Program-made: the position numbers and the translations under genes
Source of the DNA: Aliiroseovarius marinus
Lineage (GTDB): Bacteria > Pseudomonadota > Alphaproteobacteria > Rhodobacterales > Rhodobacteraceae
DNA length: 64,000 bases
Assembly: GCF_004360145.1 (NCBI RefSeq)
Contig: NZ_ML178712.1
Location: 124,001-188,000 of the forward strand
Direction: 5' to 3'
The notes under the pieces: generated by a model
The model's database searches: none
Told to the model about the DNA's origin: nothing
What the model saw: only the letters and a program-made list of their open reading frames with translations
Shown here: piece after piece, positions 1 through 64,000 of the stretch
Position numbering within the stretch: position 1 is the stretch's first letter
Layout of the letters: every line of letters begins with the position of its first letter

Positions 1-57
1 TTCCTCTTGCTTCAAATACCTCGGGGTGAGGCCGCAGGCCGAGGGGCAGCGCCCCTC
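1..57. repeat. Dispersed extragenic palindromic repeat, copy A
   Basis: The stretch contains nested inverted repeats (GGGGTGAGGCCGCAGGCC, then AGGGGCAGCGCCCCT) next to TTCCTCTTGC and AAATACCTC. A near-identical segment occurs in reverse orientation at 6228-6285, and a third, shorter relative lies at 17714-17770. All three are between genes. Elements of this form are common between genes in Rhodobacteraceae genomes. The role is unknown; it could help transcription termination or mRNA 3'-end stability. Confidence 0.7.
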
Positions 58-58
58 A

Positions 59-75
59 GGCTCACACCGTGAGCC
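59..75 (-). terminator. Hairpin just after ileS
   Basis: GGCTCAC-ACC-GTGAGCC forms a perfect 7-bp stem with a 3-base loop a few bases beyond the ileS stop codon. No T-run follows on the ileS strand, so it may act with the adjacent palindromic repeat or Rho rather than as a simple intrinsic terminator. Confidence 0.4.
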
Positions 76-78
76 CCC

Positions 79-2982
79 TTAGCTCAGCGCGTCGTCGCAG
101 CGGCCGCAAACACCCGCGTGATCGTGGCTGCCCACATCCGGCAAGATTTTCCAGCAGCGCTGACATTTCTCGCCCGAGGCTTTCTCGAACACCACGCCCA
201 CGCCTTCAACTTCCGGCACGCGGAAGGCTTCGGCGGGCAGCGGGTCATTCGTCAGAACAATCTGAGACGTGATCGACACATCCGCGAAGTTCACCGACTT
301 CAGCGATCCCAGCACGTCCTCGTCACGCACATGCACAACCGGCGCGGCTTCCAAAGACGCCCCAATCACCTTGTCGCGACGCTGGATTTCCAACGCGGCG
401 GTGACCACGCGGCGCACCTGACGGATGCCTGCCCATTTCGCCGCCAGCGGCTCGTCCAGCCAATCGGCGGGCGTGTCGGGGAAGTCGACCAAATGGACCG
501 AGCTGTCGTCGCCCGGGAAACGCTCCAACCACACGTCTTCCATGGTGAAGACCAGAACCGGGGCCAGCCAGGTGGTCAGGCGGTGGAACAGGATGTCCAG
601 AACGGTGCGCGCGGCGCGGCGGTTCAGGCTGTCGGCCCCATCGCAATACAGCGCGTCCTTACGGATGTCGAAATAGAAGCTCGACAGGTCCACAGTCGCG
701 AAGTTGAACACGGCCGAGAACACGCCCTGGAAGTCAAACTTGCGATAGCCGTCGCGAACGACGTGATCCAGTTCGGCCAGACGGTGCAGCACCCAGCGCT
801 CCAGCTCTGGCATGTCAGCAACGTCTACACGCTCGGCCTCATCAAACCCATGCAGATTGCCCAGCATGAAGCGCATCGTGTTGCGCAAACGGCGATAGCT
901 GTCGGCAACCCCTTTCAGGATTTCCGGCCCGATCCGCTGATCGACCGTGTAATCCGTCTGGGCCACCCAAAGGCGCAGAATGTCGGCGCCATACTGTTTC
1001 ACGACCTGCTCGGGCACGATGGTGTTGCCCAGCGACTTGGACATTTTCATGCCCTTTTCGTCCAGCGTGAAGCCGTGGGTCACGACGTTCTTGTAAGGCG
1101 CACGGCCCTTGGTGCCGCAAGCTTGCAACAGCGACGAGTGGAACCACCCGCGGTGCTGGTCGGTGCCTTCCATGTAGACATCGGCGATGCCGTCCGGCGT
1201 GCCGTCTTCACGGTCACGCAGCACGAACGAGTGGGTCGAGCCAGAGTCGAACCATACGTCGAGCACGTCGAAAACCTGCTCCCATTCGTCAGCGTTGTGC
1301 TCGTTGCCAAGGAACCGCTCTTTCGCGCCGTCGGCGTACCATGCATCTGCACCTTCGGCCTCGAACGCTTCGGCGATGCGGGCGTTGACGGCGGGATCGC
1401 GCAGCAGGAAGCCTTCGTCGGTCGGCAGCAGACCTTTCTTGGTAAAGCAGGTCAGCGGAACACCCCACGCGCGCTGACGCGACAGAACCCAATCCGGGCG
1501 AGCCTCGATCATCGAATACAGGCGGTTGCGGCCGGTCTGCGGCCACCACTGCACCAGTTGGTCGATCGAGTTGAGCGCACGTTCGCGGATGGTCTTGCCC
1601 ATCTCGTCCTGCCCGTCGCCAACTTCTTTATCGACCGATGCAAACCACTGCGGCGTGTTGCGGAAGACGATCGGCGCTTTCGAACGCCACGAGTGAGGAT
1701 AGGAGTGCGTCACGCGACCACGCGCAATGATGCCACCGGCCTCGACCAGCTTGGCGATCACGGCGTTGTTGGCTTTGCCTTCCTTGCCCTTGCGGTCAAA
1801 GACCTGAAGGCCCGCGAAGAACGGCACGTGGGGAAGGAATTCCGATTCCTCGCCCACATTGTGGGTCATGCGGTCGATCCAGTTGCGGGCAACGAACGCT
1901 TCATAGTCGTCGGCACCGTGGCTGGGCGCGGTGTGCACGAAACCCGTGCCTGCGTCGTCGGTCACGTGATCGCCGTCGATCATCGGAACGTCGTAGTCCC
2001 AGAACCCGTCAGCACCATCGGCACCATTAAACGGGTGCTTACAGATCAGCCCGGCCAACTCATCCGCAGCCACGTCACGTACGCGCGTGAACTCGGTCAC
2101 GCGGGACTTACCCAGCGCGTCCTCGGCCAGCGCATCGGCGAAGATGTAAAGCTGACCCGCTGCGGTCCAGCTTTCTTCCTCGGTCGCGTCAACACGGTAG
2201 AGGCCATAAGAAATCTTGTCGTTATACGCGACGGCCTTGTTCGACGGGATCGTCCACGGGGTGGTGGTCCAGATCACGACGCGCGCCTCGGCCAGATCGC
2301 CTTCGGCATTCGCAAAACTGAACGGCACCCAAATCGTGTGCGACTTGTGGTCGTGGTACTCGATCTCAGCCTCGGCCAGCGCGGTCTTTTCGACCGGCGA
2401 CCACATCACGGGCTTCGAGCCCTGATACAGCGTGCCGTTCATCAGGAACTTCATAAACTCCTCGGCGATCACGCGCTCGGCGTGGAAATCCATCGTCAGA
2501 TAGGGGTTGTCCCACTTGCCGGTGATGCCCAGACGTTTGAACTCGTCGCGCTGGATGTCGATCCAGCCCTCGGCGAACTTGCGGCATTCCTGACGGAAGT
2601 CGACAACGTCCACGTCGTCTTTGTTCTTGCCCTTCTTGCGGTACTGTTCCTCGATCTTCCATTCGATGGGCAGACCGTGGCAGTCCCAGCCTGGAACATA
2701 GCGTGCATCATGGCCCATCATCTGATGCGAGCGCACGATCATGTCCTTGATGGTTTTGTTCAGCGCGTGGCCGATATGCAGGTGGCCGTTCGCATAGGGG
2801 GGGCCATCGTGCAGGATGAAGGGCTCGCGGTCGCCAGCGGTTTCACGCAGGCGGTCATAGACGCCGATCTTTTCCCACCGGGCCAGCCATTCGGGCTCGC
2901 GCTTGGGCAGGCCAGCGCGCATCGGGAAATCGGTTACGGGAAGGGTCAGCGTGTCTTTATATTCGGGTGTGTCGGCACACAT
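79..2982 (-). CDS. ileS: Isoleucyl-tRNA synthetase
   Basis: Cytosolic class I aminoacyl-tRNA synthetase that charges tRNA-Ile. The 967-residue protein is full length for the family (E. coli about 938). The ATP-binding HIGH motif (HLHIGH, residues 67-72) and the KMSKS loop (near residue 645) are both present. The C-terminus carries the zinc-binding Cys pairs CQRCW and CGRCDD typical of bacterial-type IleRS. The large CP1 editing insertion between the two halves of the catalytic fold is retained. The start ATG at 2982 has a GGACC-type purine-rich stretch upstream. The gene is single, with a hairpin after its stop. A long antisense reading frame covers it but is a GC-rich shadow. Confidence 0.98.
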   Translation of the reverse strand: MCADTPEYKDTLTLPVTDFPMRAGLPKREPEWLARWEKIGVYDRLRETAGDREPFILHDGPPYANGHLHIGHALNKTIKDMIVRSHQMMGHDARYVPGWDCHGLPIEWKIEEQYRKKGKNKDDVDVVDFRQECRKFAEGWIDIQRDEFKRLGITGKWDNPYLTMDFHAERVIAEEFMKFLMNGTLYQGSKPVMWSPVEKTALAEAEIEYHDHKSHTIWVPFSFANAEGDLAEARVVIWTTTPWTIPSNKAVAYNDKISYGLYRVDATEEESWTAAGQLYIFADALAEDALGKSRVTEFTRVRDVAADELAGLICKHPFNGADGADGFWDYDVPMIDGDHVTDDAGTGFVHTAPSHGADDYEAFVARNWIDRMTHNVGEESEFLPHVPFFAGLQVFDRKGKEGKANNAVIAKLVEAGGIIARGRVTHSYPHSWRSKAPIVFRNTPQWFASVDKEVGDGQDEMGKTIRERALNSIDQLVQWWPQTGRNRLYSMIEARPDWVLSRQRAWGVPLTCFTKKGLLPTDEGFLLRDPAVNARIAEAFEAEGADAWYADGAKERFLGNEHNADEWEQVFDVLDVWFDSGSTHSFVLRDREDGTPDGIADVYMEGTDQHRGWFHSSLLQACGTKGRAPYKNVVTHGFTLDEKGMKMSKSLGNTIVPEQVVKQYGADILRLWVAQTDYTVDQRIGPEILKGVADSYRRLRNTMRFMLGNLHGFDEAERVDVADMPELERWVLHRLAELDHVVRDGYRKFDFQGVFSAVFNFATVDLSSFYFDIRKDALYCDGADSLNRRAARTVLDILFHRLTTWLAPVLVFTMEDVWLERFPGDDSSVHLVDFPDTPADWLDEPLAAKWAGIRQVRRVVTAALEIQRRDKVIGASLEAAPVVHVRDEDVLGSLKSVNFADVSITSQIVLTNDPLPAEAFRVPEVEGVGVVFEKASGEKCQRCWKILPDVGSHDHAGVCGRCDDALS

Positions 2983-3251
2983 GTGTCCGGTCCTTTTCAG
3001 GATAAGTCGTCAATGTCGAAGAAAGGGCGGCGCGTAGGTCCATGCGCCTTGTCCCGGCGGCTCGTCTGGATCAGAGCGCCGGGCATATAATTCGAATAAT
3101 GATCGCTTTGGCGTGCATCATGGGCGCGTTATAGGCCCGTGGGGGCGTGGCGTAAAGCCATGATGGGCGGGCGGGCTGCGCTGAATTGTCCATCCGTGGG
3201 GGCTTGGCGGCGTGCGCGATACCGACTATTTCAGTCGGGAAAGAGGTTCCC

Positions 3252-3680
3252 ATGTCCCACACCCCCAATCCGCTGCAGCTTTTCGACATCACACCCGACC
3301 AGATCGACACGGTTCTGGCGCGGTTTTACGCGCGCATCCGGGTGCATCCGCAGCTTGGGCCGATCTTCAACGGGCATGTCGGGACGACGGACGCGGAATG
3401 GGACACACATATCACCCTGATCACCCGCTTCTGGCGCGGCGCGATCCTGCGCGAGCCGGGTTACGAGGGCAATCCGATGCGCGCCCATATGCAGGCCGGC
3501 AACGTGCGGCCCGAGCATTTCGACCCGTGGATCGCCCTGTTTGAAGAGATCGCGACCGACACCCTACCCGCCGACACCGCCCGCGCGTGGATCGCGCTGG
3601 TGCATCGGATCGGACGCGGGTTGCGCATGGGGGTCGAGGATATCCAACGTCCCGCCAGCGCCGTGCCCAGCTTGGGCTAA
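3252..3680 (+). CDS. Group III truncated haemoglobin
   Basis: A 142-residue globin-fold protein. Group III truncated globins bind haem and are linked to microaerobic or nitrosative conditions, but the ligand used here cannot be told from sequence. The N-terminal helix pattern (LFDITPDQIDTVLARFYARI), the WDTHITLITRFW segment and the helix with NPMRAHMQ...FDPWIALFEE match the group III globins annotated in many alphaproteobacteria. The start at 3252 is chosen because AAAGAGG lies just upstream. An in-frame upstream ATG would add 22 low-complexity residues with no homology pattern. It stands alone, divergent from ileS and convergent with the DUF697 gene, 3 bases away. Confidence 0.85.
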   Translation: MSHTPNPLQLFDITPDQIDTVLARFYARIRVHPQLGPIFNGHVGTTDAEWDTHITLITRFWRGAILREPGYEGNPMRAHMQAGNVRPEHFDPWIALFEEIATDTLPADTARAWIALVHRIGRGLRMGVEDIQRPASAVPSLG

Positions 3681-3683
3681 AGC

Positions 3684-4697
3684 CTATTTTCCGAACAACC
3701 CCGCCAGTGCGCGTTTAACGATCCCTGTGACGCCGGGGCGCTTGCCCTCGCCAAAGGGCAGCGGGCGGCAAACCTCAAGCGCTGCGACGCCGACGCGGGC
3801 GGTTAGCGCCCCGTTCACAACGCCTTCACCAAAACGGCGCGAGAGTTTGGACAGCATCCCGCCCCCTGCCAGCGATCCCAGCATGTCATCGCCCACGGCC
3901 ACCGCGCCGGTCGCGACAAGGTGGGTCATCACCGCACGGGTCAAACGCCAGCTGCCCAAAGCACCCGAGCGTCCGCCATAGATCTCGGCCACGCGGCGGA
4001 TCATTCGGATGTTGGCGGTCAGGGCGGTCGCCACATCGGCCAGCGCAAGGGGGACGATGGCGGTGACGGTGGCGACTTGGCGGGCGGCGGCCTCGACCTC
4101 TTTGATTGCAGCTTGGTCCAGCGGGGCCATAAGCTCGGCCTCGGCCAAGGTGAACAGGGTGTCGGTGTCGAACACCTCGCCCTCGCGCTCGCGATAGCGC
4201 TCCAATGCCCAGCGCATGTCATCGCGTCCATGATAAAGCCGCGCCAAGCGCGCCATAACGTCCCGCGCCTCGGTCAGATCATCATGGGCCAGGGCCTGAT
4301 CCGCCGCATGATGCAGCGCATCCACCCGACGCATCCGCGCAAAGGCGATCCATTCACGCAGGGCGATGATCAGAAGCACGAACAGGAAGGCGCCGGTCAG
4401 GCCCAGCGCCGCGTATCCCAGATAGGTATTCCGCGTGATCAGCCCGGTCACGAAATCATAGGCCGCAACGGACAGAACGAAGCCAAGGATCGACAAAAGC
4501 AGCGACCAGAACCAGCGCGCCAGCCGCGAGGGTCTGCGGGTGGCGATAGAGACCACGCTTTGCATCGCGGTGCCAGAGGTCTCGGGCCCGGTGACATCCG
4601 GCACAGGCGGTGCCTCGGCCGGAGACGTCGCGGGGCTGTCGTCAAGTTCGATCAAGACAGGGCCTTGCTTGTAGTCACGTGTCACGCGTGCCTCCAT
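3684..4697 (-). CDS. DUF697/YcjF-type inner-membrane protein
   Basis: A 337-residue membrane protein of the TIGR01620/YcjF type, paired in many proteobacteria with the YcjX P-loop protein. A charged acidic N-terminal tail is followed by two hydrophobic helices (about residues 59-85 and 94-118). A long amphipathic region then ends in the conserved block VVNGALTARVGVAALEVCRPLPF near the C-terminus. It starts 27 bases after the ycjX stop on the same strand, so the two are very likely one operon. The partner in E. coli belongs to the phage-shock regulon; no psp genes are seen here. The biochemical role is unknown. Confidence 0.85.
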   Translation of the reverse strand: MEARVTRDYKQGPVLIELDDSPATSPAEAPPVPDVTGPETSGTAMQSVVSIATRRPSRLARWFWSLLLSILGFVLSVAAYDFVTGLITRNTYLGYAALGLTGAFLFVLLIIALREWIAFARMRRVDALHHAADQALAHDDLTEARDVMARLARLYHGRDDMRWALERYREREGEVFDTDTLFTLAEAELMAPLDQAAIKEVEAAARQVATVTAIVPLALADVATALTANIRMIRRVAEIYGGRSGALGSWRLTRAVMTHLVATGAVAVGDDMLGSLAGGGMLSKLSRRFGEGVVNGALTARVGVAALEVCRPLPFGEGKRPGVTGIVKRALAGLFGK

Positions 4698-4724
4698 TCA
4701 GTTCGGGGGACTGGAGGGGATCAG

Positions 4725-6140
4725 TCACAGCTTGTCCCCCAACAGGAATTCGGCGGCCTTGTCCAACCGGATATGCGGCGGGCCTTCGCCGGGTTTCAGC
4801 GAAATCGCCGCCGGGGCAAAGCGCATGATTTGATAATCCGCATCCAACCATTTTTCGTCGCCATTCCGCGCGGGCTTCAACAGCTGCGCAGGATCTTCAG
4901 GCAGATCACCGGGATAGAAGGCCGCTGTTTTGCCGCTGTCCAGAAGCTGCCCGCGCACGCAATCGAGGGCTTGGCCATCGTGGTCCATCCGCTCTTCGGT
5001 CGTGGTGCGCAGGGCGGCCAGCGACATGGCGGCGGTCTTCGCCCCGGCAAAGTCCGCACGGTCGCGGGCGTCGCGCAGAAGCGCTTCGGTGATGGCGGTC
5101 AGGCGAGGATGCTGGCTGTGATGCAGGTGATCGGCCTTGGTTGCGGCGAACAGGATGCGCTCAATCCGGCGGCCCAGAAAGAGCGAGCTTAGGAACCCGT
5201 TCGTGCCGGGACGGAAGGCGTTCAGGATCTCGGCCATGGCGCGGCGCAGATCTTCCAGCGCGGCGGGGCCGGAATGGATCGCGCCCAACACATCCACCAG
5301 CACCACTTGCCGGTCGACACGCGAGAAGTGATCGCGGAAGAAGGGTTTCACCACGCGGGATTTATAGGCCTCGAACCGGCGCTCCATCTCGCGCCACAGG
5401 CTGCGGCGGGGGATGGTGTCGGGCTTGAGAAGGGGCGCGAAGGTCAGGGCCGGGCTGCCCTCAAGGTCGCCGGGCAGCAGGAAACGACCGGGGGTGCAGT
5501 CGCTGTACCCATCCTCGCGCGCGGCTTTCAGATAATCGGCGAAGGACGCGGCAAGGTCTTTGGCCTGCACCTCGTCCAGCTTCTCGGTCGGGTCCACGGC
5601 GCGGGCTTTCTTCAGGAAATCCTGCGCTTGATCGCGGGCATCGATGCGGTCGAGCACCTGCGCGGCCCAGTCGGAATAGCTGAGATCCATCAGCCCCAAA
5701 TCCAAAAGCCATTCGCCCGGATAGTCCACGATATCCAAATGCACCGTGCGCGCCGAGCGCAACCCACCTAGCAAGCCCGAGGGCTGCACGCGAAAAGACA
5801 AGCGCAGTTCAGAAATGGCGCGGGTGCTGTCGGGCCAGTGCGGTGCGGGGCCGGTCATGGCAGACAGGTGCGTTTCATAGTCGAAACGCGGCACGGTGTC
5901 GTCAGGCTGCGGCTGTAGGAACGCGCTTTGAATACGCCCTTCCGAGGCCGCGACCACACCCGGCATCCGCGCCCGGTCCATCAAGTTGGCCACGAGGGAC
6001 GTAATAAACACAGTCTTGCCCGCCCGCGACAGGCCCGTCACGCCCAGCCGGATCACCGGCTCGAATAGCGCCTCACTTGTGGCGTCGCCAATCGCTTCGA
6101 TCTGGCGGGTGACACTGTCTGCAATATCGCCAAGCCCCAC
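4725..6140 (-). CDS. YcjX-family P-loop NTPase
   Basis: A predicted nucleotide-binding protein of the YcjX/DUF463 family (471 residues; E. coli YcjX about 465), usually co-encoded with the DUF697 protein as here. The P-loop GLSRAGKT is at residues 36-43 and a [10 protein letters not shown] Walker-B/switch-like segment follows. Conserved blocks [12 protein letters not shown] and FAATKADH (a G4-like TKAD motif) are visible, consistent with GTPase ancestry. The start chosen is GTG at 6140, because AAGGAG lies 6 bases upstream and family similarity begins here. A longer reading with an ATG at 6335 would translate through the extragenic repeat and is rejected. Cellular role uncertain, perhaps envelope stress. 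Confidence 0.87.
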
Positions 6141-6227
6141 GGCTGTCTCCTTCACTGCTCGAGGTAAAGATATGTATGGCGGGCAGGTTTCGCCAGAGGG
6201 GAGGTTTGTGGGTATTGTCCCCGTGGA

Positions 6228-6285
6228 GAGGGGCGTTGCCCCTCGGCCTGCGGCCTCACCCCAAGGTATTTGCCACAAGAAAATG
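6228..6285. repeat. Dispersed extragenic palindromic repeat, copy B
   Basis: Reverse-complement copy of the element at 1-57, with only a few substitutions. It reads AGGGGCGTTGCCCCT, then GGCCTGCGGCCTCACCCC, AAGGTATTT and CACAAGAAAA. It lies between the divergent ycjX and truA genes, about 50 bases before the truA start, so here it is in a 5' rather than a 3' region. Confidence 0.7.
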
Positions 6286-6333
6286 AGGGCTTTGGGAACT
6301 TGTCTGCGCGCGCGCGGCAAGCTATGCGGAGGC

Positions 6334-7104
6334 ATGCCCAGATATGCATTGAAAGTCGACTATCACGGAGCTGGCTTTGCCGGATGGCAGCGCCAGAAAG
6401 AACACCCGTCCGTTCAGGGCGCGATCGAGACTGCGTTGGCGAAGCTCGAGCCGGGTGAGCACACGATTGCCGCCGCCGGGCGCACCGATGCGGGGGTGCA
6501 TGGGCTGGCGCAGGTGGCGCATTGCGATCTGGTGAAGGATTGGGATCCGTTTCGCCTGTCCGAAGCGTTGAACTATCATCTGAAAGAACAGCGCGTGGCG
6601 ATTGTGGATTGCGCGGCGGTGGAAGATGACTTCCACGCGCGGTTTTCGGCGGTCGAGCGGCGGTATTTGTTTCGTCTGATCGCCCGCCGTGCGCCGTTGA
6701 CCCATGATCGGGGCTTGGCGTGGCATGTGAAACATCATTTGGATGTGGACGCGATGCAGGCGGGGGCGGACCGGCTGATCGGGCGGCACGATTTCACGAC
6801 GTTCCGGTCGTCCATTTGTCAGGCAGACAGCCCGGTACGCACGCTGGACGATTTGCGGGTCGAGGAACATCGCCGCGAGAATGAGGTCGAATACCGGTTC
6901 CATGTCCGTGCGCGGTCGTTCTTGCACAATCAGGTCCGCAGTTTTGTGGGCACGTTGGAGCGCGTCGGCGCGGGGTCATGGACACCAGACGATGTGACCG
7001 ACGCGCTGGAGGCCTGCGACCGATCGGCTTGCGGCCCGGTCTGTCCGCCCGAGGGGCTGTATCTGGCGGGGGTCGGCTATCCCAAGGATCCGTTCAACAG
7101 CTGA
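6334..7104 (+). CDS. truA: tRNA pseudouridine(38-40) synthase
   Basis: Converts U38, U39 and U40 of tRNA anticodon stems to pseudouridine. The 256-residue protein has the TruA N-terminus ([20 protein letters not shown]) and the catalytic aspartate in GRTDAGVHG (Asp52). The C-terminal half includes [13 protein letters not shown], also conserved. GGAGG lies immediately upstream of the ATG at 6334, rather close but the only start that fits the family N-terminus. Its last 28 bases overlap the 3' end of the convergent PLP-decarboxylase gene. Confidence 0.96.
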
Positions 7105-8492
7105 GCCGTTTTGGCGACATCGGCAATGGCATCGGCGATATGATGATCGCGCGTGCGGTGGTTGGTGATCGCGGCGCGCAGGCAAGTGATGCCGTTCACA
7201 TCGGTGGTTGAGAAAACCGTGGCGTTGTACAGTTGCAGATGCGTGGCGATCTTTGCGTTCAGAGTGGATTGCTGGTCGGCGGGCAGGTCCGGGGCGGCGG
7301 TAAAGACGCAGATGTTGGACACCACGGGCGCGGACAGGGACATACCGTGGGACTGCACCTGATCCGCCATGAACGCCGCCTGTGCGCAGTTGCGGGTGAT
7401 CGCGGTGGCGAACGCCTCTTCACCGAACATTTCGAGCGCGCACCAGACCTTGAGCGCGCGATTGCCGCGGGACAGATCAATGCCGTAGTCGCAGAACCAC
7501 GGGTCCCCGCCAGCCACCCCTTCAGTGGCACCTTTCAGATAGGCCGGACGCGCGGCGAAAGCGGCGCGGTGAGCGGTTTCATCGGCGATCAGAGCAAGGC
7601 CGCAATCATAGCCCACATACATCCATTTATGGAAATCCAAGGCGATGCTGTCTGCACGCTCAATCCCGTCGGTCAATTTGTGCCACGGATTGTCTGCTAG
7701 CCGTGTCCACGCCCCGAAGGCTCCATCGACATGAAGCCAGATCCCCTCGGCTGCGGCCAGATCGGCCAGCCCGTTCAGATCGTCATAGCCGCCCAAGTCG
7801 ACCGACCCTGCGGTGCCGACAATCGCCAGCGGTGTCAGCCCCTGCGCCCGGTCCGCTGTGATCGCCTGCTGAAGCGCCTGCAAATCCATTGCGCCGTTTC
7901 GCGTTTCGACCAAGCGCAGCTGGTCATGCCCCAGCCCGAGCAGCTCGATCGCCTTGCGGGTGGCGTTATGGACCCCGTCGGCGGCATAGACCGTCAGGCC
8001 CACGTCACCTCCAGCGGCCCGTACACCCGGACACGCCCGCACCCGCGCCGCCTGCAGTGAGATCACCGTCGCCTGAGACGTGCCCGCCACCAGAACCCCG
8101 CTTGCACCGTCGCCAAAGCCCATCTTGCGACGGGTCCAGTCGATGACCGCACGCTCCATTTCGTTGATGCCGTGGTTCCGCCCACCGCCATTGGTGTTCA
8201 TGGCTGCCGCCGCAATTCCCGCCACGAAATCCGAAGGCAGCCCACTTCCCTGCACCCAGCCCCAGAACTTCGGATGCGTGTTGCCGCCGTGATAGGGCAG
8301 CACCTGATCCATCACGCGCGTGACAACATCGCCGCCCGTCCCAATCGCATAGCGATCTGCCAGATCGGCGGGCGGGGCTTGCCACGGATGATCCTTTGCA
8401 TCGCGCATCTGATCCACGCAGCGATCCAACAAACGGTGCAGATCGCTTCGCAAACCTTCCCAATTACCGGGGTCCAAGGGGGGTGTCGTCAT
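7077..8492 (-). CDS. Pyridoxal-phosphate-dependent (aromatic) amino-acid decarboxylase family protein
   Basis: A 471-residue fold-type I PLP enzyme of the group II decarboxylase (DDC/TDC/GAD) family. Visible features are the substrate/PLP entry motif NTHPKFWGW, the [12 protein letters not shown] phosphate-binding segment and HVDGAFGAW. The PLP lysine lies in [12 protein letters not shown]. The exact substrate (tyrosine, tryptophan, DOPA or another amino acid) cannot be assigned. The gene is divergent from parE with a 133-base spacer and ends inside the 3' end of truA. No transporter or amine-catabolism gene lies next to it, so the context does not help. Confidence 0.85.
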
Positions 8493-8625
8493 GGCGCGGT
8501 CCTTCTTTCGTCGCGCGCACCCTACTCAAATCCATCCGAATGGAAAGGTGCTCTTCCCCCTTCCCGACGGCTCTGACATAATGCCCGAACAAAACAAACG
8601 AGCAGCGTTCAAGGCGACCGAATAC

Positions 8626-10584
8626 ATGAGCAACGACCTTCTGGCCGGCCAAGGCCCCGACGATTATGACGCCTCCTCGATCGAGGTGCTGGAAGGGCTG
8701 GAGCCCGTGCGTCAGCGTCCCGGCATGTATATCGGCGGCACGGACGAACGCGCGCTGCACCACATGGTGGCGGAAATCCTCGACAACTCGATGGACGAGG
8801 CCGTTGCCGGTCACGCCAACCGGATCGAGGTCACGCTGAACGCAGACTATTCCGTGTCGATCACCGATAACGGGCGTGGCATTCCGATCGACCCGCACCC
8901 CAAATTCCCCGACAAATCCGCGCTTGAGGTCATCCTGTGTACGCTCCACGCGGGCGGCAAGTTCTCGGGCAAGGCATACCAGACCTCGGGCGGTCTGCAT
9001 GGGGTTGGTTCGTCGGTTGTGAACGCGCTGTCGGATTCGATGGTGGTGAAGGTCGCCAAGAATAAAGAGATGTTCGAGCAGCGTTTCTCGCGCGGCATCC
9101 CGTTGGGGCCGGTCGAGAAAATCGGCGCGGCCCCCAACCGGCGCGGGACCGAGGTCACCTTTCACGCGGACGAGGAAATCTTTGGCAAGCACCGCTTCAA
9201 GCCCAAGCGGCTGTTCACGCTGGTGCGGTCGAAAGCCTATCTGTTCTCGGGCGTGGAAATCCGCTGGAAATCCCACATTGAGGACGGCGAAACCCCGACC
9301 GAAGCCACCTTCCACTTCCCCGGCGGTCTGGCCGATTACCTGAAGGAAACACTGGGCAGCGCATCCGTTTACGCCGACCAGCCCTTCGCGGGCAAAGTCA
9401 CCTTCCAAGAACGCTTTGGCGAACCCGGCTATGTCGAGTGGGCGATCAACTGGACCCCGTCCCGCGATGGCTACATCCAGTCCTATTGTAACACCGTGCC
9501 CACGCCCGAGGGAGGCACCCACGTCACCGGCTTCTGGGCTGCGATCCTGAAAGGCATCAAGGCCTATGGCGAGCTTGTCGGCAATAAGAAGGCCACGAAC
9601 ATCACCCGCGACGACCTTCTGACCGGCGGCTGTGCGCTGGTGTCTTGCTTCATCGCGGATCCGGCTTTCGTGGGCCAAACCAAGGACCGCCTGTCGACGG
9701 AAGCCGCCAACAAGATGGTCGAGCAATCGGTGCGCGATCACTTCGACAACTGGCTGGCGGCCGATACGAAATCGGCTGGCGCGATCCTCGATTTCCTTGT
9801 GCTCCGGGCCGAGGAACGTCTGCGCCGTCGTCAGGAAAAAGAGACCGCCCGCAAGACCGCCACCAAGAAGCTGCGCCTGCCCGGCAAGCTGGTGGATTGC
9901 TCCGCCACCAACCGCGAAGGCACCGAGCTGTTCATCGTCGAGGGTGACTCGGCGGGCGGATCGGCCAAAATGGCCCGCAACCGCAAGACGCAAGCCCTTC
10001 TGCCCCTGCGCGGCAAGATCCTGAACGTGCTGGGCGCGGCAAGCTCGAAAATCGGCACGAATGCCGAGATCAACGACCTGACCCAAGCCCTTGGCGTAGG
10101 CCTTGGCACCAAGTTCAACGTCGACGATCTGCGCTATGACAAGATCATCATCATGACCGATGCGGACGTGGACGGGGCGCACATTGCCTCGCTTCTGATG
10201 ACGTTCTTCTTCACCCAAATGCGCCCGATGATCGACGCGGGCCACCTGTACCTCGCCTGCCCGCCGCTGTTCCGCCTGACCCAAGGCGCCCGCCGCGTCT
10301 ATTGCGTGGACGAGGCCGAGCGCGACGCGCATCTGGAAAAAGGTCTGGGCGGCAAGGGCAAAATCGACGTCAGCCGCTTTAAAGGTCTGGGCGAGATGGA
10401 CGCAAAGGATCTGAAAGAAACCACGATGGACCCGGCATCCCGGACGCTCATCCGCGTGACCATTGACGAGGACGAACCCGGCGAAACCGCGTCCCTTGTC
10501 GAGCAGCTGATGGGCAAAAAACCCGAACTTCGTTTCCAGTATATTCAGGAGAACGCGAAGTTCGTGGAGGAGTTGGATGTTTGA
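8626..10584 (+). CDS. parE: DNA topoisomerase IV subunit B
   Basis: ATPase subunit of topoisomerase IV, which decatenates daughter chromosomes together with ParC (not in the window). The protein is 652 residues, well short of GyrB (about 800), which favours ParE. The GHKL domain shows LDNSMDEAVAGH, DNGRGIP and GGLHGVGSSVVNALS. The TOPRIM part shows EGDSAGGSAKMARNRKTQ, PLRGKILN and MTDADVDGAH. The ARNRKTQ variant and the GGTDERALHH N-terminus are also ParE-like. The start at 8626 (MSNDLL) is preferred over upstream in-frame ATGs at 8581 and 8491, which add a non-conserved tail and, for 8491, would overlap the divergent decarboxylase start. Confidence 0.93.
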   Translation: MSNDLLAGQGPDDYDASSIEVLEGLEPVRQRPGMYIGGTDERALHHMVAEILDNSMDEAVAGHANRIEVTLNADYSVSITDNGRGIPIDPHPKFPDKSALEVILCTLHAGGKFSGKAYQTSGGLHGVGSSVVNALSDSMVVKVAKNKEMFEQRFSRGIPLGPVEKIGAAPNRRGTEVTFHADEEIFGKHRFKPKRLFTLVRSKAYLFSGVEIRWKSHIEDGETPTEATFHFPGGLADYLKETLGSASVYADQPFAGKVTFQERFGEPGYVEWAINWTPSRDGYIQSYCNTVPTPEGGTHVTGFWAAILKGIKAYGELVGNKKATNITRDDLLTGGCALVSCFIADPAFVGQTKDRLSTEAANKMVEQSVRDHFDNWLAADTKSAGAILDFLVLRAEERLRRRQEKETARKTATKKLRLPGKLVDCSATNREGTELFIVEGDSAGGSAKMARNRKTQALLPLRGKILNVLGAASSKIGTNAEINDLTQALGVGLGTKFNVDDLRYDKIIIMTDADVDGAHIASLLMTFFFTQMRPMIDAGHLYLACPPLFRLTQGARRVYCVDEAERDAHLEKGLGGKGKIDVSRFKGLGEMDAKDLKETTMDPASRTLIRVTIDEDEPGETASLVEQLMGKKPELRFQYIQENAKFVEELDV

Positions 10585-10590
10585 GGGAAA

Positions 10591-11253
10591 ATGCGGGTCT
10601 ATAAATTTCTAAGCAAAAAATGGGCGATGGAAAGCCTACGAAAACGGCAGTTGAAAGCATCGAGGTTTAGTGAAGTAAACGATCCATTTGAGTTCAACTG
10701 CATTGACCTTCCTGACCCAATACTTCGAGCAACCTGGCGGGGCATATTCCAACCTATGGACAGTTCCACTGGGTTTGTAAGTTTCAGCAAGAACTGGAAC
10801 AACCCCGTAGTCTGGGGGCACTATGCAGACAACCATCACGGACTCGCACTGGGTTTTGACATTCGTGACGATCCAACTCGGCTAATGGAAATAGATTATG
10901 TTGAGGAGTTACTTAGCCTTCCTAGTGCAACCGAACATCAAACAGCCGCACTCAACGCACTCTTAAAGAAGGTTCCAAAAACAAAATTCGCTCACTGGAA
11001 ATACGAAGATGAAGTGCGTTGGCTGGATAGTTTGGGATTCTTTGATGGGCCCGATGAAAAGGGGAAGTATTTTCTACCCTACAGCGACCACCTGAAGTTG
11101 CGGGAGGTAATCATAGGTGCAAAGTCTCAAGCCACATCTTGCGAAATCAATGAAGTACTTGAAGGCGCTGAAGGCGTTACGATCACGACGGCAAGGATTG
11201 CATTTCGTAGTTTCAGCGTTGTAACCCAACACGCAAGGTCCAAACAGAAATAG
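10591..11253 (+). CDS. DUF2971-family protein, AT-rich accessory gene
   Basis: A 220-residue soluble protein with the DUF2971 layout. It has an N-terminal YKFLS...LKASRFSEVNDPFEF block, then GFVSFSKNWNNPVVWGHYADNHHGLALGFD and a C-terminal FAHWKYEDEVRW segment. DUF2971 proteins are common accessory genes near defence and mobile loci; no reaction is established. The gene is visibly AT-richer (roughly 47% GC) than parE, which ends only 6 bases upstream, so it has probably been acquired by transfer and inserted behind parE. A structured region with inverted repeats follows. Function here is unknown. Confidence 0.72.
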   Translation: MRVYKFLSKKWAMESLRKRQLKASRFSEVNDPFEFNCIDLPDPILRATWRGIFQPMDSSTGFVSFSKNWNNPVVWGHYADNHHGLALGFDIRDDPTRLMEIDYVEELLSLPSATEHQTAALNALLKKVPKTKFAHWKYEDEVRWLDSLGFFDGPDEKGKYFLPYSDHLKLREVIIGAKSQATSCEINEVLEGAEGVTITTARIAFRSFSVVTQHARSKQK

Positions 11254-11261
11254 CAGCAGCG

Positions 11262-11283
11262 GCGCCCGACCCTGGGTGGGCGC
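11262..11283 (+). terminator. Probable terminator hairpin after the DUF2971 gene
   Basis: GCGCCC and GGGCGC form a 6-bp stem around a 10-base loop, followed by the T-rich CTCGTTTCGTT. It begins 8 bases after the stop codon. The left half (GCGCCCGACCCT) also pairs exactly with 11371-11382, so alternative folding is possible. Confidence 0.55.
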
Positions 11284-11353
11284 TCGTTTCGTTCTCGTGG
11301 AGCAACACACTCTCCACACCCGAAACCAATCCGCACATCTGAAACGTCACAAT

Positions 11354-11403
11354 AGCGCCCTCCCGTGGGGAGGGTCGGGCGCTGCCCGGTCTATCGACCG
11401 GGC
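11354..11403. repeat. Two consecutive hairpins downstream of the DUF2971 gene
   Basis: The first hairpin pairs AGCGCCC (11354-11360) with GGGCGCT (11377-11383), with an inner CTCCC/GGGAG stem. The second is GCCCGGTC-TATC-GACCGGGC (11384-11403), a perfect 8-bp stem with a tetraloop. Neither is followed by a T-run on the plus strand. They lie beyond the stop of the convergent cytochrome gene and may terminate it or mark the insertion edge of the AT-rich gene. Confidence 0.5.
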
Positions 11404-11438
11404 GGAAGGTTGCGTGTTGAGGCTAAGCCGCGCGCAGA

Positions 11439-11849
11439 TCAGTCCTGCACCGACTCCAAATACTCCGCCAGACGCACCAGCGCAGCAGGCGTCGGGGTCA
11501 TCACACCTTTTTCGTCCACCCAGACCTCCATCTCGCTGTCCAGAAGCGCGCCGAACTCGGGCATGGGGCCGCGTTGGGTGCCTTTGGCATAGCCGTCGAT
11601 GGTCGACATGACATAGCGGGTCGGGAAGGTGCCGCCGTGTTTGGCGGTCAATTTGGTCAGGCCCGGCGCGCTGGGATAGACGCCGCCCTTGGCGTCATCG
11701 CCGTGGCAGGCGGCGCAGTTTTCCGCATAGATCTCGGCCCCGGTCAGGTCGGACACGTCCTGAACCTTGGGTTTGGCCTGAGTGCGGAAGATATCCTGCG
11801 GCTGACAGGCGGCCAGTAGGATCAAAAGAAGGGGTGCTGCGCGGCGCAT
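11439..11849 (-). CDS. Lipoprotein c-type cytochrome
   Basis: A 136-residue monohaem class I cytochrome c. The N-terminus MRRAAPLLLILLAACQ is a lipoprotein signal with lipobox LAAC, so the protein should be exported and lipid-anchored in the envelope. The haem attachment motif CAACH follows at about residues 45-49. The likely distal methionine is in RGPMPEFG. The fold is short and has no fused domain, which suggests an electron carrier or a small subunit rather than an enzyme. The next gene on the same strand (DUF3047) ends 75 bases upstream, so they may or may not be co-transcribed. The redox partner is unknown. Confidence 0.86.
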   Translation of the reverse strand: MRRAAPLLLILLAACQPQDIFRTQAKPKVQDVSDLTGAEIYAENCAACHGDDAKGGVYPSAPGLTKLTAKHGGTFPTRYVMSTIDGYAKGTQRGPMPEFGALLDSEMEVWVDEKGVMTPTPAALVRLAEYLESVQD

Positions 11850-11924
11850 TTGGAAACCCTGTTGTCTTTCAAAGACTTGTTATGGGGTGATTCTATCATG
11901 CCTGTGTTTGCATGCAACCCTAGG

Positions 11925-12566
11925 TCACTGCAAGCGCAGATTGCTGACCTGCCCCTGCATGATCACATCCGTATCGTCGCTGTCTGCCGACAGGGCCAGC
12001 GCGACCAGTGCCTCGGGGGTCGATCCGAACGCGCGGCGGTAATCTGCGGCCAGATCGACGGTCTCGGCATGTGATCCAGTGCCCGACGGGCGCAGCACGA
12101 TGGTCTTGCCGCGCGGCCCCAGATAAGGCGATCCCAGCACCGCCCCGCGCGCGTGGTCGCCGCCCCAGACATAGACCAACACGCGCCCCTCCGGGTGGTT
12201 CAAAAGCTTGCGCAGGCTGCGGGTGCCTTGCAGACGTTCGGCCTCGGCCTTGGGCAGGAAGGCGAAGTAGAGCGCAAGATTGCGGTCGTCCCCGCCCTTC
12301 TGGCGCAGGTCCGTCGCAGGGACCGAGCTGTCCACATCCCAGACCCAACTGGCCATGCGTGCGTCCCAATCTTCTGGCGCCAAGCGGTCATAGGTGATCG
12401 AGACCGAACCATCCGCCGTCACGCTAATCGCACCCGCGGACGGGGCGAAGGTGACTTTCGAGAAGAAGGCGAACCAATGCGTGCGCCACGCGTCGAAGTT
12501 CACGGGGCCCGCCAAGGCCACCGAGGCCGACAGGGTCAGGGCAAGGATCGCGGTCAGGATACGCAT
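11925..12566 (-). CDS. DUF3047 secreted protein
   Basis: A 213-residue protein with a clear Sec signal peptide (MRILTAILALTLSASVALA, then GPVNF) and a DUF3047-like body. The body shows WVWDVDSSVPATDLRQKGGDDRNLALYFAF and a central VYVWGG segment, recognisable in family members. It is predicted to be periplasmic; no activity is known. The start at 12566 is chosen because CCGGAGC precedes it and the signal peptide begins there. A longer frame reaching 12635 lacks these features. It lies between the cytochrome gene and lolD on the same strand, with a 93-base gap to lolD. Confidence 0.8.
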   Translation of the reverse strand: MRILTAILALTLSASVALAGPVNFDAWRTHWFAFFSKVTFAPSAGAISVTADGSVSITYDRLAPEDWDARMASWVWDVDSSVPATDLRQKGGDDRNLALYFAFLPKAEAERLQGTRSLRKLLNHPEGRVLVYVWGGDHARGAVLGSPYLGPRGKTIVLRPSGTGSHAETVDLAADYRRAFGSTPEALVALALSADSDDTDVIMQGQVSNLRLQ

Positions 12567-12659
12567 CGGAAGCTCCGGCAAAGGGTTACACCCGCCAGAT
12601 TGCCGATCCTGTGCGGACGCGCAATCGGGCCTCACACGATTGTCAGAGGGCGCGAGCGG

Positions 12660-13337
12660 TCAGAGGATCTCGCCACCCTCAAGCCGCAGGGTCCGATCCA
12701 TGCGCGCAGCAAGGTCGAGGTTGTGCGTCGCGATCAGCGCCGACAGGCCGGTGTCGCGCACCAGCTCCATCAGGGCGGCAAATACGGTGTCCGAGGTATC
12801 CGGGTCCAAGTTCCCCGTCGGTTCGTCCGCCAGCAAAAGCGCGGGACGGTTGGCGAGCGCCCGACAGAAGGCGACACGCTGTTGCTCGCCCCCCGACAGC
12901 TCGGCGGGGCGGTGCGTGGCGCGGCTGTCGACGCCGACGCGGGCCATCAACTCCATCGCGTGATCGCGCGCGGCACGCTCGCCCACGCCGTTCGCCAATT
13001 GCGGCAGCACGATGTTTTCCAGCGCGGTGAATTCCGGAAGCAGGTGGTGGAACTGATAGACAAAGCCCACCTCGTTGCGGCGGGTGGCGGTGCGGCGACG
13101 GTCGGACTGCGCGCCCATTTTCTGCCCGTTGATCGAGACCTCGCCTGCATCCGCGGCATCCAACAGTCCGGCGATATGCAGCAGCGTCGATTTCCCCGAG
13201 CCAGACGGCGCAACCAGCGCCACAACCTCGCCCTTGGCAATCGACAGGTTTGCGCCACGCAGCACACGAATTTCGCCCGGCGTGCCCTCGTTATAGGTCT
13301 TGGTGATGCCCGAGAGGCTCAGAACCGTGTCACTCAT
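12660..13337 (-). CDS. lolD: Lipoprotein-releasing ABC transporter ATP-binding protein
   Basis: ATPase of the Lol complex, which extracts lipoproteins from the inner membrane for transfer to the outer membrane. The 225-residue protein has Walker A ([11 protein letters not shown]), the signature [15 protein letters not shown], Walker B ([12 protein letters not shown]) and the switch His in [10 protein letters not shown]. Its ATG overlaps the stop of the permease gene by 8 bases (ATGAGTGA), showing tight translational coupling. The FtsE/MacB-type ATPases are close relatives, but the permease partner supports LolD. Confidence 0.93.
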
Positions 13338-14616
13338 AGCGCAGGGCCTCCACCGGGTTCATCCGTGCGGCTTTGCGCGCCGGGAAAAGGGTCACGACGA
13401 AGGACAGGGTTAAAGACAGGCCGACCGCAGATGCCACGTCCCAGAACTCCAACTTTGCAGGCAGGTGATAGATGCCGCGGATCGACGGATCCCAGACGCC
13501 TCCGCCCGAGAAGTAATTCACCAACGAAAACACGCTGTCGATATTGAGCGCGAAGAGACAGCCGAGGATCACGCCCGCAATCGTGCCGACGATCCCTGTC
13601 AAAGAGCCACACAGGAAGAACACCCGCAAAATAGACCCTTCGGTCAGGCCCATCGTGCGCAGAATGCCGATATCGCGCCCTTTGTTCTTCACCAGCATGA
13701 TCAAGCCGGAGGTGATGTTCATGGACGCGATCAGCACCAGCACGGACAGGATGATGAACATGACGTTGTCTTCCATATCCAAGGCCCGCAGGAATGCGCC
13801 GGAACGGTCACGCCATGTCCAGACGCCGCTGGGGTCCTCAACGGCGTTCATGATGGGCATCAGCAGCTTGTCGATCCCTTCCGGATCCTCGACCATCACC
13901 TCGATCTCATCCGCCAGCCCTTCGCGGTTGAAGAAGCTCTGCGCCTCGGCGATGGGCAGATAAACGCGGGTGCGGTCGATGTCCCAGCGACCAGCGGTGA
14001 AGATATAGGTGACCTCGTAGGCATTCACCCGCGGGCTGGTGCCGAACGCGGTCTTCACGCCATTGGGCGAGATGATCTTGATCTTGTCGCCGATCCCGAC
14101 ATTCAATTCCGCCGCCACGCCCGAGCCAATGGCCACGCCGCGCTCGAAATCTGACAATGCACCGGCCGAGCTTTCGGGCTTGGCAATGCGCGGGATGGTC
14201 AGGATGTCTTCATAGGCGATCCCAAAGACCTCGACCCCCGCATTATATTGCCCCCGGTTCGCCATGACCTGCCCCTTGACCAAGGGCGCTGCGCGGACGA
14301 CCCCCGGAACCGTCATAATCCGGTCTGCCCATTCCTCGTAGTTCGAGATCGTGCGATCCAAGCCGCCATTCGCAGTGACACGGCTGTGGGCGAAAACCTC
14401 GACATGGGCATTGGCACCCAGAATTGTGTCGACAAATTCATCCCGGAACCCGGTCCGCACCGCCAGCGTGATGATCAGGGCGGCCACCGCCAAGGTGATC
14501 CCGATCAGGCTGATCCACGTCATGGTGCTGACGCCACCCTCGGCACGACGCGCGCGCAGATACCGCCACGCGATCTGCCATTCGAAACGGGAAAACGGGG
14601 CTGTTCGCTTGGGCAA
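13330..14616 (-). CDS. lolC: Lipoprotein-releasing ABC transporter permease (LolC/E type)
   Basis: Inner-membrane permease of the Lol system, 428 residues, with four predicted membrane helices. One follows the N-terminal [22 protein letters not shown], and three lie in the C-terminal third ([55 protein letters not shown]). The large periplasmic domain lies between them. Alphaproteobacteria often carry one LolC/E hybrid instead of two proteins, and only one is present here. A TTG start at 14616 is chosen because AGGAG lies 6 bases upstream and conserved sequence ([18 protein letters not shown]) begins directly after it. The ATG at 14718 has no such support. Confidence 0.9.
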
Positions 14617-14931
14617 CTGGGGCTCCTGACGGATTAATATTTGCGCCAAACTGGGGGTTCTGGGCGGCAAGGTCAAGCACCAGACCCGAATGCGGCCTGA
14701 AACCGCCGCCCCACCCACAATCCGTTAACCTGTGGAGAAACATAAGTTTTCTGTGGACAACTCGCTTAACGCGCAAAGTTTCACTTTACAGAGAGAAATC
14801 TGAGTGACACCATATCTAGTAAGGCAAGGCGCAAAGAACGCCGAACCTTGTACAGGCATCAAGCATTTGTGGCCATTAACGGTCGCTGCCACGACCCCGT
14901 CACAAATGTTGAAACCAATGGGGGGCATATC
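14617..14931. other. Intergenic region with a pair of DnaA-box-like sites
   Basis: This 315-base gap lies between the divergent lolC/E and ybjN-like genes. TGTGGAGAA (14731-14739) and TGTGGACAA (14752-14760) each differ by one base from the DnaA box TGTGGATAA, in the same orientation and 21 bases apart. No convincing sigma-70 promoter or terminator was identified by eye, although promoters for both flanking genes must be here. Confidence 0.3.
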
Positions 14932-15435
14932 ATGGCCGCAACCGAGCAGTACATCGAAAGCGAAGATCTTCACCCAATCGACATTGTCGAAACCATCGCG
15001 GAACACCACGCGTGGGAGTTCGACCGCGTCGCCGAGGATCAGATTGCCATGGCGGTTGAGGGCCAGTGGCGCACCTACTCGATCACCTTGGCCTGGTCGC
15101 CCTATGACGAAACCCTGCGCCTGATCTGCACCTTCGAAATGGAGCCGCCCGAGGACAGCCTGCCGCGCGTCTATGATGCTTTGAACCGCATCAACGACCA
15201 GTGCTGGACTGGCGCCTTCACCTACTGGGAAGAGCAGCGATTGATGGTCTGGCGCTATGGCCTGCCCCTGACGGGCGGACAGTTCGCTGGCCCCGAGCAG
15301 ATCGACCGCTTGATCGCCTCGGCCGTGTCCGCATCGGAACGTTTCTACCCCGCGTTCCAGCTGGTCGCATGGACCGACCGCAGCGTCGAAGACGCGCTTC
15401 AGGTCGCCATCGCCGAGGCCTACGGGCGCGCTTAA
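14932..15435 (+). CDS. YbjN domain-containing protein
   Basis: A 167-residue soluble protein of the YbjN (PF10722) family, which shares the fold of type III secretion chaperones and is found across alphaproteobacteria. Recognisable parts are IDIVETIAEHHAWEFDRVAEDQIAMAVEG near the N-terminus and an FTYWEEQRLMVWRYGLPL block in the middle. It closes with a helical ASERFYPAFQLVAW...ALQVAIAEAYGRA tail. The molecular role is unknown; E. coli YbjN influences motility and stress traits. The start at 14932 is preferred over an upstream in-frame ATG because GGGGG precedes it and the family begins here. A strong terminator follows. Confidence 0.82.
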   Translation: MAATEQYIESEDLHPIDIVETIAEHHAWEFDRVAEDQIAMAVEGQWRTYSITLAWSPYDETLRLICTFEMEPPEDSLPRVYDALNRINDQCWTGAFTYWEEQRLMVWRYGLPLTGGQFAGPEQIDRLIASAVSASERFYPAFQLVAWTDRSVEDALQVAIAEAYGRA

Positions 15436-15466
15436 CTCCACCATTTACCACCACTCACTATCTCAG

Positions 15467-15487
15467 CCGCGCCTTCGGGCGCGGTTT
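15467..15487 (+). terminator. Intrinsic terminator after the ybjN-like gene
   Basis: CCGCGCC-TTCG-GGCGCGG is a 7-bp GC stem capped by a stable UUCG tetraloop and followed by TTT. It lies 32 bases after the stop codon and separates this gene from proC. Confidence 0.75.
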
Positions 15488-15553
15488 CAGCTTGCGCCGC
15501 TCGCACTGCGCTCTAATCTCGCACGTCAAATAGACACGGGATGGGACGTCATC

Positions 15554-16369
15554 ATGATGGATCAGGTAAAATCGCGCGGGCTGGTACTGTTGGGCTGCGG
15601 CAAGATGGGATCGGCCATGCTGGAAGGTTGGCTGTCGGATGGGCTTCCGACCAGCTCGGTCTGGGTGAACGACCCCTACCCGTCGGAGTGGCTGCAATCG
15701 TTGGATGGGTTGAACCTGAACACGACGCTACCCGAGAACCCTGCGATTGTGCTGATCGCCGTGAAGCCGCAAATGATGGCCGAAGCGCTGCCGTCTTTGA
15801 AAGCGCTGGGCAATGGCACCACCCTGTTCCTCTCGGTCGCTGCGGGCACGCCAATCTCGACATATGAGGATATGCTGGGCGACCAGACCCCCATCATCCG
15901 CGCCATGCCCAACACCCCCGCCGCCATCGGGCGCGGGATCACCGCGATCTGCGGCAATGATCATGCCAGCGCTGGCGACATGGATCTGGCCCAGGCGCTC
16001 TTGTCTGCTGTCGGACAGGTTGTCCGGCTGGACGGGGAACACCAGATGGACGCCGTCACCGCCGTGTCCGGCTCTGGCCCCGCCTATGTGTTCCATTTGA
16101 TCGAAACGCTGGCGGCGGCTGGCGTCAAACAGGGCCTGTCCGAAGCGCTTGCCATGCAATTGGCCAAAGCCACCGTGGGCGGCGCGGGCGCATTGGCAGA
16201 ACAGGCTGACGACGACCCGGCCCAACTGCGCGTGAACGTCACCAGTCCCGGCGGCACCACCGCCGCCGCGCTGTCCGTTCTGATGGACAAGGACACCGGC
16301 TTTCCCGACCTTCTGACCCGCGCGGTAAATGCCGCCGCTGACCGTTCCAAGGAGCTTGCCAATGGCTGA
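15554..16369 (+). CDS. proC: Pyrroline-5-carboxylate reductase
   Basis: Last step of proline synthesis: reduces 1-pyrroline-5-carboxylate with NAD(P)H. The 271-residue protein has the Rossmann motif GLVLLGCGKMGSAM at the N-terminus and AVKPQMM (nucleotide binding). The PIIRAMPNTPA block and the C-terminal signature VSGSGPAYVF...LVNVTSPGGTT-like region (RVNVTSPGGTTAAAL) are also present. It begins a three-gene overlapping unit: its stop overlaps the next start by 8 bases (ATGGCTGA). Two adjacent in-frame ATGs make the start ambiguous by one codon. Confidence 0.95.
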   Translation: MMDQVKSRGLVLLGCGKMGSAMLEGWLSDGLPTSSVWVNDPYPSEWLQSLDGLNLNTTLPENPAIVLIAVKPQMMAEALPSLKALGNGTTLFLSVAAGTPISTYEDMLGDQTPIIRAMPNTPAAIGRGITAICGNDHASAGDMDLAQALLSAVGQVVRLDGEHQMDAVTAVSGSGPAYVFHLIETLAAAGVKQGLSEALAMQLAKATVGGAGALAEQADDDPAQLRVNVTSPGGTTAAALSVLMDKDTGFPDLLTRAVNAAADRSKELANG

Positions 16370-16712
16370 CATGACCCCGGAAATCACCTTCGACGACTTC
16401 ATGAAAGTCGACATCCGCAAGGGAACCGTCCTGCGCGCAGAACCCTTCCCCGAAGCGCGCAAACCCGCCATCAAACTGTGGGTCGATTTCGGTCCGGAAA
16501 TTGGCGAGCGCAAAAGCTCGGCCCAGATCACGCAGCATTACGCGCCCGAAGATTTGGTGGGCAAATCCGTGCTGGGCGTGGTGAATTTCCCGCCGCGCCA
16601 AATTGGGCCAATGCGGTCGGAAGTGCTGATCCTTGGCCTCTACGACGCTGACGGGAATGTCGGCCTGATCACACCAGACAAAGACACCCCGGACGGAGCA
16701 CGCTTGTGCTAA
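16362..16712 (+). CDS. tRNA-binding-domain protein, CsaA-like
   Basis: A 116-residue single-domain OB-fold protein of the CsaA/tRNA-binding (EMAP-like) family. It shows ITFDDFMKVDIRKGTVLRAEPFPEA, then the IGERKSSAQIT strand and the block GKSVLGVVNFPPRQIGPMRSEVLILG. CsaA of Bacillus has chaperone-like activity and homologues bind tRNA; which applies here is unknown. AAGGAG lies 8 bases upstream of the ATG. The gene overlaps proC at its start and the hydroxyacid dehydrogenase at its end (7 bases), so all three are translated as a coupled unit. Confidence 0.88.
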   Translation: MADMTPEITFDDFMKVDIRKGTVLRAEPFPEARKPAIKLWVDFGPEIGERKSSAQITQHYAPEDLVGKSVLGVVNFPPRQIGPMRSEVLILGLYDADGNVGLITPDKDTPDGARLC

Positions 16713-17659
16713 GCCTTTTCATTTCGCGCCCTCTGCCCGACGCCGTCCTGACCCGCGCACACGCGTCCTTTGACACCACCGTGCGCGACATCACCACCCC
16801 CATGACGCAGGACGAGATGATCGCAAGCCTGCGCGACTACGACATCGTCCTGCCGACGCTGGGCGACCTCTATACGGCTGACATTTTCGAAGACGCAGGC
16901 CCCATCCGCGCCAAACTGCTGGCGAATTTCGGCGTGGGGTACAATCATATCGACGTGATTGCGGCCAAGGCGCACGGCCTTCAGGTGACGAACACCCCCG
17001 GCGCGGTCACCGACGCCACCGCCGACACCGCCATGACCTTGATCCTGATGACCGCCCGCCGGGCCGGAGAAGGCGAACGCATGCTGCGCAATGGCGCGTG
17101 GGACGGCTGGCACCCTACACAGCTTCTGGGCATGCATGTGTCGGGCAAAACGGTCGGCATCATCGGCATGGGCCGCATTGGCGAGGCGATCGCCAAACGC
17201 TGCCATTTCGGTTTTGGCATGAATGTGGTGTTCTACAACCGATCGCCGAAAACGCCTGACCTCCCGGCAAAGCAACTTCCCAGCATCGACGCCGTCGCCC
17301 GCGCTGCGGACATCCTTGTCGTCGCGGTTCCAGGCGGGGCCGAAACGCACCACTTGATCGACAAAGACACGTTCGACGCTATGCCGTCCCATGCGCTCCT
17401 GATCAACATCGCGCGCGGAGAAGTCGTGCGCGAAGCCGCCCTGATCGACGCCTTGGAACAAGACCAGATCGCAGGCGCCGGTCTGGACGTCTACGAGTTC
17501 GAACCCAAAGTGCCCAAAGCGCTCACCGACCGCGAGGATGTGACACTGCTCCCGCATCTGGGTACTGCCACGCTCGAGGTGCGGACGGATATGGGCATGC
17601 TGGCGATGGACAATATCGAGGCGTTCGCCAACGGAGCACCGCTACCAACCCCGGTCTGA
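16706..17659 (+). CDS. D-isomer-specific 2-hydroxyacid dehydrogenase
   Basis: NAD(P)-dependent oxidoreductase of 317 residues that interconverts 2-oxoacids and D-2-hydroxyacids, probably of the glyoxylate/hydroxypyruvate reductase branch. The nucleotide-binding motif is GKTVGIIGMGRIGEAIAKR. The catalytic trio is visible as Arg in NIARGEVV, Glu in DVYEFEPKVP and His in LLPHLGTAT. The start is GTG at 16706, overlapping the csaA-like gene, with GGAG about 8 bases upstream. Substrate cannot be fixed from sequence. The coupling to proC and csaA has no obvious metabolic logic. Confidence 0.88.
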   Translation: MLSLFISRPLPDAVLTRAHASFDTTVRDITTPMTQDEMIASLRDYDIVLPTLGDLYTADIFEDAGPIRAKLLANFGVGYNHIDVIAAKAHGLQVTNTPGAVTDATADTAMTLILMTARRAGEGERMLRNGAWDGWHPTQLLGMHVSGKTVGIIGMGRIGEAIAKRCHFGFGMNVVFYNRSPKTPDLPAKQLPSIDAVARAADILVVAVPGGAETHHLIDKDTFDAMPSHALLINIARGEVVREAALIDALEQDQIAGAGLDVYEFEPKVPKALTDREDVTLLPHLGTATLEVRTDMGMLAMDNIEAFANGAPLPTPV

Positions 17660-17713
17660 CCTTCCTCTCGCCCGGGGCTCTGCCCGTTTTCAGCGAAAAA
17701 GATCCACGGGGCC

Positions 17714-17770
17714 CTTCCTCTTGCCGAAAATACCTCCGCCGGAGGCACCGCCTGTCGCGCCGCGACAGGC
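17714..17770. repeat. Dispersed extragenic palindromic repeat, copy C (diverged)
   Basis: The stretch shares TTCCTCTTGC and AAATACCTC with copy A at 1-21, then diverges into two other palindromes. These are CCTCC-GCC-GGAGG (17733-17745) and GCCTGTCGCG-C-CGCGACAGGC (17750-17770, exact). It lies between the convergent dehydrogenase and tdk genes and could serve as a bidirectional terminator. Confidence 0.6.
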
Positions 17771-17804
17771 CATCAAGCGCGCCGCAGGCGCTCAATTGGT
17801 AAAC

Positions 17805-18383
17805 CTAACCACCCGTCGCCTCGCGCCAGTGGCGACGGCAGAGCGACACATAGGTCTCGTTCCCGCCAATCTGCACCTGATCGCCGTCGGTCAACACACG
17901 CCCCTGATCATCCTGCCGCACCACCATCGTGGCCTTCTTTCCGCAGTGACAAATCGTGCGCACCTCTCGCATTTCGTCGGCCAACGCCAACAGTGCCGCA
18001 GATCCCGGGAACAGATTGCCCTGAAAATCCACCCGCAGCCCATAACACATCACCGGTACGCCCAGATCATCCACCGCACGCGCCAGTTGCCAGACTTGCT
18101 CGCGGCTGAGGAACTGCGCTTCGTCAATGAACACACATGCACACGGACCCTCTGCCTGACGCCGCGCGATCTTGTCATACAGATCCTCGCCCACCCCAAA
18201 GGTGTCCGCGTCCGCGCCGATCCCAATCCGGCTGCCGATCCGCGCCTCACCCGCGCGATTATCGAATTGCGCGGTGATCAGATAGGTCTGCATCCCGCGT
18301 TCGTGATAGTTATAGCTGGCCTGTAGAAGCAGGGTCGATTTCCCCGCGTTCATGGTCGAGTAGTGAAAATAGAGCTTTGCCAT
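17805..18383 (-). CDS. tdk: Thymidine kinase
   Basis: Type II thymidine kinase (192 residues), which phosphorylates thymidine in the salvage pathway. It has the P-loop in YSTMNAGKSTLL, the Walker-B-like VFIDEAQFL and the DFQGNLFPGS lasso-region segment. The zinc ligands are CHCGKKA and CRRHW near the C-terminus. The length is usual for the family. It is a single gene, convergent with the dehydrogenase and divergent from the small regulator gene at 18750. Confidence 0.97.
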   Translation of the reverse strand: MAKLYFHYSTMNAGKSTLLLQASYNYHERGMQTYLITAQFDNRAGEARIGSRIGIGADADTFGVGEDLYDKIARRQAEGPCACVFIDEAQFLSREQVWQLARAVDDLGVPVMCYGLRVDFQGNLFPGSAALLALADEMREVRTICHCGKKATMVVRQDDQGRVLTDGDQVQIGGNETYVSLCRRHWREATGG

Positions 18384-18718
18384 ACCCCTGAATTACGCGG
18401 CCTGCACAGACGGTTCAACCCGTCTCGGGCGTGCCGAAAAGGAGAAAGCGGATGCGCACACAAATCAGGTCGATGGGCAAAGCCCGGGGATGGAAATGAC
18501 CGTTGCACTGGGAAAACAATTGCATCCCGCTTTCTCGTGCGGGCCTCGCCCACACCCCCACAGCACACTGACCGCAGGGCCTTTCTTTCCAACGCAGGTC
18601 GCGCCGGGCACTTGTCACGAAAACTCTCTCACTCGCAAACAGCAAAAAAGAACTCGGTACACCTTTGAAATAAGCCATTCCATTATAGTGAAAATAATGG
18701 GAAAAGAGGTGTGGAATT
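18384..18718. other. Intergenic region without a supported gene
   Basis: About 335 bases between tdk and the regulator gene. Small inverted repeats are visible: AGACGG-TTCAAC-CCGTCT near 18408 and CCCGC/GCGGG around 18526-18543. A 14-codon frame at 18450 follows an AAGGAG but shows no further support. The last 60 bases are AT-rich (TTGAAA at 18665, TATAGT at 18684) and probably hold the promoter of the downstream gene, although the spacing is not canonical. Confidence 0.4.
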
Positions 18719-18736
18719 CCCCACACGCATGTGGGG
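18719..18736. promoter_or_regulatory. Palindrome overlapping the 5' region of the CII-like gene
   Basis: CCCCACA-CGCA-TGTGGGG, a perfect 7-bp dyad with a 4-base centre, ends 13 bases before the ATG at 18750. It could be an operator, perhaps autoregulatory, or an mRNA hairpin just upstream of the ribosome-binding site. AT-rich promoter-like sequence lies directly upstream. Confidence 0.45.
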
Positions 18737-18749
18737 ACGACAAGGGAAT

Positions 18750-19223
18750 ATGAGTATGGCTGGTGTTGGAAGCTATCTGAAAAAACATACAGAGGCCCTG
18801 GTGAAGGACGTCGGGCTGGAAGCAGCCTGTTCTGCGACGGGTAAATCCAAGGCCACTTTGGGACGTTACTATTCCGATAGCGAAGAACACGCCGACCGCT
18901 TCATGCCCATCGATGCCGTCGCCGCGCTGGAAGAAGCCGCGCGTTATCCGCATGTCACCAGCGCACTGGCCGAGCTTCAGGGGATCACCATCTCTTACGA
19001 TTCCGAGCGCAAGAACTCGACCGAAGGTGGGGTGAATAGCGACGTAATTGCCCTGTCACAGCGGTTCGCCATGCTGATGGCTGAATACCAGCAGTCCATC
19101 GAAGACGGCATCATTACGATCAACGAAGCCAAGCGCCTTCTGCGCGAGACGCTGGCGCTTCAGCATGTGCTGATCGACATGAAGCTGCATCTGGAAGAAG
19201 AGGCTGGGAACGGCCAAGCCTAA
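18750..19223 (+). CDS. Small helical protein, possibly a CII-like DNA-binding regulator
   Basis: A 157-residue all-helical protein. The N-terminal part (SYLKKHTEALVKDVGLEAACSATGKSKATLGRYY) has the look of a helix-turn-helix. The next part, FMPIDAVAALEEAARYPHVTSALAEL, resembles the layout of P2-type phage CII regulators (select profile, then a cell-fate helix). The C-terminal half is a long amphipathic helix (SQRFAMLMAEYQQSIEDGIITINEAKRLL), likely for oligomerisation. The ATG at 18750 is chosen with AAGGGA just upstream. A longer frame would translate through the palindrome. There are no phage genes around, so this looks like a domesticated chromosomal regulator; DNA binding is inferred only. 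Confidence 0.6.
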   Translation: MSMAGVGSYLKKHTEALVKDVGLEAACSATGKSKATLGRYYSDSEEHADRFMPIDAVAALEEAARYPHVTSALAELQGITISYDSERKNSTEGGVNSDVIALSQRFAMLMAEYQQSIEDGIITINEAKRLLRETLALQHVLIDMKLHLEEEAGNGQA

Positions 19224-19237
19224 TTACGTCTGCCTGA

Positions 19238-19591
19238 TCATCCGAACAGGATTACTGCCCACGCAACGCCACAGGCAATCGCCGTCAGCGCGACAAAGGC
19301 GCTGGCCGTATCCTTGGCCTCGCGCGCAAGGTCGTGTTGTTCGCGGGTGACCAGATCCACGGTGCGTTCAATCGCGGTGTTGATCAGCTCGGAGGCGACG
19401 ACCAGCACACTCAGCGCCAGAAGCAGCGCGGTTTCCCCGCGGGTCAAATCCATCCACAGTGCCGCAGCACAGGAAATCACACAGGCGATAGCCCACTGCC
19501 ACAACGACGCCTCGGTTCGCCACGCGGCGCGCCACCCGGCCCAAGACCAGATGCATCTTTGCCAGAATCGACGCAGGAAAGCCTTCAGCAT
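19238..19591 (-). CDS. dgkA: Diacylglycerol kinase
   Basis: Small integral-membrane kinase (117 residues) that phosphorylates diacylglycerol to phosphatidate in phospholipid recycling. The DgkA signature is visible in ASELINTAIERTVDLV with the catalytic Glu, followed by AREAKDTASAFV. Three membrane helices fit (around residues 30-48, 53-70 and 97-115). The start overlaps the stop of the upstream IMPACT-family gene by 7 bases. The N-terminus is rich in Arg/Trp, usual for the cytosolic side. Confidence 0.93.
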   Translation of the reverse strand: MLKAFLRRFWQRCIWSWAGWRAAWRTEASLWQWAIACVISCAAALWMDLTRGETALLLALSVLVVASELINTAIERTVDLVTREQHDLAREAKDTASAFVALTAIACGVAWAVILFG

Positions 19592-19971
19592 GCGTCCCCC
19601 TTCAGCGTTGCATTCTCTAGATAATGTTGCACCGCGTCCTGCACCCGGCGATAGCGATCTCCGCCCAGCTTGGTGCCGCCGAACCAGCGGGTCACCACGA
19701 TGATATGGCCCGTGACGCCCTCGCGCTCCAGCATCCGAAGAATGACCATGCCCGCGCCCGCCTCGCCATCGTCACCTTTCGTACCACCCTCGTCGGGCAG
19801 GATCGCCGCCCAGGTGTTGTGCGTGGCCTTGGCATAGCGTTTGTCGCGGGTCAGGGTTTTCAAAAACGCCTTCACATCCGCGCGGCTGCTCACCGGCCCG
19901 CCCGAGACCGCGTATTTCGATCCTCGGTCGGTCAGAAACCCGCTGAATTGCTGCATATCTGTCTTGCCCAT
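19585..19971 (-). CDS. IMPACT/YigZ N-terminal-domain protein
   Basis: A 128-residue protein made only of the UPF0029 (IMPACT) N-terminal domain. It includes KATHNTWAAILP, then DDGEAGAGMVILRMLE and the core VVTRWFGGTKLGGDRYRRV. E. coli YigZ and most homologues (about 200 residues) carry a second C-terminal domain that is absent here. The family is linked to translation control in eukaryotes; the bacterial role is unclear. The start at 19971 (MGKTDMQQF) is preferred because the longer frame adds a non-conserved basic stretch. It is translationally coupled to dgkA and divergent from the 83-residue gene. Confidence 0.82.
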   Translation of the reverse strand: MGKTDMQQFSGFLTDRGSKYAVSGGPVSSRADVKAFLKTLTRDKRYAKATHNTWAAILPDEGGTKGDDGEAGAGMVILRMLEREGVTGHIIVVTRWFGGTKLGGDRYRRVQDAVQHYLENATLKGDAC

Positions 19972-20048
19972 AGGTAATGTATAGCCGCGGCGCCAACGCT
20001 TCGCCAGATCACTCTGGCCTTTGCCGCCCAAGCGGATAGACTTGGATC

Positions 20049-20300
20049 ATGTTTACCATCGAACACGAATTTGACTCGACCGTCGTCACTCTGGTGGATG
20101 AGGGCGAGGATACCGAAGCCCCGCACTTGAACGAAGATGTGGTCATCAATGCCTTTGCTGGATGTGTGACGCTAGAGCAATGGGATCCGCGCACCGATCA
20201 GGTGCATAAGATCACCTTGTCGCCTGCGCAATTGCGCGACTTGACTGCCGCACTGAACCTGCCCGAAGGGATTTATCGGTCCGAGATCAAGCGCGGCTAA
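20049..20300 (+). CDS. Small conserved-looking hypothetical protein
   Basis: An 83-residue acidic protein with no signal or membrane segment and no motif I recognise. It has an alternating strand pattern ([19 protein letters not shown], then [20 protein letters not shown]). The base composition is like its neighbours and the frame is open from a start 77 bases from the divergent IMPACT gene. The 3' end overlaps the end of glpK: by 14 bases if glpK ended at its ancestral stop, by 129 bases in the present frameshifted form. Function unknown. Confidence 0.6.
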
Positions 20301-21752
20301 GCGTCCGTGCCACCGCATCTTTCCAGCCCGCATAGCGGCGGGTGCGGTGTCGTTGTCCATCTGCGGCGCAAAGCTGCGCTCCAGCGCCCAAGTCTCGGCA
20401 AATCCGGCTTGATCGGGATAGATCCCGGCCTTCATGCCCGCAAGCCACGCCGCGCCCAGCGCGGTGGTCTCCAGAACCGTCGGGCGATCCACGGCGGCCT
20501 CATTGATGTCGGCCAGAAACTGCATCGCCCAGTCCGATGCCGCCATCCCGCCATCAACGCGCAGCACCGTGTCCCCGGCATCGCCCATATCGGCCTGCAT
20601 CGCCTCAAGCAGGTCGCGGGTTTGGAAGCCCACGGCCTCGAGCGCCGCACGGGCGAATTCCTTGGGGCCAGACCCACGGGTCAGACCGAACACCGCACCG
20701 CGACACTCTGCATCCCAGTAGGGCGCACCCATGCCGGTGAAGGCGGGGACAAGGATGACCTCTTGCGCGGGATCGGCAGCATCGGCAAGCGCAGTCGTCT
20801 CGGCCGCGTTGTCGATGATCCCCATCCCATCGCGCAACCACTGCACCGCAGCCCCTGCGATGAAGATCGAGCCCTCAAGCGCGTAGGTCGGTTTGCCGTC
20901 CAGCTGGTAGGCAATCGTAGTCAGCAGTCGGTTCGTTGACGCCACCGGCGCGTCGCCGGTGTTCAGCAGCGCAAAACACCCGGTGCCATAGGTAGACTTC
21001 AGCATCCCCGGCTGAAAACAGGCCTGCCCGATGGTTGCCGCTTGCTGGTCGCCTGCGACGCCCAGAATGGGCACCGGCGCGCCTAAAAGGTCGGTTACGC
21101 CAAACTGGGACGCACAATCGCGCACCTCGGGCAGCATGCCCATCGGGATGTTCAAAAGCGCGCAGATATCCGCATCCCACGCCCCGCGCTTGATGTCGTA
21201 GAGCATCGTGCGCGCAGCATTGGTAGCGTCAGTCACATGTGACGCGCCGTCGGTCAGCCGCCAGATCAGAAAGGTATCCACAGTGCCAAAGGCCAGCTCT
21301 CCGGCTTCCGCCTTCGCCCGCGCGCCGTCCACATTGTCCAAGATCCACGCCAGCTTCGTGGCCGAGAAATACGGGTCCAGCAAAAGCCCCGTCCGGTCCG
21401 TCACCAGCGCTTCATGCCCGGCGGCTTTCAGATCGGCGCAGGTTTCAGCGGTCCGGCGATCCTGCCAGACAATCGCGTTATAGATCGGCGCCCCGGAGAC
21501 CCGGTCCCAGACCAACGTCGTTTCCCGTTGGTTGGTGATGCCAATGGCCGTGATCTGTTGCCCTTCGGCGGCCTCAAGACAGGTCGCACAGACGCTTTCC
21601 CAGATTTCTTCCGGGTCATGCTCGACCCAGCCCGAGGCCGGGAAATGCTGGGTGAACTCTTTCTGCGCCACGGTGGTTGGTCGCATATCCCCATCAAACA
21701 GGATCGCGCGCGAAGATGTGGTGCCCTGATCAATGGCAAGAATATGTGTCAT
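20172..21752 (-). CDS. glpK: Glycerol kinase with a frameshifted C-terminus
   Basis: FGGY-family kinase that phosphorylates glycerol to glycerol-3-phosphate. The start at 21752 ([18 protein letters not shown]) has GGGAGG 5 bases upstream. Conserved blocks are the DQGTTSSR phosphate loop, [23 protein letters not shown] and [10 protein letters not shown]...FGLTRG. The body is complete to about residue 470. There the reading frame leaves the family: the expected final helix ([13 protein letters not shown], compare E. coli RYAGWKKAVKRA) is encoded in another frame, ending at 20287. In the present frame the protein gains some 50 unrelated residues and stops at 20172. A single missing base near 20335-20343 (GC-rich) explains it. 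It may be a sequencing error or a real mutation. No glpF or glpD is adjacent. Confidence 0.9.
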
Positions 21753-21989
21753 GCTGGCCTCCCGGTCGGTTTGGAAGATACCGCTAACATCCCGGCGCGT
21801 GTGTGTCACGCCTCATTGGCTTGTCGAGCGGGTCAGTTGCTCATAATTCCAACAACGTTAGAAGTGAGACACCGGACCGAACACCTGATCGAATCTGAAA
21901 GGGCAATGAACCCGGGGAAGGTGTTGCCTCATGCACTTCCCTTGGCTCATAGTTCCATTGACAACTTCATGACAAGGTGAATTTAGCGC

Positions 21990-23567
21990 ATGAACCCCGT
22001 GGCAATTCTGCTTCTTGCGATCGTCGTGATGCTCTATGGAGCCTATCCCACCCTGATCGCATTTATTCCACAAGGTGCTGTCTCTACAGCTCAGTTTTTA
22101 ACTATTGCGCTTGGAGTTGCGACGCTTGTGCCCTCGATGCTGCTTGTCAGCGTTATCATGTTGGGTTTGTTTGCAGGCACGTCAAATCGCGTTACCTTCA
22201 AGCTTCTTCTGACCACCCTGAATGGAAAAATGTTTCGGACAGGCGTTCTGAACGCCGTCGGAAACACAGGCGCTTTCGGTTGCCTATTTTTTGCTATTCA
22301 AGGTGGTGCTGCCGTCGAAGCTTCGGTTTTGTATGAACTGTTCGCGACTTTCTATTTGATCGCGACGATGGTTTTCGGGGCGCGGATTGCAGCCTCAGAT
22401 CCAACCGACCCTCGTAAATTCAACCAGATGCAAAGCTCCAGAACCACTGTCTTGTTCTTCACGATTGGTGCCGCTGGTGTGATCCTGTTGGGAACTTCGC
22501 GTCATATCGAAGCCATTCGGCAAACCGGTGAAGTCGCTGCCAACTTGAGCCCGTGGATCTTTGTCGCAGCAATTTGTTCTCCACTTTTGATGGCTATGTC
22601 GACTTGGTTCAACACCGGCAACGGCCACTATATCAAAACTCAATTGACTGATCGTGTCCGAAGTGAATACGGGCTTCCAAGTCGTTCTCATCACCGCACC
22701 AGCGAACGTGTCATCAGTGCGTTAACGGCAAGCATACTTGTGCGTGGGATGTCTACGATCGGCGTAGGGATGTATTGGCTTACGCTCGGTCCGTCAGAAG
22801 TGGCGAGCTTCTCGCCTGATCAGTCTGCCTCACCCTTGCTTTTCGTTGTGCTTTGCGGCGTCGCGATGGGTTTCGGAGGGGCACTTAGCACCATAACCAA
22901 CAACTTGGTGAACAGCTCGAATGTGAATTTGATGCTGTACTTCGAACCCTTCATCGCTGTCTTGCTTTTGAATTATTTCGGATTTGTCGAGGGTACACAC
23001 AGCATGGTGTTCTATGGTGCGATGCTGGTTCTTACCGCAAACTTCATCCTGACGGCCCCGGTTCCGATGAGTACGGCATTTCGCGGAGCGATGCTGATGT
23101 TTTGCGTCGCTACGCTCATTGTCCTTGTGGTGCCTTTCCACATGACCAAACCCGACACAGGGTTGGTAGGAACAATACTTGGACTTTTCGGCTTGATTGC
23201 AGCCTTTGTCACCGATCGCTTAATCCGTACTGAAGAAAGCCGACTGACCGTCCACAGGTCAAACACACGCGACTATGGTTCTATCGATGCACACAATCGA
23301 CAGACGATCTTTGTCCTATGGATCCTAGGGTTAGGCGCTTTGGTATTGGTGCTCGGATTTAGGCCTGAAATGTCCAAGCAGTATGACTTCTTTGCCGTCA
23401 CAATCTCGGTTGCGATCGCGTATCTGGGAATTATGCCGATCGACCTGATTACGCGTGTAACCGAAACCGATCGCAAAGCGGCGAAGAGTTATTGGTCGAT
23501 GACCGCTTCGGCGTTGTTCATACTGGGGCTGTTCATCTTGCTATTGCTTGCTTTGTCAGCCCGGTGA
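21990..23567 (+). CDS. AT-rich polytopic membrane protein, possibly DMT/EamA-related
   Basis: A 525-residue integral-membrane protein with roughly 13-15 predicted helices. It starts with a signal-anchor-like helix (NPVAILLLAIVVMLYGAYPTL) and ends with LFILGLFILLLLALSAR. The first half has the feel of a drug/metabolite-transporter fold (GNTGAFGCLFFAIQGGAAVEASVLYEL; later MGFGGALSTITNNLVNSSNVNLMLYFEPF), but I cannot assign a family firmly. A cytosolic loop of charged residues follows TMs near residue 415. Base composition is visibly AT-richer (about 50% GC) and less biased at third codon positions than in its neighbours, suggesting recent acquisition. Its stop abuts that of gshA directly. Function unknown. 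Confidence 0.75.
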   Translation: MNPVAILLLAIVVMLYGAYPTLIAFIPQGAVSTAQFLTIALGVATLVPSMLLVSVIMLGLFAGTSNRVTFKLLLTTLNGKMFRTGVLNAVGNTGAFGCLFFAIQGGAAVEASVLYELFATFYLIATMVFGARIAASDPTDPRKFNQMQSSRTTVLFFTIGAAGVILLGTSRHIEAIRQTGEVAANLSPWIFVAAICSPLLMAMSTWFNTGNGHYIKTQLTDRVRSEYGLPSRSHHRTSERVISALTASILVRGMSTIGVGMYWLTLGPSEVASFSPDQSASPLLFVVLCGVAMGFGGALSTITNNLVNSSNVNLMLYFEPFIAVLLLNYFGFVEGTHSMVFYGAMLVLTANFILTAPVPMSTAFRGAMLMFCVATLIVLVVPFHMTKPDTGLVGTILGLFGLIAAFVTDRLIRTEESRLTVHRSNTRDYGSIDAHNRQTIFVLWILGLGALVLVLGFRPEMSKQYDFFAVTISVAIAYLGIMPIDLITRVTETDRKAAKSYWSMTASALFILGLFILLLLALSAR

Positions 23568-24938
23568 TCAGTAACTATACTCCGCATAAATCCGGCTGAG
23601 ATCCCCATCCCATTCGCCGTGATACTTGCCCAGAAGTTCACAGGCGGGCGAGCGGCCTTCTTCGACGCTTTCTTGCAGCGCGTTCAGGAAGTGGGTCTCG
23701 TCGGGTACCATGCCGCCGCTGCCCACACGGGCGCGGGCTTTCAGGCCGGTTTCGGCGATTTTCACCACGTCACGAGCAAGGTCGATCATGCGGATGCCAT
23801 TCACCTCGGCTTGCAGACCCTCGACGGATGCCGCGACGCGCAGCGCCTCGCGGGTTTCTGCGTCCCAGCCTTTGGCCAGATCCCATGCCGCATCAAGGCT
23901 GGATTGGTCGTACATCAGGCCAACCCACAGAGCGGGCAGCGCGCAGAGGCGACGCCACGGGCCGCCATCGGCGCCGCGCATTTCCATATATTGTTTGATC
24001 CGTGCCTCGGGGAAGATCGTGGTCAGGTGATCGGCCCAGTCGCTCAGCGTCGGCGTCTCGCCCGGCAGTGCAGGCAGTTTGCCCTGCATGAAGTCGCGGA
24101 AAGATTGGCCCAGCGCGTCGATATATTCGCCATCGCGATAGACGAAATACATCGGCACATCGAGCGCATATTGCACGTAGCGCTCGAACCCCATACCGTC
24201 TTCAAACACAAACGGCAGCATCCCGGTGCGCGCGCCATCCAGATCGCGCCAGATGCGCGAACGCCACGACTTGTGCCCGTTGGGTTTGCCTTCAAAGAAG
24301 GGCGAGTTCGCAAAGAGCGCCGTCGCCACCGGCTGCAGCGCCAGCGCCACGCGGAACTTCTGGACCATGTCAGCTTCGTCCGCGAAGTCGAGATTCACCT
24401 GCACGGTGCAGGTCCGGTACATCATCTGTTTGCCGTGCGTGCCGACCTTGTCCATATAGTCGGTCATCAGCTTATACCGCCCCTTGGGCATTACCGGCAT
24501 TTGCTCGTGCGTCCACTCGGGCGCCGCACCCAGACCTATGAAACGCGCACCGATTTCGTCCGCGATCTCGTGCACTTCACGCAGGTGTTCGTTCACCTCG
24601 TCACAGGTCTGGTGGATGTTGTCCAACGGCGCGCCGGACAGTTCGAACTGCCCACCGGGTTCCAACGAGATGTTCGCGCCCTCGCGCTTCAACCCGATCA
24701 GGTTGCCTGCCTCGCGCACCTCGGTCCAGTTATAGCGGTCGCGCAGACCTTCCAGCATTTTCAGGATCGAGCGATCGCCGTCATAGGGCAGCGGCTTTAG
24801 CGTGTCCTTGCAATAGCCGAACTTCTCGTGCTCGGTGCCGATCTTCCAAGTCTCGCGCGGTTTACAGCCGTCTTCCAGGAACTGGGCCAGCTGATCGTGA
24901 TGGGTGATCGGACCACCACCGGACTGAGGAATGGACAT
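23568..24938 (-). CDS. gshA: Glutamate-cysteine ligase
   Basis: First enzyme of glutathione synthesis, of the plant/alphaproteobacterial type (456 residues). The N-terminal WKIGTEHEKFGY, ISLEPGGQFELSGAP and the MMYRTCTVQVNLDF blocks form the ATP/glutamate site. Further family segments are ANSPFFEGKPNGHKSWRS and the C-terminal YAEYSY end. In Rhodobacteraceae this gene usually follows rsmE. Here the order is kept but two small genes lie between. The 63-base gap upstream may hold its own ribosome-binding region (GGAGCC before the ATG). It is convergent with the AT-rich membrane gene with zero spacing. Confidence 0.95.
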   Translation of the reverse strand: MSIPQSGGGPITHHDQLAQFLEDGCKPRETWKIGTEHEKFGYCKDTLKPLPYDGDRSILKMLEGLRDRYNWTEVREAGNLIGLKREGANISLEPGGQFELSGAPLDNIHQTCDEVNEHLREVHEIADEIGARFIGLGAAPEWTHEQMPVMPKGRYKLMTDYMDKVGTHGKQMMYRTCTVQVNLDFADEADMVQKFRVALALQPVATALFANSPFFEGKPNGHKSWRSRIWRDLDGARTGMLPFVFEDGMGFERYVQYALDVPMYFVYRDGEYIDALGQSFRDFMQGKLPALPGETPTLSDWADHLTTIFPEARIKQYMEMRGADGGPWRRLCALPALWVGLMYDQSSLDAAWDLAKGWDAETREALRVAASVEGLQAEVNGIRMIDLARDVVKIAETGLKARARVGSGGMVPDETHFLNALQESVEEGRSPACELLGKYHGEWDGDLSRIYAEYSY

Positions 24939-25001
24939 GTTCGGCTCCTGTTGAATACGCCCTTTTGGGGGCTCCAGTCGTGGGGCAAGCGGCGGCCAGT
25001 G

Positions 25002-25520
25002 TCAATGCAGCTTTGCGACGCCGCGCGTCCATATCACGACAGTGTCATTGGGGGGCGTAGTGGGGGGCGTGTTCACCGCCCGGATCGCGGCGTCGATATT
25101 GGCGCCAGACAGCGCGGTCAGCGCGTCAAAGATCGCCTCGGCCCCTTCGGCGCGGGCGGGGATCGTCAGGACGGCGCCCAACTGCTGAAACCGCCAAACC
25201 GGAAGCCCCGCCAAATCGCGCCCAATCTCGATCCGCACCACATCGTCAAGCGAAGCAAAGCCGCCCCCGACCGGCGCCAGATATGTCACTTGGCGTTCGT
25301 CAATCTGCACCACGCCAACACCCCCATGGGCCGAGCGAATACGCGCACGGCGCAGGCCGGACCACAGGATCACCGCGCCGAACGCCGCCAAGGCCAGCCC
25401 CATCCATGTGATCAGTCCCAGCGAGCCCCATGCCCACCAGAGACCGAGAAGGACGACGGCGGCACCAATCAAGGCTTCGCGATAGCGGTGGATTTGGGAT
25501 TTCAACTCTGGCCGGATCAT
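25002..25520 (-). CDS. Small two-helix membrane protein, unknown family
   Basis: A 172-residue protein with two adjacent membrane helices (ALIGAAVVLLGLWWAWGSLGL and MGLALAAFGAVILWSGL, residues about 16-55). A soluble C-terminal domain of about 110 residues has strand-rich sequence (GVGVVQIDERQVTYLAPVGGGFASLDDVVRIEI). The layout resembles small membrane-anchored PH-like domains, but that is only an impression. It is coupled by an ATGA overlap to the 304-residue gene upstream and lies 63 bases before gshA, so it is part of the rsmE-gshA transcription unit. Function unknown. Confidence 0.75.
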   Translation of the reverse strand: MIRPELKSQIHRYREALIGAAVVLLGLWWAWGSLGLITWMGLALAAFGAVILWSGLRRARIRSAHGGVGVVQIDERQVTYLAPVGGGFASLDDVVRIEIGRDLAGLPVWRFQQLGAVLTIPARAEGAEAIFDALTALSGANIDAAIRAVNTPPTTPPNDTVVIWTRGVAKLH

Positions 25521-26431
25521 AAGGTCTCACTGTCCAAAGGATGCCATTGGGTATCGCTGCGTTCTTGGGGAGCCACGCGGTCCATACGTGACAGTCCCTC
25601 ATAGGGGGCATTTACCGCCTCAAATCTATTTGCTGTCAGATCTGCGACGACGCGTTCGGGATGATCAGGAGTTTTGCGTAAAAGGCATCCATCACGAGAG
25701 AATATAACATCACCCCGCCATGCATCTGCCCATTCAGTTTCTAACGGGATCGCACTTTCGGGATGGTGCAGTTCATGTGACAGCCACACCCAGTTACCAT
25801 TTGGCCCTGAACGACGCTGGCAAAGCCCGCGGGTCAGCGTGCGCTGCAACAACCACCCATCAGACACTGGCTTTTCCCAAACCCAAACACGCGCGGCCAG
25901 TCGGCCAAACTCTTGCTCTTCTCTTTGATCGACCAACGCCCAACCGTCGCGTCGCATCCAAGGCGTATCTACTGGCGACAGGCCCTGCATGTCCTGCGGA
26001 AAGGCTGGTATGCGTTTTAACCCATGCTCTTTCAACAAATCTTCACCACCGGGGACAGCGCGCGTCGCCCCAACCCAGAAACGGTGATTGTCCAGAAACA
26101 TCGCCCCGCCCTCGTCAAGATCGGGCGTGGGATAAAGCGCGAGGGCCGTGAAAAATGGTGGCTTCGAGATCGCAACGTATGATTGGGCTGTCCCGAGATT
26201 TGGGTCATGTGTCGCCGCGTTGTAAATCAGGTATCGACCTTCTGGCGTCAGATCGGCACCTTCTGTGTAGGCGCGATGCTTTAACCACTGCCCTTGCGTG
26301 ATCTTGTTCGTTTCCAGATCCCAAGTCAGCATCTGCACCTGTTTCGAAGGTCCGCGACGAAACACAACAGCCAACGATGCCTCCCGTGCGAGGATCGCGT
26401 GAACCCGTGGTGGAGGAGCGGGCGTCGTCAC
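25517..26431 (-). CDS. Unrecognised protein coupled to rsmE
   Basis: A 304-residue protein I do not recognise. It begins with GTG at 26431, overlapping the rsmE stop as GTGA, and ends with an ATGA overlap to the next gene. Translational coupling on both sides makes it clearly real. There is no signal peptide or membrane helix. Repeated Trp/Arg-rich strands (MLTWDLETNKITQGQWLKHR; LTPEGRYLIYNAAT; GNWVWLSHEL; WRGDVIFSRDGCLLRK) resemble beta-propeller or WD-like blades that print a value, but no repeat unit is certain. It is somewhat AT-richer (about 53% GC) than rsmE and gshA, hinting at insertion into an old operon. Confidence 0.7.
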   Translation of the reverse strand: MTTPAPPPRVHAILAREASLAVVFRRGPSKQVQMLTWDLETNKITQGQWLKHRAYTEGADLTPEGRYLIYNAATHDPNLGTAQSYVAISKPPFFTALALYPTPDLDEGGAMFLDNHRFWVGATRAVPGGEDLLKEHGLKRIPAFPQDMQGLSPVDTPWMRRDGWALVDQREEQEFGRLAARVWVWEKPVSDGWLLQRTLTRGLCQRRSGPNGNWVWLSHELHHPESAIPLETEWADAWRGDVIFSRDGCLLRKTPDHPERVVADLTANRFEAVNAPYEGLSRMDRVAPQERSDTQWHPLDSETL

Positions 26432-27153
26432 CCCCAATCCCCAAGCACTTGCTGCCACATGGTCATGGCGGCGACGGCGGCGGTGTCGGCGCGCAGGATG
26501 CGGGGGCCGAGGCTGACGGGGTGGGCATTTTCCATTGCGTGGAGGCGGGCGCGTTCGCGGTCGGAGAAGCCGCCTTCGGGGCCGATGAAGATGGCCCAGC
26601 GGTGACCGCTGGCGGCCGAAAGTGTCTCGGCAGCGCCGACCAATGCCTCGTCACAGAACATGATCTGGCGGTCGTCGGGCCATGCGTCCAGAAGCTTGTC
26701 CATACGCATCAGGTCCACGACCTCGGGCACATAGGTGCCGCCGCATTGCTCGGCCGCCTCGACAGCGTGGGCTTGCAAGCGGTCGCGGCGGATGCGTTCG
26801 GAGTTGGTGAACTCGGTTGACATGGGCTGGATCAAGGCGGCGCCCATCTCGGCGGCTTTCTCGACGATGAAATCGGTGCGGGCTTTCTTGATCGGCGCAA
26901 AGCACAGCCACAGGTCAGGAGGCATGTGCAACGGGCGGGATTGTTCAAGACACTCCAGCACACCCTTGCGCTTGCCGGCCTCAATCACGCGGGCGGGGTA
27001 TTCGCCGTCTCGCCCGTTGAACAGCGCCACAAGATCGCCTTCGCCCAGCCGCATCACCCCAAAAAGGTAATGTGCCTGATCGCGATCCAGCGAAACGGTT
27101 TGCCCCTGACCCAAGGGGTGATCTACATAGAGCCTGACTTTTGCCTGTTTCAT
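26428..27153 (-). CDS. rsmE: 16S rRNA (uracil(1498)-N3)-methyltransferase
   Basis: SPOUT-class methyltransferase that methylates U1498 of 16S rRNA. The 241-residue protein has an N-terminal PUA-like part (VRLYVDHPLGQGQTVSLDRDQAHYLFGVMRLGEGD). The SAM knot is AIFIGPEGGFSDRER, then VSLGPRILRADTAAVAAM. It starts divergently from ubiA with a spacer of only 11 bases, so the two promoters overlap or lie in each other's coding region. It heads the rsmE-(two unknown genes)-gshA unit. Confidence 0.95.
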   Translation of the reverse strand: MKQAKVRLYVDHPLGQGQTVSLDRDQAHYLFGVMRLGEGDLVALFNGRDGEYPARVIEAGKRKGVLECLEQSRPLHMPPDLWLCFAPIKKARTDFIVEKAAEMGAALIQPMSTEFTNSERIRRDRLQAHAVEAAEQCGGTYVPEVVDLMRMDKLLDAWPDDRQIMFCDEALVGAAETLSAASGHRWAIFIGPEGGFSDRERARLHAMENAHPVSLGPRILRADTAAVAAMTMWQQVLGDWG

Positions 27154-27164
27154 GAGGGAAATCT

Positions 27165-28133
27165 ATGACCCCGAACACCGATTTGCCAGACCAGAATGGA
27201 CAGGTTTCTGATGCCTATACGGGCAATTGGGTGGATCACCGTGCGCCCGCGTGGTCGCGGCCCTATCTGCGCCTTAGCCGCGCGGATCGTCCGATTGGCA
27301 CGTGGCTTCTGCTGATCCCCTGCTGGTGGAGCCTGCTTTTGGCCACCGCAAGCACCGGCCGCTTTGGCTGGTATGACGCATGGATCATGCTGGGCTGCGC
27401 GATCGGAGCTTTCCTGATGCGTGGGGCGGGGTGTACGTGGAATGACATCACCGACCGTGATTTCGACGGCAAGGTCGAGCGCACGAAAAGCCGCCCGATC
27501 CCCTCGGGTCAGGTCACGGTGAAACAAGCGTTGGTGTGGATGGGCGTTCAGGCGCTGATTTCCTTCGCCATCCTTCTGACCTTCAACTGGACCACAATTC
27601 TGCTGGGTGTCGCGGCCCTGCTGCCCGTGGCAATCTATCCATTTGCCAAGCGCTTCACATGGTGGCCGCAGGTCTTCCTTGGCATCGCGTTCAACTGGGG
27701 CGCATTTGTGGGGTGGGTTGCGCATACCGGATCGCTCAGCTTCGCGCCTGTCGCGCTTTATGCCGCTGGGATCGCGTGGACGCTGTTTTATGACACGATC
27801 TATGCCTATCAGGACACGGAAGACGACGCGCTGATCGGCGTGAAATCCACCGCACGCCTATTTGGCGAAAACAGCCGCGCATGGCTGCGGTTGTTCCTGA
27901 TTGCCACCGTCGCGCTGACCGCCCTTGCGATCATTCTGGCACTGCCCCCCAGCGCAAACGTGCTGTCTCTGGTCATCGCGCTGGGTGGCGCGTGGTTCAT
28001 GGGGTGGCATCTGGCATGGCAACTGCGCTCGCTGGACACGGACAGCCCGGAAAACTGTCTAAAACTGTTCCGATCCAACCGTGATACGGGGCTTATTCTT
28101 GTGCTGTTTCTTGCCGCAAGCCAAATCGTATGA
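27165..28133 (+). CDS. ubiA: 4-hydroxybenzoate polyprenyltransferase
   Basis: Integral-membrane prenyltransferase of ubiquinone synthesis, joining a polyprenyl chain to 4-hydroxybenzoate. The 322-residue protein has about eight membrane helices and both Asp-rich Mg/diphosphate motifs (NDITDRDFD and YDTIYAYQD). The RPIPSG segment lies between the first motif and the next helix. AGGGAAATCT precedes the ATG at 27165. The N-terminal about 35 residues are a hydrophilic extension typical of Rhodobacteraceae UbiA. Divergent from rsmE. Confidence 0.96.
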   Translation: MTPNTDLPDQNGQVSDAYTGNWVDHRAPAWSRPYLRLSRADRPIGTWLLLIPCWWSLLLATASTGRFGWYDAWIMLGCAIGAFLMRGAGCTWNDITDRDFDGKVERTKSRPIPSGQVTVKQALVWMGVQALISFAILLTFNWTTILLGVAALLPVAIYPFAKRFTWWPQVFLGIAFNWGAFVGWVAHTGSLSFAPVALYAAGIAWTLFYDTIYAYQDTEDDALIGVKSTARLFGENSRAWLRLFLIATVALTALAIILALPPSANVLSLVIALGGAWFMGWHLAWQLRSLDTDSPENCLKLFRSNRDTGLILVLFLAASQIV

Positions 28134-28197
28134 TTGCACCCTGCCCCCTGACCCCATAATAAACTAAAAACCAAAGAAATCACGGACCTGAATACGT

Positions 28198-30258
28198 ATG
28201 CGCCCCTCGCAATTTCTTATGGCCTCGGCCTCGCTTGTTGTTGGCGCTTTTCTGGCCCTGTTTGCGGCCATCCTTTCGGTCAATGCCATCGAAAGCTTTT
28301 CAGAAGAAGCCGTGCAGGATGCGCTGACCCTGCGCGGGCATGAATGGGCGCAGGTTCAATCCGATGGTCTGCAGGTCGTTCTGTCAGGAAATGCGCCCAG
28401 CGAAGCCATGCGGTTTCGCGCGCTGTCCATCGCCGGGGGCGAGGTCGACGCGGCCCGCGTGATCGACAACATGACCATTCCGGAAGCCGAGATCGTGGCC
28501 CCACCCCGTTTCTCGATCGAGGTGCTGCGCAACAACTCGGGCATCTCGATGATCGGCCTGATCCCCACGCAATCGGACCGCGAAGCTCTGGTGGACGAAG
28601 TGGGCAACATTGCCGGCAAGGCCGAGGTCACGGACCTTTTAGAGGTCGCCGACTATCCCATCCCCGCCAACTGGGACACGACGCTGGACTTCGCGCTCTA
28701 TGCGCTGAAACAGCTGCCGCGCTCGAAAATCTCGATGGATGCGGACAAAGTGTCGATCACCGCCGTGGCCGACAGCGCAGAAGAGCAGCAAGACTGGGCC
28801 CGCCTTCTGAAGCGCAAGGCGCCACGCTCGATCCTTCTGTCGCTTGATATTTCCGCCCCACGCCCGGTGATCACGCCATTCACGCTGCGCTTCCTGATCG
28901 ACGACGAAGGCGCGCGGTTTGACGCCTGTTCTGCGCATGACGCCATAGGACGCGCCAAGATTATCTCGGCCGCGACCGAGGCAGGCCTTGAAGGGGTGAC
29001 CAACTGCATCATCGGGCTGGGCGTACCGTCTCCAGATTGGGCCGATGCGGCCGAAATGGGGATCAACGCGGTCGCGGCCCTTGGCGGCGGTTCGGTTACC
29101 TTCTCGGATGCCGATGTCACTCTGGTCGCGCTGGACACCACGCCGCAAGCCACCTTCGACCGCGTGGTGGGCGAGCTGGAAAGCAACCTGCCGGACCTCT
29201 ATTCGCTGCACTCGGTCCTGCCAGAACCCGTCAAGATCGACGGCACCGGCGAAGGCGAGGCGACGCCCGAGTTCGTCGCGACCCTTAGCCCCGAAGGACA
29301 GGTGCAACTGCGCGGCCGCCTGTCGGACGAAGCCTTGCGCAGCGCGGCAGAAAGCTTTGCCCGCGCCAAGTTCGGCTCGACCGCCGTTTATCCAGCCACC
29401 CGCCTTGACCCCGACCTGCCCAGCAACTGGCCCACCCGCGTTTTGGCCGGGCTTGAGGCCCTGTCGCTGGTCCACAGCGGCGTGATCGTCGTACAGCCCG
29501 ACATCGTGGACATTCGTGGGCGCACCGGGGACCCGGAAGTCGCGTCGGAAATCTCGCGCCTGTTGGGCGAGAAACTTGGGGCGTCGGAAAACTTTCAGGT
29601 CAATGTTACCTATGAAGAAAGCCTAAACCCGACCCTAAACCTGCCCACTCCGGAAGAATGCGCAGCGAACATCAATGCCGTTCTGGCCGAGAAGAAAATC
29701 ACCTTCGCGCCCAGTTCGGCCAATATCGAAGCCTCAGCTGCCGAGACCGTCGACAAGATCGCCGAGATCATGCGCGACTGCTCGGACGTGCGGATGGAGA
29801 TCGCTGGCTATACCGATAGCCAAGGCCGCGAGGAAATGAACCTTGCCCTGTCGCAAAACCGTGCGCAGGCCGTCCTGTCAGCGCTTCTGTCGCGCCGGAT
29901 CCTGACCTCGAACCTGTCGGCTGTCGGTTATGGCGAGGAAAACCCGATCGCTGACAACGGAACCGAGGAAGGCCGCGAAGCCAACCGCCGGATCGAGTTC
30001 CGCCTGTTGGAAGGTGTATCGGACGTGGAAGATACGCCTGCAGAGGCCGAAGCTGCTCCTGAAACCGCAGAGGCGCCGGCTGAAGACACTGCTGCGGACG
30101 ACACCGCACCCGCCGTTTCCGAAACGGCCGAAGCCGACGCACCGGACGCGATCGAAACAGTAACACCTGAAGACGCCGCCGCGCCGCCCTATAGTGGCCC
30201 CGAAGTCTTCGCCCCCGATGCAGACGACCCACGTCCGGCCCCGCGCCCGGAACGCTGA
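28198..30258 (+). CDS. Large OmpA-family envelope protein
   Basis: A 686-residue protein with an N-terminal signal-anchor (FLMASASLVVGAFLALFAAILSVNAI, residues 5-30). A long periplasmic region contains BON-like repeats (GHEWAQVQSDGLQVVLSGNAPSEAMRFRAL and later similar units). The OmpA C-terminal peptidoglycan-binding domain covers about residues 480-610, with ITFAPSSANIEASAAETVDKIAEIM, IAGYTDSQGREEMNLALSQNRAQAV and ANRRIEF. An acidic, Ala/Glu/Pro-rich tail of about 75 residues ends the protein. It likely links the membrane to the cell wall. The next gene follows after 22 bases and is probably co-transcribed. Confidence 0.88.
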   Translation: MRPSQFLMASASLVVGAFLALFAAILSVNAIESFSEEAVQDALTLRGHEWAQVQSDGLQVVLSGNAPSEAMRFRALSIAGGEVDAARVIDNMTIPEAEIVAPPRFSIEVLRNNSGISMIGLIPTQSDREALVDEVGNIAGKAEVTDLLEVADYPIPANWDTTLDFALYALKQLPRSKISMDADKVSITAVADSAEEQQDWARLLKRKAPRSILLSLDISAPRPVITPFTLRFLIDDEGARFDACSAHDAIGRAKIISAATEAGLEGVTNCIIGLGVPSPDWADAAEMGINAVAALGGGSVTFSDADVTLVALDTTPQATFDRVVGELESNLPDLYSLHSVLPEPVKIDGTGEGEATPEFVATLSPEGQVQLRGRLSDEALRSAAESFARAKFGSTAVYPATRLDPDLPSNWPTRVLAGLEALSLVHSGVIVVQPDIVDIRGRTGDPEVASEISRLLGEKLGASENFQVNVTYEESLNPTLNLPTPEECAANINAVLAEKKITFAPSSANIEASAAETVDKIAEIMRDCSDVRMEIAGYTDSQGREEMNLALSQNRAQAVLSALLSRRILTSNLSAVGYGEENPIADNGTEEGREANRRIEFRLLEGVSDVEDTPAEAEAAPETAEAPAEDTAADDTAPAVSETAEADAPDAIETVTPEDAAAPPYSGPEVFAPDADDPRPAPRPER

Positions 30259-30280
30259 TTGACACGGAAGGACAGCCCCG

Positions 30281-30607
30281 ATGAACAGAACCGAGTTTAT
30301 CATCGTCACCGCCATTATTCTTTTCGTGGCCTTCGTACTGGGATGGTTTGCCCATTGGCTGATCCACCGCTTCGTGCAAGTGCCTGGCAGCGAGATGAGC
30401 GAGCTGGATAAGATGGCGCAAGCCTTGCACGACGCGGAAGAAACCCGCGACGAGGCGATCACCTATCTGCAATCGCGCGAGGCCGAGATGGCCAACCAAC
30501 TCTATCAGACTGAGGCCGAGCTGCGCGCCGCGATGGACGGTTTGCGCGATGCCCGCCACGAGGCGGAAGAGCTGCGCGCGTATATCGAACGCACGCAGCA
30601 GGCTTAA
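30281..30607 (+). CDS. Membrane-anchored coiled-coil protein
   Basis: A 108-residue protein with one N-terminal membrane helix (FIIVTAIILFVAFVLGWFAHWLI, residues 6-28) and a long heptad-patterned helix to the end. The helix runs ELDKMAQALHDAEETRDEAITYLQ and AELRAAMDGLRDARHEAEEL. GGAAGG precedes the ATG. It follows the OmpA-family gene by 22 bases, so it is a likely partner in envelope organisation. No enzymatic feature. Convergent with the flavin oxidoreductase gene, 2 bases away. Confidence 0.8.
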   Translation: MNRTEFIIVTAIILFVAFVLGWFAHWLIHRFVQVPGSEMSELDKMAQALHDAEETRDEAITYLQSREAEMANQLYQTEAELRAAMDGLRDARHEAEELRAYIERTQQA

Positions 30608-30609
30608 TC

Positions 30610-32655
30610 TTACAGGTCTTTCACCAAGCGAAGGGCGTCATAGATGGCAGCATGCGTATTGCGTGCCGACACCGCGTCGCCAATGCGGAACAACTGGAAT
30701 TGCCCGTCTGGATTGGTGTTGATGGTTTGCGGACGGCCCTCGATCAGCGCGTTGTGGTCCATTTCACCCCGGTTGGATGAGAGCTCTTTCAGGTCGAAAT
30801 ACAGCTCATCCATCGGCATGGTGCCATAGTTCACCACCACCTGATCGTAAGTGGCTTCGCGGGTGAACTCGGAATAATCCGTCCCCAGCGTGACCGTCAG
30901 GCGATTGCCGTCGCGCGCGATATCCTTCAGGCGTTCGGTTACGGTGAACCGCACGCCCTTGGGCTGCAGCGAGCGCATATAGGGCACTAGGTTCATGGCC
31001 ATGATGTCCGGGGCGAACATGCGATCGGGGGTCATCACCTCGACATTCGCGCCAGCTTCGGCAGCGATCTCGGCCGCTTGCAACGCCGGATGGTCGCCGC
31101 TTTCGTCATAGATCAGCACATCGCCTGCACATTTCACATCCCCCGCAATCACATCCCAGGCACTGACGGCCAGATCCTGTTCGCCTTTGGTTTCGAACAG
31201 TTCAAGGTTCGGCAGACCGCCGGTGGCAACGATCACCACGTCGGGGTTCAAAGCGGTCACGTCATCGGCCTCGGCCCATGTGTTGAAATGGAACGTCACG
31301 TCCCGCGCCGCACATTGCGCCATACGCCAGTCGATGATGCCGATCATCTCGCGCCGCCGCGGAGTTTGCGCGGTCAGGCGCACCTGTCCACCGGGATCGG
31401 GCTGTGCTTCAAAGACGGTCACGTCATGGCCACGCTCGGCAGCCACACGGGCCGCTTCAAGCCCCGCAGGCCCAGCGCCCACGACCACAACCTTGCGCGG
31501 GGTCTCTGCAGCGGCAATCTCGTGCGGCATGGTCAACTCACGCCCGGTGGCGGCGTTATGGACGCACAGCGCATCCCCCGCCTGATAAATCCGGTCGAGA
31601 CAGTAGGTCGCGCCAACACAGGGGCGAATATCTTCTTCCCGCCCTTCGATGATTTTCTTCACGATATGCGGATCGGCCATATGCGCGCGCGTCATGCCAA
31701 CCATGTCCAACTGCCCAGTGGACACCGCATGACGCGCGGTCGCGACATCTGGAATACGAGCGGCATGGAAGGTGGGCATCCCAACCTCTTTGCGGACCCG
31801 CCCCGCGAAATCCAAATGCGGAGACGCAGGCGCACCCTGAATAGGGATCATATCCGTCATCGCAGGATCCGTATGAATGCGGCCCCGGTTGATGTTCAGA
31901 TAATCCACATGCCCGCAATCGCGCAGCATCCGGGCAATTTCCAGCCCCATTTCAGGATCAATCCCGCCGGTTTCAACTTCGTCCGGCGCAAAGCGAACGC
32001 CCACGATGAACTCACGCCCCACACGGTCGCGCACGGCTTCAATGATATCCATCGTTAGTTTCATCCGCCCAGCAAGGTCGCCGCCATAGGGGCCGTCCAG
32101 CCGGTTGGTCAGAGGCGAAATGAACTGGTCCAGCAAATGCCCGTGGGTCATCACCTCGACCCCGTCCATGCCGCCCTCTTTCATCCGCTCGGCCGCGTCC
32201 GCGAAGTCCGAGATGATCCGCGAGATGTCCCAATCCTCGGCCATTTTCGGAAAGGCGCGGTGGGCAGGTTCGCGGTGGGGGGTCGAGCACACTGGCGGCA
32301 ACCAATCGCCCTTGTTCCAGCCCGTGCGCCGCCCCAGATGGGTCAGCTGGATCATGCAGGCCGCACCATGTTCGTGCACCGCGTCCGTCAGGTTCCTGAT
32401 CCACGGCACAACCTCGTCCTTGTAGGCGAGGATGTTGTTGAACACAGGCGGGCTGTCCTTGGACACCGCCGCCGAGCCTGCCGTCATGGTCATCGCCACA
32501 CCCGCCTTGGCGCGCTCGGCATGATAGGCGGCATAGCGCGCCTTTGGCATCCCATCCTCGGGATAGGCGGGCTCGTGACTGGTGGTCATGATCCGGTTTC
32601 TCAGGGTCAGATGCCCCAGTTGATACGGCTGCAAAAGTGGATCGTTTGACATCAT
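30610..32655 (-). CDS. TMADH/DgcA-type NADH:flavin oxidoreductase
   Basis: A 681-residue flavoprotein of the old-yellow-enzyme/trimethylamine-dehydrogenase class, which oxidatively removes methyl or related groups from amines or reduces enoates. The N-terminal FMN TIM barrel (LGHLTLRNRIMTTSHEPAYPEDGMP; GRRTGWNKGDWLPP) is followed by a [4Fe-4S] segment (RPCVGATYCL...ALCVHNAATGRE). A C-terminal NAD(P)/FAD region follows, with KVVVVGAGPAGLEAARVAAERGHDVTVFE. Relatives include dimethylglycine (DgcA) and N-methylproline demethylases. The ATG at 32655 has GAGGAAG upstream and lies 7 bases after the MttB-like gene. A longer in-frame reading to 32943 is rejected. Substrate unknown. Confidence 0.88.
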   Translation of the reverse strand: MMSNDPLLQPYQLGHLTLRNRIMTTSHEPAYPEDGMPKARYAAYHAERAKAGVAMTMTAGSAAVSKDSPPVFNNILAYKDEVVPWIRNLTDAVHEHGAACMIQLTHLGRRTGWNKGDWLPPVCSTPHREPAHRAFPKMAEDWDISRIISDFADAAERMKEGGMDGVEVMTHGHLLDQFISPLTNRLDGPYGGDLAGRMKLTMDIIEAVRDRVGREFIVGVRFAPDEVETGGIDPEMGLEIARMLRDCGHVDYLNINRGRIHTDPAMTDMIPIQGAPASPHLDFAGRVRKEVGMPTFHAARIPDVATARHAVSTGQLDMVGMTRAHMADPHIVKKIIEGREEDIRPCVGATYCLDRIYQAGDALCVHNAATGRELTMPHEIAAAETPRKVVVVGAGPAGLEAARVAAERGHDVTVFEAQPDPGGQVRLTAQTPRRREMIGIIDWRMAQCAARDVTFHFNTWAEADDVTALNPDVVIVATGGLPNLELFETKGEQDLAVSAWDVIAGDVKCAGDVLIYDESGDHPALQAAEIAAEAGANVEVMTPDRMFAPDIMAMNLVPYMRSLQPKGVRFTVTERLKDIARDGNRLTVTLGTDYSEFTREATYDQVVVNYGTMPMDELYFDLKELSSNRGEMDHNALIEGRPQTINTNPDGQFQLFRIGDAVSARNTHAAIYDALRLVKDL

Positions 32656-32662
32656 CTTCCTC

Positions 32663-34222
32663 TTAGTACCAAGCGTCTTCCATCGAGGCTTTCTTGCGCG
32701 CGATAAAGTCCTGCAAAGCCTCGTCTGTGGCTTCATCAATCGCCGGCGCCTCATAAGCCGCCAACTGCGCTTTCCAACGCTGGTTAGCGCGGGTCGCCAT
32801 GTCGATCTCGCCCTGCTCGTCCCATGTCTCCCACGGCTGGTTGTCGTCCAGCGCGCTGTCGTAATAGGCCGTCTTATAGTGGCGCATCGTGTGTGCGGTC
32901 GAAAACAGGTGCTCGCCCGGCCCTTGTTCGGCCAAGGCATCAAAGCCCAGCGTATCCTCGTTCACCACAACCCCATCGTAATAAGAATGCAGCGCGCCAC
33001 AGAGGTCCAGATCCAGCATGAATTTCTCGTAGGACATGGACAGAAGCCCATCGAGGAACCCGGCCGAGTGCAAAAGGAAGTTCGCGCCACACTGCACCGC
33101 CGACATCATCGACATCATCGCCTGCTGCATTGCCTGCGCATCCGGCAGTTTCGAGGTCGAGAAGTTCCCCGCACAGCGCAGGGGCAGGTTCAGGCGGCGT
33201 GCCAGCTGGCCATAGACCAGACTGCCCACCGCAGGTTCTGCCGTGCCGAATGTGGGCGAGCCCGAGCGCAGCGACATCGAGCTGAGGAAGCTCGCCAGCA
33301 CCACCGGCGCGCCCGGACGTTCCAGCTGCGCCACCGCGCAGGACACCATGCTTTCCGCCAGACATTGCGCGATGGACCCCGCCATCGTCAGGGGTGACAC
33401 CGCGCCACCCAGTAGGAACGGTAGGTGAATCGATCCCTGCCCCGCGCGGGCGTATTCGCGAATGCCCTGCGTGGTGATCCCATCCAGCACCAAAGGGCTG
33501 GTGGTGTTGAAGTTGCCCATGATGACGCAGTTTTGATCGACGAATTCCGCGCCGAACAACACGCGGCACATCTCGACACTGTCAGCGGCACGTTCGGGTG
33601 CTGTGATCGAGCCTAGGAAGGGCCGGTCGGAATAGCGCATATGGGCGTAGACCATGTCCAGATGGCGCTTGTTTACCGGCACATCCGTGGGTTCGCACAC
33701 GGTGCCGCCGGAATGGTGCAGCCACGGGCTGGCCTGTCCCAGCTTCACGAAGTTCTGGAAGTCCTCAAGCGTGCCATAGCGGCGACCCTTGTCCAGATCC
33801 ATCACGAAGGGGCTACCATAGGACGGCGCGAAGACCACATTGTCGCCGCCGATCTGAACATTGTTGGCCGGGTTGCGGGCGTGCTGTGTGAAGACGCCCG
33901 GCGCCGTCTTCAGGATCTCACGGATCATGCCCGGCGCGAACTTGATGTTCCAGCGGGTATCGTCAAGCTGCGTGACCTCGCCACCTGCCTTACGGAACAT
34001 CTCGACGGTCTCGGGATCATCGCGAAACTCGATGCCGATCTCGGCCATGATGCGGTCGGCGGTCGCCTCGATCTGGCTCAGCGCCTCTTCCCCCAGAATG
34101 TCATAGGTGGGGATGCCGCGCTTGATATAGGGCCGCTCCAGATGCGGGTTCTGCCCCGGCGCACCATCACGTGCCTGCCGCTTGCCACGGCTGCGCCGCC
34201 GTCCTGTGCTTAGCTCGCCCAT
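32663..34222 (-). CDS. MttB-superfamily methyltransferase without pyrrolysine
   Basis: A 519-residue member of the trimethylamine methyltransferase (MttB/MtgB) superfamily, which moves methyl groups from quaternary or tertiary amines to a corrinoid protein. Family blocks are IEFRDDPETVEMFRKAGGEV, FAPSYGSPFVMD, and the barrel segments FNTTSPLVLDGI and PFLLGGAVSPLTMAGSIAQ. The frame has no internal TAG, so it is the non-pyrrolysine type typified by glycine-betaine methyltransferase. The start at 34222 is chosen because AAGGAGG lies 6 bases upstream. No corrinoid protein, methyl acceptor or activase gene lies in the window. Transcribed with the flavin oxidoreductase and opposite to the TetR gene. 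Confidence 0.87.
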   Translation of the reverse strand: MGELSTGRRRSRGKRQARDGAPGQNPHLERPYIKRGIPTYDILGEEALSQIEATADRIMAEIGIEFRDDPETVEMFRKAGGEVTQLDDTRWNIKFAPGMIREILKTAPGVFTQHARNPANNVQIGGDNVVFAPSYGSPFVMDLDKGRRYGTLEDFQNFVKLGQASPWLHHSGGTVCEPTDVPVNKRHLDMVYAHMRYSDRPFLGSITAPERAADSVEMCRVLFGAEFVDQNCVIMGNFNTTSPLVLDGITTQGIREYARAGQGSIHLPFLLGGAVSPLTMAGSIAQCLAESMVSCAVAQLERPGAPVVLASFLSSMSLRSGSPTFGTAEPAVGSLVYGQLARRLNLPLRCAGNFSTSKLPDAQAMQQAMMSMMSAVQCGANFLLHSAGFLDGLLSMSYEKFMLDLDLCGALHSYYDGVVVNEDTLGFDALAEQGPGEHLFSTAHTMRHYKTAYYDSALDDNQPWETWDEQGEIDMATRANQRWKAQLAAYEAPAIDEATDEALQDFIARKKASMEDAWY

Positions 34223-34251
34223 CACATCCTCCTTCGTCATGAGTCGCATAA

Positions 34252-34267
34252 TTGACATAAGTGGCAA
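34252..34267. promoter_or_regulatory. Operator 1 (degenerate palindrome) in the tetR-mttB spacer
   Basis: TTGACATAAGTGGCAA matches the perfect operator at 34273-34288 at 13 of 16 positions. The centres are 21 bases apart, two helical turns, which suits cooperative binding of two TetR dimers on one DNA face. Confidence 0.6.
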
Positions 34268-34272
34268 CTGAT

Positions 34273-34288
34273 TTGACACACGTGTCAA
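34273..34288. promoter_or_regulatory. Operator 2 (perfect palindrome) in the tetR-mttB spacer
   Basis: TTGACAC-AC-GTGTCAA is an exact 7-2-7 inverted repeat of the length usual for TetR-family operators. It overlaps the predicted -35 of the tetR promoter and lies in the divergent promoter region, so it probably mediates autoregulation and control of the methyltransferase operon. Confidence 0.7.
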
Positions 34289-34300
34289 GTCGCCTATGAT
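34273..34300 (+). promoter_or_regulatory. Predicted sigma-70 promoter of the tetR gene
   Basis: TTGACA (34273-34278) and TATGAT (34295-34300) are separated by 16 bases. Transcription would start within a base or two of the ATG at 34309, implying a leaderless or nearly leaderless mRNA. The -35 is embedded in the palindromic operator. Confidence 0.6.
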
Positions 34301-34308
34301 CCGGGATT

Positions 34309-34926
34309 ATGGCTAAAAACGACATCCCCCGCCCCCGCGCTTCCGAAACCATGTGGCTTGATGCAGCGCTTGAACTTCTGGTCACGGCTGGAGTGGACGG
34401 CGTGAAGATCCTGCCGCTGGCCAAACGGCTGGGCCTGACACGCACCGGCTTCTACCACCACTTCCGCGACCGCGAGGCGTTGCTGGACGCCATGATCAAG
34501 CGGTGGGAGGACAAGAACACCGGCAATCTGGTCGCCCAATGCGCGCTTTATGCCGAGACGATCTGCGAGGCGATGTTCAATCTTCAGGATTGCTGGTTCC
34601 AAAAAGATCTGTTCGACGCACAGCTTGACCGCGCCATCCGGAACTGGGCCGACCATGATGCGGACCTGAAGCAACGGGTCGACGCCGCCGACGCCCAGCG
34701 CAAGTCCGCCATCAAGTCCATGTTTGAACGCTACGGCTTTACACCCGCGGATGCCGAGGTCCGGACCATGACCATCCTTTATACGCAGGTCGGCTATATC
34801 GCGATGGAGATCAAAGAGGACCCCACAGGCCGGATCGACCGCGTCCCCCGCTATGTCGAGCTGTTCACCGGCCAAACCCCGACCGACAGCGAGATCCGGC
34901 GTTTTCGCGCCCGGAACGGATATTGA
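34309..34926 (+). CDS. TetR-family transcriptional regulator
   Basis: A 205-residue repressor-type regulator. The N-terminal helix-turn-helix is clear (DAALELLVTAGVDGVKILPLAKRLGLTRTGFYHHFRDREALLDAMIKRW, residues about 17-64). The C-terminal ligand-binding half (MFNLQDCWFQKDLFDAQLDRAIRNWADHDADLKQRV) is TetR_C-like. It lies between the divergent methyltransferase/flavin-oxidoreductase operon and the co-directional reductive-dehalogenase-like gene. Two palindromic operators overlap its own promoter, so it likely controls the whole locus. No Shine-Dalgarno sequence is seen, consistent with leaderless translation. The ligand is unknown, presumably the substrate of the neighbouring enzymes. Confidence 0.9.
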   Translation: MAKNDIPRPRASETMWLDAALELLVTAGVDGVKILPLAKRLGLTRTGFYHHFRDREALLDAMIKRWEDKNTGNLVAQCALYAETICEAMFNLQDCWFQKDLFDAQLDRAIRNWADHDADLKQRVDAADAQRKSAIKSMFERYGFTPADAEVRTMTILYTQVGYIAMEIKEDPTGRIDRVPRYVELFTGQTPTDSEIRRFRARNGY

Positions 34927-35001
34927 ATCCAATTTTTCCCTAGCGTCTGTTTTCCATCCATGCTTTGGGTAGTCTAACACCTGAAAGACCTGACCGGACC
35001 G

Positions 35002-35018
35002 AAGGCAGCATCTGCCTT
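35002..35018 (+). promoter_or_regulatory. Palindrome upstream of the dehalogenase-like gene
   Basis: AAGGCAG-CAT-CTGCCTT is a perfect 7-bp dyad, 23 bases before the ATG at 35042 and 75 bases after the tetR stop. It differs from the tetR operators. It could be a weak terminator for tetR (no T-run follows), an operator for another regulator, or a leader hairpin. Confidence 0.4.
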
Positions 35019-35041
35019 TCCCGGCAGAATGGACGACCGAC

Positions 35042-38000
35042 ATGCGCTTGTTTTCGACCCGCAATCGGCCCGTGGATCTGGGCCCTTACCCGCTTGAACG
35101 CCTACGCCGTTGCGATACGGCACCTGGGTTAGATCAGCTTGCCCCCGATCCACATCTGTCCTTTGAACGACCCGAACGGCCCGAAAGCATCGTCAACGCG
35201 ATGGCCCCCTATCAGGCAGCCCTGGACGCGATCCGGGATGGCGAGGTCAACCGGACGCGCTCGTCTATCCCTGACGATCTGGATGAACGCGCACGACATC
35301 TGAAAGCCTTTGGCTATTTCGCAGATGCCTCGATGGTTGGCATCACGCGGCTGGACGCGGACGCGCTGCGCGACACGCCCGCCGAGAACCCCGGCATTCA
35401 GGACCTCGTCACCGCGTTAGAAACGCGCGAGGTTCGGACGCTGGCCGCTGGCATCGACACGTTGATGGCCGAGCTGAAGGAAAGCCTGTCTGCTGGCATC
35501 CGCCCCGTGTCAGGCCACACCCACGCGATTGTCTTCCTCTATGAACACCACCGCGCGCCCCGTGCGGACGAGCCGGGGGCGGAGTGGATCATGGACGCGC
35601 AGGACCACCGCGCCTGCCTTCTGTCCTCGGAAACCGCGATCGTCATCGCGAATTATCTGCGGCTTCTGGGGTATGGCGCGAAGGCCCATACCGGGGCGGC
35701 CAGCGATGTCTGGATGTCGCGGCTTGCGGTGCAGGCCGGGCTGGCATGGGCAACGCCCAAGGGTCCGCGCGCCCCGTGGCTAGGTGACCAGTTCGGCCTC
35801 GCCGTTGTCACTACCGATCTTGAGGTTGCCCCCGACCGCCCCCTTGCCCCCGAAGCAGAACAGACAAGCCTGACCGGGCTACGCTGGACGCTGGGCGTGG
35901 ACAGTGCGAAATCCGGCCTGAACCGCGATCCCTATGCGCGGCGCGACTATGCCCAAGGCCCGCTGCCCTTCGAGCGCTTAAAGCGTGTCGACCAGCCGAC
36001 CTCCTATATCGACGAAGAAAACGTCGCCCGCGTGCCGAAACGATCCGACATGTTCGCCCGCGCGCAGTTTGGCGATATGGGCAAGCATCTGCACGAAAGC
36101 TCCTCTGGCGGGATGTATGTGCGCAAGGCTGCGCCCAGCTATGCCCAACGTCGCGCGCTTGGGGTATTCACACCACTGCAAGACGGCCCTGTGACCGAGG
36201 GCACGCGCCCGACGGATGCGGAAAAGAACGCTGCCGCGCTGCGTGCCGCAAGCTATTTCCTTGGGATCGACGCGGCGGGCACCAGCCGCTGCCCCGACTG
36301 GGTCTGGTACAGCCACGACGCGACGGGGGCCGAGATCGTGCCGCCCCATCACAACGCGATTTCCATGATTGTGGATCAGGGCTTTGAAACGATGGAGGGC
36401 GCGTCCGGCGACGACTGGATCGCGGTCAGCCAATCCATGCGCGCCTATCTGCGGTTTTCCTTGATCGGCGGGGTGATCGCGCAGCAGATCCGCAACCTCG
36501 GCTACTCGGCCAAGGCGCACACGGTGATGGACGGCACGGTGCTGCAACCGCCGCTTCTGCTGCTGGCCGGGTTGGGCGAGATCAGCCGGATTGGCGAGGT
36601 TATTCTGCACCCGCTGCTTGGCCCGCGTCTGAAATCCGGCGCGGTGACAACGGACATGCCGCTGGCCCATGATAGGCCGATTGATTTCGGCCTGCAGCGC
36701 TTCTGCGAAAGCTGCAATAAATGCGCGCGGGAGTGTCCCTCGGGCGCGATCACCGCCGGGCCGAAGAAGATGTTCAACGGCTATGAGATTTGGAAATCCG
36801 ACAGCCAGAAATGCACCACCTACCGCGTGACCCAGCCGGGCGGCGCGATGTGTGGACGTTGCATGAAGACATGCCCGTGGAACCTTGAGGGGCTGTTTGC
36901 CCAGACGCCGTTCCGCTGGGCGGCCTCGAACCTGCCGGGTGCGGCGCCTGTCTTGGCGAAGCTCGACGATGCCGTCGGCAATGGCGGTCTGAACGAGGTC
37001 AAGAAATGGTGGTGGGATTTGGAGCTTGGCGAGGATGGTGGATACCACGCCCCCAAGCAGCCCACGAACCGCCGCGACCTTCAGCGCGAGATTGATCTGA
37101 AGCCCGAGGATCAGACGCTTGCGACCTACCCCGCGCCGCTGGCCCCGCCACCCTATCCCTATCCGTTCCCGATGGATCGCGAAGCGGGGATTGCGGCATA
37201 TGAGGCGATGATCTCGGCCAAGGAGTACCGCGAGCGGAAAGCGCGGGGGGACCTGTCGATGGTCCACCGCTATGTGGTGCCGGATGACAGCCCGGTCCTG
37301 CAGCTGACCCTGTCGAAGGTCGAGCAGATGACGCCCGGCGTTACGAAATACGAGCTATCCACGCTGGACGGGTCCGAGCTGCCCGCTTGGACCGCCGGGG
37401 CGCATCTGGATGTGCTCGTCTCGCCCGATTTTCTGCGGCAGTATTCGCTGTCTGGTGATCCCGCAGACCGCAGCCGCTATCAGATCGGTGTGCTGCGCGA
37501 AGAGGATGGGCGCGGCGGGTCGGCCTTGCTGCATCGGATCTTCACCGAGGGGCGGAAGGTCTTCGTCTCGAAACCCATCAACCATTTCGAACTGGTCGAG
37601 GATGCGCCCAAGACCTTCCTGATGGGCGGTGGGATCGGCATCACCCCGATGATCGCTTTCGCGCACCGCCTGCACGCGCTTGGCGCCGATTTCGCACTGC
37701 ACTACTCGGCCAGCAGCCGGAAGGATGCGGGGTATCTAGACGATCTGGCGGCGATGCCGTGGGCGGATAAGGTGCATCTGCATTTCTCGGACGAAGGCTC
37801 GCGCGCGGATTTCGATGCGGTGTTCGCAGACGCCCCCGACGGTGCCCATATCTACGCCTGTGGTGCGGATCGCTACATGGATGCGGTGATGCAGGCGGCG
37901 GAGCGCCAAGGCATCCCCGAGGACGCGCGGCATCTGGAATATTTCAGCGTGCCCGAGCAGCCGGATTATGAAAACCACCCCTTCACCCTGCGCCTGAAAG

Positions 38001-38239
38001 ATGGTCGCAGGATCGCGGTCTCGGAAGATCAGACTGCGGCGGATGCGTTGAACGCGGCGGGGTTCCATGTGGACGTCAAATGCTCGGACGGGATTTGCGG
38101 CGTGTGTAAATGTGGTGTGCTGTCGGGCGATGTTGAACACCGCGACTTCGTCCTCTCGAACGCCCAGCGCGAGGGCGCGATGATCCTGTGCCAAAGCCGG
38201 GCGAAAGACGCGGACGGAGAGATTGCGCTGGATTTGTGA
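35042..38239 (+). CDS. Self-sufficient reductive-dehalogenase-like protein fused to an FMN/NAD/[2Fe-2S] reductase
   Basis: A 1065-residue cytosolic multidomain enzyme (no Tat or Sec signal). Residues about 80-280 are a degenerate copy of the cobalamin domain (LLGYGAKAHT...GLAVVTTDLEVAPDRPL). Residues about 390-550 are the RdhA-type cobalamin domain (NLGYSAKAHT...AGLGEISRIGE...GAVTTDMPLAHDRPI). Two ferredoxin-like [4Fe-4S] motifs follow (Cys555/558/561/565; Cys591/604/607/611). From about 740 there is a phthalate-dioxygenase-reductase-type module: FMN site RQYSL (about 799), NAD site GGGIGITP (about 862-869) and a plant-type [2Fe-2S] with Cys1014/1019/1022/1050. BhbA and NpRdhA have this architecture and reductively remove halogens from phenols. 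Lys491 and Arg553 are plausible equivalents of NpRdhA Lys488/Arg552 (from memory). The true substrate is not known. Confidence 0.88.
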   Translation: MRLFSTRNRPVDLGPYPLERLRRCDTAPGLDQLAPDPHLSFERPERPESIVNAMAPYQAALDAIRDGEVNRTRSSIPDDLDERARHLKAFGYFADASMVGITRLDADALRDTPAENPGIQDLVTALETREVRTLAAGIDTLMAELKESLSAGIRPVSGHTHAIVFLYEHHRAPRADEPGAEWIMDAQDHRACLLSSETAIVIANYLRLLGYGAKAHTGAASDVWMSRLAVQAGLAWATPKGPRAPWLGDQFGLAVVTTDLEVAPDRPLAPEAEQTSLTGLRWTLGVDSAKSGLNRDPYARRDYAQGPLPFERLKRVDQPTSYIDEENVARVPKRSDMFARAQFGDMGKHLHESSSGGMYVRKAAPSYAQRRALGVFTPLQDGPVTEGTRPTDAEKNAAALRAASYFLGIDAAGTSRCPDWVWYSHDATGAEIVPPHHNAISMIVDQGFETMEGASGDDWIAVSQSMRAYLRFSLIGGVIAQQIRNLGYSAKAHTVMDGTVLQPPLLLLAGLGEISRIGEVILHPLLGPRLKSGAVTTDMPLAHDRPIDFGLQRFCESCNKCARECPSGAITAGPKKMFNGYEIWKSDSQKCTTYRVTQPGGAMCGRCMKTCPWNLEGLFAQTPFRWAASNLPGAAPVLAKLDDAVGNGGLNEVKKWWWDLELGEDGGYHAPKQPTNRRDLQREIDLKPEDQTLATYPAPLAPPPYPYPFPMDREAGIAAYEAMISAKEYRERKARGDLSMVHRYVVPDDSPVLQLTLSKVEQMTPGVTKYELSTLDGSELPAWTAGAHLDVLVSPDFLRQYSLSGDPADRSRYQIGVLREEDGRGGSALLHRIFTEGRKVFVSKPINHFELVEDAPKTFLMGGGIGITPMIAFAHRLHALGADFALHYSASSRKDAGYLDDLAAMPWADKVHLHFSDEGSRADFDAVFADAPDGAHIYACGADRYMDAVMQAAERQGIPEDARHLEYFSVPEQPDYENHPFTLRLKDGRRIAVSEDQTAADALNAAGFHVDVKCSDGICGVCKCGVLSGDVEHRDFVLSNAQREGAMILCQSRAKDADGEIALDL

Positions 38240-38332
38240 CCTCACGCGCCCCTCACAGAAACGTCATCTGAACCGGTGATCCGGACCCAAAAGCCCCCCG
38301 TACTCCTTGTATCTGACAACAAGGAGATCAAC

Positions 38333-38818
38333 ATGCTTCGTCGTACTTTCATCGCCGTCACCGCAGCCGCAGCCTTTGCTGCCCCGGCCTTTGCCGATGA
38401 TCATTCCAAAGACATCGTCGACACCGCCGTCGGCGCAGGCAGTTTCACCACTCTGGTCGCAGCCGTGCAGGTCGCGGGTCTGGTCGACACCCTGAAGGGC
38501 GACGGTCCCTTCACCGTCTTCGCCCCTACCGATGACGCGTTTGCCGCCCTGCCCGAAGGCACGGTCGAAACGCTGCTGATGCCGGAAAACAAGGACAAGC
38601 TGGTGTCGATCCTGACCTACCACGTGGTCCCCGGCAAAGTGATGTCCGGCGACCTGTCGGACGGCATGATGGCCGCCACGGTGCAAGGTGCTGAGGTCAA
38701 AATCGGCACCATGTCGGGCGTGACCGTACAGGGCGCGAACGTCACCGCCGCCGACATTGAAGCCTCGAATGGTGTGATCCATGTGATCGACGCTGTGATC
38801 CTGCCGCCGGAAAGCTAA
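38333..38818 (+). CDS. Secreted fasciclin (FAS1) domain protein
   Basis: A 161-residue exported protein: Sec signal peptide ([21 protein letters not shown], then DDHSKD) followed by one FAS1 domain. The domain's two signatures are visible, [25 protein letters not shown] and the C-terminal [26 protein letters not shown]1 proteins mediate adhesion or surface interactions; a specific role is not evident. AAGGAG lies 6 bases before the ATG at 38333. The gene is monocistronic, with a good intrinsic terminator 30 bases after its stop. Confidence 0.92.
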
Positions 38819-38847
38819 AGCTAACTTCCCCAAACTCCACGGCAGGT

Positions 38848-38876
38848 AAGGGGTCGCGTCATGCGGCCCCTTTTCC
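38848..38876 (+). terminator. Intrinsic terminator after the fasciclin gene
   Basis: AAGGGGTCGC-GTCAT-GCGGCCCCTT forms a 10-bp stem (one G-T pair) with a 5-base loop, followed by TTCC. It lies between the fasciclin gene and the convergent histidine kinase, 12 bases from the kinase stop, and could serve both. Confidence 0.8.
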
Positions 38877-38887
38877 TTGCGCGCAGC

Positions 38888-40270
38888 TTACTGCGCGATG
38901 TCGCGCGGCAGGGTGATCAGGAAGGCGGTGCCGGTGTCGTCGGTGCGCTCCAGTTCCAAGGTCCCGCCATGCCCGCGCACCAGCTCGGCGGAAATCGCCA
39001 TGCCAAGCCCCGATCCGCCCTTTCGGTTGGTGCCCGCAAACGGCTGGAACAGATGATCTTGCGAGGATTTCGGCAGCCCCGGCCCGGTATCCACCACGCG
39101 GATCTGCCAGTCGGTTTCGGTCTCAGAAGCCTGCAACGCAATCTCACCGGGTTTGCCCGACGCCACGATCGCCTGACGCGCGTTGCGCACAAGGTTTGAG
39201 AGCACGCGATAGAGCTGCTCGGGATCGGCGCGCAGGGTCAAACCGGCGGGAATATCCTCGGCAAAGGACAGGTCGTGATCACCTGCCGACAGGCGCTCGC
39301 TTTCGATGATGTCGGCGGTTAGCTCGGCCAGATTGAAACGGTTCATGGTCGGCGCGGGCTCTTCCGCCTTGCCGAAGGCCAGCGTGTTTTCGCACAGGCT
39401 GACCGCGCGGGTGATCGAGTTCACCAGCTTTGGCACAACGCGCTTCACCATCGGGTCTTCACTGCTTTCCATCCGGTCTGCAAACAACTGCGCGGTGGTC
39501 AACACGTTGCGCAGGTCATGGCTGATCCGGGCAACGGCACCACCCAGTTGCGCCAGTCGCTCTTTCTGCTTCAGGGCGCCGGTCAGATCGGTTTGCAGAC
39601 TGCGCAGGGTGACTTCCGCTTCACGCAGCTCGGTCACGCTGGTGGCGGGCGAGATAATCCGCCGCGCGTCTTCGGGATCAGCGGCATAGGCTTTCATGTT
39701 GCCCACGACGCCCTTGATCGGGCGCACGATCACGCGCTGCACCGCTAGGAACAACAAAAGCGCAGTGATGACCGAGATAACGGCGGACAGCAGAAGGATG
39801 TTCACCCCATAATCGATCATCGCGGCGCGCAGCTTGGCGGTCCACATGGTGACCTCGATCACCAGACCGCCCTCGCGCACCGGGTCACCGATGACGCGGA
39901 TCACCTCGGGTTCGGGATTGAACAGACGCATCATCGCGTCACGGATCAGGGTCATCGCTGACGCGTCGCGCAGATCATAGTCGTGAGTGACCGCACCGGG
40001 CGGGGTCGAGGACAACATCAGCTCGCGCATTTCGTCACGGCGCAGAACGACATTATAGACCTCGGCATTCTCCAGAAGTTCCGCTTCCAGCTCTGGCGCG
40101 ATCATGTCGTCGGCAAGCAGCGCAAGCGACGCGATCTGCGCGCGTTCCAGACGGTCTTGCAGATAATCCGCCCGAAAGCGCGCGACCGAGGGCACGAAGA
40201 TCAAAATCTCGGCCAGCATGACGAACAGGGTCGTCAGGATCAGGAAACGGCCGGAAAGAGTATTGAACAC
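38888..40270 (-). CDS. Orphan membrane sensor histidine kinase
   Basis: A 460-residue two-component sensor. It has two membrane helices (ILTTLFVMLAEILIFVPSV near residues 10-28; GVNILLLSAVISVITALLLFLAV near 155-177) framing a periplasmic sensor of about 125 residues, then a HAMP-like linker. The phosphoacceptor is in ARISHDLRNVLTTAQLFA (His near residue 250). The ATPase domain shows NLVRNARQAI (N box), VVDTGPGLP (G1) and GGSGLGMAIS (G2). No response regulator is adjacent on either side, so its partner must be elsewhere. It may be transcribed with the flavoprotein gene upstream (gap 22 bases). Signal unknown. Confidence 0.9.
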   Translation of the reverse strand: MFNTLSGRFLILTTLFVMLAEILIFVPSVARFRADYLQDRLERAQIASLALLADDMIAPELEAELLENAEVYNVVLRRDEMRELMLSSTPPGAVTHDYDLRDASAMTLIRDAMMRLFNPEPEVIRVIGDPVREGGLVIEVTMWTAKLRAAMIDYGVNILLLSAVISVITALLLFLAVQRVIVRPIKGVVGNMKAYAADPEDARRIISPATSVTELREAEVTLRSLQTDLTGALKQKERLAQLGGAVARISHDLRNVLTTAQLFADRMESSEDPMVKRVVPKLVNSITRAVSLCENTLAFGKAEEPAPTMNRFNLAELTADIIESERLSAGDHDLSFAEDIPAGLTLRADPEQLYRVLSNLVRNARQAIVASGKPGEIALQASETETDWQIRVVDTGPGLPKSSQDHLFQPFAGTNRKGGSGLGMAISAELVRGHGGTLELERTDDTGTAFLITLPRDIAQ

Positions 40271-40292
40271 CTGCGCGCCCTCGTCGGTTCGG

Positions 40293-41663
40293 TTACGGGA
40301 TGAATTTCTGAACGAAGCCTACCACCCGTTTGACCGTAGGATTATCAAAAAGTCGAGGCGAGAAATAGGCCCCCGCCGCCCGCTTGCTGATTTCCGCCAT
40401 GGTGGGATAGGGGGCAACCATGCCTGCGATCTGCCCCATTTTCAAACGGTTGGCGATGGCCAGCGCCCAGAGCGTGATCATCTCGCCCGCGCCGGGGCCG
40501 ACGATGGACACGCCGACCGGGCGGCCTTTCACGATCATCACCTTGATCAGCCCCTTGGCCTGCTGGGTCGCGATGGCGCGGTCATTTCCGGCAAAGTCGA
40601 AGCGGGCCACTTCCAGCTTGTCGCCGTGGGTCTTGCGCGCTTCATCTTCGGTCAGACCGATCTGGGCGAGTTCCGGCGCAGTATAGGTCGCCCACGGAAT
40701 GTGGTCGGTGCGTTGTTTCGAAGGTAGGCCAAATAGCATTGAGCGGATGATGACGCCCGCATGGTAGCCCGCAACATGGGTAAATTGCAGCCCGCCCGCT
40801 ACGTCTCCGATCGCATAGACCTTTTTGTTGGTGGTGCGCAGGCTGGCATCGACCTTGATGCCCGCGCGGGTGGGTTCGATCCCGGCGACCTCTAGGTTCA
40901 GTTTATCAGTGTTCGGCTTGCGCCCGACGGCCATCAGCAAATGGGTGCCTTTGAAGACGCGGCCATCCTTGACCTCGACCTCAATCGCGCCAGCTTCGCC
41001 ACGAATTTCGGCGGCGAGCGCCTCTTCTTCGATGGCAATGCCTTCCGCGCGGAGTGCCTCTAATACATGCGCGGCCATTTCGGGATCATCCCGGCCCAGC
41101 GCCTTGGCACCTTCGATCACGGTGACCTCGCAGCCCAGACGGCGATGCGCCTGCGCCATTTCCAGCCCGATGGGGCCGCCGCCGATGATCAGCAGGTGGT
41201 CGGGTTTGTCTTTCAGTTCGAAAATCGTCTCGTTTGTCTCGTAAGGCACGTTCTCGATGCCCGGAATGGGGGGCACGAAGGGCGAGGAGCCGGTTGAAAT
41301 CACAAAACGCCGTGCCTCGATGATGTATTCCCCCGCCTGCACTTCCTTGGGCGAGATGAATTGGCCGTATTCGGTGATGACACGCACGCCCAGCCCCTCA
41401 AACCGCTCGACCGAATCGTGGGGTTCGATGGTGGCGATGGTTTGACGTACGTGGTCATGCGCGTCGTCCCACCCCATTGCGGTCTTGCCTGCATGCAGTA
41501 AAGCCTTTGAGGGAACACAACCATAGTTTAGGCAATCCCCGCCCATCTTGTGGCCTTCCAGAAGCACCACCGAGGCCCCCATCTGCACAGCCCCTGCCGC
41601 CACCGACAGCCCACCCGAGCCTGCACCGATGATGCAGACATCCGTCTTGATACGTTCTGCCAT
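40293..41663 (-). CDS. Mercuric-reductase-like pyridine nucleotide-disulfide oxidoreductase
   Basis: A 456-residue FAD/NAD(P) flavoenzyme of the dihydrolipoamide dehydrogenase/MerA/SthA class. It has the N-terminal FAD motif VCIIGAGSGGLSVAAGA and the redox disulfide GGDCLNYGCVPSK (Cys44/Cys49). The NAD motif is LLIIGGGPIGLEMA and the second FAD motif is VYAIGDVAGG. The C-terminal dimer interface is present, but the MerA C-terminal Cys pair and N-terminal HMA domain are absent, so mercury reduction is unlikely. It is 1 base from the TVP38 gene; such pairs are common in proteobacteria. Physiological substrate unknown. Confidence 0.87.
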   Translation of the reverse strand: MAERIKTDVCIIGAGSGGLSVAAGAVQMGASVVLLEGHKMGGDCLNYGCVPSKALLHAGKTAMGWDDAHDHVRQTIATIEPHDSVERFEGLGVRVITEYGQFISPKEVQAGEYIIEARRFVISTGSSPFVPPIPGIENVPYETNETIFELKDKPDHLLIIGGGPIGLEMAQAHRRLGCEVTVIEGAKALGRDDPEMAAHVLEALRAEGIAIEEEALAAEIRGEAGAIEVEVKDGRVFKGTHLLMAVGRKPNTDKLNLEVAGIEPTRAGIKVDASLRTTNKKVYAIGDVAGGLQFTHVAGYHAGVIIRSMLFGLPSKQRTDHIPWATYTAPELAQIGLTEDEARKTHGDKLEVARFDFAGNDRAIATQQAKGLIKVMIVKGRPVGVSIVGPGAGEMITLWALAIANRLKMGQIAGMVAPYPTMAEISKRAAGAYFSPRLFDNPTVKRVVGFVQKFIP

Positions 41664-41664
41664 G

Positions 41665-42408
41665 TCAGGCGTCCTTCTTGAAAAGTTTCAGCACCATCGG
41701 CAGGGCGGCCAGCGCGGCCAGTCCCAGCATGGGCAACAGGATGTGGGGTTCAAAGATGATGCCCAGATCCGGGGTTTCGCCGCGGGCAAAAACCTCGCCC
41801 AGACCTGCACCGACCGAGGTGTAGACCAGCCCGCCGGGAATGATTCCCAGGAAGGTCGAGATGACAAAGCGGTGCAGCGGAACGCCGACCAGCGCGGGAA
41901 TCAGGTTGGCCACGAAAAAGGGCACAGCGGGCACCAAGCGGATCAGGAACAGAACGGACCATTGGTTTTCGTCGATCCCGTCCTTGATGTTCTTCACCGC
42001 GCCCTCGCTGCCTTCCATCTTAGCGGCGAGCTTTTCGCCCAGCCCCCAGCGGGCGGCCAGAAAGATGATCGTGGCGCCGATCGTGGCCGCCGTCACGTTG
42101 AACAGCACGCCGGGGAAGGTCGCGAACAAAAAGCCCCCGGTCAGGGTCGCAATGGTCGCACCGGGCAGCGAAAAGCCGACGATGACCACATAGGCGGCAA
42201 TGAAAACGCCGACTGTCAGCAGATAATTGGCATCCCGAAACGCCAACAGCGCCTCGCGATTCTGCGCCAAGGTCTCGAAGCTGAGGTAATCGCGCAGGGT
42301 AAAGGCACCGATCACGGCCACAGCGAGGATCGCAATCAAGGGCAAACGGCGTAGCAGCGCGTTCTGTTCAGGCTTCGACATGTTCGTGTCGGGGTCGGTC
42401 ATCATCAT
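41665..42408 (-). CDS. TVP38/TMEM64 family membrane protein
   Basis: A 247-residue integral-membrane protein of the DedA-related TVP38/TMEM64 (SNARE-associated) family. It has about six helices and the core VVIVGFSLPGATIATLTGGFLFATFPGVLFNVTAATIGATIIF. The second conserved block is FLIRLVPAVPFFVANLIPALVGVPLHRFVISTFLGIIPGGLVY. DedA/TVP38 proteins are tied to lipid translocation and envelope homeostasis. Three ATGs in a row at 42408/42405/42402 leave the start uncertain by two codons; GGAAAG precedes them. It is coupled to the flavoprotein gene, suggesting a shared role. Confidence 0.9.
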   Translation of the reverse strand: MMMTDPDTNMSKPEQNALLRRLPLIAILAVAVIGAFTLRDYLSFETLAQNREALLAFRDANYLLTVGVFIAAYVVIVGFSLPGATIATLTGGFLFATFPGVLFNVTAATIGATIIFLAARWGLGEKLAAKMEGSEGAVKNIKDGIDENQWSVLFLIRLVPAVPFFVANLIPALVGVPLHRFVISTFLGIIPGGLVYTSVGAGLGEVFARGETPDLGIIFEPHILLPMLGLAALAALPMVLKLFKKDA

Positions 42409-42572
42409 CGGTCTTTCCGGTCAATGCAGCAGGGTCGCAGCTGTGCCGCGGTGGTTGTCTGCAACATGAGCGCAATCGCCCGACTTGCCCACCCACCTCA
42501 CGCTTGCTTGAACAGGGGTGAAGAAATCGCATAGAGATGTAACAAAAGGGGCGAAAATATTTCATCAGGCAT

Positions 42573-42601
42573 TTGACTTGCCCCCAATTGCCCCCTATAG
42601 A
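42573..42601 (+). promoter_or_regulatory. Sigma-70 promoter of the rpmH-rnpA operon
   Basis: TTGACT (42573-42578) and TATAGA (42596-42601) are separated by exactly 17 bases. This is the clearest housekeeping promoter in the window. The predicted start near 42608 gives a leader of about 57 bases ahead of rpmH. Confidence 0.8.
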
Positions 42602-42664
42602 CCGGGCTTCGAATGACACACGCTCCGAATCCACCGGGATTGGGGGCCTAAACGGAGACGGGCG

Positions 42665-42799
42665 ATGAAACGCACTTACCAACCTTCGAACCTGGTTCGC
42701 AAACGCCGCCACGGCTTTCGCTCGCGCATGGCTACCAAAGCCGGTCGCAAGATCCTGAACGCCCGCCGCGTACGTGGCCGGAAGTCGCTGAGCGCATAA
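42665..42799 (+). CDS. rpmH: 50S ribosomal protein L34
   Basis: A 44-residue, strongly basic ribosomal protein with the invariant family sequence: [18 protein letters not shown] at the N-terminus, [14 protein letters not shown] in the middle and RKSLSA at the end. GGAGACGGGCG lies upstream. It is the first gene of the rpmH-rnpA-yidD unit, 17 bases before rnpA, behind a strong sigma-70 promoter. It is too short to be found by length-based gene calling but is unmistakable. Confidence 0.98.
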
Positions 42800-42816
42800 G
42801 CGCTGGGGCCGCAGGC

Positions 42817-43257
42817 ATGTCTGCGCCCAAAGCTGACAAAACGAAAACCGCCGAGGCCGATGGGTCTGCGGCGGTTTCCGTTTGCGTGGATGATCCCAAA
42901 CTGATCACCCTGACCGAGCGGCGCGACTTTCTGGCCGCCGCCCGCGCGCGCCGCGCACCCGCGCCTGCGTTTTTGTTACAGGCCCGCAAACGGCGTGAGG
43001 GCGAGAAAGCCCCACCCCACCAAACCCGCATCGGGTTCACCTGCTCGAAGAAAGTCGGCAATGCCGTGGTCCGCAACCGCGCCAAACGCCGCCTGCGCGC
43101 CATCGCGCGCGAGGTTCTGCCCGGTTTGGGCAAGCCCGGCTGGGACTATGTGCTCATCGGTCGCGCTGAAAAAACTGTGTCGCGTGACTATATGGATCTG
43201 AAAGCGGACCTTGTCCGCGCCATCGACCAGATCCACGCCCCGCGAAAGAAATCATGA
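42817..43257 (+). CDS. rnpA: Ribonuclease P protein component
   Basis: Protein subunit of RNase P, which with its RNA matures tRNA 5' ends. The 146-residue protein has the family core [28 protein letters not shown], and the basic RNR segment for RNA binding. It carries an N-terminal extension (about 30 acidic/Ala residues before [17 protein letters not shown]) common in Rhodobacteraceae. The C-terminal helix is present. Its stop overlaps the yidD start by 4 bases (ATGA). Confidence 0.95.
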
Positions 43258-43502
43258 GCCCCGCTGCCTTCATCCTGTCCCTGCCGATCCGGGCCTATCG
43301 CCTGATCTTCAGCCCGTGGGTTGGGTTCAACTGCCGCTATCAGCCCACCTGCAGCGCCTATGCGCTGGAAGCCCTGCAAAAGCACGGCGCCTTCAAGGGC
43401 GGCTGGATCGCGGCCAAGCGGATTGCCCGCTGCAACCCGTGGGGATCGTGCGGCTATGACCCGGTACCGGATACCAAACACGATTGTAGCACCCACGATT
43501 GA
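43254..43502 (+). CDS. yidD: Membrane protein insertion efficiency factor
   Basis: An 82-residue YidD protein that assists YidC-dependent membrane insertion, peripheral at the inner membrane. The family pattern is clear: [48 protein letters not shown] and GYDPVP. The three conserved cysteines are present. It is coupled to rnpA by an ATGA overlap. In most bacteria yidC follows directly; here ttcA, an EAL gene and small genes intervene (3.6 kb) before yidC. Confidence 0.95.
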
Positions 43503-43617
43503 TACAATCGTGCCTTCGCGGCCACAGCCCCCTACAACCTTCACTTGAAACTTGAGTTAGCGCCCGTTTGCGCTAAACAGGCGCCATCCGCAACGCTCAA
43601 GCAGAAGGAGGCGTTAC

Positions 43618-43683
43618 ATGACGAATATCACCGCTCTCCGCCTAACCTGTGTTGCGGCCTATTGGGGTACCCACGCCTCGTGA
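43618..43683 (+). CDS. 21-residue ORF with a strong ribosome-binding site
   Basis: A short frame, MTNITALRLTCVAAYWGTHAS, preceded by AAGGAGG with ideal spacing, one of the best Shine-Dalgarno sequences in the window. It may be a genuine micropeptide, a translated leader, or the residue of a decayed DUF1127-like gene, since two such genes follow. An ACTTGAAACTTGAG segment upstream (43543-43556) could be part of a heat-shock-type (RpoH) promoter. No homologue is known to me. Confidence 0.35.
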   Translation: MTNITALRLTCVAAYWGTHAS

Positions 43684-43855
43684 CCTACGCGTCACGCGCC
43701 TGACCGCCCCCGCTGCCCGGATACCGGGCCTTCCGATAGCTGACACATAACACCAGACCACGGTCGCACTGCGTCCGTCGTTTCGTGGCCGTTCAGCTCT
43801 CATTGCAACCAAACCCAACTTCAAGAAGGGCCGGCGTCATGCCGGTAACCAACCC
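43684..43855. other. Structured spacer between the 21-residue ORF and the first DUF1127-like gene
   Basis: The spacer holds hairpins GCCCGG-ATA-CCGGGC (43715-43729) and CCGGC-GTCAT-GCCGG (43831-43845). The second lies between a GAAGGG Shine-Dalgarno-like stretch and the ATG at 43856. No gene is supported. It could contain a processed small RNA, but this is not demonstrable by eye. Confidence 0.35.
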
Positions 43856-44080
43856 ATGATGGACTCGAATTTTCATTCTGAACCTGTCCGGCTGAACGAT
43901 TTGCTGGATGACTTGATTGCCGATCACGGTGCGATGCGCGTGCTGCGTGCGCTGGCGATGCGGCTTGTTGCGCGAAACCTGCGGCGACCGCGGGCGGACC
44001 ACCTGTCCGACCACCTGCGTCGCGATGTGGGACTTCCGCCCGGCCACCCTCCGCCAACATTCCGCGAACCGCGACTGTAA
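43856..44080 (+). CDS. DUF1127-like small basic protein (first of two)
   Basis: A 74-residue Arg-rich protein. The segment LLDDLIADHGAMRVLRALAMRLVARNLRR is followed by ADHLSDHLRRDVGLPPG. The latter resembles the D-x-L-x-x-x-L-x-R-D-I-G-L signature ending DUF1127 proteins. The neighbouring gene at 44194 has the same layout, so they look like tandem paralogues. In Rhodobacter, small DUF1127 proteins bind RNA and are co-expressed with stress-induced small RNAs; a similar role is possible here. Start uncertain by one codon (two consecutive ATGs). Confidence 0.6.
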   Translation: MMDSNFHSEPVRLNDLLDDLIADHGAMRVLRALAMRLVARNLRRPRADHLSDHLRRDVGLPPGHPPPTFREPRL

Positions 44081-44098
44081 TCCGCGCTTCCACTCGGT

Positions 44099-44120
44099 CC
44101 GCCCCTGCATTTCGGGGCGG
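44099..44120. terminator. GC-rich hairpin between the two DUF1127-like genes
   Basis: CCGCCCC-TGCATTTC-GGGGCGG has a perfect 7-bp stem. The following bases are GCCAAAAAAG rather than a T-run, so as a plus-strand terminator it is imperfect. It may instead stabilise the upstream mRNA 3' end. Confidence 0.45.
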
Positions 44121-44193
44121 GCCAAAAAAGTGCTTGACCTAAAGCCGACTTGAGGTCCGACAACACAGTCACCCCCGAATTAGGAGATCGATA

Positions 44194-44424
44194 ATGACCT
44201 ATACATTGACCCTGCCGCCCCGCCGCGTCCGCAACCGCCGCTTCGAGGCAAAACTGCTGAACCTGATCGAAGCGTACGGCCGCTGGCATGTGATCCGCGC
44301 CAGCCTGTTTGCCAAGCGTCGTCGACCAGAACGGCTAGACGATCTGCCGCCGTCCCTTGCACGGGATCTGGACCTGCCGCCGCGGGATCTCTCCCTCCCC
44401 TCGCAGCGCCAGCATTGGCTGTAA
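44194..44424 (+). CDS. DUF1127-like small basic protein (second of two)
   Basis: A 76-residue Arg-rich protein ([20 protein letters not shown], then [22 protein letters not shown]). It ends in [18 protein letters not shown], again the DUF1127-like tail. TAGGAG lies 9 bases upstream of the ATG. Ahead of it, ACCTAAAG-CCGA-CTTGAGGT (44138-44157) is an 8-4-8 dyad with one mismatch next to TTGACC, recalling MerR/SoxR-type promoters, though no convincing -10 follows. It lies 64 bases before ttcA. Confidence 0.62.
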
Positions 44425-44488
44425 GCTTTGGGGGCAGAGGCGCAGACCAACCCTTGCCCAGAAAGGTGTTTTCGCCTATGCCGCGCCC

Positions 44489-45319
44489 ATGAAAGATCAG
44501 CTCGACGATATCCACCCGCTGTTTCACGGCGCGCCCTCGACCACCGAGTTCAAGAAGCTGCGCAAGCGCATTATGCGCAATGTGCGCGAAGCCTTGGACC
44601 AATACGGCATGGTCGAACGTGGCGCCAAGTGGCTGGTCTGCCTGTCGGGCGGCAAGGACAGTTATACCATGCTGGCTGCGCTTTATGAGCTGCAATGGCG
44701 TGGCGTACTGCCGGTCGAGATCCTCGCCTGCAACCTAGATCAGGGCCAGCCGGGCTTCCCAGCCACCGTCCTGCCAAAGTTCCTTGAAGACATGCAGGTT
44801 CCGCACCGGATCGAGTACGAAGACACCTACTCGATTGTGATGGATAAAATCCCGCAGGGCCGCACCTTCTGCTCGCTCTGCTCACGCCTGCGTCGCGGCA
44901 ACCTGTATCGCATTGCCCGCGAAGAGGGCTGCTCGGCCGTGGTTCTGGGGCACCACCGCGACGATATCCTAGAAACGTTCTTCATGAACCTCTTTCACGG
45001 CGGGCGACTGGCCACGATGCCCCCCAAGCTGGTGAACGAGGAAGGCGACCTGTTCGTCTACCGCCCTCTGGCCCATGTGGCCGAGCAAGATTGCGAGAAG
45101 TTCGCGACTCAGATGAACTATCCGATTATCCCCTGTGACCTCTGCGGATCGCAGGATGGATTGCAGCGTCAGCAGGTGAAAAAGATCATCGACGAGTGGG
45201 AATCGAACTTCCCGGGGCGCCGTCAGATCATGTTCAAAGCGCTCATGAACACGCGCCCCAGCCACCTTCTGGACCCCCAACTCTTTGATTTTGCAGGCCT
45301 GACGCGAGATCAATCATAA
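44489..45319 (+). CDS. ttcA: tRNA 2-thiocytidine(32) synthetase
   Basis: A 276-residue ATP-dependent tRNA thiolase that makes s2C at position 32. The PP-loop is [13 protein letters not shown]. The [4Fe-4S]-binding cysteines are in [12 protein letters not shown] (CxxC) with a further Cys in [15 protein letters not shown]. The [23 protein letters not shown] block is diagnostic for TtcA/TilS relatives. The start at 44489 ([11 protein letters not shown]) fits the family; a longer frame from 44357 overlaps the DUF1127-like gene and is rejected. It intervenes in the usual yidD-yidC neighbourhood. Confidence 0.95.
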
Positions 45320-45455
45320 GTTGATGAAAATACCTCATCAATTCCTGGCAGTTTTTTTCGGGCGCGTTAACGCCTGATTGACCACATGTTCCTACTTTGT
45401 CCCTGACACCCCGGGAATCCGGACCGTGTTTGGAGTGTTAGTCTAGGAATGCATC

Positions 45456-46988
45456 ATGGCTGTCAGTTTTGGCCCTTCCCCTGTTAAAAACGCTGTTCGG
45501 CATTTTCTGACCAGCCCCCAGTTCACTGCGATTCTGCCTGCGGCGTTGCTGCTGGCCTATGGGGCGGGGGGAGAGCGCGCTCTTTTGGTATCCGCCATCC
45601 TTTTTCCGGGGCTCTTTGCGCTTGGCGGCACGCTGACCCGCACGTCGCTCAAAGACAGATGGCCTTCTGATCCCGTCACTGGCCTGCCCCTGCGCGGGCG
45701 GCTTGCACATATGCTGGATGCGGGCTTTCACGACCCTGATATGAAAGAGAAATGCTGTCTGGTGATCGAGGTCGATGCCTTTCCGCACCTCGCAGACCAC
45801 TATGGATTGGATGCGCAGGACAAGATCGAAGCTCAGATCGGTGAAACGCTGCGGTCGATGCTGCGCGCAACGGACCTGATCTGCTCGTTGGGACGTGGAC
45901 GGTTTGGCATTGCGATCGACCGAACAACCCGCGCGGATCTTGAAGTTGTCTTACAGATCGCCGCGCGGCTGCAATCGGCCATTGCGACCCCCATCGATCT
46001 GGATGAAACACGTCTGCACCTGACCGCCAGTGTCGGCTTTTCGCTGCCCCGGCGTGCGCCCGAGGCAACTGGAGACTCACTTTTGCAAGCCGCCGAAAGC
46101 GCTCTTCAGACGGCACAGGTCGCCGGGCCGGGCTCGATCCGGGCGTTTGCCAATGGCATGGCCCCTAGGGCAGCACCATCCGAGCATTCCGAAGCCGAGC
46201 TGTCCGAAGCGTTGGAAACCGGACAAATGATTCCCTGGTTCCAGCCTCAGGTCTGCCTGCGCACCGGGCGCTTGACCGGGATGGAGGCGCTTGTCCGCTG
46301 GAACCATCCTGAACTGGGCCTGATTGCTCCGGCCGCATTCTTGCCCGCCCTGACGCAAGCCGGACTACTGGAACGTCTGAGCGAGGTGATGCTGTTCGAA
46401 TGCCTGACCAGCATCTGTAAATGGGATCAATTGGGGCTTGAGGTGCCCTCCGTATCGCTGAACATGACGGCAGAAGAGCTGTCCAACCCCAAACTGTTCG
46501 AGAAGATCCGCTGGGATCTGGATCGATTTGACGTCTCGCCCGAGCGGTTGACGCTGGAAATTCTGGAAAGCGTGATTGCGCAAGGAGACGATGACGTCAT
46601 CGCGCGCAACATCAATGCTCTGGCACGTATGGGCTGCAACATTGATCTGGATGATTTTGGCACCGGACACGCATCGATTGCCCATATCCGCCGTTTCAAC
46701 CTTAACCGTATCAAGATTGATCGCTCTTTCGTCACCCATGTCGACACGGACAAGAACCAGCAGAATATGGTCTCAGCCATTCTGACGATGGCAAGACAAC
46801 TTGAGATTGGCGTGCTGGCGGAAGGCGTCGAAACCCACGGCGAATACACCAAACTAGGCGAATTGGGATGCACGGATGTCCAAGGCTATGCGGTGGCAAA
46901 ACCCATGCCAATGGATGCGACCAGTCTGTGGATCAAGAACCACAGATCCACCTCGGATCGCATTCACCACATCCCAAAGCACGCCTAG
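45456..46988 (+). CDS. Cyclic-di-GMP phosphodiesterase (degenerate GGDEF plus EAL)
   Basis: A 510-residue signalling protein. N-terminal hydrophobic segments (FTAILPAALLLAYGAGG; LLVSAILFPGLFALGGTL) anchor it to the membrane. A GGDEF domain follows (DPVTGLPLRGRL), but its active-site motif reads GRGRF instead of GGDEF, so it should not make c-di-GMP. The EAL domain is intact: MEALVRW (EAL), LNMTAEEL, LEILES, DLDDFGTGHASI, KIDRSFV and LAEGVET carry the metal and catalytic acids. The net activity is therefore predicted to be c-di-GMP hydrolysis. It stands between ttcA and yidC, separated by gaps of 136 and 106 bases. Confidence 0.9.
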   Translation: MAVSFGPSPVKNAVRHFLTSPQFTAILPAALLLAYGAGGERALLVSAILFPGLFALGGTLTRTSLKDRWPSDPVTGLPLRGRLAHMLDAGFHDPDMKEKCCLVIEVDAFPHLADHYGLDAQDKIEAQIGETLRSMLRATDLICSLGRGRFGIAIDRTTRADLEVVLQIAARLQSAIATPIDLDETRLHLTASVGFSLPRRAPEATGDSLLQAAESALQTAQVAGPGSIRAFANGMAPRAAPSEHSEAELSEALETGQMIPWFQPQVCLRTGRLTGMEALVRWNHPELGLIAPAAFLPALTQAGLLERLSEVMLFECLTSICKWDQLGLEVPSVSLNMTAEELSNPKLFEKIRWDLDRFDVSPERLTLEILESVIAQGDDDVIARNINALARMGCNIDLDDFGTGHASIAHIRRFNLNRIKIDRSFVTHVDTDKNQQNMVSAILTMARQLEIGVLAEGVETHGEYTKLGELGCTDVQGYAVAKPMPMDATSLWIKNHRSTSDRIHHIPKHA

Positions 46989-47094
46989 CGCGTTCGCAGA
47001 CCCGCATTTCTTGGCACATCGGGATAAACTGCTTGACCTTTTGGCCCTTGCCCTGTTGAACCACTCTGACCGAAAACTATGAGTGGTAGGCACG

Positions 47095-48897
47095 ATGGAC
47101 GACCAGAATAAGAACCTGATCTTCGCAACGGTTCTCAGCTTTATTGTCATCACGGGCTGGTTGATCATGTTTCCACCAGCCGAGCCCCCTCTGCCTGCCG
47201 ACACGGCCGCGCAAACGTCGCAAGACACGACCACTGCCGCAGCACCCGCAGCGTCGACCCCGGCTGCCGCCGCTCCTGCCGATATTGCTGCGCAACAGGC
47301 CGAGGCTGGTCGCGTCGACATCGACACGCCCGAGCTGGCCGGTTCAATCTCGCTTCTGGGGGGGCGCATCGACGACCTGAAGCTGAAGGAATACCATGTC
47401 GAGCTGTCGAAAGAGAGCGACATCGTTACCCTGCTGCGCCCTGCTGGCGAGCAAGACGCCTATTACACGCTTTATGGCTGGACCCCTGGCGGCACCACCG
47501 CGCTGGAAGATGTTCCCGGCCCGACGACCGTTTGGTCGGTTGAGGCTGGCAGCACTCTGACCCCGTCGACCCCCGTCACGCTGCGCTGGGATAGCCCGAA
47601 CGGTCTGATCTTCCGCCGCACCCTGTCGGTGGATGAAAACTTCATGTTCTCGATCGAACAAGCCGTTGAGAACACCAGCGACGCTACACAACGCATGGCC
47701 CCCTATGGTGTAATCGCCCGCCACGGCGAGCCGCAGGATCAGAAAGGCTTCTTCATTCTGCACGAAGGTCTGATCCGCGAAGTGGATGGCGAGCTGGAAG
47801 AGAGCGATTACTCGGACATTGCCGACCTGAGCTACGACGAACGCGAAGCATCGCTGGCCGACGTTCAGCAGGTCGAAGAAAACGGTTGGCTTGGCTTTAC
47901 CGACCACTACTGGATGACGACGCTGATCCCGGAACCCGGGCAGCCGTTTACCTCGGTCGTGCGCTATGCCGACAAAGCTGACATCTATCAGGCCCAGTTC
48001 CGCCTGCGCGCACAAGACGTCGCCCCCGGCGCGACCACCAGCGCAACGACGCATTTCTTTGCGGGCGCCAAGGAATGGGAAACCATCCGCGCCTACGAAA
48101 AGAACATGGGCATCGACAAGTTCATCGACTCGATCGATTGGGGCTGGTTCTTCTTCCTGACCAAGCCGATCTTCGCTGTTCTACACTGGTTGAATGCACT
48201 GATCGGCAACATGGGTTGGGCGATCATCGGCCTGACCATCATCATCAAGGCAATCCTGTTCCCGCTGGCCTATAAATCCTACGTCTCGATGGCGAAGATG
48301 AAAGAGCTTCAGCCCGAAATGGAGAAGATCAAGGAACGCGCTGGCGACGACCGCCAGAAGGTTCAGCAAGAGATGATGGAGCTGTACAAGAAGGAAAAGG
48401 TTAACCCGGCCTCGGGCTGCTTGCCGATCCTTCTGCAGATCCCGATCTTCTTCTCGCTCTACAAGGTGATCTTCGTCACGCTGGAACTGCGCCACGCACC
48501 GTGGATCGGCTGGATCAAAGACCTTTCGGCCCCAGACCCCAGCTCGATCCTGAACCTGTTCGGCCTGCTGCCCTACGCAACGCCAAGCCCGGACAGCCTG
48601 CTGGCCATCATCTCGCTGGGTGTTCTCCCGATCATCTTGGGTATCTCAATGTGGCTGCAGCAGAAACTGAACCCGGCACCCACCGACCCCACGCAAGCGA
48701 TGATCTTTGCCTGGATGCCATGGGTCTTCATGTTCATGCTGGGGACGTTTGCGTCGGGTCTGGTGATCTACTGGATCGCGAACAACACCATCACGTTCAT
48801 CCAGCAATACACGATCATGCGCAGCCATGGGCACAAGCCTGACGTGTTGGGCAACGTGATGAAAAGCTTCAAGAAGCGCCCGAAAGACGCGAAATGA
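47095..48897 (+). CDS. yidC: Membrane protein insertase
   Basis: A 600-residue Oxa1/Alb3-family insertase of the inner membrane. The first helix (LIFATVLSFIVITGWLIMF) is followed by an Ala/Pro/Thr-rich linker and the large periplasmic domain. The conserved five-helix core (about residues 340-590) shows GWAIIGLTIIIKAILFPLAYKSYVSMAKMKELQPEM, PASGCLPILLQIPIFFSLYKV and the C-terminal QQYTIMR. The ATG at 47095 (MDDQNKN) fits the family better than the GTG at 47083. The stop overlaps the MOSC gene by 4 bases. Confidence 0.97.
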   Translation: MDDQNKNLIFATVLSFIVITGWLIMFPPAEPPLPADTAAQTSQDTTTAAAPAASTPAAAAPADIAAQQAEAGRVDIDTPELAGSISLLGGRIDDLKLKEYHVELSKESDIVTLLRPAGEQDAYYTLYGWTPGGTTALEDVPGPTTVWSVEAGSTLTPSTPVTLRWDSPNGLIFRRTLSVDENFMFSIEQAVENTSDATQRMAPYGVIARHGEPQDQKGFFILHEGLIREVDGELEESDYSDIADLSYDEREASLADVQQVEENGWLGFTDHYWMTTLIPEPGQPFTSVVRYADKADIYQAQFRLRAQDVAPGATTSATTHFFAGAKEWETIRAYEKNMGIDKFIDSIDWGWFFFLTKPIFAVLHWLNALIGNMGWAIIGLTIIIKAILFPLAYKSYVSMAKMKELQPEMEKIKERAGDDRQKVQQEMMELYKKEKVNPASGCLPILLQIPIFFSLYKVIFVTLELRHAPWIGWIKDLSAPDPSSILNLFGLLPYATPSPDSLLAIISLGVLPIILGISMWLQQKLNPAPTDPTQAMIFAWMPWVFMFMLGTFASGLVIYWIANNTITFIQQYTIMRSHGHKPDVLGNVMKSFKKRPKDAK

Positions 48898-49649
48898 CCG
48901 GGGTTGTCGCTGGCATCTGGCGGCACCCGATCAAGTCGCATGGGCGCGAGGAGCTGTTGCGCGTTCCCGTGACCGAAGGGCGCTGCCTGCCCTTCGATCG
49001 CAAATGGGCGGTCGCGCATGAAGCGGCCAAGCTGGAAGATGGCAAAAGCTGGGTGCCCTGCACGAATTTTTCGCGCGGGGCCAAGGCGCCCAAACTGATG
49101 GCGATTTCCGCGGTCACCGACGAGGTGACGAATACGGTTACGCTGACCCATCCGTCGCAACCCGGCATCACAATCAACCCCGATCGCGCGGAAGATCACG
49201 CGAGGTTCCTTGACTGGATCAAGCCGCTGTCGCCAACCGACCGCGCGCTGCCGGAGCGTCTGGTTAGCGTTGGGCGTGGGATGACCGACACGGATTTCGA
49301 GAGCATCTCCTTCATCAACCTCGCTTCTCACCGCGCGGTGGAAGAGAAGCTGGGTCGCGAAATCTCGCCACAGCGGTGGCGGGGGAATGTCCTGTTGGAT
49401 GGCTTTGCCCCGTGGGAAGAGCGCGGCTGGATTGGCAAACGCCTGCGCATTGGTGAAGCCGAATTTGAGGTCCGCGAGCACATCACCCGCTGCATGGCGA
49501 CGACCGCCAGCACGCGCACGGGCGAACGCGACGCGGATACGCTGGGCGTGCTAAACCAGAACTGGGGACACCAAGATTGCGGCGTCTATGCTGTGGTGAC
49601 CAAGCCCGGCGTGATCGTACGCGAAGAACCGGTAGAGGTAATCGGATGA
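48894..49649 (+). CDS. MOSC-domain protein
   Basis: A 251-residue protein with an MOSC N-terminal beta-barrel (VAGIWRHPIKSHGREELLRVPVTEGRCLPFDRKWAV). The MOSC domain carries the putative molybdenum-cofactor/sulfur-carrying cysteine in HITRCMATTA. MOSC proteins act on the molybdenum cofactor or related sulfur transfer, as in YcbX, YiiM and mARC. It is coupled by ATGA overlaps to yidC upstream and engB downstream, as in many Rhodobacteraceae, though no functional link is known. Substrate unknown. Confidence 0.87.
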   Translation: MTGVVAGIWRHPIKSHGREELLRVPVTEGRCLPFDRKWAVAHEAAKLEDGKSWVPCTNFSRGAKAPKLMAISAVTDEVTNTVTLTHPSQPGITINPDRAEDHARFLDWIKPLSPTDRALPERLVSVGRGMTDTDFESISFINLASHRAVEEKLGREISPQRWRGNVLLDGFAPWEERGWIGKRLRIGEAEFEVREHITRCMATTASTRTGERDADTLGVLNQNWGHQDCGVYAVVTKPGVIVREEPVEVIG

Positions 49650-50299
49650 CCATGCTTCCCTTTCCCATGGCCGAAGAGCCGGATCAGGCGTCGAAGGAAA
49701 AAGGGCGCCTGCTGTTTGCCGGCGCGACCGACTTTCTAAAAGGCGTCGTCGCGATGGACGGGCTGCCTGCGCCGGATCGGATAGAGGTGTGCTTTGCCGG
49801 ACGATCGAACGTCGGAAAATCAAGCCTGATCAACGCGTTGACCGGACGCGTCAAGCTGGCCCGCGCGTCGAACACGCCGGGTCGCACGCAGGAAATCAAC
49901 TTCTTCACCACCACCGGAGGCCCCTATCTGGTCGACCTTCCGGGGTACGGTTATGCGAATGCACCGGTGAAGATCGTCGAGAAATGGCAGCGGCTGTTGA
50001 AGAACTATCTGTCTGGGCGCCAGAACCTGCGCCGGGCCTTTGTTCTGATCGACTCGCGCCATGGCGTGAAGAAGGTCGATGAAGAGATCATGACCCTTCT
50101 GGACAAATCCGCCGTGACCTTTCAGGTGGTGATGACCAAGGCCGACAAGGTGAAGGAAAAGGACCGCGAGAAGGTGCTGGCACAGGTGCGCAAAGCGCTG
50201 TCCAAACACCCGGCGGCCTATCCGGAGCTGGTGCTGACCTCGTCTGAAAAAGGCGATGGGATCGAGACGTTGCGGGCCATCATCGCCGGGCTGGACTGA
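49646..50299 (+). CDS. engB: Ribosome biogenesis GTP-binding protein EngB/YihA
   Basis: A 217-residue TrmE-Era-EngA-EngB-like GTPase required for large-subunit assembly and cell cycle. G1 is GRSNVGKSSLINALTG, G2 NTPGRTQEINFF, G3 DLPGYGYA, G4 TKADK and G5 TSSEKGDG. The start at 49646 makes an ATGA overlap with the MOSC gene; a longer frame lacks support. It ends the yidC-MOSC-engB unit and is convergent with the SDR gene. Confidence 0.95.
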   Translation: MTMLPFPMAEEPDQASKEKGRLLFAGATDFLKGVVAMDGLPAPDRIEVCFAGRSNVGKSSLINALTGRVKLARASNTPGRTQEINFFTTTGGPYLVDLPGYGYANAPVKIVEKWQRLLKNYLSGRQNLRRAFVLIDSRHGVKKVDEEIMTLLDKSAVTFQVVMTKADKVKEKDREKVLAQVRKALSKHPAAYPELVLTSSEKGDGIETLRAIIAGLD

Positions 50300-50326
50300 T
50301 CGTAGTCATCCCCCCGTAGAGCGAAA

Positions 50327-51061
50327 TCACACGTGCTGCGCGCCGTTCACCTCGATCTCGGCACCCGAGATATATGAGCTTTCCTCGGAACACAGGAAAT
50401 AGATCGCCGACGCAACTTCCTCGGGCTGGCCTAGGCGCTGCAGCGGCAGTTTCTCGACAATCTTTTCGGTGCCGGGGGACAGAATCGCGGTCTCGACCTC
50501 GCCCGGGGCGATGGCATTGACGCGGACACCCATCGGGCCAAAATCATGCGCCATTTCGCGGGTCAGCGCGGCCAAAGCCGCCTTTGATGTCGCATAGGCC
50601 GCGCCTGCAAACGGATGCACGCGCGATCCCGCGATTGAGGTCACATTCACCACGGCCCCCTTGGCAGCGGCCAGTTCCTCGCGCAGGCCACGAGCCAGCA
50701 CAACCGAGGCAAAGAAGTTCACATGGAACACCTTGCCCCAATCCATCAGATCGGTGTTCAGCGTGTTCAGACGCTCCCCCTCCGGGCCTTTAGGTGAGAT
50801 GCCAGCATTGTTCACCAGCGCATCCAACCGCCCGTTCAGCCGTTCCTGAATGACGCCCACCGCGTTGATCGTGTCGGCGGGGTCGGACAGGTCCAACTGC
50901 ACATGGTTTTCCGCACCCCCGCCCCACGGGCATTCGTCGGGGAACGGTTGACGGGAACAGGTGATCACGCGCCAGCCTTCACGGTTGAACTTGCGCACGG
51001 TGGCGTGTCCGATCCCGCGGCTTGCGCCGGTCAGAAGCAGGGTTTTGCGGTCATCACGCAT
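50327..51061 (-). CDS. Short-chain dehydrogenase/reductase
   Basis: A 244-residue NAD(P)-dependent classical SDR. The cofactor motif is LLTGASRGIGHATV and the NNAGIS structural motif is present. The catalytic triad is Ser in VNVTSIAGS and Tyr/Lys in YATSKAALAAL. The C-terminal EVASAIYFLCSEESSYISGAEIEVNGAQ is family-typical. Substrate not predictable; this branch includes many 3-oxoacyl or sugar reductases. It is inserted on the minus strand between engB and argB. ArgB often follows engB in Rhodobacteraceae. Confidence 0.88.
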   Translation of the reverse strand: MRDDRKTLLLTGASRGIGHATVRKFNREGWRVITCSRQPFPDECPWGGGAENHVQLDLSDPADTINAVGVIQERLNGRLDALVNNAGISPKGPEGERLNTLNTDLMDWGKVFHVNFFASVVLARGLREELAAAKGAVVNVTSIAGSRVHPFAGAAYATSKAALAALTREMAHDFGPMGVRVNAIAPGEVETAILSPGTEKIVEKLPLQRLGQPEEVASAIYFLCSEESSYISGAEIEVNGAQHV

Positions 51062-51166
51062 GGGGCACCTCTTGTCTTGGGCACCCTAGCAGGCGCGGCG
51101 GCGGCTGCAATGCCCCTTGGCAGGACGCGGTCAAGCGCGTAACACGGTCTGAACGAAGGACCAGCT

Positions 51167-52027
51167 ATGAAGACCCAGAATATGAACCGCGATTGGATCG
51201 CCACCGCCCGTACCCTGTCCCAAGCCCTGCCCTATCTTCAGCGCTATACCGGCGCGACCGTTGTCATCAAGTTCGGCGGCAACGCCATGGGCGATGACGA
51301 AGAGATGGCAAGCTTTGCCCGCGACATCGTTCTGATGCGCCAGGTGGGCGTGAAACCCGTGGTCGTGCATGGCGGCGGGCCGATGATCAACGCGATGCTG
51401 GATAAGTTGCAGATCGAAAGCCACTTCGTGAACGGCAAGCGCGTCACTGATAAGGCGACCGTTGAGGTGGTCGAAATGGTGCTGTCGGGCCGTGTGAACA
51501 AGCGGATCGTGCAGGCGATCAATGCCGAGGGCGGCAAGGCCGTGGGCCTGTCGGGCAAGGATGCTGGGCTGGTGACCTGTGATCAGACAAACCCCGATCT
51601 GGGCTTTGTGGGCACACCGTCGGACGTGGACGTCTCGGTTCTGCGCGACTTGGCCGCTGCCGAGGCCATTCCGGTCATCGCGCCTCTCGGCGCGGGTCGC
51701 AATGGCGAGACCTATAACATCAACGGCGACACGATGGCGGGCGCGATTGCTGCGGCGTTGAAGGCGGATCGCCTGCTTCTGCTGACCGACGTGGAAGGCG
51801 TGAAAGGTGCGGACGGAGAAGTTCTGACCGAGCTGACCCCGACTCAGATTCGCGAGATGACAGAATCGGGCGTGATTGCAGGTGGGATGATCCCCAAGAC
51901 CGAAACCGCGCTGGATGCGATCGAGGGCGGCGTGCGCGCTGTGGTCATTCTGGACGGGCGTGCACCGAATGCCTGCCTGCTCGAGCTATATACCGACCAC
52001 GGTGCCGGGTCGCTGATCCGCGCATAA
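51167..52027 (+). CDS. argB: Acetylglutamate kinase
   Basis: Second step of arginine synthesis: phosphorylates N-acetylglutamate. The 286-residue protein has [15 protein letters not shown] (phosphate loop) and [31 protein letters not shown]. The nucleotide-binding end is [16 protein letters not shown]-like (LLTDVEGVK), then [25 protein letters not shown]. Full length and likely arginine-sensitive by the N-terminal helix present. AGGACC precedes the start, and a second in-frame ATG lies 5 codons in. Confidence 0.97.
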
Positions 52028-52079
52028 CGCTCGCTTCTTCGTGAATTGAAGTTCCGGCGGATCAATTTATATTCCCTTT

Positions 52080-52874
52080 ATGGAATGTGAAATCCTGATC
52101 CGCCTGAGCAGCTTTCTGGTGCTCTTTACTGTCTTCGCACTGGCCGAAGCACTTGCGCCACGTCGCACACGCGTGCAGCCGCGCGCGGGCCGCTGGTTCA
52201 CCAACCTGACACTCGTTGCCATCGACAGCCTGACGCTGCGCCTGATGAGCCTGCTGCTTCCGCTTCTGGCTGTAGGGGCCGCAATCGACGCGGCACGCGC
52301 GGGCTGGGGGCTGTTCAATGTCGTCACCCTGCCTGTTGGCCTCGAGGTGCTGGCCGCTTTCCTGATTCTCGACTTCGCAATCTGGGCGCAACATGTGGCC
52401 TTCCACAAAGTGCCTATGCTGTGGCGCTTGCACCGCGTGCACCATGCAGACCGGGACTTTGACGTCTCAACCGCGCTACGCTTCCATCCCATTGAAATCG
52501 CCGCGTCCATGCTGATCAAAATCGGGCTGGTCTATCTGATCGGCGCGCCAGCAATTGCGGTCATCCTGTTCGAGGTCGTTCTGAACGGATCCGCCATGTT
52601 CAACCACGCAAATTGGCGCCTACCGTTGGCGTTGGATCGCGTCATAAGACTTGTTCTTGTTACACCTGACATGCATCGTGTGCATCATTCGGTGCACCGC
52701 CACGAGACGGACAGCAACTATGGATTCTGTCTGTCGATCTGGGATCGGTGGTTTGGCACCTATACCGCCCAACCGCAGGACGGGCATGACGACATGGTGA
52801 TTGGACTGGAATGGCAGGACGACAAACCGATGAAGCTGGGCTGGAGCCTGATGCTGCCGTTTCGACGGAAATAG
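52080..52874 (+). CDS. Sterol desaturase/fatty acid hydroxylase family protein
   Basis: A 264-residue membrane-bound diiron oxygenase of the FA_hydroxylase superfamily. Four helices precede the histidine clusters. These clusters are HVAFHKVPMLWRLHRVHH, FHPIE in the middle, and MHRVHHSVHRHETDSNYG. Together they provide the eight-His pattern for the iron pair. Substrates in the family range from lipids to carotenoids and sphingoid bases; which one applies is unknown. It starts 52 bases after argB. The frame of the next gene begins inside it. Confidence 0.9.
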   Translation: MECEILIRLSSFLVLFTVFALAEALAPRRTRVQPRAGRWFTNLTLVAIDSLTLRLMSLLLPLLAVGAAIDAARAGWGLFNVVTLPVGLEVLAAFLILDFAIWAQHVAFHKVPMLWRLHRVHHADRDFDVSTALRFHPIEIAASMLIKIGLVYLIGAPAIAVILFEVVLNGSAMFNHANWRLPLALDRVIRLVLVTPDMHRVHHSVHRHETDSNYGFCLSIWDRWFGTYTAQPQDGHDDMVIGLEWQDDKPMKLGWSLMLPFRRK

Positions 52875-53488
52875 ACCACACGGCCGAGGCCCGCGCGGTT
52901 CATCTGGATGTCTTCGGCATGTTGCACGAAGGGGACGAGACCATCCTGCTTCTTGGCCCACACGAGCCGGGGTTCTGGGCCGCGTACACCAATACAAGCG
53001 AAGCCTGTGACGGCGCTGCGGACCCGATTGATCGCTGGTCGAAACGGGTCATTGGCGCCCTCGCCCAACGCTGGGGCGGTGTGGCGGAGTTTCCGTCAGA
53101 CGGTCCGCCCTATCCTCCGTTTCTGGCATGGGCGCGGGCCTCGAACCGGGCGTGGGATAGCCCGGTGGGGATGTTGGTACATGACACGGCGGGGCTGTGG
53201 GTCAGCTATCGTGGTGCGATCCGCCTGCCCTATGTGTTGGACCTGCCAGACACGGGTGCAAATCCCTGCCTGACCTGCGATGCCCCATGCCTGACGGCCT
53301 GCCCGGTGGATGCGCTTGGGTCCAGCGGTTACGACGTGCCCGCGTGCAAAACCCATCTTAACTCCGAGGATCGCGCGAGCTGCATGACGCAAGGTTGCGC
53401 GGTGCGGCGCACTTGTCCTGTAAGCCGAACCTATGGCAGGTTGCCCGAGCAATCAGCATTTCACATGAAAGCGTTTAATCCCACATGA
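52811..53488 (+). CDS. Ferredoxin-like protein with Cys motifs for two [4Fe-4S] sites
   Basis: A 225-residue protein. An N-terminal part with ARAVHLDVFGMLHEGDETILLLGPHEPGFW resembles the region preceding the Cys motifs in QueG-like proteins. The cysteine motif is PCLTCDAPCLTACPVDAL, then CKTHLNSEDRASCMTQGCAV and RRTCPVS. The start is uncertain: the ATG at 52811 lies within the end of the desaturase gene, and the next in-frame ATG at 52919 would cut the conserved N-terminus. It may deliver electrons to the neighbouring diiron desaturase, which is inference from position. The stop overlaps the sixA-like gene (ATGA). Confidence 0.75.
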   Translation: MAGRQTDEAGLEPDAAVSTEIDHTAEARAVHLDVFGMLHEGDETILLLGPHEPGFWAAYTNTSEACDGAADPIDRWSKRVIGALAQRWGGVAEFPSDGPPYPPFLAWARASNRAWDSPVGMLVHDTAGLWVSYRGAIRLPYVLDLPDTGANPCLTCDAPCLTACPVDALGSSGYDVPACKTHLNSEDRASCMTQGCAVRRTCPVSRTYGRLPEQSAFHMKAFNPT

Positions 53489-53988
53489 CCCTGACCTTGA
53501 TCCTGACCCGTCACGCAAAATCCAGCTGGAGCGACGCGGACCTTGATGACCATTCCCGTCCGCTGAACAAGCGGGGGCGTGCCTCGGCCAAGGCCATCGG
53601 GCGCTGGCTGGCTGATCGTGGACACGCCCCGGGCGAGGTTCTGTGTTCGGATGCCGCCCGCACGCGTGAAACTTGGGCACTGATTGCTGACCGCTTGGTG
53701 GGCGTGCCGCAGGCCGACTATCAATCCGAGCTGTATTTGGCAGATCCCGAGACCATGCTGGCCAAACTGCGCGGCGCATCGGAAGACACGGTGATGCTGG
53801 TCGCCCACAATCCCGGCTCAGCCTATATGGCGCGACGGTTGGCAGCCGAACCGCATCCGCATGAGAAATTTCACCACTATCCCACTGCGGCAACGTCCGT
53901 GATCGAATTTGATGCGGACAACTGGGCGGATGTGAATTGGGGCACGGGCCACGTGGTGGACTTCGTGGTCCCGCGCGAGCTGATCTGA
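53485..53988 (+). CDS. SixA-type histidine phosphatase family protein
   Basis: A 167-residue member of the histidine-phosphatase superfamily. The catalytic His is in ILTRHAKSSWS (RH signature), with VLCSDAARTRETW and the second catalytic His in VMLVAHNPGSAY. E. coli SixA removes phosphate from phosphohistidine proteins (NPr/ArcB). Other small family members act on metabolites, so the target is open. It is coupled to the ferredoxin gene by an ATGA overlap, ending the argB-to-sixA plus-strand run. Confidence 0.87.
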   Translation: MTLTLILTRHAKSSWSDADLDDHSRPLNKRGRASAKAIGRWLADRGHAPGEVLCSDAARTRETWALIADRLVGVPQADYQSELYLADPETMLAKLRGASEDTVMLVAHNPGSAYMARRLAAEPHPHEKFHHYPTAATSVIEFDADNWADVNWGTGHVVDFVVPRELI

Positions 53989-54008
53989 TCTGATCCGCCC
54001 CGCTGGGC

Positions 54009-54554
54009 TTAGTCCCCGTTCAAGGTCCGCTCGAACGGGACGCCCGCCTCATGGATCTTGTCCATCAAGGCACGGATGGAATAGCCGGTGTATTCGCGCA
54101 GTTGGATCGACGGGTGATCGTGGAAATGCACCCAGTATTCATTTTCGGCGGGGCCCTCTGAGCGATAATACGTAATGTGCTCGAGCTGCTTTATGGCAGA
54201 AAGCGGCACGTGGAAGCCCTGCTCTGGGCTATGGGCATGATCGGGCACCTGCCAGAGCAGATCATCCTGTGTCAGGCGAAACCGCCATTCCCCGGTCGTG
54301 CCCGCGGCGCGGCGCGCAAAGAAGATCAGCTTCGCTAAATGGTACAGCGCTGTGAGGATCAGGAAGAGGCCGAAGCCCCCCCACACGCCCCACGTCTCAA
54401 GCGCCTCGAAGGACAGGGCCCAGACCGCATCATCGGGCACAAGCCACAGCCCTAGTGCAAGAAAGAGGGCCGCAATCACCGGCACGACAATGATCCGTTC
54501 CAGATTACGTCTGGAGACAGATTTGCGGATGTCGAAAATCGGTTTTGCGGTCAT
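54009..54554 (-). CDS. Two-helix membrane protein, unknown
   Basis: A 181-residue protein with two membrane helices (IIVVPVIAALFLALGLWLV, residues about 21-39; VWGGFGLFLILTALYHLAKLIFFA, about 57-80) and a cytosolic C-terminal domain of about 100 residues. The domain reads FRLTQDDLLWQVPDHAHSPEQGF, VPLSAIKQLEH and YWVHFHDHPSIQLREYTGYSIRALMDKI. The domain looks like a small PH-like strand set; I do not recognise the family. It follows rpiB by 21 bases on the same strand, so the two are likely co-transcribed. Confidence 0.75.
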   Translation of the reverse strand: MTAKPIFDIRKSVSRRNLERIIVVPVIAALFLALGLWLVPDDAVWALSFEALETWGVWGGFGLFLILTALYHLAKLIFFARRAAGTTGEWRFRLTQDDLLWQVPDHAHSPEQGFHVPLSAIKQLEHITYYRSEGPAENEYWVHFHDHPSIQLREYTGYSIRALMDKIHEAGVPFERTLNGD

Positions 54555-54575
54555 GGGCGCCCTGCCCTCTGCTGA

Positions 54576-55025
54576 TTAGCCTTCGATGGCTTCCATCATG
54601 TCCACGCGGGTGGCGTGACGTCCACCCTCGAACTCGGCGTCAAGGAAGGCGTCGACGATGTGCAGGGCCAGATCCTGACCCACAACGCGCGCGCCGATGG
54701 ACAGCATGTTGGCGTTGTTGTGCTCGCGGATCATCCGGGCCGAAAACGCTTCCGAGCAGACGCCGCAACGGATGCCGTCCACGCGGTTGGCGGACATCAT
54801 AATGCCCTGTCCGGTGCCGCACAGGATAATGCCCAGCGCGCAATCGCCCGACGCCACTTTGCGGGCCGCGGCTTCGCCATGCTTGGGATAGTGGGTGCTT
54901 TCCGGGGTCATCGGGCCGATATCGACGGCTTCATAGCCCTTGGCAGCGATGTGGTCAGCGATGGTCTTGCGCAGCTCGATGGCGGCGTGGTCGCTGGAAA
55001 GGACGATGCGTTTGTTGGCAGTCAT
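54576..55025 (-). CDS. rpiB: Ribose-5-phosphate isomerase B
   Basis: A 149-residue LacAB/RpiB enzyme interconverting ribose-5-P and ribulose-5-P (some members act on allose-6-P). The signature IVLSSDHAAIELRKTIADHI, the VDIGP and HYPKHGEAAARKVASG blocks and the active-site LCGTGQGIMMSANRVDGIRCGVC are all present. The conserved EHNNANMLSIGARV segment is intact. The start at 55025 has AGGGA upstream and fits the family; a longer frame to 55232 crosses the bztD terminator and is rejected. Confidence 0.93.
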   Translation of the reverse strand: MTANKRIVLSSDHAAIELRKTIADHIAAKGYEAVDIGPMTPESTHYPKHGEAAARKVASGDCALGIILCGTGQGIMMSANRVDGIRCGVCSEAFSARMIREHNNANMLSIGARVVGQDLALHIVDAFLDAEFEGGRHATRVDMMEAIEG

Positions 55026-55088
55026 GGGTGCGTTCCCTATCTGTCGCAGTTTGGCTGGGTTCTGGCCCAGTTCTAGCAGACTGGCAAC

Positions 55089-55118
55089 AAAAAAGCCCCA
55101 CCAGAAGGCGGGGCTTTT
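55089..55118 (-). terminator. Intrinsic terminator after bztD
   Basis: On the minus strand AAAAGCCCCGCC-TTCTGG-TGGGGCTTTTTT gives a strong stem with one G-T pair and a run of six T. It lies 20 bases after the bztD stop and closes the transporter operon. The sequence would also work on the plus strand. Confidence 0.88.
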
Positions 55119-55137
55119 GAACTTCGTGTCAGAAAGA

Positions 55138-55923
55138 TCAGAGGATCTGGCTGAGGAACAGCTTGGTGCGTTCCGATTGCGGGTTGTTGAAGAACTCTTC
55201 CGGTTCGTTCTGTTCCACAATCTGGCCGGCATCCATGAAGATCACGCGGTTGGCGACCTCTTTCGCGAAGCCCATCTCGTGGGTCACGCACAGCATGGTC
55301 ATGCCTTCTTCGGCCAGTTCCACCATGGTCTCCAGCACTTCCTTGATCATCTCAGGGTCAAGCGCCGAGGTAGGTTCGTCGAACAGCATAATGCGCGGCA
55401 TCATGCACAGCGAGCGGGCAATCGCCACACGCTGCTGCTGACCACCCGACAACATGCCCGGATACTTGTGAGCCTGTTCCGGGATCTTCACCTTCTCAAG
55501 GAAGTGCATCGCGCGCTCTTCAGCCTCTTTTTTGGGCTCTTTGCGCACCCAGATGGGCGCCAGCGTGCAGTTTTCCAAGATGGTCAGGTGTGGGAAGAGG
55601 TTGAAGTGCTGGAACACCATCCCCACTTCCGAGCGCACTTTGTCGACGTTCTTCAGGTCCGAGGTCAGCTCGGTCCCGTCAACGATGATCTGACCTTCCT
55701 GGTGCTCTTCCAGACGGTTGATACAACGGATGAGCGTGGATTTACCCGAGCCCGACGGCCCCGCGATAACGATCCGTTCGCCCTGATAGACGGTCAGATC
55801 GATGTCGCGCAGCACGTGGAACGAGCCGTACCACTTGTTCATGTTGCGGATTTCAATTGCCACCTCGTCCGAGACGGCCATCTTGCTGCGATCAGCATGG
55901 TGATCGAAAGTAATCGAAGACAT
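55138..55923 (-). CDS. bztD: Amino-acid ABC transporter ATP-binding protein (BztD/AapP)
   Basis: A 261-residue ATPase powering uptake of glutamate, glutamine, aspartate or asparagine (Bzt) or general L-amino acids (Aap). Walker A is [15 protein letters not shown], the signature [15 protein letters not shown], Walker [13 protein letters not shown] and the switch His lies in VTHEMGFA. The Q-loop is [12 protein letters not shown]. An N-terminal extension of about 20 residues precedes the conserved [11 protein letters not shown]. It lies 12 bases after bztC and ends the operon before a strong terminator. Confidence 0.92.
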
Positions 55924-55935
55924 TTAGTCTCTCCT

Positions 55936-57219
55936 TTAACGGTGGTCCGTGCGAAGCCGACGCTCCAGCCACTGCGAATATTGTGAAATGCCATAACAGA
56001 CGACGAAGAACAGGAGCGCGGCAAAGCCCAGAAGCTCCCAATACACGCCGTTCCATTCCTGCGATGCCAGGATCGGGCCGCGGATCATACCGACCAGATC
56101 GAACATCGAAATCACCGAAACCAGCGTGGTGTCTTTGAACAGACCCACAGCGACGTTCACGATGCCTGGAATCGAAATCTTCAGTGCCTGAGGCAGGATG
56201 ATGAAGCGCATGGCCTGTGGGTAGTCCAACCCAAGGCTGTCTGCGGCTTCGTACTGTCCCTTTGGCAGCGCGGCCAAACCGCCCCGGATCACCTCGGCGA
56301 TATAAGCCGACGAGAATAGGGTGATCATGATGACCACGCGCAGGAACAGGTCCACGGTGGCATCTGGCGGGAAGAAGTAGGCCAACATCACGGATGCCAC
56401 GAACAGCAGCGTGATCAGCGGAACCCCACGAATAAATTCGATGAAGATCACGCAGACACCTTTGATCAACGGCATCGAGGACTGACGGCCCAGCGCCAAT
56501 GCGATCCCCAGCGGGATCGACAGCGACACACAGGTCACGCCCAGCATCAGGTTCAGCATGAACCCACCCAGATCGCGCGAAGCAACCGGGGTCAGCAACG
56601 GATTTTCGCTGGCCATCATGTCGACCAGATATCCACCGATGAACCACAGGACGAAGGCCGCAGCCACGCCGCCCAGCGCACCCAGTGCAAAGTTCGAGGC
56701 GCTGAAGCGTTCAAACACCAGATAGGCGCCCAGAATGCCGACGAATGCCGTCACGGGCACGCCAATCGGACCACCCCAGACCAGCCAGTAGGCAATAAAC
56801 GGGTAGATCGCGGTGAACAGCAAAAGCTTGCGTGGCAGGTCAAAGAACAGCACCGGAGCTGCCGCGAAGGCCAGCAGGACCAATGCAAGATTGGGGCGCC
56901 AGTACAGCTCGGTCGGGTATTTGAACCCATAGATCAGCTGGTTCCAGCGCTCGGTCAGGACCGAGAAGCAGCCACCGACATCGCCTTGCAGGACCTCGCG
57001 GCATTCCGACAGGCTGGATGTGGTCCAGACACCGCCAAAGAGCCACGGCAGGACGCCCGCCAGCACCAGATAGATCACATAGAAAGCGGCTATGGTCAGA
57101 AGCGCATTTGGCCAAGTCGAGAACAGGTTGGTCCGCAGCCATTTGACGATGCCGACCTCAGTCGCGGGCGGGGCCCGCTCGGGCAGCATTTCAGAGCGTA
57201 CAAAGGAAAGATCAGCCAT
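55936..57219 (-). CDS. bztC: Amino-acid ABC transporter permease (BztC/AapM)
   Basis: A 427-residue permease, longer than usual HisM/GlnP proteins because of an N-terminal extension with extra helices, as in BztC/AapM. The conserved C-terminal permease core is SIPLGIALALGRQSSMPLIKGVCVIFIEFIRGVPLI, with the EAA loop EAADSLGLDYPQAMRFIILPQALKISIPG. It starts 1 base after the end of bztB and is 12 bases before bztD. The two permeases form the heterodimeric channel. Confidence 0.9.
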   Translation of the reverse strand: MADLSFVRSEMLPERAPPATEVGIVKWLRTNLFSTWPNALLTIAAFYVIYLVLAGVLPWLFGGVWTTSSLSECREVLQGDVGGCFSVLTERWNQLIYGFKYPTELYWRPNLALVLLAFAAAPVLFFDLPRKLLLFTAIYPFIAYWLVWGGPIGVPVTAFVGILGAYLVFERFSASNFALGALGGVAAAFVLWFIGGYLVDMMASENPLLTPVASRDLGGFMLNLMLGVTCVSLSIPLGIALALGRQSSMPLIKGVCVIFIEFIRGVPLITLLFVASVMLAYFFPPDATVDLFLRVVIMITLFSSAYIAEVIRGGLAALPKGQYEAADSLGLDYPQAMRFIILPQALKISIPGIVNVAVGLFKDTTLVSVISMFDLVGMIRGPILASQEWNGVYWELLGFAALLFFVVCYGISQYSQWLERRLRTDHR

Positions 57220-57220
57220 A

Positions 57221-58453
57221 TTAACGCTCCTTCAGCTTTACGGATTTGTTGTAGAAGTTCATCCCGACTGAGATGAGCAACGAAATCGTCAGGTAGAAGG
57301 CCATCAGAAGCAGCACACACTCGATCGCGCGACCGGTCTGGTTCAGCGTGATGCCGCCCAAGGTGGCCGTCACATCGGCATAGCCAACCGCAATCGCCAA
57401 GGACGAGTTCTTGGTGATGTTCAGATAGTGCGAAATCAGCGGCGGAATGATCACCCGCAGTGCCTGAGGCAGAACCACAAGGTTCATCGTACGACGCGGA
57501 CGTAGGCCAAGGGCCCCTGCTGCTTCGGTCTGGCCTTTGCTGATCGCCTGAATACCTGCGCGGACGTTCTCTGCGATGAATGCGCCGGTGTAGATCGACA
57601 GGGCGAACCACAGGGCAATCAGGGCACCACCGACTTTGATGCCGCCTTTGAAGTTAAAGCCCTTCAGCTCTGGGATCTCCCAGGCCAGGCCCATCACCAG
57701 CAGCAGCAGACCGACGGGCACAACCCATAGACCCAGCGTGAAATACCAAGTGGTCGGGCGTACACCGGACTGTTCCTGCACGCCGGTCGCCCAATGCGCC
57801 ACCCGGCGGGTGGCAAACAGGCTACCAGCTAAAACGGCCAGCACCAGCACCCAGTTCAAGAACGGGTTGGCAAAGAACGGCGAGGTAAAGTACGGGCCGG
57901 GCGTATACACGCCGCGGTTCGTGAAGGCGAACATATCCAGCAACATCGTGGCTTCGGGCGTGTCCCCCCGGAAAGCGCGCGGTGCGGGCATCACGGCCGT
58001 CATGATCGTAAAGATGATGATGATCCAGATCAGCACCGGGATGTTGCGGAAGATCTCGACATAGACGGACATCAGCTTGGAAACCAACCAGTTGTTGGAC
58101 AAGCGTAAGACGCCGGCGACGACGCCGAAGATGGTGGCCGTTACACAGGCGAGAAACGACACAAGCAGAGTGTTCAGGATCCCGACGATAGCGGCGCGTG
58201 AGTGGGACGACTGGCTGTCGTATTCCACAAGGCGCTGACTGATGTCATAGCCCGCCGGATCGCCTAGGAAGCCGAAAGAAATGTTCAGACCGGCAGTCCG
58301 CAAGTTCTGGAGAAGGTTGTTGCCGAGGTACCAAATCGCCAGCGCAAGCACGATGGCAGCGATGGCCTGGTAGGTCAGCGAACGATATCTCGTATCGTTG
58401 AACAGCATGGATAGCCGGAATTGCCCCCGGTGAGGGTCGGTCATAGATGTCAT
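57221..58453 (-). CDS. bztB: Amino-acid ABC transporter permease (BztB/AapQ)
   Basis: Partner permease (about 410 residues) with eight or so helices. The core SYLACVTATIFGVVAGVLRLS-like region (LVSFLACVTATIFGVVAG) and the EAA loop EAAGALGLRPRRTMNLVVLPQALRVIIPPL are clear. Three in-frame ATGs at 58462, 58453 and 58444 compete. The middle one has CGGGGA at about the right distance (8 bases) and is chosen. It follows bztA after a strong hairpin terminator, so its expression depends on read-through or on an unseen promoter. Confidence 0.88.
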   Translation of the reverse strand: MTSMTDPHRGQFRLSMLFNDTRYRSLTYQAIAAIVLALAIWYLGNNLLQNLRTAGLNISFGFLGDPAGYDISQRLVEYDSQSSHSRAAIVGILNTLLVSFLACVTATIFGVVAGVLRLSNNWLVSKLMSVYVEIFRNIPVLIWIIIIFTIMTAVMPAPRAFRGDTPEATMLLDMFAFTNRGVYTPGPYFTSPFFANPFLNWVLVLAVLAGSLFATRRVAHWATGVQEQSGVRPTTWYFTLGLWVVPVGLLLLVMGLAWEIPELKGFNFKGGIKVGGALIALWFALSIYTGAFIAENVRAGIQAISKGQTEAAGALGLRPRRTMNLVVLPQALRVIIPPLISHYLNITKNSSLAIAVGYADVTATLGGITLNQTGRAIECVLLLMAFYLTISLLISVGMNFYNKSVKLKER

Positions 58454-58530
58454 GTGATACATCCCCGTTGCCCTTGGCGTTTATTCTTGAGGGGCGGCTT
58501 GGGCCGCGGTGCCAAGGTGCGTTCAGATGG

Positions 58531-58563
58531 AAAAAAAAGGGCGTGGAGTATCCACGCCCTTTT
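58531..58563 (-). terminator. Strong hairpin terminator between bztA and bztB
   Basis: A perfect 13-bp stem (AAAAGGGCGTGGA with its complement), a 3-base loop and, on the minus strand, a run of eight T. It sits 11 bases after the bztA stop, inside the operon. It is expected to make the binding-protein mRNA the main product, with partial read-through into the permease genes. Confidence 0.88.
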
Positions 58564-58573
58564 CATAAGTGTC

Positions 58574-59602
58574 TTAGCGGAAGGGCGGAGCGTACAGCAG
58601 GCCGCCTTCGGTCCACTGTGCGTTCAGGCCGCGTGCCAGAGCGATCGGCGTATCTTCACCGATGTTCTTAGCAAACAGTTCGCCATAGTTGCCGCCCGCC
58701 ATGATGGCGCGCTTGGCCCACTCGGCGTCCAGACCCAGCATCTCGCCCAGGGTGCCTTCGGTGCCCAGCAGACGGTTGATTTCCGGGTTTGCACCAGCCG
58801 ATGCGCCCAGTTCACCGATGTTGGCCGAGGTCACGCCCAGCTCTTCGGCTGCGATCAATGCGTTCAGAGTCCAGCGAACGATGTCACCCCACTCGTTGTC
58901 GCCGTGACGGACCAGCGGGCCCAGCGGCTCTTTCGAGATGATCTCGGGCAGCAGAACGTGTGCCGACGGATCTTCAAAGGTCGCGCGCGTTGCGGCCAGA
59001 CCCGAAGCGTCGGTGGTGTACACGTCACATGCACCTGCCAGATACTGCTGCTGAGCTTCAGCGTTGGTTTCGATCGGAACCGGCTCATAGCTCATGTCGT
59101 TGGCACGGAAGAAGTCGGCCAGGTTCAGCTCGGTGGTGGTGCCGGTCTGGATACAAACGGTTGCGCCGTCCAGTTCCTTGGCCGAGGTCGCGCCAAGATC
59201 CTTGGCAACCATGAAGCCTTGGCCGTCATAGTAGTTTACACCAACGAATTCGAACTTCAGGTCGACATCGCGCGAGAAGGTCCAGGTGGTGTTACGGGCC
59301 AGCATGTCGATCTCACCCGAAGCAAGCGCAGTGAAGCGGGTCTTGCCGGTGGTCGGTACGAATTCAACAGCGTTTGCATCGCCCAGTACGGCGGCAGCGA
59401 CAGCACGGCATACGCCTACGTCAAAGCCATTCCACTGACCGTTTGCATCCGGAGCAGCAAAGCCAACCAGACCCGTGGTCACGCCACAGTTCAGTTTGCC
59501 GCGCTCTTTGATCTGATCAACTGTCGAAGCGTCCTGAGCAACAGCAGCGCTTGCGGCGATGCTGGCAACAGTCAGTGCGCCTAGAAAAGCGGATTTCTTC
59601 AT
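58574..59602 (-). CDS. bztA: Amino-acid ABC transporter substrate-binding protein (BztA/AapJ)
   Basis: A 342-residue periplasmic binding protein with a Sec signal peptide (MKKSAFLGALTVASIAASAAVA, then QDAST). Conserved binding elements are VGFAAPDANGQWNGFDVGVCRAVAAAVLG and SGEIDMLARNTTWTFSRD. The family of BztA/AapJ binds acidic amino acids and their amides or general L-amino acids. GAGGTAAAT precedes the ATG. It is the first gene of bztABCD. The upstream 206 bases to the ATP12 gene hold its promoter, not identifiable with certainty. Confidence 0.93.
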   Translation of the reverse strand: MKKSAFLGALTVASIAASAAVAQDASTVDQIKERGKLNCGVTTGLVGFAAPDANGQWNGFDVGVCRAVAAAVLGDANAVEFVPTTGKTRFTALASGEIDMLARNTTWTFSRDVDLKFEFVGVNYYDGQGFMVAKDLGATSAKELDGATVCIQTGTTTELNLADFFRANDMSYEPVPIETNAEAQQQYLAGACDVYTTDASGLAATRATFEDPSAHVLLPEIISKEPLGPLVRHGDNEWGDIVRWTLNALIAAEELGVTSANIGELGASAGANPEINRLLGTEGTLGEMLGLDAEWAKRAIMAGGNYGELFAKNIGEDTPIALARGLNAQWTEGGLLYAPPFR

Positions 59603-59739
59603 ATTTACCTCTTCCTGAGTTTGCCCATTTTAGGGCTTTATTAGCGAACGTTAGCGCCCGCAGTGAGTGATGCAGAAGGTTGTTTCCCCTTCAACTGCGT
59701 CAGATTTTGAAAGGATTGATCATATTTCGTCAAGGGCAA

Positions 59740-59756
59740 CATCGCGAATAGCGATG
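59740..59756. other. Small hairpin between bztA and the ATP12 gene
   Basis: CATCGC-GAATA-GCGATG is a 6-bp stem in the 206-base gap between bztA and the ATP12 gene, which share the minus strand. It may mark the end of the upstream operon; no T-run follows on the minus strand. Confidence 0.3.
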
Positions 59757-59808
59757 CTTAACCTAGGGGAAAGTAAGAATATTAGGCGTACCTAACGCTT
59801 TGGTTGCA

Positions 59809-60525
59809 TTAAGTTTCGCCGCCGATTGCTGAAAAAAACCATGCTGCAAGGGCAAAATCCTTGGCTTTCTTTTCAACCATTTCCTGAGCTTCTTCGTCCT
59901 TGCCCCACAATTCTTCCTGCCAAAGCTCGTCAAGGCGCGACAATTGCCATGCTGCATCTGCATCCAAACGCCTTTGTGTTATGGCGAAAGCCAAGATCAG
60001 CGAGCCGCTCATCGACACGAGATCGTGAAAGGCGGTCAATTGGAACGGTGAAAATTCGTGAACCAAATCCGTCAGTTTCTGAACAGAATGCGCATCCTGC
60101 GCCTGATGCATCACGCCCGCGACCGGTTTTAGCCGCACATCGAGAGAATCGACCGCCCAGTCAAGAATCGGATCCCATTTCTCGGCCTGCCGTTCGACCA
60201 GTTCCTGCGGCGAGGTGGCGCGGTAACACAGAAGGTCGCTGTCGCCATAGGCTGCCAACATGTCGGCGATGGCGGCGTGTTGCACACGGACTTTGTCGAT
60301 GGCCGAGTTACACATGCGGGTTACGGGCATGGTGTTGGGGTCGACGGCGTCCTCTTGCGCGTCCCATTCAGCGGCCATTGCCTCGGCCAATGCGCGCGAC
60401 GGCACAACCAGCGGGGACTTCGCGGGCGTCTTCACCGCGCGCCCATCCAGCAGCACCTGAAAGCCGCCGTCAGCCTCGCCGATCGAGGTTTCTTTCCAGA
60501 ACCGTTTTGCTGCCCAACCGCTCAT
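59809..60525 (-). CDS. ATP12-family F1-ATPase assembly chaperone
   Basis: A 238-residue ATP12-like protein, the alphaproteobacterial counterpart of the mitochondrial chaperone that helps the F1 alpha subunit assemble. Features are KRFWKETSIGEADGGFQVLLDGRAVKTPAKSPLVVPS at the N-terminus, EDAVDPNTMPVTRMCNSAIDKV and LLCYRATSPQELVERQAEKWDPIL. It starts at 60525 with an ATGA overlap to the HAD gene; this is the standard pairing. The upstream in-frame ATG at 60537 lacks the coupling advantage. Confidence 0.9.
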   Translation of the reverse strand: MSGWAAKRFWKETSIGEADGGFQVLLDGRAVKTPAKSPLVVPSRALAEAMAAEWDAQEDAVDPNTMPVTRMCNSAIDKVRVQHAAIADMLAAYGDSDLLCYRATSPQELVERQAEKWDPILDWAVDSLDVRLKPVAGVMHQAQDAHSVQKLTDLVHEFSPFQLTAFHDLVSMSGSLILAFAITQRRLDADAAWQLSRLDELWQEELWGKDEEAQEMVEKKAKDFALAAWFFSAIGGET

Positions 60526-61205
60526 GCTGTCCCCCAAAGTTTGTCCAGCGCTGCGGGCAAATCCGCAAACGCATCAATCAGAATGTCCGCACCGGCCGCG
60601 ATCAGCCGTTCGCGCGGGTGATAGCCCCAGGTCACGCCAATGGTACGAAATCCTGCCGCCTTGCCCATTTCCATATCAAAGCTCGTATCGCCAATCATCA
60701 CCGCCTGCGCGGCCTCGGCCCCGGTCTCGGACAGGGCGCGCTTTAGCATCGAGGGGTGTGGCTTCGATGGGTGATCGTCCGCCGTCTGGTGCGTCACGAA
60801 AAACTTGCGCAGATCATGCGCGTCATAGGCGTGATCCAATCCGCGCCGCGCCTTGCCGGTGGCAACCCCCAACAACACCTCATCACGCGGGTGCAGCGCC
60901 TCAAGCGCTTCGCGGGCACCAGGATACATCGGCGCTGCGGCCTCGCCCCCTTTTTCGGCGCGCAGCTTGATGAACATATCTTTGTACTGTTGCGCCGCGA
61001 TATCGACGTCACGCTCGGACATGTCAGGCACCAGCCGCGCAATGGCGTCGTGCAGGGACAGCCCAACAATCGAGAGCACCTCATCGCGGGTCGGCAGCGC
61101 CACACCCATTTCACCAAAGGCACGGTTCATCGCCTCGACAATGAAATCCTGACTGTCGATCAGCGTCCCGTCGACATCAAACACGGCAAGCTTCAGGGTG
61201 GTCAT
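60522..61205 (-). CDS. HAD-superfamily phosphatase (phosphoglycolate phosphatase-like)
   Basis: A 227-residue HAD hydrolase of subfamily IA with a helical cap. Motif I is VFDVDGTLIDS (nucleophile Asp9), the motif II Thr is in VLLGVATGKA, Lys is in DHPSKPHP and motif IV is MIGDTSFDMEM. It resembles phosphoglycolate phosphatase-like enzymes, but the substrate is not determined by sequence. It sits between rluC and the ATP12 gene, with adjacent or overlapping junctions (ATGA with ATP12). Confidence 0.87.
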   Translation of the reverse strand: MTTLKLAVFDVDGTLIDSQDFIVEAMNRAFGEMGVALPTRDEVLSIVGLSLHDAIARLVPDMSERDVDIAAQQYKDMFIKLRAEKGGEAAAPMYPGAREALEALHPRDEVLLGVATGKARRGLDHAYDAHDLRKFFVTHQTADDHPSKPHPSMLKRALSETGAEAAQAVMIGDTSFDMEMGKAAGFRTIGVTWGYHPRERLIAAGADILIDAFADLPAALDKLWGTA

Positions 61206-62246
61206 TCAGAGCGCCTCGAACGGGTCATCGGCAGCCAGATCAGGCGTCCAGCCAAAGGTCTCAAACGTGTCTGCCATGTGGGGCGGCAGATCGGCAGTTA
61301 CGGTGATCGGCTTCTTCGTCACCGGATGCTCGAAGGTCATCGAGCGGGCGTGCAGGTGCAGCTTGCGGGAAATCTCTCCGCCAATCATTGCGCCCCAACC
61401 GTCGCCCATATTGTCCTGAGACGAGCCGCCATACTTGCCGTCGCCAATAATCGGGTGGCCGATCTCGGCCATATGCGCGCGCAGCTGGTGGGTGCGGCCA
61501 GTAATCGGCTCCATCGCGACCCACGAGGCACGGCCCGCCACACGGTAAAGCGTGGCATAGAGCGTATGCGCCCGCTTGGCATCAGGATATTCATGCATGG
61601 CGCGGGGATGCACACAGATCATCTTTTCACCCGCGCCGCGCCCGCCACCGGGGGCTTTGAACAGCCCGTAACGGATCTCGCCCAGATAGGGTGTCGGCAC
61701 ACCGGCCACCACGGCCCAATAGATCTTGCGGGTTTCCTTGTGACGGATCGCGGCGGTCAGGGCCGAGGCCACGGCCTGCGTGCGTGCCAGCAGCAATACA
61801 CCAGACGTATCCTTGTCCAGACGGTGCACAAGACGAGGTTTTTCCTCGCGGTCATATTTCAGCGCCTCGGCCAGACCGTCCACGTGCTTCAGCTGCTTCG
61901 AGCCACCCTGCGTCGGCAGACCCGCCGGTTTGTTCAGGGCAATCACGTGGTCATCTTGGTAGATGACGCAGGATTGGATCATCTTGGCATCAGCAGCCGA
62001 CACGCGCGACTTGGGCTTGGGCGCAGGGCGCCCCCCTTCCGGCACGGGCAGAGGCGGCACGCGCACTTCGTCCCCCGGCCCTACACGGGTCGAGGTTTTG
62101 GCTTTCGCACCGTTCACCCGGAACTCGCCCTTGCGGCAGCCCTTCTCGATCCGGCCCTGTCCGACATGCGGGAAGGTGCGTTTCACCCAGCGATCCAGCC
62201 GCTGCTCGGCCTCGTCCGGGCCAAGGGTAATTCGTTGAACGCTCAT
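61206..62246 (-). CDS. rluC: RluC/RluD-family ribosomal pseudouridine synthase
   Basis: A 346-residue pseudouridine synthase acting on 23S rRNA. An N-terminal S4 RNA-binding domain (QRLDRWVKRTFPHVGQGRIEKGCRKGEFRVNG) precedes the catalytic domain. That domain has RLVHRLDKDTSGVLLLAR (catalytic Asp) and PITGRTHQLRAHMAEIGHPIIGD. RluC and RluD cannot be separated with certainty; the length and S4 domain fit both. The start at 62246 makes an ATGA overlap with crcB and fits the family. A much longer open frame to 62639 is a composite artefact. Confidence 0.9.
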   Translation of the reverse strand: MSVQRITLGPDEAEQRLDRWVKRTFPHVGQGRIEKGCRKGEFRVNGAKAKTSTRVGPGDEVRVPPLPVPEGGRPAPKPKSRVSAADAKMIQSCVIYQDDHVIALNKPAGLPTQGGSKQLKHVDGLAEALKYDREEKPRLVHRLDKDTSGVLLLARTQAVASALTAAIRHKETRKIYWAVVAGVPTPYLGEIRYGLFKAPGGGRGAGEKMICVHPRAMHEYPDAKRAHTLYATLYRVAGRASWVAMEPITGRTHQLRAHMAEIGHPIIGDGKYGGSSQDNMGDGWGAMIGGEISRKLHLHARSMTFEHPVTKKPITVTADLPPHMADTFETFGWTPDLAADDPFEAL

Positions 62247-62620
62247 GCCAATACCATTCGGGTCAACCACAGACCCGCCACCAATGCGGCAATCGAAATC
62301 AGGACAGATCCAAGGATATAGCCGATGGCCGCGGCGCTCTGGCCACGCTCGAACAGGGTCACTGCATCCAAGGAAAAGGCCGAGAAGGTCGTGAACCCGC
62401 CCAGCACTCCGGTCATCAAGAAAGGCGCTGCCGCTTGCCCGCCTTTCTTGGCCAGAATGACAACCAATGCGCCCATCAGGAACGAGCCGACCACGTTTAC
62501 CACCATGGTCCCGGCCGGAAAACCGTGGCCCAACAGGCGGGTGACCGTGGTGCCGGTCAGATAGCGGGCCGAGGCGCCAAGCGCGCCGCCCAAGGCAACT
62601 TGCAAAAGGGGTGTCATCAT
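62243..62620 (-). CDS. crcB: Fluoride-specific ion channel/exporter
   Basis: A 125-residue four-helix Fluc channel that lowers cytosolic fluoride. The family signatures are intact: GGALGASARYLTG, FPAGTMVVNVVGSFLMG (with the pore Asn) and GVLGGFTTFSAFSLDAVTL. A single full-length copy suggests a homodimer. No fluoride riboswitch fold was recognised upstream. It is coupled by ATGA overlap to rluC, a common arrangement in Rhodobacteraceae, where crcB also usually follows rarA. Confidence 0.94.
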   Translation of the reverse strand: MMTPLLQVALGGALGASARYLTGTTVTRLLGHGFPAGTMVVNVVGSFLMGALVVILAKKGGQAAAPFLMTGVLGGFTTFSAFSLDAVTLFERGQSAAAIGYILGSVLISIAALVAGLWLTRMVLA

Positions 62621-62651
62621 GGCGTCTGACTGAGGCCAAGCGCCTTTATTG

Positions 62652-63266
62652 TCAAGCGTCGGGATGGTCCTTGCGCACGTCTTTCCACCCGGTGACCATC
62701 GGTTTCACAAGGTTTTCGCGCTTCCAGAAGCGGTAAAACAGGATTGCGCCCAGATGCAGCATGACCAGCGCCAGCAGCAGAAGCGACAGGCGATAGTGCA
62801 GCCCAGCAGCTGCCCGCGCGGTGTCATAGCTGACCCAGTCGACCAGCGGGCCCGTGTTGATAAAGTCATCCGCGTCGATGAACAGACCTGTCCCGACCTG
62901 AAGGATCAGAACGCCAAGCAACGCAAAGACCGACAGAGCGCCCACCGGGTTATGACCGGGCCAATAGCTGGGGCGGCGTTTGGGCAAGGTGGCCACATAG
63001 GCCAGCGTCTTTTTCGGGCCGAACAGGAAATGGCTGAACCGCGCGGGGCGCGAACCAACAAAGCCCCAGAGGATGCGGAAGGCCAGAAGGCCAATCACCG
63101 CATAGCCCACATAAAAATGCAGGGTCATGATGTTGGGCCCAAACCGGCCCAGCATCCAACCAGTCACGACACAGATAACCAGCGTCCAGTGGAACAGGCG
63201 CAGGGCCGGATCCCACAGCTTGACGCGTTCGACGTTTTCGGGACGCTGATCATCCATGTCGGTCAC
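62652..63266 (-). CDS. Cytochrome b561-type membrane protein
   Basis: A 204-residue four-helix cytochrome b of the Ni-hydrogenase/b561 type. Histidines for two b haems are in LRLFHWTLV, LHFYVGYAV, GLHYRLSLLL and LVMLHLGAILFY. No c-type haem motif is present. It starts 6 bases after the stop of the cytochrome c' gene on the same strand, so the two should form an electron-transfer pair between quinol and a periplasmic haem protein. Such a pair is known in alphaproteobacteria. It sits between crcB and rarA, which are usually adjacent. Confidence 0.88.
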   Translation of the reverse strand: MTDMDDQRPENVERVKLWDPALRLFHWTLVICVVTGWMLGRFGPNIMTLHFYVGYAVIGLLAFRILWGFVGSRPARFSHFLFGPKKTLAYVATLPKRRPSYWPGHNPVGALSVFALLGVLILQVGTGLFIDADDFINTGPLVDWVSYDTARAAAGLHYRLSLLLLALVMLHLGAILFYRFWKRENLVKPMVTGWKDVRKDHPDA

Positions 63267-63272
63267 TTTCGC

Positions 63273-63719
63273 TTACTTGGCGCGGTAGTCGTCGTGGCAA
63301 GCTTTGCATGTGCCGCCCAGCGGGCCAAGGGCCGCAACCATTTGGTCCTCGCCTGCGCCAGCAACCGCCTGCATCCCCTTTACCGCCTCAACAAAGGCGG
63401 CGCCTTTTTCCTGCACTCCGGGGAAGTCTTCCCAAATCGCGGGCAGCGCGCGCGTCTTGTCCGAATCCGCGCTCGAGGTGCCGGGCATATACAGGTGGCC
63501 CACGTTGTACATGGTCAGCGTGCCCATGTTGTCTGCTGCGGTTTGCGCGGCGGCGGCGTCATATTCAATCTGGCCTTTGGCCATGCCAGCAAGAACGCCC
63601 ATGTTGGCCCCAAGAAGTTTGTAAAAGCCCTGACGTGCCTCGATCGTGTCCAAAACCGGGTCAGCAGCAAACGCTGCGGCGGGAATGGCAAGGGCGGCGG
63701 CGAAAATGGCGAGACGCAT
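63273..63719 (-). CDS. Cytochrome c'
   Basis: A 148-residue periplasmic class II cytochrome. The signal peptide is MRLAIFAAALAIPAAAFA, followed by the four-helix body ADPVLDTIEARQGFYKLLGANMGVLAGMAKGQI. The C-terminal haem motif is CKACHDDYRAK. Cytochromes c' bind nitric oxide or act as electron carriers. The start at 63719 has AAAGGAG upstream and the signal peptide begins there; the longer frame to 63818 runs into the upstream promoter region. It is the first gene of a cytochrome c'-cytochrome b unit. Confidence 0.93.
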   Translation of the reverse strand: MRLAIFAAALAIPAAAFAADPVLDTIEARQGFYKLLGANMGVLAGMAKGQIEYDAAAAQTAADNMGTLTMYNVGHLYMPGTSSADSDKTRALPAIWEDFPGVQEKGAAFVEAVKGMQAVAGAGEDQMVAALGPLGGTCKACHDDYRAK

Positions 63720-63814
63720 AAAATTTCTCCTTTGAATGCGCAGTCGAAGTGGGGTGATCGTGATACGGATCACGCCCAGTTTTCTGTAGATTCTATCGAC
63801 AAGAGAATAAATTG

Positions 63815-64000
63815 TCACAGCCGCTTTCTGCGCAGTTTTGCAAAGTAGTCTGTGCGTTTTTTCAGCTCTCGCTCGAAGCCGCGTTCGACCGGCACGTAAT
63901 AAACGCCGCGTTTCATGTCGTCGGGGAAGTAATTCTGGCCCGAGAACCCGTCTGGCGCGTCGTGGTCATAGGCGTAGCCTTCGCCATAGCCTTGTTCTTC
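63815..64000 (-). CDS. rarA: Replication-associated recombination protein A, 3' end (partial)
   Basis: The last 61 codons of an AAA+ protein run off the right edge. Recognisable text is YAYDHDAPDGFSGQNYFPDDM, VYYVPVERGFERELKKRTDYFAKLR, the usual C-terminus of RarA/MgsA. This clamp-loader-like ATPase acts at stalled replication forks. The Walker motifs lie outside the window. In relatives rarA is next to crcB; here a cytochrome pair intervenes. Confidence 0.9.
   Translation of the reverse strand, partial: EEQGYGEGYAYDHDAPDGFSGQNYFPDDMKRGVYYVPVERGFERELKKRTDYFAKLRRKRL

Follow-up and report, generated by a model that had tools for sequence, protein, structure and literature searches.

The window, a stretch of 64,000 nucleotides of Aliiroseovarius marinus DNA, contains a gene of the reductive dehalogenase family, listed with its neighbours and its parts in Table 1. 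The single 1065-residue frame noticed in the initial annotation is real and intact, and it is under purifying selection, its dN/dS against four congeners being 0.05-0.07 for the whole frame and 0.01-0.05 for the catalytic part. The called ATG start is probably right, since the protein and NpRdhA can be aligned at their N-termini from residue 1 onwards. No Tat-type RR signal was visible by eye in the first 45 residues, a part of this aligned region.

Table 1 Features of the dehalogenase locus (positions in the window).
Feature	Position	Strand	Basis or remark
OYE-family gene	30610-32943	-	
MttB-family gene, divergent from TetR	32663-34288	-	
TetR gene	34309-34926	+	
115-base gap upstream of the dehalogenase	34927..35041	.	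sulfatase-family gene of 9 congener genomes missing here
Dehalogenase gene	35042..38239	+	single open frame, 1065 aa, ATG start
Vestigial duplicate of the cobalamin domain (aa 75-300)	35264..35941	+	alignments
Insert, about 45 residues (aa 109-157)	35366..35512	+	gap in NpRdhA alignment
Functional cobalamin core domain (aa 394-548), predicted	36221..36685	+	NpRdhA alignments; AlphaFold2 model
Active-site stretch: V462 (NpRdhA A419), S465 (S422), Y469 (Y426)	36425..36448	+	alignments; roles from PMC7565698
Catalytic Lys K531 (NpRdhA K488)	36632..36634	+	alignment
Two [4Fe-4S] motifs, C555-C565 and C591-C611	36704..36874	+	R595 (NpRdhA R552) inside the second
FMN/NAD(P) reductase module, PDOR type (aa 751-972)	37292..37957	+	2pia match
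Plant-type [2Fe-2S] domain (aa 981-1065)	37982..38236	+	PF00111, 39.4 bits

The internal repeat described earlier, GYGAKAHT at aa 210 with GYSAKAHT at aa 487 and VVTTDLEVAPDRPL at aa 255 with AVTTDMPLAHDRPI at aa 534, was found again and lies far beyond chance, its Smith-Waterman score of 134 being reached by none of 1000 shuffles (mean 30.9, sd 4.8, max 67). Comparison of aa 75-300 with aa 394-560 gave 55.8 bits and 35% identity across 121 aa, and the core domain alone, used as query, matched both halves of NpRdhA. Residues S465, Y469 and K531 of the core are aligned with D188, C192 and G252 of the N-terminal copy. Judged from these alignments, the cobalamin domain has a genuine, though degenerate, second copy in the N-terminal repeat, as had been proposed; the repeat was said to lack the cysteines, and it does lack any cluster motif, but it holds a single Cys, C192, outside such a motif. 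In the available text of PMC10463259, this vestigial duplication is given as a hallmark of the catabolic RdhA class. The two [4Fe-4S] motifs, the FMN/NAD module and the plant-type [2Fe-2S] motif of the initial annotation were all recovered. The [4Fe-4S] ligands are eight Cys placed after the cobalamin domain (C555/558/561/565 and C591/604/607/611), the [2Fe-2S] motif CX4CX2CX27C corresponds to C1014/1019/1022/1050, and the reductase part matched the phthalate dioxygenase reductase 2pia with an E of 4e-51. The insert measures 55-56 residues in 10 fused rows, 0-15 in four of the five truncated rows and 60 in L151; it thus appears typical of the fused forms and absent from most truncated ones.

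The protein scored 204.4 bits with TIGR02486 (reductive dehalogenase), above the cut-off of 160.35. NpRdhA was matched with an E of 1.6e-158, covering aa 158-728 and aa 1-108, and BhbA showed 49.1% identity over 100% of the length. The catalytic Ser, Tyr, Lys and Arg of NpRdhA are kept as S465, Y469, K531 and R595. These four residues and the eight [4Fe-4S] Cys are intact in all 15 rows of an alignment that includes the window protein, and the four [2Fe-2S] Cys in its 10 fused rows. In a larger alignment the residues are intact in 87 of 89 rows, the other two (L062 and L071) being antisense frames from the gene caller whose correct frames are intact in the 15-row alignment. The Tyr/Lys/Arg comparison with NpRdhA and BhbA advised in the initial annotation therefore found every residue kept, with no loss of the Lys or Arg. 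The fused-form phylogeny that it also advised, read as an unrooted tree with a saturated QueG outgroup (branch length 10) and other unsure long branches, gathered the fused forms including BhbA in a single 30-row clade (support 95/99), with BhbA and a Nitratireductor relative on their own branch (97/99). The top matches of the AlphaFold2 model, which is of moderate quality (mean pLDDT 70; below 50 in the cluster region, aa 564-622), were NpRdhA crystal structures, with a TMt of 0.82-0.84. Matches, residues and tree together support the earlier assignment to the fused, cytosolic, NAD(P)H-driven RdhA type, kin to BhbA and NpRdhA. Pocket position 462 is Val in 8 of the 10 fused rows, Ser in BhbA and the Nitratireductor relative, and Gly, Ala or Ser in the truncated rows; since A419 of NpRdhA corresponds to V462 here and to Ser in BhbA, the substrate preference may differ, and this position is a convenient point at which to probe substrate range.

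The best functional models for the window protein are BhbA and JtRdhA. BhbA (Comamonas sp. 7D-2, plasmid pBHB), with 49% full-length identity, has all catalytic and cluster residues in common with it, but its gene lies on a plasmid adjoining protocatechuate 4,5-dioxygenase genes, it carries Ser instead of Val at 462 and it falls on a separate branch. JtRdhA, from the marine Jhaorihella thermophila, was compared by its description in the available literature and has the same domain order (vestigial domain, cobalamin core, two [4Fe-4S], PDOR), the same catalytic Tyr/Lys/Arg and, as here, an insert in the RdhA part. The available part of PMC10463259 describes it as debrominating and deiodinating phenols with NADPH, also in air; its published production in E. 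coli made use of the btu uptake system. NpRdhA (Nitratireductor pacificus; PDB 4ras, 6zxu) is about 40% identical to the window protein in the RdhA part and has the vestigial duplicate and, from what is accessible of PMC7565698, the same catalytic set (S422/Y426/K488/R552). It differs by the absence of both insert and fused reductase and by Ala at the pocket position, and so was not an apt example of the fused build for which it had been named. Ros_A3X954, a Roseobacter debrominase, can be likened by description: in the accessible text of PMC13101508 it is a catabolic RDase converting 2,6-dibromophenol.

Given its family and fold, the intact state of its catalytic and cluster residues and its wide conservation, the window protein is very probably a cytosolic, self-sufficient catabolic reductive dehalogenase. 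By analogy with characterised relatives, from which the reaction, the NADPH use, the activity in air and the role of the duplicate are taken, it would have the same activity and substrates and most likely removes bromine or iodine from phenol compounds. NAD(P)H would reduce the FMN in the C-terminal module, and electrons would reach a base-off cobalamin in the core domain by way of the [2Fe-2S] domain and then the two [4Fe-4S] clusters. There, S465, K531 and R595 would hold an ortho-halogenated phenol, whose halogen is predicted to be attacked by cob(I)alamin, with Y469 as putative proton donor. The N-terminal duplicate, having lost the catalytic site, most likely stands in for the partner subunit with which respiratory enzymes dimerise. 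Marine phenolics that carry bromine or iodine would be the likely substrates, and their dehalogenated products may enter ordinary aromatic breakdown. The same genome encodes the cobaltochelatase CobN (TIGR02257, 1622.5 bits, cut-off 822), which makes an own supply of B12 plausible.

The upstream MttB-family and OYE-family genes had suggested recruitment of the scaffold to a different cobalamin reaction, demethylation being one example. However, MttB, OYE and TetR were all-or-none in 13 of 13 congener regions and absent from four in which the dehalogenase was still there, in a comparison where some query frames (x_29768, x_27150) were themselves probably antisense, and in 85 loci from other genera no TetR or OYE was matched near the enzyme. 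These three genes are a separate cassette outside the dehalogenase system, the link drawn from methyl-handling neighbours is unsupported, and a methyl-transfer tie to MttB/OYE is rejected from the gene neighbourhood; with the halophenol-holding and -protonating residues also kept, recruitment is highly unlikely. An epoxyqueuosine-reductase-like protein, named in the initial annotation as an identity that would speak against its reading, or a respiratory dehalogenase would likewise be a class III cobalamin enzyme. The match to QueG (TIGR00276) reached 25 bits against a cut-off of 200, while a separate QueG of this genome scored 435.7 bits; a fused reductase is present and no Tat-type signal was visible by eye at the N-terminus, and this alternative, largely refuted, keeps a negligible probability. 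Recent acquisition against man-made halogenated pollutants, brought to mind by relatives on plasmids near aromatic-degradation genes (BhbA, Nitratireductor OM-1), is very unlikely in view of the strong purifying selection, the separate branch of BhbA with the Nitratireductor relative and their Ser at 462. Of 21 Aliiroseovarius genomes searched, moreover, 20 gave a dehalogenase match (the own genome and 19 of 20 others, with the G007 match in two pieces and that of G010, a 56% complete assembly, being the reductase third only), and the histidine kinase gene that follows the dehalogenase in the window has the same downstream place in 13 of 13 congener regions. The gene is common in marine roseobacters and not special to this genome; the available text of PMC13101508 reports putative bhbA homologues as widely distributed in the Roseobacter clade.

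Halophenol detoxification rather than carbon use as the main role may be considered a real, if not the favoured, possibility. It would fit the lack of a conserved catabolic operon: no Pfam family occurred in more than seven members of the scanned immediate neighbours as a constant partner, MarR-type regulators being the commonest upstream (7 of 63, one of these 63, L063, coming from Aliiroseovarius itself), and downstream no family occurred in more than three of 57. The scan covered 63 of 77 upstream and 57 of 77 downstream neighbours, with near duplicates and some short frames omitted, and its counts are rough, since the plain longest-frame gene caller overlooked the coupled sulfatase of L056, L057 and L058, which tblastn recovered. 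PobA, the 4-hydroxybenzoate hydroxylase, was found in 3 of 21 Aliiroseovarius genomes; in this genome no match exceeded the cut-off (best 50.5 bits against 538.7), so that a route via 4-hydroxybenzoate and PobA is not seen. Against detoxification, the accessible part of PMC10463259 states that E. coli W can grow on a bromo-4-hydroxyphenylacetate with the help of JtRdhA, and this genome holds the homogentisate ring-cleavage set hmgA-maiA-fahA. Outside the genus, HmgA was present in 12 of 13 genomes with fused RdhA versus 15 of 26 (p 0.03), and PobA in 11 of 13 versus 17 of 26, without clear excess (p 0.28). Homogentisate was set aside as an established downstream route: HmgA is commoner with fused RdhA, yet no 4-hydroxyphenylpyruvate dioxygenase was matched in this genome, so that entry to homogentisate is unproven.

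Returning to the catabolic dehalogenase reading, a sulfatase-family gene has its end no more than 25 bases from the dehalogenase start in 9 of 20 enzyme-bearing Aliiroseovarius genomes, that of A. lamellibrachiae among them. In other genera, relatives of this coupled sulfatase were found in 21 of 26 dehalogenase carriers versus 9 of 37 non-carriers, in counts uncorrected for kinship, and a pre-stated replication of the co-occurrence gave by itself p 0.08. The own sulfatase-family gene of this genome is distal (G000:C1:379437-381059), and no recurrent neighbour of it was detected among 20 regions. It adjoins a ubiquinone-hydroxylase-type gene. Sulfated halophenols occur in red algae, and the coupling and co-occurrence of the two genes suggest them as natural substrates. 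We tentatively consider, at somewhat below even chances, a two-enzyme route in which the sulfatase-family hydrolase would free the phenol of sulfated seaweed halophenols and the dehalogenase, gripping the phenol hydroxyl, would then remove the ortho bromine, the product leaving here not via PobA but perhaps via the homogentisate set. One open library yielded no relevant paper linking an arylsulfatase, or a sulfatase and bromophenol, to a reductive dehalogenase; the enzyme class itself is already known, and the sulfatase link is what is new here. For the marine role of this class, published tests, as far as their text is available, used chosen bromo- and iodophenolics; the coupled sulfatase-family gene points to concrete candidate natural substrates, the sulfate esters of algal bromophenols. 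If true, the sulfatase link would tie red-algal bromophenols to bacterial bromine cycling.

The dehalogenase of Aliiroseovarius marinus is similar over its N-terminal two thirds to NpRdhA of Nitratireductor pacificus (PDB 4ras), with an E value of 1.6e-158 over residues 1-108 and 158-728, and over its C-terminal third to phthalate dioxygenase reductase (2pia, E 4e-51) and to the reductase part of self-sufficient P450s. TIGR02486 matched the protein with 204.4 bits, for a cut-off of 160.35. The initial annotation, which had described a fused reductive-dehalogenase-like (RdhA) enzyme with a duplicated cobalamin domain, is sound, and the enzyme is of a known kind. The two repeats that it had reported are present at residues 210/487 and 255/534, and the internal repeat is a true domain duplication, with 35% identity over 121 residues and a Smith-Waterman score of 134 that none of 1000 shuffles reached (maximum 67). 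The core domain used alone as query matched both halves of NpRdhA. In the repeat alignment, D188, C192 and G252 of the duplicate stand at the places of S465, Y469 and K531, so the duplicate is devoid of the S/Y/K site. The catabolic class is described as having a vestigial domain, one that mimics the interface through which respiratory enzymes dimerize (PMC10463259).

In NpRdhA, the substrate hydroxyl is held by S422, K488 and R552, the proton comes from Y426, and A419 is one of the residues lining the pocket for the second halogen (PMC7565698). The four catalytic residues correspond to S465, K531, R595 and Y469, within a gapless stretch of the NpRdhA alignment. All 15 rows of a first alignment have them, they are invariant in the 29-row alignment A3, and 87 of 89 rows of a further set agree; the remaining two (loci L062 and L071) are antisense frames from the gene caller, and their dehalogenases are intact when read correctly in the 15-row alignment. 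The A419-equivalent position is a valine in eight of the ten fused rows, A. marinus included, and a serine in BhbA and the Nitratireductor OM-1 protein; of the five truncated rows, three have glycine, one alanine and one serine. The 89-row set, with its two antisense rows, showed Val 79, Cys 6, Leu 3 and Thr 1.

In a 53-row tree, which epoxyqueuosine reductase was too distant to root, the fused forms, among them BhbA, made one clade of 30 rows (support 95/99); NpRdhA and further truncated forms lie close by, and the A. marinus protein grouped with two other Aliiroseovarius rows (100/99). The AlphaFold2 model from the 29-row alignment (mean pLDDT 70.2, pTM 0.68, cluster region low) had as best predicted structural matches the NpRdhA crystal structures (TMt 0.82-0.84), followed by self-sufficient P450s and PDOR-type reductases. 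Within its clade, the enzyme itself is unremarkable. Short proteins related to reductive dehalogenases (frames of 392-449 residues; L149, L154, L155, L156, L157, L158) form a separate group with its own branch; the six genomes that encode them belong to the family, and each also has a fused form. One 2.4 Mb alphaproteobacterial genome (G488; L151, L159, L161) has five RDH matches, and contig C11 carries three of these in a stretch of about 6 kb.

The gene is single-copy in its genome, a second match of 74 residues being another ferredoxin-type domain. Matches were found in 19 of 20 further congeners, G012 having none, with two adjacent pieces in G007 and only the reductase third in G010 (56% complete). 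At E 1e-60, 38 of 101 genomes matched, among which G059 and G093, like G010, are reductase-only and G053, G061 and G067 carry truncated or partial RdhA. In a contig scan, the best 80 of 112 loci were 57-97% identical, mainly from roseobacters and in some cases from metagenome bins that carry other names; widespread bhbA homologues in roseobacters are already reported (PMC13101508). The dN/dS values against four congeners, with dS above 1 for the most distant, were 0.051-0.071 overall, 0.012-0.049 in the catalytic part and 0.083-0.110 in the N-terminal part.

Coordinates of the dehalogenase, the sulfatase-family genes and other genes discussed
Feature	Position	Strand	Remark
Dehalogenase frame	35042-38239	+	1065 aa, uninterrupted between ATG and stop codon
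TetR / MttB-family / OYE-family cassette	window 30610-34926		block present or absent within Aliiroseovarius
Sulfatase-family gene, A. lamellibrachiae	L061:6273-8000		directly 5' of dehalogenase; PF00884 151.7 bits
Sulfatase, distal copy in the A. marinus genome	L181:8444-10093		relative of the coupled gene
Dehalogenase and adjacent sulfatase, each in two pieces	G007:C168:61-5030		assembly error or decay
hmgA-maiA-fahA set, A. marinus genome	L175:6203-12854		FAD monooxygenase nearby
MarR-type regulators	L166:5458-5910; L165:5512-5967		directly 5' of dehalogenase
Fumarylacetoacetate-hydrolase-family gene	L067:7230-7928		same strand as dehalogenase

A link to the methyl-handling neighbours, also proposed initially, was not supported. 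TetR, MttB and OYE vary as a block, all present in nine and all absent in four of 13 congener regions (L022-L031, L049-L051; tblastn, E 1e-10), and neither TetR nor OYE had a match in 85 loci outside the genus (17 + 68, partly duplicates, some short), which makes these neighbours a separate cassette. Beyond these genes, the loci examined showed no family that was constantly adjacent. MttB-family paralogues of 32-35% identity occur in five of these 85 loci, and the MttB-family protein itself is under the trimethylamine methyltransferase cut-off (232 vs 525 bits). MarR-type regulators recur among the scanned upstream neighbours (7 of 63), and the fumarylacetoacetate-hydrolase-family gene lies 35-67 bases 5' of the dehalogenase in five loci, several from Shimia (L067, L068, L069, L073, L124).

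The new lead is a sulfatase-family gene coupled to the dehalogenase. Targeted tblastn placed it 5' of the dehalogenase start, on the same strand with a gap of 4-24 bases, in L061/L030, L031, L063/L051, L056/L050, L058, L027 and L057. At the junctions, stop and start overlap in L063 (TGATG), the genes abut in L061, and the gap is 2 bases in L056 and 1 base in L057. By whole-genome coordinates, it is adjacent, at a distance of 3-23 bases, in nine of the 20 dehalogenase-matching Aliiroseovarius genomes (G001, G005, G007, G008, G011, G013, G014, G016, G019; in pieces in G007), and nine, A. marinus included, have a relative with 63-74% identity to the query at another place or contig. G006 has a remnant beside the dehalogenase and a 56% copy elsewhere, G003 has no sulfatase match, and the fragments of G010 give no position for the gene; G012, the sole congener without dehalogenase, has no sulfatase match either. 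Outside the genus, five of the 68 named loci have a relative of 60-78% identity at 2-8 kb upstream; Sulfitobacter accounts for four of them (in one case a 98-residue fragment at the edge of its locus) and Ruegeria for one, L047, L092 and L093 being left out of this count for relatives of only 27-29% identity. The adjacency reflects few independent events: a single one in the genus, perhaps another in Sulfitobacter, and one in Ruegeria.

Sulfatases generally carry the motif C-X-P/A-X-R, from which CGSSR in L061 deviates; the distal A. marinus copy has CGASR. The L063 copy is under the curated NCBIfam cut-offs for PehA, arylsulfatase and choline sulfatase. The substrates of this sulfatase-family enzyme may be sulfate esters or phosphate esters.

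In the family outside the genus, the sulfatase (E 1e-60) was found in 10 of the 13 genomes that carry fused RdhA vs 4 of the 26 without (p 0.0003; p 0.001 by permutation within genome-size strata), with G053 (truncated RdhA, sulfatase present) excluded and G059 (reductase match only) scored as without. Of two yardsticks, HmgA was also commoner with fused RdhA (12/13 vs 15/26, p 0.03) and PobA showed no clear enrichment (p 0.28). A pre-stated replication in a second sample went in the same direction, more weakly (11/13 vs 5/11, two-sided p 0.08; by genus 9/11 vs 3/8). Both samples pooled gave 21/26 vs 9/37 (p 1e-5, a value that ignores kinship, some genomes being close kin). The sulfatase is not exclusive, since 22 genomes outside the family matched in a phylum sample, including two that carry a catabolic RdhA (G309, G356).

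The A. marinus genome has the hmgA-maiA-fahA set and CobN (1622.5 bits vs a cut-off of 822), no PobA over the cut-off and no HPPD match; PobA occurs at E 1e-80 in 3 of 21 Aliiroseovarius genomes. Sulfated bromophenols such as lanosol-4,7-disulfate occur in red algae (PMC9322897). The substrate would be desulfated first and then dehalogenated, an order that would make chemical sense because the dehalogenase holds its substrate via the phenol hydroxyl.
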